A DNA stretch of 64,000 nt. It comes from Echinococcus granulosus (lineage: Eukaryota > Platyhelminthes > Cestoda > Cyclophyllidea > Taeniidae). Below are positions 1 to 64,000 of this stretch, one piece after another. Made by a program: the position numbers and the translations under genes. Position 1 is the first letter of the stretch, and each line of letters begins with the position of its first letter. The notes beneath the pieces were generated by a model. That model ran no database searches, had not been told where the DNA came from, and saw only the letters and a list, made by a program, of their open reading frames with translations. The stretch is from contig NW_020170411.1 in assembly GCF_000524195.1 (NCBI RefSeq), positions 673,657-737,656 of the forward strand. Direction: 5' to 3'.

Positions 1-3000
1 ATTTCTTTTCTAAGAAAGAAGACTTTTATTTTAATAGATCAATTCCCTCTTCTATGAAATGCACCCCATCCAGATTGAGCAATAAGGTGCCTTGCTAGTG
101 TTTCCCTTGACTCATTTTTTATTAAATGCCTACAACTTCACTGCTCTGGTCCCAGTTGAGCGGCCGAAACATAAGTTAAAGACACACCTCTTAATCGCCT
201 ACGGCATTTATTAATACCAGATTCATTGCCGCGATCATTGTTTTTCTTTGCTGATTTTTTCAGTCGTCGCTACAATTCCTCTTTCTGTGTTAAATAGATT
301 ATTTCAACACTACCAAGCCAGTTTTCCCAATCATGGTATTTAGAGCTGCTCCTTTTTCTTCTGTGCGATTTAAATACTGCCACGTGGGGTTTGGTGCTTC
401 AGCGCCAGGTGTCATCGGATGGAAATTTTAAGCAGCCTTCCCAAAGTAAATACTTAAACAAACGGCAACCAATGCAGAAGACATCCATTCACAATGTCGA
501 TTCAATTGAGTAGGGCAATGTTGTTTTAGTTATATGAAAAGCCAGACGCTAGTCCAAAAGTAATTCACCACTTACAATTGAAGTTCAATTCGCCGGCAAA
601 GCGGATATTCACTGTCAAGGCAGCGGTGACTGAGGTCTTAATTTTGTGGCAGTGACCCAGGTAGAAAGCTTGACGAGTTTGGCAGACAACAAAAGTGTGT
701 TAAATAAAATTCGAAAAAAATTTAATTAACTTTATTTTATGTAAGGACAAAGGGTACTTGAATTAACAGACGTGCTTTACTAATTCATTAGGCATGGGGG
801 TCCATGATGCTAGTGTAGGCGCAATGTTTTCCGTTTATTAGCACAGGTTGCCATACATACGTCACGAGGGCGTCTATCATTACTTCAGTTGTCTTGTTCC
901 AGAAATTATGTTGCTAAATATTTTCTACTTGTAAAAAGCTTGGAATAACGTAATTTGCAACCAGCACTGTTATCAAAGCATAAGATGTTTAAGACATCCA
1001 TTCCCGACACCTGATGAGCATCCGGTTTTTGATAAGTTTGACATTGTATAGAATGCTAGCATTAATTGAAGAGCTAAACCGACTATGTAACCAAGAACGC
1101 GAACTATCAAACAAGTCTGCCTGATCTCAGTTCTGCTAAAACTGGTCATTTAACAGGTTATGTACCTATTTCAAAGTGATTCAGAGTTCTAGCCTGGATT
1201 CCATAAAAACTTAATGCTCAATATCGGCTTAACGAATAATAGTCAAGGCTTTTCATGCTCTCTATGAAGGTTGAAAACTACAGCGATGTAGCTAGTTAAC
1301 TCAAGGAATCTTTCATTACAGTCCAGCAGAGATCTGCCTGCCCATTAAACTGCAGTTTAAATTTTGAATTACTGGTACATTTTGCCAAATAAATTTACTG
1401 TTCAAATTCACATGGCCGTCAACCAACCCCATTCGCAAAGAATATTAAGCAATCAGCAAATACTTCTCCATCCTCCACCGGTGCTACCTCCAGTCACACG
1501 TGACCGTATTGTGCTAAAAAAAGCCCTCCATTCAGCACGCTCTTGCGACTACTTGATCGACCCATACTCCACGCCTTTGTGCCTCGATAAGGTCTCACCA
1601 CAGATCTACAAACAGTCAGGTTTCCTACTCACACAATAGCGAGGGAACGGAATTGGTTCTTACTTAATAAATTTGCCCCTTTATTTAGGCGTGGGAAACT
1701 GAAGGCCATGCTTCATCAAAAGACAACTGACTTGAATACGGATTCATGGTCAGCAAAAAAAAAAACGAAAAATGGCGTAAAATCGCAGTGTTCTTATTCA
1801 CCGCTGCCGCTATTTCAACAGTCTAAGATAATCTTTTTAAACATGTAACATGGATTGACAAATTCAATTTTATAGGTAACAAGGCGAAAAGTGTCAACAA
1901 CAGACTAGCACAATTCCTCAAAACAATAAATATTGTTCAATGCTTTAGTCACTTCTGGGAATGTAAATTTTAATACCTCACTTGATCGGGTTTCAATTAT
2001 GTTGCTGTTTGAATAGGGATGCTTTAAATCGGACTGGGGATCTAAATTAAGAAGTTGGACAATTTTGATTCGATATACCAAAGACACTATATTTTGGTAA
2101 ATTGTACACCAGCAAACACCATTTTTAATATGTCTAGGGTCTAAAATACTAACTGCTGCCAATCTGACATGCAGCCTTCTCTCACTCATTAAGGGAGTCT
2201 TCGGTGGACGATCTACGCCGCTCTAATCGGGCTATAAAGTGGGTGATAGTTGCATCATCTGCAATTCTGTGATTCTACTTTTCGCATAAAATGGTAAATT
2301 GCAATTACCGTGTCAGGTTTCGGTGCATTGAGGCTACGTGGATTTTAATCAAGATGATGCATTCCCTTTTCACTCCTCAAGGAAAGCACATAGCATATTA
2401 ATAGAAAATGAATTTTTTTGTCCTCGCTTTATTTAAATAACATGTCATATGCGTCATGCCAGACCTCCCATAATGTTAACAGCACGGACTTTCCATTGCC
2501 GAAGTGGTTCACGAGCCGAGAGCCCATTGACAGACTCTGGGCTGAAACGCAGCATTTCTCCACTGCCTTACACCCGCTCGAAATCACCCTTCACTAGCAA
2601 TATCAAAATTTGATTACTTTCTTAATAAATTAAAAAAAATAACTCACAGTCAAATCTTCAAAGTTACGTCTAGCTTGATTCTTTTGCAAGTACATAGGGC
2701 CTGCTTTGTGCGGGGTCAATCCACAGTTTGCGCTCATAGGCTTCTATAATAAAGTGGGTGTTCTTGCCTGGAAATTGTTGCCGCATGCCGTACCCAAACT
2801 AAAATAGATCTGATGAGTTTTTTGCATGGGGTGTGTTTCTGCTACTAAAACCCATCTAGTTCAGTTGATCACTTTGGTAGTAAACAGTAAGCTCCTTTTG
2901 AAATCACAGACGACTAATTACTCAGAAAATTCAACAGTTAGACCAATGGCAGTCTGCTTTAGGAATTGGGATGACATCAAATTGTCTATAATTAGTTCCC

Positions 3001-4931
3001 ACACAACGCCAAATGCAGCTCCTTTTGTCTCCCTTCAATAACGGGGATTTTAAACATGACGCATGATCTCAGAAATCAGTTAGACAGGGCGGAATGTTGG
3101 CTTGACAGCGCAAAAATATCCCACTATCTCCAATCCTACACAAAGATGGCCTTGTACTACCCAAGACAAGTTTTGATATTGTGAAAAATTAACAACAGTT
3201 GGGACAGAAAATGGAGTTTGTAATGCAAATTCTTTCATCAATAGATTGAATGATGGGTAAGGAGATGAGCCTGGATTTCAGCAACAAACGACGAATGCCC
3301 CACTACGATCATTTGGATGGCTCAAAATCACAATGGCTAAAAGATGGGGAGTTAAACGGATAACATTTCCCTCACATTAGGGCAGTGAGCGGCATCATCT
3401 TAGCTCTGAGCTATCCAAACTGATTAATACTGTGACACAGGTCTTCAAGGTTTACTATCAGGACTAATAGTATTTCAAAAGCGACCATTTTAAGACGCTT
3501 CGTATAGTGTGCTCATTTTGATTTGACGCTTGGGGTTGAGGTTGTGGTTTACAAAAATTGGTGAAACAGGAGCAAGATCTGAATAGTATAGCAGTATGTA
3601 TTTAGAGTCGCTTATCTCGTCTTCAGTTCGAAGCACATTCCCCAAACACTCTCGGCACCTTAATTAACCTCTTAAATCCTTTCATGACTACGTGATCTTC
3701 CAATTTTCCTTTAAAATTAATAACCTCTTCGTGTCTCAGCAATTGGCGCCAATACAGGTTTATAATGTCACTCACGCCCCTCCATGAATGTTCATGCATA
3801 TCGAGCATATTGGGTACCAAATTGTTGAACTAACTAATGAATACACGCCGGAATAATTTTAAAGTGGTAAAGTGGCATATAGTAAGCCGGAATTGAACAA
3901 AAAAACAATGTCAAAACTCCGTTATTTTTCATTTATGAAATACACATTTGCTAAATCACATCCGAGGCACTTTAATGCACAAGATAATGTAGCCAAAATT
4001 TTACAGCGTTCGCCCCGCAAAGGCTCTCTAATCGTTCCTTCTAGAATCGAAAGGATTGTATCCCTACCTGGATAACTGGATCGCGATTCGTAGCATTGGT
4101 GGAGTATAAATACCCAAGTGGGTCATTCTGATGTCATGGTTAACAGTTTAGACGGCCAATAATCGCGTTACTCCCTATTCGCATCGTAAGTTCGTTCATA
4201 ATATTTGATTAGAAGCTGAACATAGCGCCATAACAACGTGATTCTACTGCAATATCCAGAGTCCAATAGTATACACACATACACTGAGATTGACATTTTG
4301 AGATAACTGTGATACGTCATTTTAGACTTTATGCAGAAAGTAGTCATTCACAAGACACATTATCACTTATGATGAGGAACTGAAGGGCTGTTGAGAGGTC
4401 AGGATAAAAGGCCAGATCACATTCAATTATGAAATTCATATATCGGCGCAAGAATTAGAGCTTGTGTGGTTAAAAGGTAGTGACCCTGAGATGCAAGAGC
4501 TTTGCACGTGGATGAGCGCGCAAACACTGACGCGCACAAAGCCGACTTGGGAGGGGAAAGGGCAGCAACACGCAAACACGGAGACACAAATTAGCGGAAC
4601 CAAGAGCGGTGGTAGTTGTGGTGGTGGTAATGGTAGCAGCGGAGGCGCACAGGAAGGCGAGAAGGAGATAACATTATCTGAACCTGAGAATGTGGAAGAT
4701 AAAGCAAAATACTATTGTAATAGGTGTGCGTGAGTGCGTGTTTTACGCGGTTACATTGGCGCTTAGGTGGACAGACGTATCGCTTGTTTGTGCTATGGCA
4801 CAATGCACTAGTTAGGAATAAGAACAGGAGCAAGAGGGGCATTGAGGGAAGACACTTTAAGAAAATACCAAGGGAAGTGATAGAGAAGGGGAGGGAAGTG
4901 ATGTAGGAAGAAGAGGAGAAGAGGGAGGCAA
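1..4931. other. Gene-free region downstream of the nuclear receptor
   Basis: No convincing exon was found on either strand. Open frames here are short, lack splice signals and match no family I recognise. The part nearest 4,931 should hold the 3' UTR of the minus-strand nuclear receptor; I saw no minus-strand AATAAA close to the stop codon. At about 4,605-4,640 there is a short GGT/GGC-rich stretch, which accounts for the glycine/serine-rich plus-strand frame there. Confidence 0.5.
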
Positions 4932-7900
4932 TCACAAGTCATTCCTGTTGGAATCGTTCCGAAAGAAGTGAGGTGGCTTATCGGCCCCGATGGCGAACAT
5001 CTCGACATAGAGCTCGGGAAAAACGAGGTGGGGGAACTGCAGGCGGACTTGACTCAACACTTCGTGATGTTCTACGTTCAACTGATTCAATATCGGCAAG
5101 AGTTGCGTAAATGCTGTCAAACGTTCGCTTGCTGCATCTGACTTGGATTCTAAAACGACAATTATTCCTTTACTTACTGAAAAAGTTAAAACTAAGATCA
5201 GCTATTTTTTTGTCCTACTTTAATTGAGACCACCATAACGAAGTAAATCAGGCACACAAGGGTTGCAAGCCAAGGTGACTAGGTATATACATATATCAAT
5301 GAAATTAAGCACCATTTTGGTACGACTTACTTTGATGTTCATGGTTCACCAGGGCCTGCATGGATAGGAGGAAGAGGTGTTCGCAGGAGGCCGGATCTTC
5401 CAGCTCGTTCTTGTCTAAAAAAGGAGAAGATGGCTGCTCAAAGCAAACGTGTTACCAATAGTCATACGATGCCAAATGTCGTCGTTGTTTTGCTCACCAA
5501 AAGTTGAGACTCGAGTAAATCACATGTAAATTTGGGTCTGGAAAACAGCGCTCCGACATCTTTATGAAAATTTATCACTGTTTAGATCCAAAACTAGACC
5601 AGTATCAAATTCTGCCATAAAAATAATAACAACTTATTCGGCCTGGATATCAGAAAATTGGTAAAATTTTACGCACCACTCCGAGTGCCCAGACAACAAA
5701 GGTTTACTTATTAGTTTGGCTTGAAAAAAATCTCTAGGAATAGAAATAATAATAGATGAGTTGTACAGCGAGAAAGACACCTTATTGGCAAGTATTTTGG
5801 GATGATTAAGGTATGCTCATCATAGTTTCAGGATTTCATCGTATTAGTAACGACAACCTCTTTCCCCCACTTCAATCGATGGTACAACAACTGGTATCAA
5901 CGGCCACGGAAGTTACTTCAAAAAACCAATTCATTACTTTCTACGTTTTATGCCAAACATCTTGAATTGTCTGCTCCTTTAAAAATAACGACTTTTTAAC
6001 TAAACACCGACCATATTCCTCGATAATGCTTTTCTACGTGACGCTTTTACCACGGTGCACCGGGCACCTAACTACGTGAGTGATTCAATGCGTCAATACT
6101 GATGTGCCAGATTCGTTTCACGGACCTGTTCAGATGACAATCATAGGTGATTTCGAGTCTCATAAGTACACATGGATCTAATCAATCCTTGAATATGAAA
6201 AATGTAGTGTCACAGTATCAAGAAAAGTTGAGTTGAATGACAGCGGTTCCCAGTTGGGGACTGTTACACTTAAATATTTCACTCTAACAAGCGAGTAAAT
6301 GATTAAGTGAGAGGCTAACTTACGTCTTAAAAGTTCCTGTATACATATAATGGTGCTCTCTATGTCGTCCAACTTCAAGCGTCGAAGAACCTTCCCCGAC
6401 TGGACGAGGTGGGAGATTATTTTTGCGAGGGGAGGAAAGCGCTGAATTATGATTTCTTTCTCACGCTCCCTAAAACGAAACCGGTATTCATATTCTCCTG
6501 GTTAATCAAACATAGATATGGGTAGATAATGGAACCGTAAGAAAAGAAATACTTTAGTTTTGTTATGAATATATATTATTGACCTCAGGAGGGGAAAGAC
6601 AGAAAATACCAATATAGGATGGGAAAGTGAGCAACAACGACTTAAGCATGTTCCTCCACGAGTAATTACGGAGGGTGTGCAATTTGGAGAGCAGCCACTA
6701 CGTCCATATGCCTGAGCATGAACGTATGTGGTTGCATAAAAATATAGCAAATAAAAGGAAAATACTGATGTAACAAAGCCAAGATAAAAGCAGAGGGATA
6801 AGGAAGTTGTCCTTAGAAATACTTTTTCCCCACTTTATTGAGACAATGTGGGATCATTCCAGTGTTCATTGCAAGATCAACGAGACAAATAGAGCAACAG
6901 GCTGCACAGAACTCGATGACATAAAACACATCACCTAAATAATCACACAACTCGAAAAAGTAGCAGCAACCAACCTGATTTTAGCATATCATACAATTTC
7001 ACTTCTTCACATGATAACCTTATAGGTACGCAAGGATAACTTTTTTAACGTTTCCCAAAGCCAAACGTCGATTTTGGGAATCAAAATGCTAACTAGAGCA
7101 GTAAAAAGTGACCTGTGGAGGCGCACTTTGATTGAAGGATAAAAGGGTCGTAGACAATGCCGTAATTTTAATACAGGGATCAAAATAGGGCAGTGGTAGC
7201 AGAAAGTGGTACAAGGTGCCCGATGAAGAACAACACAAGGATCGCCTGGTAATTTTAACTCCTTTCCTTTTGTTGAATTCAGGGATACGGCAAAGGTCGT
7301 AGAAGAAGACGAGATGACCAACCTACCAAATGAAATTTTATAGCACGCCCACATGCCTGGCACATTTGCATCGCTTGCTTGTTAGTCTACACTCCGCGTT
7401 GCTCTTATTCACCGTCCCTTTGTTCTAGCCCTTTTCCCTTCTCACTAGCAGGAAAGTATTACACCCATTCTGCCACGACAATTTCTCCCGTCATGATAGG
7501 ATAGCCCTCAACCATATGACACGTGGCGTAATTTGGTTTACCCTGATGACCCAAGTCTTCGTGGATATATCCGCTGTTTTTTAACCGGAACAAAGCACGG
7601 CCACTCATTTAAAGGTGATCCTTTGGGAAAAGAAGAGGACAAGGCAGCAGTTTGCAGTGTTCGTTGCTTGCCGCCCACTGCCCGACTGGCATTGCGCAGC
7701 AGTCGGCGTGCAGTGAGTGGCCTACGGGGAGAGCGAGAGAGCGAAGCAGTGACACTGGCACGCGAATCACCAAAGAATGGTCTTGGCTGATGTCCAATAA
7801 TCCGGCCAAGGTGGATGACACACCGTACGTACACACTCAGGCACGCAGCGCCCGAACTGCGTTACATAGCACTGGACAGACGTACACGCGCACACACGCA

Positions 7901-10900
7901 CCATGCCTCTAATGGAGGAGGAAAGCGAGGAGGCAAAAAATATGTCGACGCTCATGTGACGACTTTGGGGCAAGTGTTCATGACTGCGAGGAAGGCGGTT
8001 GGTGGAAGCTCGGATTGGGGTGCAGTCACGTCATCGATGAGTAAGCAGGACATGAACGATTATGAACGTACGGGAAATCAAAGTAGTTGTAGGAGAGACT
8101 GCTGTTGTTCTGAAAGTCTCTGCTTAGTTCTATCAGCATAATGGGATACATGGCAGCGCGAATCAACTGCCTTCTGTCGTTGATGCCCAGCCGATTGAAG
8201 CCTGCAAAAGGAGAGGAGAGAAAATGTACAGGGTATATCTAGTTTTCATCCAGTAACTTTGGTCACAAAAACAACAACCAGGATTCAAGGTTACACAGGC
8301 TGTATTTCCGAACAGTCTCCTTAAGGGACCTTGAGAGTAGCTTTTCGTGTTTACGCAACCGACGAGACGTTATTGGCCAGTTGGACAGTACTGGAGCAAA
8401 GGATTTGATGATAGTGTACGGGCACTAAGGTATCATTTAGGGCGCGCAATCGACTTAATGAGTGAATAAGAAGGCGCTAATTAGCGCAATAAAATGTAGA
8501 CAATCCACATAAGGCGGGAATATAAGCGTCTGGAACAGTTACTTGCGTTTCAAATTTAAAGATGGAAATGGGTAACGCAGCAATCCCAAACGCTGTTTAA
8601 CCCAACTCTACCACTTTAAAAATCGTTTTATCGTAATTGAAGGAATTCCAGCACACAGTAGGCTCGTATGCTTAAAAGCCCCTATCGAGTAAACCATTAT
8701 AAAACGTGTACTAAACATGCTGCGGATAGCTCAACAGGGCCATTGAATTGTATGCTATCTCAACGTTATTTACTCTTAAAAAAAGCAACTAAACGCCAAA
8801 ATTCCACCATAATGAGATGAAGACACCTCCTAACATGAGATGATGGCCAAATCTGCCTAAAAAGAGTCGGTCGCCTAATTTGGGTGGTACATGAGGGTTT
8901 ATGAAAAACGCAGCTTGAATTGCAATCGAAATAGCTGAATTCGTTAGAATAAACAAAAACGGGTTAAAGCGACCAGGCACAAGCCCTCTAAAGATTGGAT
9001 TTCACGGTGTGTGTATGTGCATCATCGTGTATGACTGGGTGACATGCACCAGATATCAACTCTAACTAAAAAACGCAGGTAAAGCTAAATGGTGATAGTG
9101 ACGATTTTCAAATCAACCCACTTCAATATGCTCGGTGGAGGCGCGAAAAGAGGAATTTACTCAAATTTGACTGAAAATTGAATTGCCTGTACTTCTGAAA
9201 AGGAAAATGAAATAAATTCATGCAACTGGTGGTCGCAGCACGTTTCGGTCGGTAAATAGACTGCTCGCCACTCGACTGGTCAAGCGTACTGGTTAAAACG
9301 AACTCTCAAGAGATACAGAGAGGAAATTTCATAACGGGCATAAAACTTAGATGTGAAAATGTGGTAAGTTATTTATTACCAAACATGATGAATTGTGTGC
9401 TTCCCAGTGTCCCATTAAATTCCGGCATGATGTGTTACTCGGGTAAAATTAGGTATCTCCATGAAGGAGAGCGTGCTACGGTTTGGTAAGAAATCACAGG
9501 AAGTTCAAGTTAGGCAGTGGTTCCACGACAGACCAACGGAAGACCTGCATAGAACACGCCTGGACTTATAAGCAACCGATTAAGCATATAATTTGGGGTA
9601 GCGCTTTGTCGGATTTTCACACAGGCACGTTTGCACACACAAAATCACGTGATTGATAAATGGACTAACGACTCACCCGCGATAAGCTTCGAGAAATCGA
9701 CGACCATTCTAGTGTGTGAAACGAACTGCCGCATCATCTGCGACCAGACACGTTCAATGGTGTCCAAGTTGGTGAATCTGGGCTGCGGATCAGTCCTGAT
9801 CCGTTTTAACCGCTGCAAAATAACTCAAGCCGCCACTATCTAGAGTGATTGTAAACTGCTGGATCATCTAATCAATTATCCATCTTTGCATTACTTGCAT
9901 AATCTTATTTGTAAGTTGTGTGCTGTACGATTTTAACGCCTAAGGATTACTTCACACTCAAAACTATAACAATAGCAAGACTTAAATAAGGCGGTGACCT
10001 TGCATTTTAAAACAGGGCACTTCTGGCCCCTACTAAACATTCACAGGCTCCTTTCAATTAATAAAGCAAAGCCAATGTGATATCAAAAGGGTTGTCTGAC
10101 CTCTAAAAGCACCTAACGTCTGCCTACCCACACACAGACAAGTAGAGCATGATTTGCTATTTAACCTGAGACTCCCATTCACTGAGTGTGCGTAAATGAG
10201 ACACTGGAGGTTTAAGAACTTAAACTGACCCTTTCTAGAATGTTATCACCCAAAATGGAGACTGAGAATTAACTTACCATGCGTTCAGATCGCAGAAAAT
10301 CAGTGGCTCGCTCGATTCCCTGAGTAAATTCCGCAAGAGTCACAAAGACGTTCGTCTGTTAAGATAGAAAATCGTAACAATAGGAGACAATCCCCATTTC
10401 CACTTACATGATGGGAGACGCTACATGTCCCCTAAGCATATCGCTACTAAATAATTCTATTATACGATTGGTCACTAGCTACAAGTAGTCTAGGCCATAT
10501 AACCTCGACGAAGCGAGTAGTGCTGAGCGAAGAAGAACCGAAACCACAAATAAGTTTAGGTTATGTAGGAATCGACATTCACTAATGAGAAAGGTAGAAA
10601 AAAGCCCCTCTATTGTAGTTTTAAATTATGCGCTTATAATCAACTTTGCATCGAAGCCGGTATCGAAATAATTTGCGAAGGAGAGAAAGGACTGACTCGA
10701 ATGCTTTCCTCCAGAGATGAGGCGGCCTCAGAACCCTCTCGAACAACATCATCATGGAAAGACTGGTTCTCCGTTTTATTGTGTTGCTTAGCCTTTGTCT
10801 CTGGAGGCCCGAGACACGAGTGCACCACCATGTCAACAGGTTGAAGAGCCGTCGGAAGGGTCGGTGGTGGTGCAGGTGACTGGTGGGGATGGAACCTTGA

Positions 10901-13900
10901 GGAGGAGGAGGAAGAGCAGCACGAGAGTTGGGGTGGAGAGGGCACTGCTGTTTGGGTGTGTTCGGACTTGAACACAGGCCCATTAGACGGACTGCCCCAA
11001 AGGAGACTTGCTGCCGCTGCTGCCACCATTGTGGGATGGTGCTTTGCCAACTGACTTAAAAACTCCGCTGTCGGAGTGGGTTGAGGGTGATGGAGCTGAG
11101 AAGAACAACTTCCGCTAGCGAATTGGGGATTCCTATAAATGAAAGCAAGGTTTTAGATCGAGCTGATCGGCGCGTTACTTGTTGATCGTGTTTTTGGTAA
11201 AGATTAGATGACTCACAAAAGGAAATGGTTAGCGAGTGAACTTGCAACAGTTACAGAAGCAAGTTGTTGGCAGAAACTGCTGTCCACCATGTCTGTCCCA
11301 GCATCGTGTTCTTGAGTATCCTCAACCTTAGGTCTCTTAAGAGAGGAGATAGATGAAATGATGGGCGAAGTCTGTTGAGCATCCAGAGGGTTCTGAAAGG
11401 CTGCGCTGGAAGACGAGACACCAGAGGAAGCGCTGAGAGTGGACGCTCGACTCCTGGTTCCCTCGCTGTCAGTAGCGTTACCCAAGTCGGCTGTCAATGG
11501 GACCGCCCCCACTACTGAGGCAATGGCGGTGGGCATAGGTACCACCGTCGCATCAACCGTCTCAAAAGTGTTGAGAGATCGCTTGGGAGCACCAGCAGCT
11601 GTTTGCAGAAGCGCGGTCTGACGCTGCCCCGGAGAGAGTGGCACGGAGTCGTCAACATGGTTGGTGTGAGTCGATGGACCCTTTGATGCTGATGAATCAT
11701 CCGGGGACGGAAGTCCACCATTTTGCTCTCGCCGGGAGATCTCTCGCACGCAGTAGTACTTTATGGCATTAGGCTGTCGACCGACGCGACTTCCTTTAAG
11801 ACAAAATATAAGGCTGGTGGGTTTACAATTCAACTGTAAATATTTAATCGTCATGGAATCCGTTGACATTCACCCATCTATGAGGTAAGGGGAGAGGGAA
11901 GTTCTCGACGAGTTAGGTAAGATGAAAAAGTTTGAAGCAGAGCCAACAAAACTCAAATAACAATAACGAGTTTAATTTTAAAAGAAGGTCCTTCGGAGGG
12001 TTTGTGGGTATGTGAAATATACCACCTTGGGCAGTATAAACAAACCAGTGAAGTTTGGCGGTCGTTTTTTGGGGATGGCGAGCTTATAACTATAAAAGTT
12101 AAGGATTTAGCCAATGAATTCCTGTTTTGTTTGTTGTACGCCAAGAATTTTTCTCCATCAGAACTGAGGTGGCATGCGAGAAATCAAAAGAATAAATGGA
12201 TTCACAAACTCCAGCAAAAAGGCATGCCTTAGTTCGTTTTATTTTGTCTGCTACGTAGAAAAAGTGCTTGGCCTGACAAAACCCTTGTTGATAACAGCAG
12301 GTAGCTCCTAGGGAATGCAGACTTGCTTGGGTAACGCGCGAATTTCAACAAACTGGAGCTACGGAGTCGTCAAAATGCGGGTTAAGGTCGGATGTGAAGT
12401 GTTTTTCCATCTTTCCAGGTATTGCCATAATAAAGTAGATAACTTTATTTACTGTAGGCCACACTACAAGTCTTCTGATGATTTCATTCATGCGAATAAT
12501 GAATAAGTGATATTAAAGATCTCATGGAAGCAATCCCTCCATGAAATGAACGTCGTCAAACAATGAATTCGCGTTCACCTTGAATGCCGAACACGGCGAT
12601 GCGCAGAGGATGATAAATTAGCTCCCCCACGATACTCAATATGAAGCAATTCAGTGCTTCCATAGTTGGTAATTGAAATATTGCATCTGAAATTTGGTGT
12701 GAATATGGTTGACTAGATGGGAGATAGGCAGTAATAGGATAATAAAACGCTTGTTGACGTTTACCTTATTTTCAATTGTGGTCTTAATTTCCCATTTTGC
12801 GTTTGAAAAAAAACCAGGCACAAGTACGCCACCCACTGGATAAAACGATAGTAATACTATTTGAACTCATTTGTGTAGTCTGTTTACCATGGACGTCAAC
12901 AAAATCTCACATGAGATGAAAGAAGCGCCGCCATAGGCAAAGGAGGTAAGGCCAATGCTTCTTTTCAAGCCAAAGGAGGAGCCAGTAGTTTATTTGCTTT
13001 TGTACGACTGTGTTGATGATGTGCACAAAAGTAGAAGCAGCAGAACAATATCGCCCTCTGGAAGAGAGCAAGAAATATAAATTAATGTGTTGACACACAC
13101 AGCAAGTTATGTACACAAAGCGCAGGCTCTCGACGCGGCGATACACCTTGACAACGGTTGAAAGTGCACAATCACTAAGGTACACATTCCAAAAAAATGA
13201 GAACAAAAGGAAACCTTTGTCAACCATGTATGTACCCCATCATTCACCCGCTCACTTCCCAGTCAAACGCAAGTTAGTAACACCCTGAAACAACGTCTAC
13301 ATTACCTGAATCTTCCTCAAGAAAGATCTGACTGCTTTCAGTTTAATAAAAAATAATCCAAATCACCCACCATGATCTTGAGAACCAACTGTGCGTTCGG
13401 CAATTGTACATAAATGAATGCAGTTTCCCACACGTCTGCCTCCACAATTCCATTCAATGGACCTCGAAGTGTCGATAAATTAGGTGCTGTCTCAAACAAG
13501 GCCTTCAATGCAATACCGAGGTTTTTTTTAACGATTCCATTTTAAGGACTACGCACGTAAAATGTGAAAGTTATTGCGGATCACAATTCATCTTCCAGAC
13601 TGAAAAACCAATGAATCCATTCCATAGAAAGCCTCACTTTACCAGCGCTTAAAAAGCATCATACAAACGATCCCAGAGGTGGATGCGGTGACTGAGAGTC
13701 AACTTAGGAACAAAAGTAATGCGCCTTCCCATAAATCCCCTGTAATGCTGCCTAAGGATGCAAAACTGTCAACCACATCAAAGAGACGGAAGCTGTAGGG
13801 AAGAGTCGAGGCGTCCCCTTGTCAGAAAACTGGATCGACGTGAACACAACACACCACCACCTCGATGTCTGGTATAACTACCAGCATTAATGCTAAACAG

Positions 13901-16900
13901 ACGCTTTAAAGGTAAATATTTATCTGTTTAATTTGATACACCACCGTTGACATGGTAGCGAATGCAGGTGATTTGCAACAGAAAGGAAGAACAAAAGGCG
14001 TAACGCGCAATGATGGCAAAGCGCTGTGAACGCGAGGGCTAAACGGCACCCAGCGCTGATGATGCGCGTTTGAGGCGCTACCGCACGTTTGCATTTCAAT
14101 GACTTATTCTTCAAAAAAGGTACACTAACGATCGATTTAGAAGGTCATGTAAAATGTGAGGACGCGAACTCACGTTTCTGAGACATTCCCACCTCGAGGC
14201 ACTTTTTGAAACGACAACTTTTGCACATGTTGCGGTTAGAGGGTGTGATGCGACAAGTCTGGTTGCCCAGGCACTGCGGGATGCTGTTCGAATGAACCGT
14301 TCGTCGGAAAAAACCCTATGACAACAAAAAAATACAATCCAGAAAACAATGAGCTATCATCTTTGACAATTACTTCCGCACCTAAACCAATGAAATCTCC
14401 CTATAAAAGGGATTGATTCCAAACAGATCACAGACGTCATTAAATGTGCACGTCTACACACGAAAAGTTCACAACCACATCCAAACATCAGTGATTTGGT
14501 AAAAAAGACATGGATTCGGCTTACCTTGCAGCCTTCGCAGGTCAGGGCACCAAAGTGGAAACCAGAGGACGGCCCACCGCATACTCGACACGGAATCTTG
14601 GACACGTCACAACCGATCTCTCCGCCCGGGGCTAAAATAGACATTTTGAGGCATACCACTGAACAACTGTTTTAGTGTATCATAGGTTGGGTTGGGTACT
14701 TCAGCCAACTATAAATCTAAAACAACTTTACGACAGACCCGTAGAACCGAAATTCTTCTTGCCTTTAAGTTTATTACGTTGCCGTTTTGATCCAGGTATC
14801 GGTAGAGTAGATAAATAACAATCCACTAACCGCATACGTATGTATTTTTAAGATGGTCGTTTAATAGGTAGCCACACAAACATTGTTGCAGCTGGAAATG
14901 AGATCAAAGACAGGCATCGTTGACCTTAATTCCAACATGTGGATCAGCGGGTGTATAAGCGCAAGGACTAGTCTCAACTCCATAAAAAAGCCTACCACTG
15001 ACATTGGAAACAGAATACTTTATGAACAATGGCAAAATGTCTAAAATTGAAGTCAGTTAGAGTGTACGCCTAGGCTAACACAACCGTTACAACTTTATAA
15101 AAGACAAAACCACCACTTTGTTAGCCTTTTAAATTGAGCCCCACAAATACGATAATTGAAACAAATAAATTATCAACAATTAAAACATCCCAGTGGCAAG
15201 GCATTCTTTTCAGGGAAAATGCTTCTAAGCGTTTCTAAGTGGACTTTTGCTTAACGTTTGGGTAGGCAGACTGATATAAAACCGAGACAACTTTGCATAG
15301 GAGGACAAATACAAATTTGGAGGTTTTATTCAGAACAAACAAAAAGTACCTACCCACAAGCCCGAAAAATATTAAGGAAAAAATCCTTACATATCCTGTT
15401 AAAATTGCTGTAGCATAGCATGCATTCACATGTATATAGGGCCAACTAGGATTAAGCGCCAAAACGTAGGCAAAATTCCGTACAATGAACCTATATGAAA
15501 TCTTTCCTGGCGGAGGAGGGGGGAAAGGGGGAAAGGAAGCTCTCCAGTAGTAAGGGCTAAGGGAAATAAGTCGACCTACGCGTGAGACTCATGCCGAGAT
15601 CGAGACATTTTCGAAAGCGACAGTGTGGACACTTGCCCCGGCCGGGCCCCTCGATTTTGCAATTGCCACCCATTGGACAGACGACATTCAAATCTGGGTG
15701 AGTTTCGCCTCCCTGAGTGGACGACTTAGCAGAATCGCCTTCCCCGAAGGTCGACTTTTCCTTCTTAATCCTATTAGTCAGGTGGCGAGTGAAAAACTTC
15801 TAAAATGGAGTGAAATAATGCGCTTAATAGTGAATTCGGTCAATGGGGGTCAATAGCAACACAAATTGATGGCACAGCGAGATCACAAGCGGGCTGCTCA
15901 AAAGGTATACCTATAAATATCACCATATACAGAAGAATGCTGCACGGTTGAAGCACAATGTTCAAAGGCCATACCACCTGAACTTTAGCCTTTAGGAATC
16001 CACTAAAGACGGAAGGGGGCTTATAGACAACGAAACCCAAGAATGAAACAAAACCTTGACCTGCGCAAATTGAAGATACAAAAATTCTGAGGCATAGATA
16101 CATCTAACCATTGCTTAGAGAATCACAAAAGCGCATATCAATTTGGCTTTATTTGAATTGTTGTTTTCACAATGAGTAGCAGGATGGTCGTCACCAAGAG
16201 GATTAGAGTGAATCAATCAAAACTTGGGTAGTGACAGGAGAGCCAAATGATTGATTACAGCCACATAGCAAAATCCAGCTTAAAAAGAAGAACTAATTAT
16301 TTCACAAAAATACCACGAAGCCCAGATTCCCACAATAAAAGAGAGAACTTGGGGAAAACGGTGGTTATTTATGTAAAAATTCGCAATCTTGCCTTGCATG
16401 CTTCACAAACATAGGCGCGGTGGTGAAACCCAACAGACGGCTGTCCACAGACCTGACAAGCTTGGTCTTCCGACCGTCGCTGATATTGAGTAAATGCAAA
16501 CTCTGGAGTCATTTCATCAGTAAAGAAAGCAGAAGCCGATTGCAGAGGTTCAGTGATTTTTGATGGGTTAACTGCACCAGACTCCGATGCATCGGTGGAA
16601 ACCCAGGATGGATTAGACGACAGAAATCCATGAAACTTCAATAATTTAGAATCACGAGGTATTCTTTCAGTCCTTTTCGATGCTGCTAAGGGGACTGAAT
16701 CAGCAAGATCTGACCCAAAGTACATAACGTGACCTTGACTCAGATGGCCATCTTCACGCTGACCTTTGGCAAGAGAAAGAGTTTCAAAGGACTGATAAGG
16801 GGGAATCCTGACTTCCTCAACTTCATCAATCATAATAGCTACCACGCATCCAGTGGACCACGAGTAAACCACAAATAACAGAGGTTGAAATGCGCTGGGT

Positions 16901-16914
16901 GACATTTCATGCAT
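4932..16914 (-). CDS. Nuclear receptor with two DNA-binding domains (2DBD-NR)
   Basis: Predicted ligand-regulated transcription factor acting in the nucleus. Twelve exons: 16914-16393, 15799-15580, 14631-14525, 14315-14174, 11793-11217, 11132-10697, 10355-10278, 9812-9677, 8201-8072, 6469-6324, 5414-5331, 5149-4932. Lengths sum to 2,796 nt, 931 aa, with phases matching at every junction. DBD1 is about residues 153-240 (P-box CEACKK); DBD2 about 262-330 (P-box CEGCKG). All 16 zinc-binding cysteines are present with canonical C-X2-C-X13-C-X2-C and C-X5-C-X9-C-X2-C spacing. A Ser/Pro-rich hinge (about 350-668) leads to a ligand-binding domain (about 669-931) with helix 3-5 signature KLIAGFNRLGINDRRQLI and AF-2 LYVEMF at 906-911. 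CEACKK plus CEGCKG is the signature I recall for flatworm 2DBD receptors. Uncertain: the start may be Met28 (16833), and the exon 6 donor at 10697 is inferred from phase. Confidence 0.92.
7600..8071. other. GC-rich intronic tract in the nuclear receptor gene
   Basis: This stretch lies in the intron between the exons at 8201-8072 and 6469-6324. It is clearly more GC-rich than the surrounding introns and is open in several frames on both strands, as expected of low-stop GC-rich DNA rather than of a gene. No splice-bounded frame with a recognisable motif was seen. It could be an intronic enhancer or old mobile-element sequence; neither is shown. Confidence 0.4.
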
Positions 16915-19000
16915 AGAATAGGTAATAAAAACAAAAATTCACTGGGCTTTTAAAGCGGTACTTAAAAAGCTTGACGAGAAGGAATATACCAGCCGGAATA
17001 ATGCGTAATTTTTGAATTTTTAGCAAAATCGAGAAATTCGAGCAAAATATCTGTGTTTGCAAAAATAATATTCGCAGCTGAAAGTTAATCTCAATTCGGC
17101 CGTTCCCATGCACTTTTGGCAAATTCACCCTTTCGTTGAAAAAATTTTGGGGTTTACAAACTAAGATTAGGTTAATGGGGTGACAACTGAAATACCTACT
17201 TGTTACATTAATGCACATTATTTACGGATCAGTAGAGCCCTGGCTCCTTCCGAAGTCGTAGCAAGCCGAAGTAACATCAAAGAACATATGTTACTAACTA
17301 GCAGAAGAGCTAAAAGGCTCTCAGCATAAATCTAAAGCCATGCTGCAGGGTAAACGTTCCCACTACTGAGATTGAAATGCCCGCATAGTTAAGTAACTTA
17401 TCAAACCAATATATTTAAATTATTCAGGCAATGTGGATATGAATACAAATGACTAAGCCGTCATCACCATAGCGCTTCAAGCCTTCTTCGAAGTTAGAAT
17501 AAACAGCGCTAATATGAAAGATTAACTAATAACATTAGCAATGGTAATAAGGCTGTGAGCATGGGTGAGGGCTGTACCGCCAAAATGAATGTCTACCTAC
17601 AATGGTAACAAAACATGCACAATTAAATTCATGATTAAATAAATACAAAACTATTTTGCGTTTTTCTACTAATTCTAGGAGTTGCTCCAAATAATCCCAT
17701 CCTTCATTTTTCTGCCTTGGCGATCGCGATGGGGTCGGCGCTCCAAAATCCACTCATGAGCCAGGACTAGTGGCCTCTAAGTTCTCGTATAGATGGAAAG
17801 ACCATTGATCTTCTGGTTTTTCATCTCTTTACTCCTATTTTACCCAGTGTTTTGTCCCCATTGTGGATTGCATTAGGGACAAGGGACCTACTAGCTTCAC
17901 ACTGTTCAAGTTTGGTCGAGTGTCCACATAGTGCAGATTTCATAGATCAATTGCCACTAGTAGGACCACTTACCTTGAAGCTGAGTCACCAATTAAGAGC
18001 CGACTTAAAGTGATAGTCTCTTCTTATTTCTCTTTGCCAACTTCTAAGTCACTAATTTCGTATCAATGACAATTCAGTCACTCGTTTTAGTGCTGCTCAG
18101 CAATCTACTTACATGTCATTTGGCCGGTAGAGGCGTAAAGTAGCCGTAATTTACGTATACAGTTCACAAATCTTTATGTAAGAGCTCCAAGCCAAGCCTC
18201 TGGGGGCATTTTTAAACCTTCAGTAAGGCTGATTGCCATAAGTAAAAGTGGCTCCAAAAACATTACGGTTGTGAAATTCCGCAGACTCAACCATCGACGA
18301 CAATGGCCTTTCTTATGTGAGGTTTAAGGTCTTGCAGCCAGCCAAAAAATTAGGATATTTATTTGACTGCTTCGGTTTCAATAGTCGCTGCCACTAATGT
18401 ATCTCCTTCAGTCTATCCTGAAGTTGCAACAGGCCACAGGAATATGGACTAGGCTACCATAGGCATGAACAAACGGTCATTCCGTCCTGAGTAAATGTGA
18501 TTTAAGGGAAATGAAAACCTACATAGTTAAAAACTATTAAATCATAGTAGTCACAAAGGCGCAAAGAGACACTTATAATAGTACGGAGGTCTTCTGCATT
18601 CATGAATGATTGTAGTACCTCGGAACTTTCCTGAAGACGAATGAAGATATGATACATGGACAGGTTATGTAGCTGCTAAAATGGCCCAAATGACAAGTCA
18701 TTCGCCGGAGCCTGCGTGATCTATTACCAAAACCACCATTTAAATGTAATTTCGTTGCAATTAGACACCTATTTTAGCATGCACTTATCTACTAGAATTT
18801 TTCACTCTCACCGGTTTGAATTTCAGTTTAGCGCCCATTCCTTTTACATCACAGCCCTTTCGTTCGTCAATAAGAGATCTTCCGCACCGATGTGGTTTAA
18901 AACTACCTCAGAAAAGAATAGAGGCGTTTTGATGTAATCCGAGGCAACTTGGTGCAATCACAACAAATTTTCAGTGTTTAAGATTTAATGAATGACATTA
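16915..19000. other. Non-coding region upstream of the nuclear receptor
   Basis: Expected to hold the promoter and 5' UTR of the minus-strand nuclear receptor. A minus-strand frame at about 17,640-17,755 reads plausibly (it includes PTPSRSPRQKNEGWDYLEQL), but it has no start codon, no strong donor and no link to the receptor, so it is not called. Nothing else was recognised. Confidence 0.4.
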
Positions 19001-19029
19001 AGAAGAAGAGGAGCATCGCTACGGTCACC

Positions 19030-20165
19030 AACGCTATGCACTGTAAATGCAATTCCCAGCAAAATGTTCAACCAGCACCCTTCTTAATGGCATGAAGCAG
19101 GGAAGACTAGGTAACCTGGACTTTATTTTGATCGGACTGGAAATTAAAATGCGCTGTCTTACAGCACATTGCATTACTGTAGCGCCTCGAGGGTTCCCTA
19201 AAGACGAAAGAAGACATGACACTCGGGTTAGATATGTGCCGCCTACGTACAGTTTGGTTTGGGGCTGATGGTATGGCCCGAGGGCCAGCCTAACTGATGG
19301 AGGTACAATAGCAGTGACACAAAGTAGCGCCTTTACAAAAATCAAGGGTTAAAAAGCAATCAACATGTTACATAGCCCCTCCCATTTTAAGTGCATTGCC
19401 TCGCACTCCCTTTATTCAATCTCTCGCATCAGCCATTACAACGCAGTCAGGGCTGTAAGAAAAGCACCAATTAGCCAACCGCGCCAGCCACCGAATTTCC
19501 ATGCAGCGTCACTGATACCCTCTTGGCATTTCCGCTGGATTTCAAGTCTCGTCTTGCATGGCAAATGGATTCTGAAAAGGAAGTTTGTGTCAGCCATCAC
19601 GCGTCTCCATAGCACAAAAGCAGAATCAAAAACCAAAGGAAGGGACTTAGCACAGCCTTGTAGGAATAATATTTCGCATCTGTTCCTTCTTGCTAATTTG
19701 TGCTTAATTCACCATTGCTCAGCCATTGCTATCGCTATTCTATTCAGCTAGTGGAGAAGTGGAGGAAGTATTGTGTGTTCACACATTTAAAATCGTCATA
19801 CAGGAATTTTGGACAGCTCCGTAAAGAACTTTTTTTAGATAGTTCACAGCCAGCTTTCCTGGGGACACGAGACTGGTGCAGCTGCACAAGGTAGAACTTC
19901 TGACGAGGGTTGTCACTCATCTCCCCATCAGTGGCATGTGCATATCCTCCTCCCTACCATGAAGCTCGGATTTGTTTCCAGTGACAATCGATGTGACGCC
20001 CAAAGACTTCTCTGAAGGTAAAAGAAGACAATAATCGGCTGAATACATATTCCACATAGAGTAGGGCTGAACTACCGGAATGCTGGAGGACCAGCCTATC
20101 AGCTAAAGGTACGGTAGTGGAAAACAGAAGTGGTCTCTCTAGCAAAACAGCGATTAAAACAAAAT
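19030..20165 (+). mobile_element. Candidate TRIM-like element: two direct repeats about 0.8 kb apart
   Basis: Two diverged copies of the same sequence lie in direct orientation at about 19,170-19,345 and 19,985-20,160. They share blocks in the same order and spacing: CTAAAGACGAAAGAAGACAT (from 19,198) against CTGAAGGTAAAAGAAGACAA (from about 20,011), then CCAGCCTAACTGATGGAGGT (19,285) against CCAGCCTATCAGCTAAAGGT (20,091), which are 87 and 80 nt apart. The interior holds open frames on both strands but no reverse transcriptase, integrase or protease motif. Direct terminal repeats around a short non-coding body fit a terminal-repeat retrotransposon in miniature, a class reported in taeniid cestodes. 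I did not find a primer-binding site or target-site duplication, so two separate SINE-like insertions remain possible. Confidence 0.4.
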
Positions 20166-21260
20166 CTGCCGTTTTACACTGCTTCGGCTTAATACATTTT
20201 ACGACTTCGAGAAGACTCCGAGTTGACTATCAACAGCAGTTGCATTCAAGATTACAAGGCCAAATTAAGACCAAATCAATTAAATAGTGGATGAATGCGA
20301 TTGATCCAATCGACCATTGTTGAGTTTAGTCTGGTTTCACTGTCGTAAAAATTGCACCTAGGAAATCACACAGTATGCAGTGCATTCTTCATTTTTTGCA
20401 TTAATAAGCTTGTAAGATGTTCGACTGCACAATTTTAAGGTTTAAAAAAAGTGAAATTCCAAAAATTTTAATCGCCAAAGTTTCGACTTTTTTGTTTTAA
20501 TGCGCTGTATCCCTGACGCCTCTTTAACTCTGTCTACTGCTATGCGCTTTGGCTTTTGGTGTGGTTAGCTGTGGTTGTGCTGTTCTAGCGTAATTTCAAT
20601 GTTAGGACCTTGTAGGGCCTTTTACTTCCTAACTGAGGGCATTTACTTTGTCATTTATGTGTTTTGTCCTTGTTTGTGAGAAATATCAGGCAAAAGCGTT
20701 TGAAAAGTGGGAAGAATGTGTCGAAGTTTTCTTTTGTAACAGGTTTTTTGGAGTTAGTCATTTGTATTTTATGACTGACCTGGTTTCCACCTAATTTTTA
20801 TGTGCTTGTTAATTTTATTGTGGTTTTGTAGGAGCTTATTCCTTAGTACCGGCACTTGACCTTTGTTTATAATCTTACGAGCTTTCTATAGTTATTAATA
20901 TGTGAATTTTTTAGGAGCTAGCACTTATGCGATATTTTACTGATTTAAATCCCTCTGTAAAGCATTTTCACTATTTAATTAATTTAACACTCATTTGATT
21001 GTCTCTCCTTGTCGTAGCCATAAATCGAGGAGTAGGGACTATATTGTGGATTTTTCTACCCGCACAGTGTAATTCTGCATAAGCATATTTCAACTTAACA
21101 CAGTAAGTAGTGCTTTTATATCCGATTTTTTGTTCTGTAAGAGCGTAACTGGGCTATCTTAATTTTAGGTTTTTACTGGTAGGAATTATCGAAATACAGG
21201 TCTAACTTTGTAGTTGTTGAAATTACAGGAGAAGTTACCTTATTTTGAGCAATTATTCCA

Positions 21261-24200
21261 ATGGATGCCTATTGGGGATGTAAGATTCATCATCGGGGCA
21301 TTTATTTCTAGCTCTAGCCGTGTTTGCAAACACTGATACAGATCATCCTTATCTTCCAAGCATAGACAAACCAGTCTGGATTTTGGGCGAAGAACATAGC
21401 GCTTTAAATGGTAGGTCGATGCACACGTTATTTTGCGGACTGATTCCACCTAATGCATCATGCTTATTTGTTTCGATTCATTGTTTAGACCAAGAGGAGA
21501 TAGCTAACGATATTCGTTCGAGATTGTGGTTCACATACCGACGAGGTTTCGCGCCGATTGGGGGTGAAAAGGGCCCCACTACGGACACTGGTTGGGGCTG
21601 CATGCATCGGTGCGGCCAAATGCTGATTGGTCAGGCGCTGGTGCACCTCCACTTAGGTCGAGGTCAGTGATTCCTGATTTTGATTTACCTTCCTTAATTG
21701 GCCATGCTTCCACCAACTGGGCCCGTGTATGTTAGTGGAAATTTTCTTCTTTTTTACCATTCAGAGTGGAGGTGGAATCCCGATCGCCTGGATCGATCGT
21801 ACTTGCGGATCTTGAAGATGTTCGAAGATAAGCCGACCGCACCTTATTCTATTCACAAAATAGGTTAGTGATCAAAGTCGTTTCTGCGTATAAACACTCT
21901 TTTTGCATCACTTCTGCTGGAAATTGTTCTCATTTTAGCTTCCAAAGCTGCATCAGATGACAATAAGACCGTCAGCAGCTGGTTAGGACCCAATACTGTT
22001 GCCCAAATTCTTAAGTAGGTTCACTACTTTAGGCATTAATGGCCTATAACCATAAGAAAATCATACCACCCACCATTCCGCTTATACCCTGTCATGAACT
22101 GAAGCCGTTACTTAATTTCCTTCTTTATTTAGAGATGAATTCAACTATCTAATGTTTCGGGATCTTGATTAATGTGATCTAAGATAAATTCATGATCCGA
22201 AAAATTCACGAACAAAATTTTAATGAAGATTTGGTAATACTGGGTTTACAAGTAAAATAGTGGTTGATTGATGTAATTGTACTTCTGTTTTCCAGGAAGC
22301 TCTCTGCCAGTGATCGGTGGACAAACCTTGTTGTTCATGTTACAACGGAAGATGGAATTGTAATGCAGGAAATAAGTAAGCTTGAGATTTTAATATGATT
22401 TCTATTCCATATTGAGCTAATGTTGTATATTTGCAGGCTACACTGTCGCCTTGAATTTGCCTCTTACAGAAACCGAAGGATGGATAACGTCATCTTGTAA
22501 AGCTCGCGATAAGATTAATTTATTCCTAATAAAAAGCAACTCCTTCAGCAAATAAAATCCTTGCTCTTCAATTTCTTTGGTTCAAGTAGAAGTGCACATT
22601 GGATTTATTTCTGCCAACTCCAGTTTTTGATTTATAAACGACCTATTTTATCAAATGTACGGTACACTTACCTTCGAAGGTTCATCTTACTCTATTGTAA
22701 TTGGGTCATTTGGTGCTTTTCGCTTACTGTGTACGTGCTTTGTTTCTTGTCAGAAAGTCTCTGTCGTCGAAGCGCCTCGGCTCGGAATTCTAAAATCGCA
22801 GCGATCGATGAGTCAACTTGCAATAAGGACACCTCACCACCTTCTCCCATCTCCCACGATTCCCTTCACCTCTCTGCAGAGCGAAAAAATAGCGACAGGT
22901 CAGTAAACTTACCTCAAAATTTTCTTCTGATGACAATCGATACTTTTTTAATTTCACATGCAACACAGAATTCTCATTTTACTATACCGGGTAATAGAGT
23001 CCCCTTGATCGCTATAGTAGTAGTATTTACCCGCGGCGGTCGAAGTAGTGCCCCATCACAATTCTTCCTCTGTCCTTTAAGACCAGTTATTGTGAGCAGT
23101 CCGATAACCGTGGAGGTGGATGATGAGAGTGTGGCAATAATCCTCCCCCCGGTCTATAACATGTCTTTTCCCTCCGGAGACGACTCCTCTCCTACCTCGG
23201 AGGTCTTCTCCGTACTCACTACTACAACCGCCGCTTCTTCCACGTGGCACCCCTTGTTCCTCGTTCTTCCTCTTAGACTCGGCCTCCACGAGTTCAATAT
23301 GCGCTACGCACCTGCGCTTCAAGTGAGTTTTCCTCCCGTTTCTAGAGTTTATTAAACGGAAAACATAGAGAAGAGTAACAAAGTAGATTGCTATACATAC
23401 TATGGTCCACGGAAGTCTCCTGTGAGGCTATTACTAGTTTTAAACTGTTTTGGGACCACCTCTGACTTACTAAATAAATATTGCGCGTGACCGCCTAAGG
23501 TGCTTTGCTAGTAATTTTTAGTTTTCCGTGTGTTGAAGTGTTTCCCACCTGATTGTGCTCAAACGTAAAATCTCTAAACGATTTTAGATGGCTTACATTG
23601 CTGAAGCATCGAAGATTGTGCTCATTTAGCTGTGTGTTAGACACCTCACCATTCTCCATAGTCTATTAGGTTTAACAGATACTGTTTAGCCCTTTTGTAT
23701 ATTTATAAAAAGCTCTTTTTCGTAGTAGGGTCTATTTGTCGTTAAAATGACTCCACTCTGCTAATATTACTGTAAAATTTATTCCTCATTGCGATGGCAT
23801 TGCATATTATCTTTCACTTCAAACCCCGGCTCTCACCCGATGGTGTGCATTGGACATGATTGTATGTAATTTTTTAAATGATACCGAAGAGGTTGAGGGT
23901 TAAAGCGGGAATATCATTGTGGGAGTCACAAAAACTCGAGTATGAAGCGACTTTATAATAGGCCGAATTCATGCTCCTATGATTGCTCATATCACCAATA
24001 GTAGTTTCATTATGATGCCACTTTAAAATGCGGGCTAGCGTTGTATGCATTTTGCTGTTGGTGGAAGGGCCTGTTCAAGCTGCGCCAGTGCGTGGGTGTG
24101 ATAGGTGGGAGACCAAACCACGCTCTCTGGTTGATCGGGAGTGTGGGGGACGACGAGGTGCTCTGCCTCGACCCCCACACCACACAAGCGGCGGCGATTC

Positions 24201-24926
24201 TGGGCGAGCCGGCGCCGGGGGTTAGCGAGGAGGCTGCCTCGCTGGACGGCTCCTTCCACTGCACCACTCCCCTCCGCATTCCATTGCGGCGTCTCGACCC
24301 CTCCCTAGCCGTGGCCTTCGTTTGCCGCACCGAAGCTGACTTTGACGACCTCTGTGCTCACCTCCTCGCCGATAAACTCTCGTCATCCCTCTTTGAAGTT
24401 CACGAGACTCGCCCTCGAAACATTCCCCCGCCTTCCTTTACCTCTCTCCGCACTCCTGAGGAGTGGGGCGAGCTTTTCGCCTCCTCTGGCCCCGCGATCC
24501 CTGCCTCGCCCACTCCTCTGACTTCCAAATGTAAAGCGGGTGAGCTACTGTCATTGATGCATGGGAGTGCGATCCATTCAATGATGTTAAATGTTAAAAT
24601 ACTAGTCCCAAAAATTATACTCTATGGGAAGTATATCTATGTCTGGACGAGGTAATAATATTTATAGCACAATTCAACTTGCAGGCCGGTAAAGACACCC
24701 GTCAGGTCAAAAAATTTCACGCGAAAATCCGAACCTCCCACTCTACTTCCATATCCATACTGCCATTGCGCTTACTTCATTTTACACTTTAATTGCATGA
24801 AACCCTAACAGGATATACCCAGTTCCTCAATCGTCGGGATCGCCTCTGTTCGAACTATCCAGTTATTAAAAATTACATGGTGATTCTTCTTCCTTCATTC
24901 CAGATGGAGACTTCGAGCTGGTGTAG
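21261..24926 (+). CDS. ATG4: ATG4-family autophagy cysteine protease
   Basis: Cytosolic protease that trims the C-terminus of ATG8/LC3 to expose glycine and later delipidates it from membranes. Exons: 21261-21279, 21312-21410, 21489-21662, 21765-21863, 21939-22014, 22296-22375, 22437-22496, about 22754 or 22802 to 22898, 23082-23322, 24068-24530, 24904-24926; about 475 aa. The catalytic cysteine is Cys77 in TDTGWGCMHRCGQM; the catalytic Asp and His are in LDPHTTQ (exon 10). Other family blocks are PVWILG, SRLWFTYRRGFAPIGG, GPNTVAQILKKL, LVLPLRLGL and GVIGGRPN. The protein starts MDA, as human ATG4B does, and ends GDFELV, a C-terminal LIR-like motif. Weak point: joining exon 7 to exon 8 at the best acceptor (22754) creates a stop, so either the acceptor at 22802 or another junction is used. 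The acidic Ser/Thr-rich exon 8 and 9 sequence is a variable loop. Confidence 0.93.
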
Positions 24927-25113
24927 CCTGGTGCGCATTCCTCAACATGGCAAATTTGCGTTAGCAGAATTGTTCGACTGCCTTTGTTCTACTTCAACAT
25001 ACCCGTACATTTAGGGAGTGCTTACGAATGCAAATTACGCGCATGTGTAAATCAGTGTCCCATATTTTACCACTGCCCTCATTAGCAACGTGACTAATTA
25101 CTTGGAATGCATC

Positions 25114-25119
25114 AATAAA
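25114..25119 (+). terminator. Candidate polyadenylation signal of ATG4
   Basis: An AATAAA hexamer lies about 190 nt downstream of the ATG4 stop codon on the same strand. The position is typical for a short 3' UTR; no transcript evidence is available. Confidence 0.4.
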
Positions 25120-25367
25120 CTTCTCCATTAGTTACAATCGTGGATTTTGATTGAATACAGCAAATCTTAATGAGGCTCCGCGGATGTCGAACCCAGCTTT
25201 CGGGGAAACCGGAAAACGGGTCATTATCTTCTGTGCAAATTCAATTAGGTCCAAAACCATTCGAAGATAGAATGTTAGTTTCCGTAAATCTACAACTGTG
25301 AAGATAGTTGTTTCTTGCGATTTGTCACATTGGGTATGGTGGCAGACACTCTGATATTGAAACCAAA

Positions 25368-25373
25368 TTTATT
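25368..25373 (-). terminator. Candidate minus-strand polyadenylation signal
   Basis: TTTATT on the plus strand is AATAAA on the minus strand. It lies about 75 nt beyond the end of the open exon at 25651-25446 and about 590 nt beyond the RRP41 stop, so it could serve either. Confidence 0.3.
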
Positions 25374-25445
25374 CTTTCCAATTCACAAAGTCAAGCGGGT
25401 GGTAGTTCATTCGCCATCCCATTCAATAAACTTCATGCTAGCCGA

Positions 25446-25651
25446 TCAGTAAGTGGTAGTTTCCCACTGCAATGAGTGGACAAACTGATGGCAGAAATCC
25501 ACATTGGCGACATGTCTGATGCACAAATTTCGGCGAAAGCAGATTTGCAGACGCTTGGGGGTGGTGCGCAACCATCGAACCCGTACCGCCTCAGTTTCCA
25601 AAATGCCCGGCAGTTGCCCGAGTTTGCGGTACGCTACAATCCCGGGCCACA
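25446..25651 (-). CDS. Unassigned terminal exon candidate on the minus strand
   Basis: An open frame of 67 codons begins directly after a good acceptor (GATTTAG at 25652-25658), is entered in phase 1 and ends in TGA. Codon use resembles the neighbouring exons. It starts VWPGIVAYRKLGQLPG and contains VRVRWLRTT, faintly like the WPG and beta-strand pattern of a PWWP domain, but that is only an impression. Its phase fits the donor of RRP41 exon 2 (26344, phase 1), so it could be an alternative last exon of RRP41; such a product would lose the C-terminal part of the RNase PH fold. It could also belong to an unseen gene or be a remnant. Confidence 0.3.
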
Positions 25652-25957
25652 CTAAATCTGCCGCAGTGATTTTATGGTTATAAAATCCTTCTTTGACCTA
25701 GAAATTTCATCCAAAAATCGGTGGTGAGCTTTAGGGTAATAGGTTTATCCACCCCTATGAAGTAACTAACTATGCTCGCAGATGAGGTCTTTCGTGAGAG
25801 TTCGTTTGACATTTTGGCCCCCATAGGATGTGCGTGAAGTGACCAAGTGCCTAATAAATAGTGTGGTATGGCATTCTTCATTTACTTCCACTATCGCGAA
25901 ATGTGCCCCGATATTAAAAAATAAAAATCATGTATCTGTAGCAGGAAGGTACGGTAT

Positions 25958-27133
25958 TTACATGCGCTCAGAGAGCTTCACGTATCGCCTCAAATTCTCA
26001 GCAAGTTCACCATGAATGACTTTGGCCACCTCAACAGCACCACGAATGAGGATGATCAGCTTATCCGAGGGAAGCCACGATGAGAGTCGCGTGTGAAGGA
26101 GGCGGGCACCGGAGAGGTGCTGAGGCAAAGAAGAAGGTAGAAGGGAAGGTTCGAAGTCGCCTGTAAGGACGTTTGCACCTGAATCTGTGTTACCGAAGAG
26201 GCAGACAACAGTGACTCGGGTAACACGAGAATTCTCCTCATACCGACACAGATCAGCGAATAAACGTGACCCATAAAAGCCTATGAGAAAGATATGGGAA
26301 TATTTAGGCGCCTAGAAGGCGTCCGCGACGGCGCGAAACATACCCACAGTTGACGCAACAGCGAAGCCAATCATTTCGATTCCAGCGGCTACCAGGGCTA
26401 GGCTGGCAGCGTTGATAGCAGTGCTGAATTCCGAACCGTCTGACTGGAGAACCTCGATAAATATATCGAGTTGGGCCGTTGGATAAATTGATCCACGAAT
26501 TAGTGCCGAAAAAACTTCCTGAATATCCCAAAAACGCATAAAACCATTTTTGGTGCATAAAAGCCAGCAATCAGGTGCTAAAACACTTTTTGGACTGAGA
26601 ACATGTCTTGAGAAAAAGTGTGAGCCGCGAATTAGACTAGAAAATATTGCAATGTAGTTTGGCGCCTTTACGTCAGTGCCAATCCATGATTACCATGCAA
26701 GATCCTTTAAACTAATGATCAATGCATACCACTCTCCGTAATGCCCACCAAATACACTAATATGTAACAATTGGACAAGAAATCATTCAAGAAATCGGTT
26801 AGTATGATAATGCATAAGACATGAACAAACCTCGATAGTCATTGCATATTCTGCTGAAACTTTGTCAGAATGGGTGTGCTTCTGTCGGCTGCCAGACGTG
26901 TTAACGAATGGAGGACGATTGTACTGACAGGTAATATAAACCTCATCAGGTACTTCGTCAGCTTTGACGTTGCAAGGATGGGGGCCAAATACTGAGGCAG
27001 TAACTTTCGTATTGCCCTGCTGTAGAAGAACAGAACCATCTGCCAATCCAGGCAAGAATTCACAAAAAATGGTGCGTAGTTCTGTTGTTTTGCGGCCGTC
27101 AACGCGGCGGTCATTGAAATACAACTCTGCCAT
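25958..27133 (-). CDS. EXOSC4: Exosome complex component RRP41 (EXOSC4), RNase PH fold
   Basis: Structural subunit of the nine-subunit ring of the RNA exosome, which channels RNA to 3'-5' nucleases in nucleus and cytoplasm. Three exons: 27133-26831, 26518-26344, 26280-25958; 801 nt, 266 aa, with consistent phases (0 and 1). ATG at 27133 was chosen because the next residues, AELYFNDRRVDGRKTTELR, match the RRP41 start (RVDGR, LR). Family blocks follow: DGSVLLQQGNTKVTASVFGP, CQYNRPPF, then LDIFIEVLQSDGSEFSTAIN and INAASLALVAAGIEM in exon 2, and GFYGSRLFADL plus a C-terminal helix (VEVAKVIHGELAENLRRYVK) in exon 3. Length is close to human EXOSC4 (245 aa). The EXOSC5 or EXOSC6 paralogues are less likely given the N-terminal match. 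It is divergent from CK2 alpha, with 984 bp between start codons, and convergent with ATG4. Confidence 0.93.
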
Positions 27134-28117
27134 CAAAAGCCCGACGAGAGCAAACAAGCCACAGCTCACAAGTATCTACTAAAACGAATCAGAATTAGCC
27201 CACTTGGACGCATAACTAAATAAATCTATAGTGGGAAGTTTGACGCTGATCATTAAACAAATAGATTGCTACTAAATATAAACAAAGAGTTCGTGGCAGA
27301 TTGCGCGAATTAATTGACTTTTAAGGCGCGAAACAAAGTCAGATGGTATAAAAACGTATGTTGGGCCGATTTATACAACTACGCAGCTGAACAACTTTAA
27401 GCATCTTTTAAATTGAGTCATATTGCTCATTTTAAGGACTGTACTAAAAGTTACTCGAAGTTAGTAAACAACTCACATATTTAGAGATAGCAATATTTCT
27501 TGTAGATATTTGTGCTTCTTCATGAAAGAACTAACAAGTTCGCCCCTGTTTTAGCCAGGAAAAAGGTGAACTTATTTAAGAGAAGTGTTATTTTGTAAAT
27601 GCTTTCAAAGTTTTATCCAACATTCAGTTTCATATCGCTTTAAGTTATTGAAAATCGTACGGCAGGCTCTTACGCATGATTGACTTAAAAACTGCTAGCA
27701 CAAGCAACTGCTGTGTAATCAAATTATGTGAGCACACTTTGTGTATCACGAAATCTGCTTTTGTTTGTTTGCGCTGGCTGCTTTTTCTAGAGTGGTTTCG
27801 GTTCTGCGTCTGTTCTGTGGGCGTACGTTCGTCGCATTTGGTGGTGAGTGAGTCGTTGAGGAATGGCTGCACTTGTTTTGTCCTAGATTTATTGGGCTCA
27901 AACTATCCTGAGCGTTGCACTGGCTAGATTTGCGTCCTACGGCTTTCTCCCACCGTAGTAGGATCCTCAATGTTGTTTTTGGTCTGAGTTTTCGTTAAGT
28001 CTTACTTTGGCAATCAAGAAAACAACTTTCACTCCTCTGGTTTAATTCACCAACATTTTTTCCCATGTTTTTATAAGAAATTTTAATTGTTTGGGCCACT
28101 TCGTGGATATTTTAGGC
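27134..28117. promoter_or_regulatory. Divergent intergenic region between RRP41 and CK2 alpha
   Basis: Both housekeeping genes are transcribed outward from this 984-bp gap, so their promoters and 5' UTRs must lie here. No TATA box was obvious. A possible 3' splice site (GATATTTTAG, AG at 28114-28115) sits two bases before the CK2 alpha ATG, implying either an upstream non-coding exon or a trans-splice acceptor. Confidence 0.4.
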
Positions 28118-29481
28118 ATGCAATTACAAAGCAAAGCCCGTATTTATGCAGATGTAAATCTCAACAAACCTCGTGAGTATTGGGACTATGAAAATTACAC
28201 TATTAATTGGGGAGACCAGGATGATTATCAAATTGTACGGAAGCTTGGCCGTGGGAAATATAGCGAAGTTTTCCAGGGCATAAATGTCACCAACAATACC
28301 AATTGTGTCATCAAGGTACTTAAGCCGGTGAAGAAGAAGAAAATTCGTCGCGAAATCAAAATCTTGGAGAATCTCAGGGGCGCCGAAAATATCATTTCTC
28401 TTTTGGCTGCAGTTAAAGACCCTGTGGTAAGTCTGTAGTTACTACCGAATCAATCTTCTGTGTGGATACGTAATTTTCATTGTTCTCGTAACAGCCTTAA
28501 AGCATACTTGTAAATTTAGGACCTCTTAATAACGGCATCCGCGAATGCGGATGGTTTTGGATTTTCCTATAAGTAATTTTAACCACAAGTATTTTCAAAT
28601 CTTCAGTCTAGGACTCCAGCTCTTATTTTTGAATATGTTGACAACAAAGACTTCAAGGACTTGTACCAAAATTTGACGGACTACGACATTCGGTTCTACA
28701 TGTTTGAATTGCTTCGTGCTCTCGATGCATGTCACAGCATGGGAATAATGCACCGTGATGTCAAACCTCACAACGTTATGATTGATCATCCAATGAGAAA
28801 GCTCCGCCTCATTGATTGGGGTCTCGCCGAATTTTATCATCCTGGTCAGGAGTATAATGTTCGTGTTGCATCTAGGTATTTCAAAGGTCCAGAGTTGCTT
28901 CTGGATTATCAGGTATGCTTCGTTCACACCTACTCCTAACCGTTTTGCGCCCGTGGTAATTGTCGGAAAAAAGGCGAACGAAATTATTAACCTTATTTTT
29001 TCCGTTGTAGACGTACGACTACTCTCTTGATCTGTGGTCTCTGGGTTGCATGTTGGCAAGTATGATATTTAAGAAGGAGCCATTCTTCCACGGACACGAT
29101 AATTATGACCAATTGGTACGGATTGCAAAGGTGTTGGGCACGGTCGAGTTGTTCGATTACATTCGTAAGTATAATATTGAGATGGATCCTCGTTTTAATG
29201 ACATTTTGGGAAGACATGGTCGAAAACGCTGGGATCGTTTCATTACGGCTGACTGCGAGCATTTAGCAACACCGGACGCGATCGATTTGCTTGACAAGTT
29301 GCTGAGATATGATCACCATGAGCGTCTTACGGCGAAGGAAGCAATGGAGCACGAATACTTTGCCAATATTCGAAAAGCTCGTTCCGAGGGTACTGCTGCT
29401 GCGGCCATTGCTGCGAATAACGGAAGCAAGGAAGGATGTAATAATGTTGGCGATGTGAACTCAAAAGACGACGCAAAGTAG
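28118..29481 (+). CDS. CSNK2A: Casein kinase 2 catalytic subunit alpha
   Basis: Constitutively active Ser/Thr kinase that prefers acidic substrates and forms the CK2 holoenzyme with beta subunits. Three exons: 28118-28426, 28607-28912, 29011-29481, all joined in phase 0; 361 aa. ATG 28118 is the first AUG of the frame and gives [14 protein letters not shown], matching the CK2 alpha N-terminus. Visible motifs: glycine loop [10 protein letters not shown], the basic patch [20 protein letters not shown], catalytic loop [12 protein letters not shown], the CK2-specific DWG in place of DFG ([19 protein letters not shown]), GPELLLDYQ, and [16 protein letters not shown]. It ends soon after the kinase fold with a short Ala/Asn-rich tail, shorter than the roughly 391 aa human alpha. 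The conserved core leaves little doubt about identity. Confidence 0.97.
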
Positions 29482-29906
29482 TTTATGCTCTTCTGAAGTT
29501 AGTAAATAGACGCTGGGTTGTGCTGTAAATCTTTCAAGTCTCATGGTGATAGCACTTACCGGAGTCCCCTTGTACATCTATCCCCGTCCCCAACTCACTA
29601 ATCAAACAATTTGTCAAGCGTTTCTTCCCAACGGCTTCGTTTCCCTATGCGAAATTGTACACTTAAATATGAGATTAAAAACTGTCAGTGGGAAAGGGGG
29701 GTTTCTTGCCTTGCCTCCTTGCGCCCCTCCTTGTCTTCCCTCTTGCATTTCAATTTGGAAATTTGCGTTTTCATCAATGAAGCTTGGGGGATGCGTGGGT
29801 GTATCTACCATAATTTCTGCCGGCTGCACAGCTTTCAGTTCGTTCTAGTTTTCCAAGCGACCGCATAATTTTGGGTCCTATTGGTTAATCTTTAATGGGG
29901 TTTTAG

Positions 29907-31958
29907 CGATTTGGTGCTAGTATGCGCCACGGTGGCTCCATGGCCGTGTCTGGTGCGCGGGTGTGGCGTCTCACGTGGTTGGGAACTGACGTTGAACCGT
30001 GTTTTGGATATCTGGTCTGATGAGTCGTTGCGTACTATCCTGACGACTCCTGTTCTGCTGGGGGAGGCCTCGAGCCTGTCCACATCCGCTCGGCGGCAGT
30101 TGGTGCTCAGGGTTGGTCAGTGTCTCGAATGTCTGGGGTTGGATTCGCGGCGGAGAACGTTTGGTGAGTGAGAGCATTCTTCAGCGCTCCGCTGCGCTGT
30201 GGTACTGGCGCATCTGCCATCAGTGAGGAGTGATAAGGCATGGTGGTCTGCTAACTTCACTGTTTAGGGCCTCTAGAATTGTGGTGATGAAGTATTTTGG
30301 ATTTTCCTTTTATAAATCCCTGTGGTTGGTACCCACCGCATTGACTACTGTTTTCACGCTTTGTTGGTTTAAATTTGAGATTGATCTCTTCTATAGACTT
30401 TGCACGAATTCACTGCCATTTCCTTTTTCATTCGTTAGTTAGTATGTTCTAATTCTCCACATTGCAGCTTAATACTAGTCCTGCATGGTTTGGGGTGTCT
30501 TCCGCCATGAGGCCTTGGCATGCGTGTATGGATATCAAAATTGCCTTTATTATTTGACGTGTTTGAGTCTGTGCATCCATAGTCATCTGGTAACAGCAGC
30601 TACCTTCATTTCCAACATGGGTAATGCGGGAATTCACTTTAGCCGGAGCCTATTTCATCACCTAAATACAGATCCTTACAAATATGGCATTTCCAGTTGA
30701 CATACCAAAACCTGTGCTTTTATACATGTACTAGAACTGTAGGTGCATCGAATGCATCAATTGGACAACAATAAATATGCATGTTGAGTTGGGTTTGTGC
30801 AGTGAAGGGTTTCTGCTCAGTTAGAGTCAAATAATCTGAATCGTCCTCTAAGCCATGGAAGCAGAGTGTGGAGCTCGTGTCCATACCAGTATGCGTTTGC
30901 ACGAATCACGAGAATATTGAGACTGCTACAACTGTTGGACTGTTTCAAGGATCTATCAAATCGCGTACAATCTCGATCATGGAGGGTATGGCATAACGTT
31001 TAAATGCAGAGCTCTCAAAAACGACACCGAATGCGCTACAAAAGTGTTTGAGAACCCAATACAAAGTCTCCGAGCTTGTCAAGACATCAAAAACCCACGG
31101 AATCTTTGGGGTTTATCAAACATTATTCCCCTACTTACGGCTGCTATCAAATATCTTATCGTTAGGGCCCTTCTTGTTTAAATTAACAATAGCTGAGAAT
31201 TAATATATCTTACAGTTTTTGGGGTTCTCGTGATTTTTACCACTATTCCAATCACGTATTCTGATTTTTGATCATGCTTTAACTCAGCTCTTTAAGGATA
31301 TTTCTTACAAAAATACAGAGGAGGTTGAAATTTGTTTCACTTGCATAAATGCGCTGTTTTGTGGATTCAGTGCGGTACAGAGAGCCCCACTCACCAACGA
31401 ATTGTTTCGTTGGTAAAAAGCAGTGAGTGAATACCCTATATGTCAACCTATCGTAGGTGACGTTCCGTTCGTGGGCTTTCAATTTCGACTTCGAGTCATT
31501 CCAAACTGCATGTGATCACACGGTCGACCTGTCGCGATATCAACGCGAACGGCGTAGACACAGCGACTCATTATTTGCTAATTTGAGTTGCGATTGTTCT
31601 TTATCATTTTAGGTAGGAAACGAAATTGGTTAAATGGTTTTATACAATTGATGAAAGTCACGCGAATGAGGTGATTCGAGAGCCTGTGATCAAGGAACTA
31701 GGACACGATCAACAAGCCACCCCCTTGCAGGACGACGTTTTCTTCGCTATGTCCCTCTGTCGCACAACATCTTCATCCAACCACCAAATGAGTACTTCAC
31801 CTTCTAATTTGTAGGAAGCCGCAAAAGTCATCCGTGTATCCGATGTCTGAATCTCATCCACCCCTACAGGCCTTTTCATTGTAACAAAAGGTGCGATAGA
31901 TTTGCGAGATCACTTGTTCCAATATGATCTTCCTACGGCGCAGGAAGCCGTGGAGCGT
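29907..31958 (+). CDS. Two orphan exons of an unidentified gene or pseudogene
   Basis: Exon 1 (29907-30163) follows TTTTAG and ends TTTG before GTGAGT in phase 1; exon 2 (31870-31958) follows CCCCTACAG, is entered in phase 1 and ends in phase 0 at GTATGC. Joined, the frame stays open for about 115 codons and reads like folded helical protein: LNRVLDIWSDESLRTI, ARRQLVLRVGQCLECLGLD, FGLFIVTKGAIDLRDHL. GC content rises inside exon 1. There is no in-frame ATG, exon 1 would be entered in phase 2, and no further exon was found on either side. The W/CL helix pattern faintly recalls TELO2 HEAT repeats, but I do not assert that. A gene remnant is as likely as a working gene. A second open stretch at 31617-31814 (VKWFYTIDESHANEVIREPV) does not fit this chain. 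Confidence 0.35.
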
Positions 31959-33009
31959 GTATGCTTTGCCAGTGGCGGTCAAAAGTCGGACAATTAGATC
32001 TAAATTTAGTGGCAACTGACGGCGGATGCACATTCAGAGAGTCATTGATCTAAAGCCTATTTCAGTTCGCCTTAAATTTTTCCTATCCTCACCTCAAAAG
32101 CAAATAGATTATACGTTTGCGCTTAAAATGTCTTTAACCCTTTTTAGGCGAATTGCCCAAGTATAAACAAAGTAATAAATTTGTGTTCATAAAGGCAATT
32201 TTATTTCTAACTGATTTTACATTGGTGGATGGAGGTGTTTTGCCATTCTTCTGTCCCCTTTTTGGTTTTGTGGCTGTCTCTACCTCCTATTTTCCCCTTC
32301 TTAGAGCTAAAGATCTGTTGCTGTAGTCATCTTTAACCATTCTTCAAACTCTGTGCCCCGTCTACTTCACACTTTTTTGTCTGAAGTTACTTGTTTACGG
32401 GTTAACACGATGTACTTAACTATATCAGCTGCTCCTAAAACAAAGTGATTCACCTTTAGTCATCGTTAACGCATTGGTGACTCTTCTGTGGCTCGTTTGT
32501 ATTAGATCAGCATTGGATGATATTGGGAGCTGCTCCCACAATTGTCTCATCAGTTCCATAGTGTACTAGGCCACTAACTCGGATCGCAAAGGGGGTTGAA
32601 GAAGCTTAAAAATAAATAAAATAAAGCTACATATTGCATTCCCAGGTGCGTATGTTGAAATCCCCATGTCTGCTCTAAAATCGCAAATGAAATTGCAGGT
32701 CAAATCATCCTGCCTTTTTACCTCCCGTCATGGTAGATGAATATCAGACAAGTGTCATCAAATGTACTCAAGTCCTTGGGTTCTTCACATCTAAAATGAC
32801 AGCTCATGAATTGTTTAATCCGGAGCCTTCGTAAGCACAGTTTATGATGACATTGTGGAGTAGTTGTTTCAGTAATTCAAGTAGGAATTGATGAATTTTG
32901 AAGTAAATAACACAAGCATTAATGCATTTAGTGATAAATCCAAAAAGTAAGAATGGTCCGGAGGTCTTCACTCATTTGTAATTTACAAATCAACTAAGAA
33001 AACACTGAA

Positions 33010-33195
33010 GAAGTCACGTGCATGCAAATGTTGGGAAGAAAAAATCGCTGGAGTACTGGGACCACCACCAATTTGACGTTAAATGGGAAGAGGTGGATTA
33101 CCAAATTATGCGAAGGAATTTTAACAAGGTGGTTCAGGGTGAGCACAAATGCCAAGCCTAGAGTTTGTCGGGAGTTCAAGGCCTCATTAATGGGG
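33010..33195 (+). pseudogene. Decayed CK2 alpha-like fragment
   Basis: About 180 bp align by eye to exon 1 of the intact CK2 alpha gene 4.9 kb upstream. The fragment reads EYWDHHQFDVKWEEVDYQIM where the real gene has [20 protein letters not shown], followed by VVQG against VFQG. In another frame it continues AKPRVCREFKA, against the basic patch of the real kinase. The glycine-rich loop (GRGKYSE) is lost, frames change at about 33,035 and 33,150, and a stop follows. No catalytic-loop exon follows within the window. It is a broken copy of the first coding exon, or of a very diverged CK2 paralogue, and cannot encode a kinase. Confidence 0.6.
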
Positions 33196-36100
33196 ATTCT
33201 CTGTTGAGGCAATGTTGAGAGTTGTGGTTTTTTCTAGAAGTTTGTCTATTTCTGAATGCAATGTCTTAAACATTTACCACATCCATGAGTTTTTGTGGCT
33301 ATACTATCAAACGTGTTGTTAGGAAGTGCATCCTCTACCTGGTTGAGGTGATGCCTTCATAAGTAAACAGTTGCAGGCTCTTTCAATTAGGGAATGAAAC
33401 TAAAGCAGTCGATTAACTAGTTTGTTTGTAACCATTTCGGTTTTGAGAAACCTGACCATGGTGATAATCACCGCATTGCAAATACCAGCCCTTATTAGCT
33501 GTATCTGAAAGGTATGTTCGACCTATTTCTCTCACAGATATGTGTATATGCTCTTGTACCAATTATTAACCACACGGTTTATCATGGCTCAAGCTAAAGC
33601 CTAAAATTTCCTGTTACTTGTTGCATATGATACATATTTATCGTATTCACGCGCATTTCAGAGTATTTGTCCCTTAACCACTCAGTGCGTCTTTCTAACC
33701 TAAGAGAGTGGCCATCATAGTCGAGTATTTGACATTACTTGCATGATTTGTACACTACTCTGCGGGACTAATGACACCGGGTATATAAGAATCCCATCTG
33801 ACTCTGACCCCTGTCATAGGGTAAAAGTCATGCATTGAGATGTCGATGTGACACTGTGAGTGATAAATTGAAGTGGACGGTTTCATCTTATTGACTAAGA
33901 TCAGGCCGACTTCTATCATCCGGAGAAAAGTTGCAGCTTCCGCATCGGTACACGTTTTCTTACTAACTCACATTCACGTAGTTGGTTCGACTTACGTAGT
34001 ACTCTGTCTCCCATTTTTGAAATATGGCTACTTTCTTGACCTATTACCTCTAAATTTCATACTATCAGGTGTGGTAATTGTTTGAAAATTCTTCTCGCTT
34101 AGAGGATAATTGCGCTCCAGCGGGGTGAATACAGAAGGTTTCAGAATCTGCAACCTTGCTTAAATACGCTCGTAATTGTAACACTAAAACAGATCTTCTC
34201 AAAGACACACTAGAAGGTTATACACGAAGACGCTCCAATAACTTCTCTACTACTGATAACAAAAAGTTAGCAAAAAGGTGTGGTATACCTACTAAACAGA
34301 TTCCTTGAATACGATTACAGGAAGCGTCTATAGGAACTATACAAATTCAGGAACCCGAATCAGAATGCAGCATGACTGGTACTTGCGTGGAGCCATCGGT
34401 TAGGAATTAACTTCGCGAAGGTAGATAGACATTGATAGTTATTTATTTAAAGCTGAAAACCTTAGCAAGATTAATCCCTTAAAATTTACTATTACGGGAA
34501 TAGCCCGATGCGTTGAGACTTTTGCGCCCTCTTTAGATTGGCAAAGCGGGACAAGGGAAGGCCCGAAGGGCGAAATCAAACGATAAAAGATGGAACAAGT
34601 TAGTCACCTAGTGTAATGGATGAAGACCAAGCCACTATGCAAATCACTTTTATACCATCAACTCATAGAGTTTGATGTCTGAATGGATCGTTTTCAAAGA
34701 AATACAAAATCAAGTTCTCAGACTATGCGTTAGAGTATGGATAATTTGGTTAGTTAGGGAGTCCGGTACGCTGTTTTAGGTTCTCCATGGCACTGCACTT
34801 ATGACTTGCATTCTCAAACATTCTTCGGGATTATTTTATCAAAAGAGAATATTGTTGCATTTACCAGCAATTAAAAATGGGCTTAAATAGGCTAAGTCGC
34901 CTTTATTTTGCTTGTTTAAGACGGCGATAACCACTCTAAGTGTCGAACTGAAAGTCGTTCATGTCTAAGATACATAATCTTAGTTTGCTATTTCAAAACC
35001 ATTTAGGCTACAACGTTCAAAATTGCATTTTTTCCAGTGGCCTAGTTACTCCGACGCTGTTTGAGGTAGTGTGAATAGATTTTTGGGCCGATAAAAGATC
35101 CTAGAATGGTGAAAGAAAGGTAACGCTTCTTGCATGTTAGTACACATGCCAGGATACCTTGTGAACACTTTGATGCACTCGTGCTGGGCGCAAAAAAGGA
35201 TTAAATGTCATTTCCATCCGAAGTGGCCCAATTGCAGACAACCTTACCTCTGAAAATGTGGAATGGCGTGATCTTGCTTGAGTCAGCAAGTTAAATAGGC
35301 AGCCACCTCGGAGAAAGTACCTATTCCAGTGTGAGGTACTAGTTTATTACTTTGACTCAGACCAGACGCATTAAATGAAAGGGAGAATGAAGTCGTTTTC
35401 CAAACCATGCAAGGTCTATTTATGAATAATCGTAGCCTAATTTTATCCAGAAATTAATATTATTGCCGGGTTAAAGAATTAAGTGCATTAAGTACTAACA
35501 ATTGGCTATTATTGGTCTACTGCCATCAATAGCAGTTGTATGTAACAGAATAACTTTCAAATCTAAGCTCCATACCCCCAAACCAGTTACGCCGCCCATT
35601 GTGGGTTTGGCTGAGGCGGTGGTCTTAGTCTTCAGTCAGCTTTTCCAAGCCTCCATTTCATTCTAAAAACTAACACTTTCGTGATCGGAATTAGGGAAAT
35701 AATGAAGAGAAACATGCGAGATCTCGGAAACTGATGTATGAAAGTTTATATTTTGATGAAAATCGGTCTAACGCCTTTAAAAGCTTATCACAGTCCGCTT
35801 TGTGCATAATTTATGTTATAATTTTGTCGTTGATCAACGTGACACCCTTATGGTTTGCTGCAACCCAAGGTTACTGTGCATAGGTGGGACCCGATTTTGG
35901 TACTTTTTTTCCTATATCGTAAGAAGGCTCATTTGCATAACAAACATCGCTTTTTCAGAAAATAGACCTTTTGACCGAGGCACATTTTAGACCTACAAAG
36001 AGGATATTATTATGGCGACAACTATGAATTTAAACTTTATTCTAACTGTTAATAATCCCATCGCTTGCAGTATATCGTACATTCTAGTGGTTAAGTAAAT

Positions 36101-37134
36101 GTCTGATGGAATACATAACGCGAAACTTGTAATATATGCTGTCATTCAGTTTCCATCTTACCACAAAAGTATTGCCTTATCTTAATTTGAAAAATTTGTG
36201 TTTTGCTTTCCTTCCTAAGCTAGATTTACAAGTTACAAATTGGGATCTCGTGCAAAAATTAAAAAACGCACGGGATGCTCTGCGTGATCCTACGTAAAGC
36301 ACTGCATCGTGGCAGTCCGCTGAGTTACACTTCGCAGGAGGTAAATAAAAACTACCGCAGTGTATTGAAATGATCGTAATGAATCAAGTTTGCTATCGTC
36401 CTCCTCGTTGGTATCCAAAGTACCCTAATCTCACCAGCACAGCCGCCTTACGAAATTAAACTTTCTACCATCTTTATTAAAATAAACGCACACGTTTAGT
36501 TAGGTACCTACGTAGAGTCGGTCCATATCGAGTAGTAAATACGTTTTTCGCAAGTCAGCCTGACTACTACTTAAAGGGTCTTGAATTTGCACAAGTTTCA
36601 AGACAAATTCCTTTATCACTTGAACTTTATAATTGATGTACCATAGGATGTGCAAATGATCACATGATGCAGTCGACTTAAGTCGAATCATTTCAAAATC
36701 TCAACTCGGTTGCTTTTCCTCCGGGACAAAATTATTCATCTTCCAGTAAAGGATAATTTGTTGCCACTTATTTCTAACATATAATCAGCCTAAATGAACA
36801 AAACTTGGCCATAATTGAGGAAGCATTCTACTTGATCGCAGTCAAGAGTACGCGCTAAAGGCCTTCTGAGATGCATGAAGTCGGATGGTGCTGCATTATA
36901 GATGCGTGGCAGGACTGAACAGTAATTAGCAGGAATGACTTTGACAGCAAAACCGTGCCTCCAAGATGGCAATCGAAGCCTGGGAGGATTAAGAAGATGC
37001 CAGTGTACAAGTAACGCAATCCTCGATGTCGGTTATTTTGGAAATTCTACTTTTGTTTATGAGAAGTTATTTCACACTTACCTAACTTAGGGATTCAATG
37101 CCTTTAAAAACGCGTGCTAAAGCGCACGCTTTAT

Positions 37135-37310
37135 GGAGACACAACTCCTTTAAATAACTTCCCTGAAGAAGGAAGAAGGCATAGCGCTTGAGAAGAATAG
37201 GTAGTGCAGACCCACTAAGGGGCTTGAGTCTACAGGCTCGGCCCGGATGCCAGGCCGCCTGGCGGAGTTGCAATGGCGGTGCCCTAAGTGGCACATCAAC
37301 GCAACTGAGA
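37135..37310 (+). repeat. Third copy of the dispersed repeat seen at 19-20 kb
   Basis: The block CTGAAGAAGGAAGAAGGCAT (from 37,163) lines up with the GAAAGAAGACAT block of the 19-kb copies, and CCAGGCCGCCTGGCGG (from 37,250) falls at the position of their CCAGCCT block, 87 nt later, the same spacing as in copy 1. A small perfect stem (GCGTGC and GCACGC) lies just upstream at about 37,113-37,130. A single copy here suggests a solo terminal repeat or a SINE-like unit. Confidence 0.4.
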
Positions 37311-40300
37311 GGTTACTATACAATCAACGCCTTCAAATAACGACGCCCCATTGTACGTGCAAAATCCTCCATGTCTAGGAGGTCAAATGAGTAGAATTAA
37401 TTGACGTCGCAAGTACCCCATAATTTCGGAATAAAAGCATGTTATATAATAACTAAATTAATTTTGTGCACTTAATAGTCTCCTTCTCTATCAATGCTCG
37501 ACTAAACAGAAACCCATATTTTGGAAAATCAACTTTTCACAGTAAATTCCACATGTGATTTTGGAAATCTCTACTTCATTGAATGGGTAAATGATGTCTT
37601 AACATTTTAGCTTTAGTTGCCAAAAGTAGGAAAACCTAAGCACTATACATTATTCATGCAACCCAAGCTTCAACTAGTGCTGTCCGTTTTGGTTTCCCTG
37701 CTGGAAAATAATTTTAATTGATGTATTTTGTTTATTGTATATCCAAGATGTAAATTGCTCCACCGTGCCACCGGGCTCATATATAGCTACCATACTTGAT
37801 AAATCACGTAGAGATCGTTATCAATTGAGTTGCTAAAGAACAAAATATAGGCACCTCTCACCTATGCTTCGCCTAGTTACATAAACAGCCTTTGTGGAAG
37901 GATGATTTTTATGCAGCGAGTCTTCGAAGCATGCTCGTGTAGCTCAGAGAGCCCAAATATCACTTGAGTACGACCCCACGTGTGTAGAAATGTCGACTCG
38001 GCGACTTACGCCCTAAGCCTCTCATTTGCATGCAAGTATTGCAATGGGTTGTGAATTCGTGTAATTATGGTTTGGTTAAAACACAAAAGAGGAAATTTGC
38101 TTTAAAAACACTGATTTTCCGCTGTTTGGGAAACGAAAAATCGTTGTCAGAGGTGGAAACGTCTGCCAAAAATAGGCCTTACATTGCCTGCTATATCCAT
38201 CAAATTCATTTAAAAATTGTCACTGATATTTCACAGACAGTTGTGGGTAATTACGTCAAGAATCCATGTAGAACATTCTTCATTAAATCATCCACCGTCA
38301 GGGTTACTACTAGTTTATGGTTAAAGGCATGCTTGAAGGGAAGTCAATTGAAAAATCAGTGAATTAATAATCTGTTACAGCGTTGGCGTGATTTCTAAGA
38401 CGCTGATTTACAAGCGTCGTACTCAAAGATATGCCAGCCTTTTTCAAATGATACTTTAAACGACGAGTTCCGCAAGCCCATAGAGCGTTGCTGGCCTTTT
38501 ACGCAACACAGTTGCGTAAATCTCGGAAAATGGGAGATGTTAATGGTAAGCTATTCAGAAGATTAAGTTTGAAAATAAGGTCAGCTGTTTTTAATACAGT
38601 AAGAGTGATAATGGACAGAAGTGATGGCAGAAACATAGAGCTCCACAGCTTTTAAATTAAAATTATCGTACCCACAAACTAAGGATCTAAGCTCATTAAA
38701 GATATGGGTTTTTAATATTTCTTTGAAGTAACTGAACAGAGGTGGGATGACTTGCTTGAAAACTACCACTATAGACGGCATTTGACGATTTTTGGAAAAG
38801 CTATCCTAGTTAATTTATTAGGTTAATTTATTCATTTAATTGGCTTATATTATTAGTTAATTTACCTTGTGGATCTCTATGCCTTAAGCGAAATGGAAGA
38901 GAGAATCCAATTTATTCATTCCCAATAATTTGTAAATAAATAGAAGTCCAATTTCTTATAAACATGGTAGAGCAGCTTATTTTTGAAATGTCATAAATCC
39001 CGTTCGTTCCCATCGTTCCTAGCAAAGAGAAGTGCCAAAATGACAGGTTTTAAACGCTTTGAGGGACTCTGTGCCATCGTGGTTCGTCTGCTCCCAAACT
39101 ACATATCCATCGAGGCTGTTCCAAATCTGCAAGCATTCACCAAACTGTTCCATTGAATTTAGTCGAATTCTTATCTCTACTTGGCAAGGAAAGTGGAGTA
39201 TGGTCCATTTTCCCTAGTAGCCAAAATAAACACCCTGATTTCTTGGACGCATCTCGATAAACTTACGCAGGTGGGTTAAATCCGACCGCTTTCTGACCGA
39301 TTCTACTCCATCTGACTAATCAAAGCACTTGTCCAGACCCTGAAGTAATGGGTAATTTGGACCTTTATTTCGTGCAATTGGCATGTTGGATTTTGTCAAT
39401 GTTTGTATTTCAGCTTCTATGCATGAAAGTCGACTCGTAAAAATTCAGCCTCCTCTGAGTCGGAGAAACATCAAACTGATCAGCTTTGGTTGACCCAAAT
39501 AAGGTGCCCATTGTCATAATTTCGCCTTGTTGATGCAGTTCTCTTTCCTCGTTCCACGATCAAATACGCAGCAGCCCATTAGAATCGCAAGAGTAAAAAT
39601 GCTATTGTTTTGAGAACCTGGTAGGCTTTAAGTGCTTCTCATATGATGATTTGGGAGCAAGTTTGTAAGTTATGTGCAACCAATAGGCAGGTGTTCTTGC
39701 CGTGATATACACCTTGTTTTACACGTGAAGAAGCAATTTTATTTGCTAGTTTTTAGTAATGCAACGACCTGTCTACTCCACACAGGTGAAGGATAAATAC
39801 AGGTGTTTACAGTATAGATGGATAAATATAGAACATTTCTTTGTTGTAATGAAAGCTATTCTAGTTTAATCATAAGCCAAAAGCAGTATCTCACAAGCCT
39901 GCCCTAGTTTAGATAAGTAGACCTTATCTCGGGCTTATTTGCGCGTTTTTTTATGGTTGAACTACTATGGACCAAGTGAAGAGTTCGACCATTAGTGTAT
40001 GCTAAGTTAGGGGAGCCAGCCAGTTCCTTTCTTCATGTACATCTTTCTGCATAAACATGCAAATTCCTGATTACGTAGTAGATATCACCAACTCTGGACC
40101 TACTTTAACCATACTAATTTAATTTCAGCACCAAAATACAGCACGATGTAAGCATGATTTACAAGTTCTGACACACCTCATCTTCATGGGACGTCACAAG
40201 CACGTGTTTTGATAAAAAATCAAAAGATAATTTAAATAGAAATTTAGACTAGTAACTAGGTTTTGCTATTAACGAATTTCGTCGCGCCAGATCTATCAGA

Positions 40301-41790
40301 TCAGAAGATTCGGGAAGATTGGGTGAATCATGCTGTCAAATTCTCACTGCGCTTTACTTATTCTGTAATCACCAGTTCATAGGTTAACCGAAACCAGTTT
40401 GCCTCGTACATTATTGAAGTAATGTGGCGATGATGCACACGACAATCATAAGTCTCAAGGCATTTCATTTACTAAGAGTATGAGTGCTTACAAAAGTACT
40501 AAATAGACTGAAAACTTTGCGACTTACAGTGACGCAAATAGGGGTGAATAAGTCGCTTGAATGTCACAATCATTGTGATAGAGGGAGATGAGCGTACGCA
40601 AAGTTGAAAAACGCTTTGTGTATGTGTTGTACATGAACAGAAAAGTTAAAACAACTAGATATGCTGCTAACCTACATTGGAAGGAATGCACTGGCTAGCA
40701 CTTTCATTCCTTTAACAAGAATTCGATTCAAATTCCACATCTTAAAATTTAAGTATTAATTTTGATCCAGCTACGTCAGACTGGTTATAAATAACTATTA
40801 TAGACCTTTATATGCCGCAAGTTTTGAGCGCTCTTTTGACTCATTCATATCTTCCATCGTAAGTGTGAATCGGGAATTGTATTGGTACGAGAAAGTTTTT
40901 CAAAGGCAAACAATTGGATCAGGAGTAAAGGCTTGTATGATTATTGCACCCTATAGAAAAGAGCTTCTCATATATCACCATTGCTCACGTAAGATCGGCC
41001 AATTTTACGTTAGAACCTCAGTATTTCTGCATGAATATAGATAGTTTTAGGTAAAAGATGTGAGCAGTTTTTCATAGTAGACATAAGAGGCAATTGCAAG
41101 ACCTGTTTAACTGATTCTCGATGCAGTGAATTGCTTAAGGTATAAGAATAGAGTGCCGCGTCACAGTGTGTACCTGTCAGGAGTGTGTTGAAATGCCCAA
41201 TGTTAGCAGACTCAAAATGTGCCTTTGTCTAAAAGTATCAGGTTAATTCATATCTCGTAAGTTTGCTACTTTTTAGAAACTTTGCAACTGTTAATCGAGA
41301 GAATGTGCGTGATAATCGGGATTTGGCGTAACTATAAGTGTCTAATTTCGATTGCTGACATTGAGCCAAGCACAAGTTGTAGTTTAGTTCTTCCCAAAAG
41401 AAGGAATTCAAGCATTCTTCTTCATTTTATCAAGCTTAGTTTTGAAACGATCTCGCCATGTTTGTCAAAATGCGCTAGGTTCAAGACCCTAGATGTAAAC
41501 GTGGATGCAATATAACTCTTGGCTTCCGTAATCTTGTAAAACAATTTTTTAAACAAGTCAAACTTTGCCAATATTATATCAGCCATTCATTTTCACGTTG
41601 AAATTTTCTTCAGATCTTTCTTGAATCAACGCTTCTCAAGCACATTGAACTCGCCTCTTATTTTGGGTTGAATGGAAATTGAAAGGCCTAATACTCAATC
41701 TATCTTGCCTTCTTTTAACTCAGTGGCGGAAATTTGGAGACTGTAATTAGAACACGGTTACCCCACCACGCCTTCATTTTCCATCGCTAC

Positions 41791-41834
41791 GGGAGAGGAG
41801 AAGAAGGAGAAGGAGAAGGAGAAGAAGGAGAAGG
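41791..41834. repeat. GAAGGA/GGAGAA microsatellite
   Basis: Roughly 44 bp of imperfect GAGAAGGA units. It lies in gene-free DNA. Confidence 0.85.
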
Positions 41835-44276
41835 CGGGTGCTTAATCACACAATAGTCATCAAAGCATGCAGAAAGAGTTACTTAAGGCAAGGCCGCTCC
41901 GTGCCAAAATAGTGGAATTCGTGTATAAAAATAGTCTCAACCTGTAGTAGTTTTGCCTTACGCAAAGTTTTTAGTCCTCAAGTGCTCTTATTTAAACTTA
42001 AATTTAATCGTTTCTTGTGTCGAGTAACATTTTTTGTAAAATACTTGTAATTTACTTTAGTTTTAAACCCATAAAAACCTTAGTTTATACTTAAATTCAC
42101 AGTAAAATTTCAAAAATATCGACTTTAATTTCTATGAAAAGTGAAGAATATTCTAAACAAATATATGTTTCATAGGGTAAAAAACGGCCAGAAGTTCTTC
42201 TAAACAAAATTTACTTCGTTTGAGATGCAGATGCCACAGTAGCTAAGTCGCTCTGTAACAATTGTTTCAATGCGTAAGGCTAGTGCGTTATCCCTCTATC
42301 AAGTGACTCACAGTAGGCTCGTAGTTTTCCCGATATGGAGAACATTTCAATTCATCTGCAAAGGTCTCGGACAAATTACCACCTTTCATCCTGCTGCAAT
42401 GCGTTGGTTGTTCATTTAACTCTCGGTTTTGGTAAAGGGATACCCCGTGTCTTGATCGCCGTACCTTCGCCGGGTGGGCTGGCTTCTGGGCCCTGTTAGT
42501 AGCCTTAAACCCTACTGTGTGTTAAATGTATATATTCTGCTCCAGTGTCATGTCTTCTGTCGTTTGCTGATGAATACAATAAATAGTTGAGCTTCAACGC
42601 CCAGGTAGAAAATTTGCGAAACTTCTCAGCTTACACCTATGCAGTGGCATTCTTCCAGCTTACAGCACAGATTTAATTTTGAGATTTGGGCGAAAATTAT
42701 TTTTTTTTAGGCTCTTGCAAAAGACTGGCTTACTATGAAGACGACCGCCTGCAGGCTTTGAATGCACCTTCTCTGGTGCGCGGAAAATGCGGATTTCGCC
42801 TACGATAGAGCGTGTAGACTCCTGCTACTTGATGGACCACTTTATTTGCACACGAAATTTAGTGTCCGAGGTCTTGCGTTTAGAGAAGTTGTTATAATCT
42901 TATTTCTGTTTGGGCTTCTACTGATCTGCTGCTAAGTGGTAGCACTTTGTCCAGCATCGGCTACGTCAATAGGACGTAATAGTTCAATAACCCCAAATGG
43001 CGCAGTATTGGGCGGTTGACAGTCACTCTTCTCTAGCAATGCAATCCAGCTTCCCATTTTACCCTGACGATGGGAGGCATAAAACCTAACGTCACAAACC
43101 AATGCATTTTACGTAGGATTCTATACACACAAGTGCACGTGGACGTGGCGTGTACACGGTATTGAACAGCAGAGCACCTAGGAAACCCTTAAGACCATTA
43201 AATGGGGGTCGCACTAATGCTCATAGTAAATGCGGAGTCATTTTGCCTTTTGTCTGTTCTCCTTACGAGTGGTCAGTAGATGTTCATATCACCAAAGTTG
43301 AAGGCCTTTAATTATGTGTGGAAATTCGAAACTACATGAATAATGTGCACAAGGAATTTCATGTCCAACGTTTAAAGTTTAGGCATAATCATGATAGCAC
43401 CAGATTATATTATGAGGTGCATCCCAAACCGGCCTTCTAAAAACAACTGACAACTGAAGTTGCTAAAAACCCTGAAAATTAGCAATAGTCTTTCATCGAA
43501 ACAGTCTCTAACTAATATGTCCGGATGCTGTGCGGCAGGAGGGGATTTACACTTTCCTCCTTAACAATCAGTTGCCAAATCTTGTGCATTATGCAACAAT
43601 AGATATAAATCATTGATGTAATATGTTTTCCATTCACTTGAAAATTTTGTATGGTGATATGTTGGATAACATATACGCGCATAAAAAAGTACCCGATGCG
43701 AAGACCCAATGAAATGGGTAAAGTAACCTATAACTTCGGCAACTCCCACAAATGTGTGTTCTATGAGCATGCTTTTAATGATCCTAGCGTCACCAGACTA
43801 GGATAATTTGAGGAGTTTACAGGAGAGCTGTTCACAGTACTCATATATGGATATTAATCACATGAACAAAATGTATCCCCTCTACATCTCAAGTCATTGA
43901 ATGGAACCCAGAGAGATAAAAGGTAGAGCGGCAACGAAATAAAATAAAGTGGTGAGGAGGAAGAAGCGGAGAAACAACTTCAAATGACCGTGTTTTTGGA
44001 CTGGTTTTCCTACAAATGTCAATCACTTATGAAGTTAATTTATTGTGGAGCACTTTCCAGACTTGGCAAGCACGAAACCAATGAATGCTCCCCTTCCCCA
44101 AAGCCGTTTACAAATATTAAAAACGCATAAGATACAACGATGTTGTCGAAAGTTGCCACATACAAAGAGGTCGAAAGTTTTCCCGCCTACGTGAAAAAGT
44201 CGGTGTCTAGCGTTCCTGACTCATGGGCGGCTCTTAAAGCACCGATTGCATTATAATGGCCAAAACACAAGAACTC

Positions 44277-44901
44277 TTAAAGAGAAGGACAGGAGCGATA
44301 CTTAAAAGGAGAAAAAACTATGTGGTAACTTGAGATTTTGTTTAACTGTAAGCTAAATTGCGCGGGTTCTTCAGGCTTTGCAGGTTGTGCCTTTCTGCGA
44401 TCTGGCCCTTTGGCCGTGTCCATAGCCTTGCACTCTTTCCTCCTCAGTTCTAAAAATCGTATCGCAACTTTAGAGAAGGTTGAGAGATCTGCATTATTGA
44501 CTACGCAAAGGTCAAAATAAAAACTCACAATAGGGTGTTTGGAAACTAAATCGGGGATAACTGCTTTTTGCTGTATTACTCCACCACTTAAAGACCTTGC
44601 CACGAAAACTGGCCCTTATTATTTCCTTGAAATAGAGTAGGATTTACAGAGTAAATTCTACTTGCGTAGAAAAAGATGGCAAATGATTAATATCATCGTA
44701 ATGTATTTAAAATTAAATAGAATAAGTGTAAATTTAAAACAGTGGCATCGCTAATTTTGAGTCCAAAACTTTGATGTAATAAGCCCCTATTAAATCCAAT
44801 ATCATCACCACCATGAGTGTTTCGTTTAAAATCACCATTATCAATTCATTTGCCTTGACCTGAGGAGCATTGTAGCTTGAAACTAGCTCTTCCTGCGCCA
44901 T
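44277..44901 (-). CDS. Small three-exon gene of unknown function
   Basis: Model: 44901-44860, 44625-44529, 44500-44277; 363 nt, 120 aa, phases 0 and 1 consistent. The start has a good context (CAAGATGGCG) and gives MAQEELVSSYNAPQ before CAG/GTCAAG. Exon 2 reads SFRGKVFKWWSNTAKSSYPR and exon 3 NNADLSTFSKVAIRFLELRR, then a Lys/Pro/Glu-rich tail. The second intron (44501-44528) would be only 28 nt, bounded by GTGAGT and GCGTAG; without removing it exon 2 falls into another frame. The acceptor of exon 2 (TATTTCAAG) is mediocre. I do not recognise the family; basic, aromatic and about 120 aa would suit a small organellar or ribosomal accessory protein, but that is a guess. It is head to head with ACSL. 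Confidence 0.45.
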
Positions 44902-45000
44902 CTTGGGTGTGTTTGTGGTTGGTTCTTTTTGGGGTATGTTCCGTGTTTGGTTTAGTCAGTTCTCGTAGGTTGCTTTGGAAGTTGTATTCGTAGATAGTCT
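44860..45000. promoter_or_regulatory. Likely divergent promoter with a YY1-like core
   Basis: TGCGCCATCTTGG at 44,894-44,906 matches the YY1 consensus (CCGCCATNTTG; reverse AANATGGCGGC) and overlaps the start codon of the minus-strand small gene. YY1 sites near translation starts are a known arrangement in short housekeeping promoters. T/G-rich sequence follows on the plus side toward ACSL. Whether a flatworm YY1 uses this site is not known from the sequence. Confidence 0.3.
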
Positions 45001-45588
45001 CCTCAAAGATCTTGTTATCGCCCCGTGTAAGGGTCTAAGTCAAATGTGTTAACACCTTTTACTCTTCAGTTCGATTTTTTTCTGGTTTTACATACGTATA
45101 TGTGATTCTTAAATTATTCTCGCCGAAAGTACGTGGTGATAATTGGGGTTCAGTTTTCTGGCAATGTACACTGTAATTTCCATTAGCAAGTATTTTTTAA
45201 GTTTTTTTCACTAACTGCAGTATGGGTGGTGAATTCACAATTTCAGGGTCCAACATTCTTTTCACTTTTTTTCTGAACAATGTTTCATCTGGGTCGTAGC
45301 TCATTTCTTTTGTCTAGAATTATCGTCTACCTTATCCTAAGGAAATAACTCGTAGACTGTTTCGAAATGCAGTTCGCTTTAGCCCCACTATTCAATCATT
45401 GGACTTGAAGCACGATCCTGATTAGATCATTATAGTTTCTTGTACAATTTTTCCCACAGTATGAGTTGTAATGCCACCATGACATAGTAGCAATCAAACT
45501 TCGAGGCCACTTTTGGTTGCTTTCTACCGAGTTGTGACACTTTCCTTACTATGGATAATAAATGGATTTTTTTATTCATTTCGCATAG

Positions 45589-45674
45589 ATTTTAGATCTG
45601 GAATGTTAACACCAAGGTCAAGCCATGTTACCGATTTTTTCTATGAGAATACTTCATATTTGAGAAACGAAAAG
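45589..45674 (+). CDS. Possible upstream exon of the ACSL gene
   Basis: A frame bounded by TTTCGCATAG and AAG/GTGTGC joins in phase 0 to the first certain ACSL exon through a 48-nt intron. It encodes 28 residues (including MLTPRSSHVTDFFYENTSYL) that would sit where ACSL enzymes have the variable segment after the membrane anchor. There is no clear family motif in it, and the initiating exon with the anchor was not found. Confidence 0.25.
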
Positions 45675-45722
45675 GTGTGCCTTCTTCCGGAATCTCGTAT
45701 TTTGGGCCTCGCACTATTTTAG

Positions 45723-48700
45723 GAGGGTATCCATGTGTCACCTTTAGTAGAAGACAAACCGTTGGTGGATACAGTCGAGGGTGTTGGAGCAGTTTATGAC
45801 TTTTTCAGGAACACAGTAAAACGCCAGCGTAAGTGAATTGCAATGGCTGCGCATTGTCTGATTTGATCTGTTAACTATATCATGTTTTTTTCCCCACATT
45901 AGCTAGCGATCAGTTTATCGGGTGGCACGACTCACCGTCATCGCCATACGAATGGATGACTTATGAAGAAGTAGGCAGACAAATATGCTTCTGTCTGAAT
46001 CATAAAGTTATTTCCCACTACATTGTGGATTTTTTGTGCATGTTTGCAGGTTAACGAGAAGGTAGAGGCCTGTGGGTCGGGTCTCCTTCAATTTGAAGAA
46101 CTAACAGGGAACTCGTTGAAATGCGTTGGTGTATATGCGATCAACTGCCCTGGGGTGGGTTTATTTAAGCTATCTAAATATCACTGGGTTGACATACTTC
46201 ATTCCTACGTTCTTCCATTCTTATTTTCAATGTTTCAAAATTGCCTCCTGTGATTGCACTTACGCATCCTAAAACACCTCGATTGACTATCAAGTGCTAA
46301 CCCTCTGGAACTCTTTAGTGTGTTTATTTCGTTTGCCATCCTACTTGCGTTTTACGCTCAATATAGCAGCAATTCCCATTAGAAAAGGACGCTCTTCCCT
46401 TGTTGCTACAACTTGTTTCTTTCATTGCTGCCAAAAAAATCTTTTGTTAAAATGGTCCATTTTTGCTTCGGAACTGTAACAATACGGAATAGTAATGTTT
46501 GCAAATAAATTTTACTTCATTAATTTCCAAGATGATGGTTTTAGGCACGTGGTCGAAAAAAAGAAATCGCCAAAATATCGAAGTGGGAAGGAACAATCAA
46601 AATCCGAACTCCCATTTGTTCTTAGTCTAGGGTTAAGTTGATAGGTCTCCAAAAAGCTGACCATTGAGACCTTATTTTCTGGTCAAACTGGTTGACGGAA
46701 ACTCAGCATGCGAATTTACTATCACAGACGGAGTTTCAATCAACCCCCACAGACCATCTTCATAACCCACAAATACCAGTTGCAAACTTGTTCAACTCCC
46801 ATGATAAATTACATTGCAATGGAGGTATCAAATCATAATGAAATCCTTGTCGAGTCGCGCAAGGAGGTGTCTCAATACACTGTCGTGATTTTGTTTTTGC
46901 TCGGCATGCATTTTGAAAGAAAGCACCTGATCCCAGCGACAAGCGTAGAGTGCACACAAAATATCCTTTCAAGAATCATGCGTCAACCGTGATATTTCGC
47001 TCTTTATCAAACAAACAAGTTCTGATAGGCTTTTAGGATAAAAACAGTTTCAACAAATTGGATATTTTCAAGTATACGAGATTCCCTTTTCTCATTGGTT
47101 TAAAACAATTTCGGCTTGTCGAGTAGTTACTACTGAATTAGGTGGGGGGCAAATGTGTAATAATCTCAGTGTTGTTCGCCTCCATTGTTTACAGGACGTA
47201 TAGGGTGTAAATGCCAACCTGCTTACGTAGTGATTTCTTAGATGTTTGTGACTGTGACCTCATAAATTGCTTCTAAATTCTAAATGTGTATTTCCATTTC
47301 AGTGGCTCATTACTGAGCTTGGTTGCTGGGCCTATGGGCTGGTTGTGGTGCCTCTTTACGACACCCTCGGGCAAGAGGCTATGAAACACATTTGTAATGA
47401 AGGTAGAGTTTTTCTCACAACCTTCCCTGCCTGTTAGCACGAAATGCCTAGAATTTCCTGGGATTTGATTTCGTTACTTGCACCGTTTCTCTGCGCTAAC
47501 TTTATATTCAAACGTCTATTCGATAGAGCTCCTTTAGACGTTTCTATAAGTTGGGACCTTGGTGTGCTATTTTCTTAGGACAAAAAGACAGCGATTGGCG
47601 TTCTCTTTTTACTAGCCGAGCTCTCAGTGGTAGTTTGTGACACGCCAGAGCGGGCAAAGAAGTTGATCGATGCGAGCTGCTCCACGCCCTGTCTCAAGTA
47701 CATCGTTGTCCTCTCTTCCAAAGAGGAGCTTGAAAATTTGCGCTCTGCAGCCGGAAGCAACATTGGAGTGATCACTTTTAACGAACTGCTGGTTAGCTCC
47801 CCCTCTAAATCTTCACTATGTCAACTAATATTCTGCTGTGGTTTCAACTGTTGGTTTTAGGATCCCTGAACTAGGGACCATTACGACTTATTCTTGCTCA
47901 TTTTAGGCAAGAGGAAGCGTTCATCGTCAGAAACCATGCGTAAGTATATTTCAACATCTGAGTGGTGTGTTATGAACCCTTTGTTTGGATTTGTTATGTT
48001 TCAGCCTTTAGACGGAGATGGGCTCATTACAATCTGCTACACTAGCGGCACAACAGGTAGGTGTTTTGTTATGATATGCGTACTTTTGCTAGAGTGTGGA
48101 CACTGTCATTATTATCGCATTCTTGACCAATAATTGTTATGCTTAGATAATTTGCTGATTTGTTTCGCTTTTCGACGGAGTTAACCTGGATGATTGAGCT
48201 TTGCATCCTTCATCATTTTGCTAGCTTCAAACGCACTATAAGGCCTACCTGATTTGGTCTAAGCTGTCTTGTACCTTGTGTAATATATCGAATGCCAAAA
48301 GCTTATCTTTCATGACCACTAGTCCTATTAGTTGACTGGAGTTCTGTTCGTCACCAGCAAATAAGATGCGAGTCGCTTTTGGTTTGCAGGAACTCCGAAG
48401 GGTGCCATGATTCGCAATAGAAATCTCATCGCCGTTATTGCCGCGACGCAACGGGTTCTGGGGAAAGTAAGTTCGAAACTACTTCATCATTCGGTATTCT
48501 ATTCAGTACCGACTCTATTTGGACTCTTAAAGTAAGTGATATGTTCTAAAGACCGTACCTTTTTGAGTCGTTTGAAATCAAATGAAGATGTTCATGCCCT
48601 CCACACTTCGTTGAAACATCATTTGAATCGATACTACAGTGTTTATGGGCGATTTCAATTAGGGCCGCCATACGAATGTAGCACGTTTGGAAATCAGCGC

Positions 48701-51700
48701 AGTACTGTTTTTTGTGTTTTGGCTACCACATTTGCCTACAACTGGTACTCTGTTAGACTACAGTAACTGGAAGAATAAATTAATTCTTTTTTTGAAGTGT
48801 AATGATTCGACCTGCTTGTTTAGGACAATGGAATGCGAAATCAAAAGTCAATCATCGTGAGACGGTCTTTCGATTTAGTGGGATTAGCTTATAGTTGTGC
48901 AATCTCCAACTAACTCCTTCATCTGCATTGCTGTGGAGTGAATAGTGTGCAAGTTTTTAACTAAATGTTTGCAAGGAGCGTTTGAATACCAGACGTGACA
49001 TCTAGGTTTGTAAGCTTGGCTGATAGTACACACTAAAGCACATATTTTTGCTACTTTTAAATGCTTCCTAATGATTATGTAAAGTGCTTACGCTTCACCT
49101 ATTCTCCGGCTTTTTGTTATAAACTGGTGTTCATGTGCGTGAGTTTGGATCTTGTCTGGATTCCAGCTGGCAACTTAAAAGGTGACACCGGGACAGCGAA
49201 GTCCAATGTTGATAATGTGAGCAGCACAAGGAGTGTGGTGTGTACATGCATGCCTGCTGGAGTGCTGGAGACACAGGGTAGTTCGTTTTCTTAAAGCTAC
49301 TTTGTCGGAGCTCTAACAAACGTTAAGATGTCGGAATACGTATAGCATTGCATACTAATTGTAATGTCGGGTCAAAGATTTTGTCCCTGTGCAACCCCCC
49401 CATACTGCTTTATTGCATTCGTATTCTCCACTGTCTCTTCGGTGATCTGTTTGGTAGGTTTCTCACATCCACCTTTTCATAAGATGGCCTGAAGTTCTGT
49501 AATAAATCTACCCTTGTGAACGGGGTCAGCTTGAGCATTTGGTGAACTAGACTTTCGTAGAAGATCTGAGGTAAATGCCAAAAAATATGAGCCGAATATT
49601 CAATAGGTGTTTACGTTTGGTCAGTTTTATGGTTGGATGCCTTAGCGCGCTGCAGAAGTTGTCCTCAGCATTAGTCACTATGCCGAAAGCAAGTGTGTAC
49701 CGGATGGAGATGCGAATCTGCGTGCTAGCGCGATGCTGACCCAGCAGTACACTTTGAGTTGAACTAAGAGGGAGACGGTATTTAACTTCGACGAGTACGC
49801 TACTCTGTCATTTGTCTTCCATTTATATTGTTCCTGGTATAAATGCGCTATTTGTTCCAATTTCATTTTTAGCTTATCACAAAGGATGACACCATCCTAT
49901 CGTTCTTGCCTCTGGCGCACATCTACGAACAGTACTGTGAGGTAAGCCAGTGACAACTCATAATTGTGTTCTCCCAATGATTGCATCCTTTTCAGAGCGT
50001 TGGCGTATCTACCCGCCAAGTAGAGGTTGTCTCCAGTGCATTGGCAGTTCTTCCTAGGCTATCGATTCATTGTCGGACATTAAATCTTCCTTTCTGTTGC
50101 CCTTTTTGGTCCAGGATGGGCTGACCATCAGGTGATGGACGAATAGTGGGCGGGAGCTGAATCATGTGTTGTATGGTGCGCAACCCTAAACATGCAGGTT
50201 GATGCTATCTGCACGTGTTGATTCCAGTCAAAACCCTAGGTCATTGCGTCAGAGTTTTAGCGTACAGGCAGGGCTTGACACAGCTCTGTCGCAAACCAAA
50301 TTTCATTTGTCAACGACATCTGTTCCCCTTTTCTACTGCTGAATCCTCTCGTTCATAATGTGGAAAATCGCCAACCACACCCTCCGGTTTAGTAAGATAT
50401 ACGATGTGGATACAAACTTGGTGTGCTAACAATGGTTTCCATAGGATTCCCTTCATTCCAATATTAAGCCTGTCCACTGAATTTAACCTTCTCTTCCAAG
50501 ATTTTTGTGATTCACTTTAAAAACTTGTTCGGAAGTGACAATCCTACAATACGTGCAAAACCCGTCATTCGCCGTGAAATTCTTTCCTATAGTGATGTTT
50601 TGATAAATCACAAGTTGATTTAGTCAATTACGTAGTTAACTTAAATGAGGCTTCAAAAACGCCGTCAGAGTCCAAAGGTGGGTGAGGTTGCACGATTTTC
50701 TAGAATATGAAGCCTCTGCCTGAACCGGATTAGTCATTGGAGGCTTTCCAGAAGATGGGTCACCTATTTAAAAATCCACTCACCAAAACTGGTTTGGAAA
50801 TTTTAAGAGGCTTCTCCAACGCTTATTCTGTTTGACCCCAATAGCGTAGTGCATGTACCAAGATTGTGACACTAATCAAGCGTTCCGATTTTTTACCGGA
50901 ACAAATCTTTACTGAAAGGGTGCCATCTTCTCTACTACTATTTTTTGCACTTGCTCAAGTCTCTACAAGCCATCGTTTTTCCCAAGTGTAGCATGTCCGT
51001 TCGTTGTCCGGTTATTTGGAAACGAGTGCATTAACTGCATCTTGGGTGGGAGCATACGAACAAACGCGTCCACTTGGCAAACGGCGTTTAGCCGACTCGT
51101 CACCAATGGGAAGGGCGCAGACCACCAGAGTTACGGAAGCGGGGCTCACGCTCTAATTAGTGGGGTGTTAGGAAGATGAAGTCAAAGGGAACACCCCTTT
51201 AATTGAAATTCATTTCATCGATGGCATTGTTCTGTCTCAATTGTGCCTATTTAAAATTAGCTCTATTTACTAGGTTGTACGCTTCCAAAATGCCTCAGTT
51301 CTGGAGTAGTGATGAAATTGTCATTCTTTGGACTTTAAATGCAAGCTTTACCTGTAGAAAAGCCCAACGATGGGCGACAACTAATATCCCAAAAAAGGGT
51401 TTTTTCCTTTCCAAACCGTACATTTCAACCTTCCATGTGGACAGAAGAATTAGAATGCATGTTATTTTTGTGGTAGAGTCTTTGCGTACTGCAGTGCCAG
51501 TTTATATAGTTAGTAGTTTGAAGTAATAGTTTTTCGCATTGCTTTAGCAAGCTTCGGCATCATAGGTATCCTTTCTCCAGTGGTCCACTGGTGAATACTT
51601 CTACGGATGTCTTTCATTTTCAAACCTCCATACACGTTCCCATTCTGGTGTATGCCTGGGCCAATTTGTTTTATTTAGGAGATCATTCCCTCCGATGTAT

Positions 51701-54700
51701 CCACTATTTCCGAACGCTTGGTGATCTTGGCGAGAATACTCAAGGAAACTAGGTAGTGAGCTCAGTGGTTAAGTGAGGGTTACAGTCGTTTTCACGTTGT
51801 TGGATTCACGAAGCACGGTCTTGTATTAACGTTTCCCTTACTGATGCTAGGTTTATCTCATGTACGTCGGTGCGCGAATCGGCTTCTATTCAGGGAATAT
51901 TACAACCGTTAGTGAGGACATGCGGATTCTTCGCCCGACTATCTTTACAAGCGTACCTCGCCTCCTCTGTCGAATCTACGACAACGTCTACGAACGTGTC
52001 TGCAAGTCCACATTTAAGCAATTTCTGCTCAAGTTTGCTCTCAAGGAAAAGTGCCACAAAGTTGACAAGTAGGTTTTATCAAGCAATTTTTTATAAACCG
52101 ATATTCCCTTTCCATACTGACTGACTGTATGAAGATTACGTCATTAAAATTAATGTAAGATCACCACCTTTATGTCGCCAATTGATGCAATCTGCTCTTT
52201 TATAAGTACCTTTTTACCTGAAACGTGCTTACTTTTCACAATTTATCCGACAACTGTGCGACTGAATCATGGTGTTTGCTTACTAATAGCCCCAACTCAG
52301 CTAAACCATTTGGGTGTATCACTACCCATAAGCTATATACTTGCCAAGTGCTATATTAGATTGTAAGGCCTAATTCAAATGACCATAAAGCAGCTGTGGG
52401 AGGTTCGCCTGGGCATCCTCTTTTACTTGCACATCAATAATGGACCAGCCATTACTCCCACAAGGTCCCAACTTGCCTGAAGGAATAGATGTCGTTGTCT
52501 TCATTTTAGGCGCTTAATTATGCTCTATCCCGGAGGTGGCTGTTCGCCTTTTAGATGTCATAGCAACCATTGTTGTGCCAAGGTACTTTACCTGAATAAC
52601 AGACTATTGGCTTTGTTTACGTGGTTTTCAGACTAATGTACGCGTTTCTACTGCTGGCGTGTTCATTTGTTGCCATGCCACTACTGTTTGATGAACATAT
52701 CTTCACTACCATCTGATTATTTCAAAGTGCTACTTATTGAGGGAAAAGTCTTGTTAAATATTACATGGAAAAGTTGCCCTTACTCTAGCTTAATTTTCCC
52801 ATGAAAATCCGTTGTTGAATGCGTCGATGAAAGCTCAGTTATTTGGGCTTAGTCTGACTGGCCTATCGTATTCCGGAGGAGGCGGTGAAAGCTTAAAGAA
52901 GTGTGTCCTGGCAAAATACTGGAAATTTGAATTTGAGACCGGCGAGTTAAATGGGAAAGTGGAACATACACCTTCATAATCCAATGGCGTTTCTCTTACG
53001 TTTATTGTTGACTTCCACACACAGGCATAAGTAAATGAAAGAGGCATCACCTTATGTGTTTTGTCTTATCGCACCAATTTTTCCATGCAGACAAATTTAC
53101 GACAAGAGTTTTTGGGACTCGACGGTATTTTCGAAGATTCTGCGTAACTTTGGAGGCCGTATTCGTCTCGTTCTGGTGACTGGCGCTCCTATTGCTCCCC
53201 CCGTTCTGCGTTTCACTCGGGCGGTTTTCTCGTGCCCGGTACGTGTCGCACAGTGTCTTAGTGTATTTGTGAGGTGGAATAACTCCCCATCTACATAGCT
53301 GTCGGGCTTTTCCTAAGTTACCATTCACTTTACCAGCTGGATGAATTTGTCGATGGAAGACGTTTGACGTTTAGATGAAGTTTTCGCGAAAAAATTCGTA
53401 TTCTTCTTTACAGCTCACCAGCCTAAAGATCTTTGTAGCAGTGAATATTCCGGTAGCCTGTCCTAATGGTTACAATCACGAAGTCCTGCTCTGCAATTTT
53501 TCAATAAAATTAGGTCCTCGAGGGGTATGGTTGCACGGAGACTTGTGGTCCCGTGTCGTCATCGCTTGCTGGTGATCTGAACGGCAGTCACGTTGGAGCT
53601 CCCTGGCCATCTGTGGAAATCAAATTAACCGACGTGCCAGATATGGGCCTCCTTGCTGCAAGAGATAATAGAGGAGAGGTGCGTGCTACCTACTGAGATA
53701 CAGTCAGTAGAACTATGTTTTGGCGAAACTAAGCTGAGGACTCGATTTTCAGATTTGTGTTCGAGGTGCCTCGTGCGTAAGCGGCTACTACAAGAACCCT
53801 GAGATGACCGCTAAGTTAATAGACGAAGATGGATGGCTGCACACTGGTGATGTGGGCACTTGGCAAGTAAGCCCTCAGTTACCCTTTTCCTTACTTAGAT
53901 TTTCCTGGGCGGATTAAGTATACTTGAAGTTATCGTGGTGGGTAAATTCTTCCATATCAAAAGTTGTAAATCTTCAAAACTGCCTATGTTATCAGCGGAC
54001 AGAGAATCTGTGCATTTTAGCCCATTGCTGACTGTTTTCTTAGGATTTGAAAATAACATTCTATTATTGGAAACAATGGGCAGATAAATGCCAAGTCCAA
54101 CTTGACTGGGCAACTTAAGCAAAGCATCACACTAAGAAAGTATATAAGTTGTTTACATAAGGTAATTTTAAATACCAATTAATTAACTGTAACTTAATCG
54201 CAGCGTTTGAAATACCTCAAGTTGAAATTTTTATACACTGAAGGATGTTTATGTGCTGCATTTTTGTGGTTTTTAATAGTTGCCAAATTGATTAAGGATG
54301 TAAATGCTTAACCAGTGAATGTTGAAATCTCAAGTTGTGGTGAGCCACTTTTGCAGATACTTTTGAGATTCCTTTCTTATTTAGGAGGGTTGTCTGAAGG
54401 TGGTCGATCGTTGCAAGCACATTTTCAAACTTGCGCAGGGAGAGTACATTGCTCCGGAGAAACTGGAACTCGTTTATCAACGGAGTCCTCTAATCAACCA
54501 GATCTTTGTCGACGGCGACGCACACAGCACTTTTCCTGTTGCCTTGGTTGTCCCTGAGGTTGAACCACTTCTGAAGGCACTATCCAGCTATTCACCAAAA
54601 AGCCTTCGTGAACCCATCCTAGATGCTCAAAACAAACCATCATTGGAGGATATCTGTGCTGATCCTAGAGCCAAGAAGATAGTCATGGCTGATCTAAAGA

Positions 54701-55014
54701 GTCTTTCTGAAGCTGCAAACTTCATGGGATTCGAAAAGGTTATTCTCATCAATCCCCTATGACTAGATCATTCCTGTATCCTTCATTTTGCAGTATTCAG
54801 AATATTCTTACCTGGTGACCATGATGACTGCGAATTGAGCCTATCATATTCTCCTTTTTTACCATAGGTAAAGAATATCAAACTTATACCGGAGCCCTTC
54901 AGCATCGACAACTTAATGCTGACCCCGACACAGAAGGTAGCTCGACCTGCAGTTCGAAAACGGTACGCCGAGGAACTGGTCAACCTATATAAGGAACATC
55001 CAACGGCTCAATAG
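45723..55014 (+). CDS. ACSL: Long-chain acyl-CoA synthetase, ACSL1/5/6 type (5' end not located)
   Basis: Activates long-chain fatty acids with ATP and CoA at ER or mitochondrial outer membranes. Fifteen exons: 45723-45828, 45903-45970, 46050-46154, 47303-47402, 47616-47791, 47907-47939, 48005-48056, 48390-48466, 49873-49941, 51851-52068, 53091-53238, 53514-53678, 53753-53866, 54385-54738, 54868-55014. They sum to 1,932 nt (643 aa), every phase matching. Motifs: [21 protein letters not shown]-loop YTSGTTGTPKG across the 48056/48390 junction, [73 protein letters not shown]. The last blocks follow the ACSL1/5/6 rather than the ACSL3/4 pattern. Oddities: Cys in EGYGCTE, and DRCK where DRKK is usual. 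One exon is only 33 nt. About 55 N-terminal residues, including the membrane anchor, are missing from the model. Confidence 0.95.
49942..51850 (+). other. Large ACSL intron with repeat debris
   Basis: Intron of 1,909 nt between the exons ending YEQYCE and starting VYLMYVG. It contains GC-richer patches at about 50,100-50,240 and 51,050-51,180 resembling old mobile-element sequence, and a 25-codon splice-bounded frame at about 51,679-51,753 discussed in the findings. No other gene was seen in it. Confidence 0.4.
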
Positions 55015-57442
55015 AATTCATCCATTCTCCCGTCTGGGATCATGGTTCACTTCAAAGAGCAACAAAGTTACCCTCAGCACCACTTTGCTCCTTTCCTCCC
55101 TTCCCCTACTCAGACTGCTCCCCAATAATGTTTACCCCAGGAGATGGTTGAAACTATTCATGTAATTGAATTTTAATGCTCAACTCTTTTAACGAAATGT
55201 ATTGAAGTGACTGACAGATCTTTTTTTATTTTTACGAATGAATGCTTGACCCCATAATGTGAAATACAACCTACTTAAACTCGGATTGCGATAAAATGCT
55301 TAATTGCCTCCCACGTACCAAGCAATGGAGGTCTCCTTAGGTAATTTTTTGCACTGCTATGTTTGCTACGGCCTTGAGATTGGTGTAGTACTACCAAATG
55401 AGCCCTGGCAATTTGGGCTTGTCAGTAAAACTCCAAACCATGTAATTCACTAGGGTTGTTTAGTCACCTCTTTTTAATTTATACTTGAGATTCGTGATTA
55501 AGTTCGCGTCCTTGAGTATACACTAGCGGTTAACACAACATTCAGTGGTAGTCATGGTTAAGCCCACGCTAAGTTGATGAACAGCGGATGGTTAGTCTTA
55601 ACAATCCAAGTCTATGGTCGCACAGCCGTTACGATGTCCATGGTGGGCAAGCGGGTGCGCCTGCACCCTCAAAGTCTGGTGCTTTTACCCTAGGTACGCC
55701 AAGTCGGAGATTTGTTCTAGAGCGTGCGTACTTTTAGTAGGCGATTCATGACGATTTGTAGACGCTTTTCTTCGACACGAGGGAGGAACAAGCATAATAT
55801 TTTCCACCGTAGTGTCCTCTTACTAGACGAACAAGGATTTCTTTTGAAGACGAAATTCGATTAATTTTGTTGAGTCGTTACAAAGTTTTCTGGATTGCTT
55901 TGACGATAAAACTCCTGCACGACTTCCACTGGCTTGATTGGAGAGGCTGATGAATCAAATCATTAGTCCTCTGCTTGGCATAAAATGTTTATAATAATTC
56001 AAAGTTTTGTCAAATTTTTACTTCTATTCGCTTACTTATGTGGTACTCGAGGTTGAGTTTGAATTTCAGTGTATCCAAGAAGCAGGTTTTGTGCAAAAGA
56101 GTAAACTTTGGCTCTGCATTATGTTACCCTGTCCCTTTTGCTGGCAGGTAAACAGTCTCTCGTCTAGTTTCAGCTGGTCTTCGAGAAGCCTGGGATTAAA
56201 GATGGGGCTAAACTATCTGAACAAATGTCCTCTCTCTGGTGCTGAAGGTGAGTACATTACTGAAAAACCCAGGGTAGCAATACCTAGTGATTCAGCATTA
56301 AACACCCCAGGTTAACAGTAAACGATCCATCGGCTGCATAAATAATGTTCCATGGTACCACTGATCACAATTGTTCATAAATCCGAAGTCCACGATAACG
56401 AACGTCATGGCAGGCATTTTGCCGACCCTTTGCTTAACGGAGTGAGACTGCTTTGAGTTTGCAAATAAATAACTACCTTTATCACCTCTTGTTATACTGA
56501 TTTTGCCAAGAAGTAATGCTAAATTGCTCCATGATCCAATGGTTATAAACAGTTTCCAAAATTACGACAAATTGGAATAATTTTAGATTGAGTTGTTTAT
56601 CTATTTACACTCATTCTAATAGGTAGATTTAGGCTGGAAACATACTGTTATAAGCCAAAAAAGGACCTGGGGATTTGTTTTGGAATCGTTCAAGAGGAGA
56701 GAATGGCGCTGAAAATCCATTAAACTACGCCTACTTTTAAAAAAAAAAGTGACAACAACCACTTAAAGAAACTAAAGTGCCGCGTAGAACATGAAATTAT
56801 TTGGGGATTCTCTTAACAGAGTAAACGAAAGCGATTTTTCGTCAGCCCATACCATCTTGAATTCGCTAAGACTGATGCATTATCTGTGGAATTTTCTGGG
56901 TCATATCAGGAAGCATCGACACAACAAATGTCCTTCATTGAATTATTTGACAAATAATCATTAGTTCCTGCGTCACTACTTCTAGAAATCGTGATTTACG
57001 GATCATTAATTGTAAGAGCAAATCGTTGTAATACTCACAGACCAATTGATAACCTATTATTGCTAATCGAGTACTTTTCAGTACAGTTTGAGAACCGGTA
57101 ACTCTCAACAGCAAGTTCCATTTCGAACCCCCACACTACTACACGCGTTTATGTCTTAAAAGTTAGTAATACCGACGCGAGGAAGAGGGGGAGTAAAGAT
57201 CAGACACTGTCGAATTTGTCATCGTGATCGTCAGATTCTGATGGGAATGAGCTGGAAAACATGCCCAAAATCGGTCGCTTCAGGCAGTCTCTTTAACCGA
57301 AGCTCAGTAAATTGATTTACTGGAAGTTCATTCAAAATTTCCTTCCAAAGCAGCTAACTTCAGGAAAGTAATCCCTATTCTCTTGCTAAATAGTCGTCAA
57401 AATGAACTCATAGCAGGTAAATTTAGTATCTGCGTCTACGTC

Positions 57443-57457
57443 ATATATATATATATA
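57443..57457. repeat. AT dinucleotide microsatellite
   Basis: Uninterrupted alternating A and T over about 15 bp, in intergenic DNA. Confidence 0.8.
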
Positions 57458-59576
57458 TTTCAGTAGTTTCAACTAATATAAAGGGTTACGAAATCAGAAA
57501 CGTGCTGTGTTGAAAATTAGACCCAATTTGGCGGATAATGAAGCGGAAAAATGATTCTGTCTGCAGACCAGTAGGAATTGGCGTCTGTATTCATTAGCGA
57601 TTTAGAAAAAAAAATTTTCTTGGGAGGCCTCCCCTCATTAAGAATCGTCAACAAAAGAATAACAAGACGACAAAATCGTGCCGTCTCATGTACATTAATG
57701 TTCATTACTTCACAGATGCCTCATAATTACATGAAAAGCTAAACACAGGCGGTTGTGTCCGAAAGCATTTCCGCGTTTTGTCAATTGTCGCAAGGATGTG
57801 TTGAAAAGCAAGTGCTAAACCATGGACCAAAATCTAAATTTTCGAGGGTAATTTTGATTAAAATAATATTGTTGTAGGATAAAGAAGTTTGAATGAGTAT
57901 TCAGCAATGTAGGAGAGGAATCTAAAAAAGGCCAAACATAGGGGCAGAACACGGAGGACGAAGGATCTTGGTAAGGAACCAGTAGCGTGTAGAGGTAGGA
58001 CCCATGACAGTTGCAAGTTTATTAGACAAGCAAAATCCACAAGTATCGGTAAAATGTTTTTGCTGCCGATTACTTGCGCTAAAATAAACGTATTTGCGTT
58101 TCGAAAATAGGACATTCGCTATTAAGCAAAAACCAGTAACTAAAGTCGGTGTAATCTGCCGAAATAGGAATTTAAAATCGTGACCACGGGTAATCGTCGA
58201 TCCCGCTTCAACATAAGAGTCAGTTTAAACTAAAATGACTTATCATGATTTACTACCAGTGTGTTGAGTGAATGTTCTTGAATAAAGCGAGGATGTGATG
58301 TAAAATGCTGCGGCCATTTTATGGTGCACTGGGCAGCTTCATGCCTAATATATACATGCATACGACTGCAACTGGAAACCTGGACCAAATATGTATGCGA
58401 GGGACAATAAGCCCAACAGAAATTGTCTCACCTAACATCTGGCATAGGCTGAATAAAGGTTGATTCACTTACGATTGCACTACTTTAAGAATGCAACAAT
58501 GCAAAGCATTTATCTGCCAAAAGAAGTGGCCGCAGCCCTAGAAAATATATCCGTTCCGATTTTTTGGAAATCTCAGTTTTTGTGGTGTTACTGAGCTTTC
58601 TAGCAGGACGCGCTCCCACTCGGTCTCATGACTGGTTGATGTAGCATACTGATGTGCAAATAATTAAAGTAAAACCGAAGTCAATACAATGGTATGGATT
58701 TGCGAGACTGAAACCGCCCTGAACTCGGAGAGTCCCATTGGCCGGTTAGTCACTACGTACAAATCGAGGTCTGTCACTAGATTGATCGGGTTAGGAAATG
58801 GACAGTCTCCAAGATCACACTTGAAAACATCAGTCCATAACAGAAACTCAAATAATATAGTGCAACTGCCTTTCGATACCAATCCTGGGATCTTTCTTGA
58901 GTAGTTATTTTGACTAACTAGGCTAATCATCGCTTATCAGGCTCAAGCAAACGGTACAACTTAGGGAAGTGATGGTGCGTTGCAGTGACTTTCACATTTG
59001 GATAGCATTAAGGAGCCCTGAAGCTTCGGCCTGACATTTAAAGACAAAATCTGAACGGAATAACGCTGTCGTGACATTCACAACCGAATTGCAGTTAATA
59101 TCCGTTTCTTCAAATGTATCCATTAGTCACATGCTTACATGTATTTGCACTGGAATGTTACCGCACCCATAAGCCCAAGTTTTAATCTACCATGGTACCG
59201 CTTTGATACAGGCGCTGGAAAGAAAGGGAAATCCAGCTGACACGTCAATATTGGGAGAAGAGCAGGAGAAACTACACGTAAGACCGAAGAAACTCTCTAC
59301 ACAAACCAAGTTACAACAACGATGGCAAAGACATTTTCAGCAAAGGCAGAATAATATGGAACTGCTAAGGCGCAATCACAGCGCGTCTCGATAAAAATTT
59401 GCCGGTTTTAGTCGATAGTTTTAGTCGGCATACCTCAATCACGAAACCTACCACGTTACAAAGGTTCAAGGGCACTTATAGATAAAAAAATGGAGGCGAG
59501 CATCAGATATGTGATGCACAAAAAACGCTACTTCCCACATAATTAGACGATAGAAGAGCTGCAAGATTCATGCAGA

Positions 59577-59582
59577 TTTATT
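59577..59582 (-). terminator. Candidate polyadenylation signal of the ZDHHC gene
   Basis: TTTATT on the plus strand gives AATAAA on the minus strand, about 225 nt beyond the ZDHHC stop codon, a normal distance for a short 3' UTR. Confidence 0.45.
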
Positions 59583-59805
59583 TTTCTTCGTTAGCAGAAA
59601 TAAAGACTCTCACACAAAAAATTATAAATTACTTACATACAGTATAGTTCGCGGCCTTGGCGCACAGCCGTAGGAAAGCATAAAGAGAAGAGAGGAGGGG
59701 GAGGGGGAAGAAAAGTGATGGAGACGAGAGGCCTTTGTGCACACGCGTACATACACAGACGGATGGATAGTGTAAGGGTGAGAGGAAGGGAGCAAGCGCG
59801 TCTGT

Positions 59806-62800
59806 CTACACGAGGTAGATGTCGTCGTAGTGGTCCTCGTGTCGGTGCTGGTGCTGCTGTGCGGACTGCATCTCGAGATCGGAGACGCCTTCACTGGCCT
59901 CGCTTTCCTGCGGAGGCGGTGGCACCACCGGCGTGAGTGGTGCCGGCGGGTGGAAAGGACTGAACCAGCGCCACGAGAAGGGCCGTCCGAACACGTTTGC
60001 CAACGTCTCCCTCTTTGATATACGCGGCCTCGGCGTCCCTTTATTGCGCTTCAAACTCTCCACAGCCTAACAAGAGGAATGAAGAAGCGGCATAGCTTTG
60101 GTAAATTAAATACGGACTTCCAGTACTCATACAACAAAATAAAGTGGGATGAGGTTGGAGAAGTGAAACCAGGCTGGGTACATAAAGCTGGTATTTGCAG
60201 TGCGGAAAGCAAGTAATCAGGTACGCCAAGAAGGCAAGTGTGCAAGACAACTAAGTGCTAATAGGGATAAAATAAGCTCAAATAAAAGAACCCAGTCATG
60301 TGTGTGTGCTAACTTTTAAATTTTCTGAAACTTATTTATTTAGCAAACTAGCAGTTTTAGCAACCGTGACCCAGACGTAGAATATAAACATGTAAAAACC
60401 CAAAGTGGAGCATGGGCGAACTATGTAAAGGTGTATTAAGCACGAGGATTTTCACAAGTTATTTCCCAAAGTGGTGACAACATAGTGTCATGACTGCCAA
60501 AGTAAATCGATCCTGCGAAGATTACATGTAAGATGCCCTGGAGATTATATTGAAGGGTTAGCAGAGGGCTGCTTGCTATCACAAATGCAAATGCTTCAGG
60601 CATTACGTAACCACCCAAAGTAGGGCATTTTCATAGTCTACTAAACAAAAGCTTAAAAGCACGTGGGCACAAAAAACCAGCAAGTTGCCAGAAAAGTGAT
60701 TTATTAAGCAGGGTGCCAATTAAGACCGCATCACGAACAGTGATGTGACATCCATAAATGCTAAAATAGCAGTTTCTCGGGGAGAATCATGCACAGTTCT
60801 AGAGCTACCTAGAGTTAAAATTAATTTAAGGTGGTTTCGAAGCAGCGGGGACTATGAGCTGGTGAATGTAAAAGCCGATCTATGCAAACAAAATGAAATT
60901 AAAAATGTCAGATACTAAACCCTACAGCTAAGGTTGAGAACTAAACTGCAGTAATTTGTGCGCATTTTAATTGATTCTATCTTGAGCCCTAACTTGAAGT
61001 GTCGACATAAATAGAAGGCTGTAGCGAGCATCGTAAAATAAAGTAACAACTAAATGGCTTAACCTATTGCAGCGGCGTAAAGCTAGTGAATAATTTTATA
61101 ACGGTTATTTAGAGCACGAAACTCCAGTGATAGACAAATGAGGCATAACACAAAGATCTATAAGAAAACATCGCGTAAATATAACTGCAACTAGTCAGCA
61201 CTAACGAATGGTAGAACTAAAGAGCTGAGGTTCAGCATCCAATTAATACAGGAACATAGCAAAGGTACCACAGCGATAAATGAAGTTCATTTTAGGCACA
61301 TAAGAAATCGCCTTAAAGAATTCCACAGGGGGCACCGACACAGGGTATCTAGGGAGGAAAACTCAAAGATGGTCCCATCCAGAGTGAGTTGAAAGTTGGC
61401 GGGAGCCTCAGACAACAGTAGAGAGGGGTGGAGAATGTTTATAAAACCTACAGTTTCGTCTTTGCAGATGGCACAGAGTTGAGTGCCCCCAATTGCGACG
61501 GTGAAGAGACCAAAGAGGACAGCCTCGAATCCCGCGCCGATGGCGAGCATGGTGGAGGGGAGGGAGGTAGAGGAGATATTGGTCGCACCAAACGACGAAA
61601 TTAGGCGGTTCTTACAGGTTGCTGAATACATACATACAAGCACATACATGCACACATACAAGTGCACACACATTCGGGTCTCGTTATACACCACAACTGC
61701 ATACGTACGTAAAGCCCTGCCAGAGCAGTAGTAATGGCGTGCTTGTCGGAGTAAGTGCTACATAACTTAAAATTATCACTACGATAACTCCAACATCTGT
61801 CGAGATGGTTACACACCTGTAATGACGATACTACGAGGTTATTCTTGATGATCATTGAAAGGTGCGGTGGTTCCAATGAGAGTATTCACTGAAGTGACCA
61901 CAAAAGTTGCCTCTAGGGTAAAATTGATAGCAAAACAGACACCTAACACAGTGGAATCTAAAATGTTATTGTATCTTCTCATGTATCCAAAATACGAGAG
62001 AAAAAATCCAAGTCATGTACTAGGGCAATCGCATGTAAAAGTGCACCTGAACTACGCTTTTGCACATTAATAAAGACCCAATAGTATCATTATATTTAGC
62101 TTCGTCTGGCATGACTAGAGCTACTCAACTGCCTAATTCGTAACAGTCGAAAGTAAAACCAACCACCTCACAGGAATGTTAAACAGAGCTGTGCAGCAAC
62201 AGAGAAAGGACAGGCACGCCAATAACAAGGCCTAGAGGTGAGTGCTACCTGCGACACTAATAACGGGTTTGGTACCCAGCCCAGAGCAGAGAGAGGTGAA
62301 AAAAAATGAGGTGGAGGCAAGGCAAAGGAGGGGGGAGGGTGGGGACAGGAAGAATGGCGAAAGGGGATGTGGTGGAGTGTGACTCACGGTTTCGTCCGAA
62401 ATGATTGACGATACTTGAGAGCACGACATGACGCTAGTGAAGAGACCGAAGAAGGTAGCCTCGGAGATGAAGAATATGTTGTTGATAAGAGCTGCTGTGG
62501 CGCTGTAACTGCCTGGATATTCACACTCTACGATAGTTCAAATCACGACGAAGAAGAGAAGAAAAAAAATGAAACTAGGAAAGAAAATCTCAAGGGTTTT
62601 AGCAGCATTTTCGCCATGACTTGTCGCAGGGGATGAAGAATACGATATTCAGGTATCCTGAAAAGCGCCTCAACTCTCCTCTTCTGCCGTGTACAAATTT
62701 CCAAACATCGTTGAAAATCGCTCATTGCCAATCGAACAATAGGAGACGAGTCGAAAATTGAAATGCATTACCTCTTTAAAGACTCAGAAAAATACAGTGA

Positions 62801-64000
62801 CTGAGCAGTGAGCAAAAGGGTAGGGATTATTCAGAGAGAGAGAGATGAAATTCAAATATTCGGGGAAGTGAATATTAGTATTCACCTTGATGAATCAGGA
62901 GGGGACAGTGTGGGTGTCTACTGGGCTGGGTTATTGGTGTTAGTTCTACTAGTGGTAGGAATTAAACAAAACCTATCTGCCAGTGTTAGGAATGCTAAAC
63001 GCACTGATTTTATTATCTTTATGAAGCAAAAGGAAGAAATCAAGCACACTCAAAAGACTGAATAAATAATTACGTAAGCAGTGACGCATGCAAAATAAGA
63101 AATGCACTGCGCAGAAACAAAGTTGATAAATTTGTATGTATTTACATGTGCGAGCCAAGCGACTAAATACATCCAGCAAGAAATTGTAGTAGCGACTTTT
63201 TTGCTTTATCTGAAACTTTTGCTGTGTGCAGCTGTCCCTCCAGATTCGCTTCAACTTAAAAAGTGTGCTCTAAACAGCAAGCTTACCATTTGGCTTTGGG
63301 GTTATTTTAATACATTTGGTGAAATGCATATCTTTCTAGGGCTACAGGCATTACTATCATTAATGCATTCTATGAATAGACGGCGAAAAATCAGCCACTA
63401 CCGCAAGATTTGACGAACTAATTCTTCGGTTCTTACTTTTTGCAAATAAAAACAAAATGCATAAAGACAGAATGTAACTTACTTCCGAATTCGGAGAAAC
63501 AAGAGAAGAAAAAAGAGATGATCAGCGCTAATCCAGCGAGCGATTGTAGAAATATGTATAACTGAAATGATGAAGTGAAAAGACAAAAGCTCGCCATTTT
63601 GCCCTCTCGGAGGACGCCTTTGGCTAGCGTAACCCACATAAGGGATAGTTCATAATCTGAAATTAAGTTTCTCGGGTAGCCATAGGTAATGTTAACACTT
63701 GTAATTCAGTTCTAATTAGGCATTTGTTACTATCAATAGACAATCAGAAGCAGGACTGTGAGTTAATGGGTGATGCTGAACATTTATGGCACTGCAGCTC
63801 TGCGGAACCCGGAGTAAAAGTGGTATACTTGACGACTAAAGTATTATCAATTCCATTAGTGAAATTCAACTAGACCAACTGAGGAGGGTTAATTATAATG
63901 CAATTTTACACGATAGAACGATCGAAGAACTTACATTAAAAAGTACAAAGAATTTTTGGTTTCCCTCACCAACACAGTTATTCACCCAGGGGCAGTGGTG
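59806..64000 (-). CDS. ZDHHC3/7-like: Palmitoyltransferase of the ZDHHC3/7 type, 3' part (cut by window edge)
   Basis: Membrane enzyme that transfers palmitate from acyl-CoA to cysteines of target proteins, usually at the Golgi. Exons seen, 5' to 3': 64000-63935 (continues beyond the window), 63561-63483, then either 62512-62388 or 61621-61452, then 60066-59806. The first starts inside the catalytic motif, [20 protein letters not shown]; the Asp of DHHC would be in the next base triplet outside the window. The second encodes the third membrane segment ([16 protein letters not shown]). The alternative exons encode the fourth segment and a DET motif equivalent to ICNDET in mammalian ZDHHC3/7. 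The last exon has [21 protein letters not shown], a Pro-rich stretch, and the C-terminus DDIYLV, parallel to ZDHHC3 YQYVV. Visible product: 176 aa with exon A or 191 aa with exon B, both in frame. Confidence 0.93.
61452..61621 (-). CDS. ZDHHC alternative exon B (TM4 and DET motif)
   Basis: 170 nt, entered in phase 1 and left in phase 0 at ACT/GTAGGT. It encodes a longer loop followed by [20 protein letters not shown] and KDET, closest to the mammalian ZDHHC3/7 sequence (FGTQ...IC.DET). Its 3' splice site follows UG/UAUG-rich repeats. Joining it after exon A would shift the frame and reach a stop within seven codons, so A and B exclude each other. Confidence 0.85.
61626..61675 (-). promoter_or_regulatory. 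UG/UAUG-rich repeat before exon B 3' splice site
   Basis: On the transcribed strand this reads as a run of TGTG, TATG and GTATG units ending in GTATGTATGTATTCAG, directly abutting the exon B acceptor. UG-rich intronic repeats are known binding sites for CELF/Bruno and TDP-43 type splicing regulators, and the placement suggests control of exon choice. The microsatellite nature is clear; the regulatory role is inference. Confidence 0.45.
62388..62512 (-). CDS. ZDHHC alternative exon A (TM4 and DET motif)
   Basis: 125 nt, entered in phase 1 and left in phase 0 at ACC/GTGAGT, exactly as exon B. It encodes [20 protein letters not shown] then [13 protein letters not shown]. It aligns with exon B over FGLFT, the small-residue stretch and DET, but lacks the GTQ and IC residues and has a shorter loop. 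Its 3' splice site (AATATCCAG) has a purine-interrupted tract, with a stronger T/C run farther upstream. Confidence 0.85.

Follow-up and report, generated by a model that had tools for sequence, protein, structure and literature searches.

Gene organization

The window (the whole 64,000-nucleotide stretch of Echinococcus granulosus DNA that was analyzed), part of an 851,384-base contig, carries on its minus strand a gene for a ZDHHC3/7-type palmitoyltransferase, which extends across the window end. When the window is read together with the next 16 kb, the gene can be assembled through canonical splice sites from exons E1, E2, E3, E4 (encoding TM3), A, B, and T (Table 1). Either A or B can connect E4, which is left in phase 1, with T, which is entered in phase 0, and all of the junctions are GT-AG. 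The A-to-T and B-to-T readings are both open and run to one common stop after ...YDDIYLV. An initial annotation of this DNA had described A and B as tandem duplicated exons of equal phase, and splicing and translation of the assembled gene, together with the similarity of the A and B cores described below, bear this out. Its coordinates for exon B (61621-61452), for the ends of A (62388) and E4 (63483), and for the start of T (60066) are likewise reproduced.

Table 1. Exons and candidate control element of the E. granulosus ZDHHC3/7-type gene, in window positions continued beyond the window end
Feature	Position	Strand	Content	Basis or remark
E1	65561-65031 (from ATG used here)	-		wholly beyond window
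E2	64357-64227	-		wholly beyond window
E3	64031-63935 (in-window part 63935..64000)	-	DHHC motif and end of zinc domain	canonical splice sites, open frame, Pfam DHHC match
E4	63483..63561	-	TM3; constant; 79 nt; phase 1 end	aligns with TM3 of relatives
Exon A	62388..62527	-	140 nt; short luminal loop, TM4 version A, ...SDET	kept in five other tapeworm species
Exon B	61452..61621	-	170 nt; longer luminal loop, TM4 version B, ...KDET	protein identical to P0001
UG-rich tract	61622..61672	-	candidate control element	abuts 5′ side of exon B; (UGUAUG)n type; UGU[UAG]UG sites clustered
Terminal exon T, coding part	59806..60066	-	AVE of T-x-x-E, C-terminal domain, stop	splicing and translation

The 5′ end of exon A most likely lies at 62527 and not, as first annotated, at 62512. 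The earlier start used the acceptor CAG/GCAGTT and gave an exon of 125 nt; an in-frame acceptor, TAG/AGTGTG, lies 15 nt upstream and nearer the pyrimidine tract, gives an exon of 140 nt, and adds the residues K-C-E-Y-P-G. The 62527 start is favored because in five other tapeworm species exon A also encodes the added residues. Indeed, T. solium, M. corti, H. diminuta, R. nana, and A. perfoliata all show [KM]-C-E-Y-[PA]-G-[SG]-Y-S at the A start, and the cysteine in this stretch is near-invariant in alignments A2 and A3. The acceptor at 62513, which yields the 62512 start, could be a minor alternative.

Relationship and Copy Number of Exons A and B

The motif E...F..FT......Q...I..DET has exactly two matches in the six frames of the 64-kb window and none in 20 mononucleotide-shuffled windows. 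Over a 36-residue ungapped core, A and B share 13 identities, with a BLOSUM62 score of 46; shuffled sequences score -26 on average (SD of 12), and none of 100,000 shuffles reached the A-B value. The corresponding region of Haliotis, a mollusc, matches A at 17 and B at 20 of the 36 positions, so that both exons are closer to it than to each other, a pattern expected if A and B are ancient descendants of one exon and both still functional.

No third copy of the exon was found by a strict or a medium motif in the six frames of the window. Queried at the DNA level with exon A or with exon B, the 103.6-Mb genome gave a single match in each case, at the query exon. At the protein level, too, each exon recovered only its own position; as A missed B and vice versa, a remote copy could escape this search. 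The DHHC family in this genome comprises 13 matches, which are this gene and 12 others.

The Encoded Enzyme and the Segment Predicted to Be Exchanged

The assembled proteins match the Pfam DHHC family (PF01529) with 111.2 bits for the B form and 118.2 bits for the A form with the short start, against a cut-off of 28.7, whereas NCBIfam assigned no family to any of three proteins. An intact DHHC motif is encoded in E3 and a DPG motif is present. The TTxE site reads T-A-V-E, where A or B supplies the threonine and T supplies AVE; in human ZDHHC3 the site reads T-G-I-E. The predicted structures of both forms adopt the four-helix DHHC fold, and their best matches are DHHC structures. Among the matches listed, the animal entries with a ZDHHC name are named ZDHHC3, an assignment by database match. 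Collectively, the Pfam and database matches agree with the earlier reading of this gene as encoding a ZDHHC3-type enzyme.

That reading also identified TM4 as the swapped part, which holds as far as the threonine of T-x-x-E. Its further statement that the forms differ next to the active site is overstated, in that constant exons encode the DHHC zinc domain, TM3, and the glutamate of T-x-x-E; the parts that change are the luminal loop, TM4, and the cytosolic end of TM4. Residue 182 of human ZDHHC3, which we take to be the chain-length position of this enzyme, is an isoleucine in P0047 (Homo sapiens ZDHHC3). An isoleucine in TM3 of zDHHC3 is reported to set acyl-chain length (PMC8059564). The predicted swap covers the luminal loop and TM4, and the TM3 chain-length position sits in a constant exon. 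At the position of the human isoleucine, tapeworm and fluke entries almost always have Gln, Met, Leu, or Val, and mollusc and vertebrate rows mostly have Ile.

The luminal loop is about 10 residues longer in B. Nine of the 36 core positions show fixed differences (given as A residue/B residue). Four of these, A/P, L/T, S/F, and F/L, fall within the first two thirds of the core; M/I, S/G, C/G, and V/L belong to the cytosolic part of TM4, with S/K close to its end. TM4 of A is richer in phenylalanine and that of B is small and glycine-rich; in Echinococcus, the first 28 core residues contain five glycines in B and one in A. Nothing here points to a difference in basic activity between the two predicted forms, as the invariant residues are kept in both.

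The Exon Pair in Other Flatworms

A full-length search returned 2,192 matches, in which form B agreed with P0001, Palmitoyltransferase ZDHHC3 [Echinococcus granulosus], at 100% identity across the 422-residue query. Our comparison of relatives uses the best 120 of the 2,192 matches. Searches restricted to the exons found six proteins with exon A among 16 candidates and seven with exon B among 65 candidates. Both exons occur in six tapeworm genera, represented by Echinococcus, T. solium, M. corti, H. diminuta, R. nana, and A. perfoliata, with exon B present only in part in the T. solium entry. Thus, a search of other flatworms for the same exon pair, which had been proposed as a check, supports the pair in the database entries of other tapeworms.

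In M. corti the two forms are separate complete database models with the same flanking sequence, P0005 for A and P0004 for B. H. diminuta also has separate models, P0006 (A) and P0121 (B); the longest contig given is 1,609,773 bases in either case, and therefore they probably belong to one locus. The B model P0121 is N-terminally truncated and begins just upstream of the DHHC motif with apparent intron read-through. Four other tapeworm entries carry A and B fused, namely P0002 (T. solium), P0003 (A. perfoliata), P0024 (R. nana), and P0026 (H. diminuta), and their joins all differ. These entries appear to be wrong fusions of two exclusive exons, which is what gene finders make when two such exons are both open. 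Two complete copies of the motif were found in 4 of the 121 proteins compared (P0003, P0024, P0026, and the monogenean P0009), one copy in 113, and none in 4; animals beyond the best 120 matches may carry two copies as well.

The constraint on the two exons was assessed as protein identity to the Echinococcus copies. For exon A this ranges from 38/47 to 45/47 (five species), for exon B from 45/57 to 48/57 (four species), and for the TM3 exon from 17/26 to 25/26 (five species), corresponding to 79-96% overall for A and B and 65-96% for the adjoining TM3 exon; the last part of T is 34-92% identical. The E, FG, F, T, Q, I, and DET residues do not vary among the copies examined, six of A and five of B, and both exons retain the residues that are invariant across this region in alignments A2 and A3.

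Outside these six genera, the diphyllobothriid entries P0007 and P0008 have a B-like exon only, and the trematode entries retrieved have one copy of the TM4 exon. The monogenean P0009 (Cichlidogyrus) has two copies, the first of which continues into DETVSC; VSC back-translates to GTNAGY, and therefore a splice donor appears to have been read through. In P0028 (Schistosoma bovis) and P0030 (S. curassoni), DET continues into VSY..., reading across the donor where the same exon ends, and an early stop follows; these are probably truncated models, with an alternative end as a possibility.

Probable Use of One Exon per Transcript

WebScipio-type searches for mutually exclusive exons look for adjacent internal exons of at least 15 aa each that differ in length by no more than 20 aa and share flanking phases and splice-site type, with a default minimum homology score of 15%; on the fly X chromosome, only 0.56% of non-mutually exclusive exons show such similar lengths and shared phases (PMC3228551). 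Exons A and B are adjacent and encode 47 and 57 residues, a difference of 30 nt or 10 aa, and share splice phases (phase 1 in, phase 0 out) and splice-site type. The pair also qualifies as homologous, with a global A-B score of 16% of the self-score of A and 13% of that of B under gap costs that are not those of WebScipio; with free end gaps the values are 22% (A) and 18% (B), and 0 of 2,000 shuffles reach this score.

Inclusion of both exons gives ...DET-QPVRTA-stop, with the stop at the seventh codon past DET, as had been claimed (a broken frame and a stop within seven codons). Both candidate starts of A give a length of 2 mod 3, and therefore this frame argument stands. Skipping of both exons (E4 joined to T) gives ...GSCGEFEAQ-stop, again an early stop. 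Taken together, it is very probable from these sequences that A and B are old tandem duplicates of the TM4 exon of a tapeworm ZDHHC3/7-type gene that are spliced in one at a time, and this one gene probably makes two enzyme forms. The two enzymes would have a common catalytic domain and TM3 and would differ in the luminal loop and in TM4 packing. Such a difference would be expected to act on partner or dimer contacts, on membrane placement, or on acyl-CoA preference, rather than to turn the enzyme on or off.

The early stops after double inclusion and after skipping would also suit a switch between productive and unproductive splicing, in which one exon works and the other feeds transcripts that are destroyed, so that the amount of enzyme is tuned and not its type. 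This is quite unlikely, as both exons remain constrained as coding sequence for a full TM4, down to the invariant residues, whereas an exon that acted purely as poison could do without such constraint, and two tapeworms have models of each form (the H. diminuta B model being the truncated P0121). It is less likely still that one of the two is a decaying duplicate, or a prediction with almost no use in transcripts. The E. granulosus database entry is the B form alone (P0001, a three-member cluster at 90% identity, within which the A form may be hidden), and the acceptor pyrimidine tracts of A (0.55) and B (0.60) are weaker than those of E4 (0.80) and T (0.85). However, both exons have been kept in six genera with open frames and splice-site dinucleotides, and in most comparisons they equal or exceed the TM3 exon in conservation. 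On a crude donor matrix A and B have low scores, and so do the constant exons E1 and E2. Joint inclusion of A and B to give a protein with two TM4-like helices, as P0002 (B in part), P0003, P0024, P0026, and the monogenean P0009 would suggest by containing both stretches, is most improbable, for it breaks the frame in this genome, and the differing joins, which read intron sequence in P0003 (intron end into B) and P0009 (DET into VSC), look like gene-finder artefacts.

Candidate Control of Exon Choice

The intron between A and B is 766 nt long and no U12-like donor is present, and therefore neither steric hindrance nor U2-U12 spliceosome incompatibility explains exclusivity. Non-triplet exon length combined with nonsense-mediated decay is named as a mechanism that removes mistakes (PMC6071210). 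The frame shift and nonsense-mediated decay would in this way clear double-inclusion and skipped products of the tapeworm gene; this combination can remove mistakes but selects neither exon. Exclusive splicing by competing RNA structures relies on conserved intronic pairings of docking and selector sequences, through which one exon is chosen (PMC6071210). In the one sequence searched here, four imperfect inverted repeats were present and no candidate docking/selector pairing stood out.

Nine splicing-motif patterns were tried on the interval between E4 and T, and only two of them stood out. UGUAUG occurs five times against 1.0 expected (0/300 shuffles), and UGU[UAG]UG occurs 10 times against 5.0 expected (9/300 shuffles), with seven of the 10 sites within 51 nt upstream of B. 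UGCAUG occurs three times against 1.3 expected, which 39 of 300 shuffles reach, and the GCAUG, Pumilio, MBNL, STAR, PTB, and Nova-type patterns were near expectation in the same interval. A similar UG-rich tract is probably also present in A. perfoliata, because P0003, which reads through the intron end into B (...LYVCMW-IATCEN), resembles the window translated in the same frame. Exclusivity would come from regulated splice-site choice, with the UG-rich acceptor of B as the likeliest control point. Our guess, from known binding preferences, is that the regulator of the UG tract is CELF/Bruno- or Fox-like.

Origin of the Pair

The exon tree was built from 36 columns and 26 rows, with T. solium B left out, as its entry holds only part of the exon. 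The cestode A copies form one group (97/94), and the rest of the tree is uncertain: the cestode B copies come together at 60/30, B groups with the diphyllobothriids (87/93), and Cichlidogyrus copy 2 groups with the trematodes (91/82). Tree tests rejected a clade of B with Cichlidogyrus copy 2 (p-AU 0.003) and one of both Cichlidogyrus copies (p-AU 0.020), while a clade of A with Cichlidogyrus copy 1 was borderline (p-AU 0.048). A single clade of all cestode copies (p-AU 0.224) and a clade of A with the diphyllobothriids (p-AU 0.176) were not rejected.

As judged from these sequences, one old duplication followed by losses and two duplications are both possible histories. That the cestode and monogenean pairs arose by separate duplications, the cestode pair being younger than the ancestor of the parasitic flatworms, has perhaps slightly less than an even chance of being right. 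The rejection of B with copy 2, the borderline result for A with copy 1, and the tolerated single cestode clade speak for it. However, the Cichlidogyrus copies are not sisters, which would make that pair old too, and 36 columns with long branches resolve little and are too few to date the duplication. A more far-reaching scheme, in which the TM4 exon was duplicated in the ancestor of the parasitic flatworms, before the split of monogeneans and cestodes, and a regulator of the UG tract switches between tissue or stage forms of distinct acyl or substrate selectivity, as a natural helix-swap, is rather unlikely, as the exon tree lends no support to one ancestral duplication.

Relation to Known Exon Pairs and DHHC Enzymes

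The FGFR2 exons IIIb and IIIc encode part of a vertebrate receptor ectodomain, are used in a tissue-specific manner, and determine ligand specificity. As proposed for the tapeworm gene, there are two exclusive exons for one part of the protein, and nonsense-mediated decay is held to clear double inclusion (PMC6071210). Tissue use and ligand specificity are known for FGFR2, and the exchange in the ZDHHC enzyme is a predicted one. A flatworm example is exon cluster 8 of the muscle myosin heavy chain gene, which likewise consists of tandem homologous exons of which one is used per transcript; this pair is described as conserved in flatworms, with Echinococcus, Taenia, and Hymenolepis among them, and the authors favor developmental regulation (PMC3912159). 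That cluster belongs to another gene and affects myosin loop-2, whereas the tapeworm ZDHHC pair would swap a membrane helix of an enzyme.

Mutually exclusive exons are thus already known as a kind of event. Surveys of Echinococcus splicing report them as 1% of events (PMC5440512) and as 563 events (PMC8587495), and neither "palmitoyl" nor "DHHC" occurs in the main text of either paper. Among the open PMC papers that our searches listed, none describes a pair of TM4 exons for a DHHC enzyme, and the pair is apparently unreported.

If transcripts confirm the pair, the conserved TM4 swap would show which features of this helix can vary without loss of the DHHC fold. It would also make the effect of TM4 and the luminal loop on acyl or substrate choice testable and would place protein lipidation under splicing control in tapeworms. 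Of practical use, P0002, P0003, P0024, and P0026 appear to be mis-fused gene models, and P0009 likewise looks erroneous.

Splice variation of other DHHC enzymes takes a different form. Exon 10 of C. elegans dhhc-4 is subject to cell-specific alternative splicing, as described in PMC13247117, and is in that account a single non-triplet cassette exon in a disordered C terminus, with no homologous exon pair. Splice-type variation is also seen within the same subfamily in the vertebrate ZDHHC3 C-terminal isoforms (P0047, Homo sapiens, compared with P0110, Xenopus laevis), although there it starts past TM4, after DETGIE, and alters the tail; TM4 is not exchanged in the entries compared. The C-terminal valine of ...YDDIYLV (59806-59820, minus strand) is near-invariant in the aligned ZDHHC3 proteins (V443 in alignment A2), while the tail that precedes it is poorly conserved. 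This valine may, we presume, be part of a PDZ-type binding motif.
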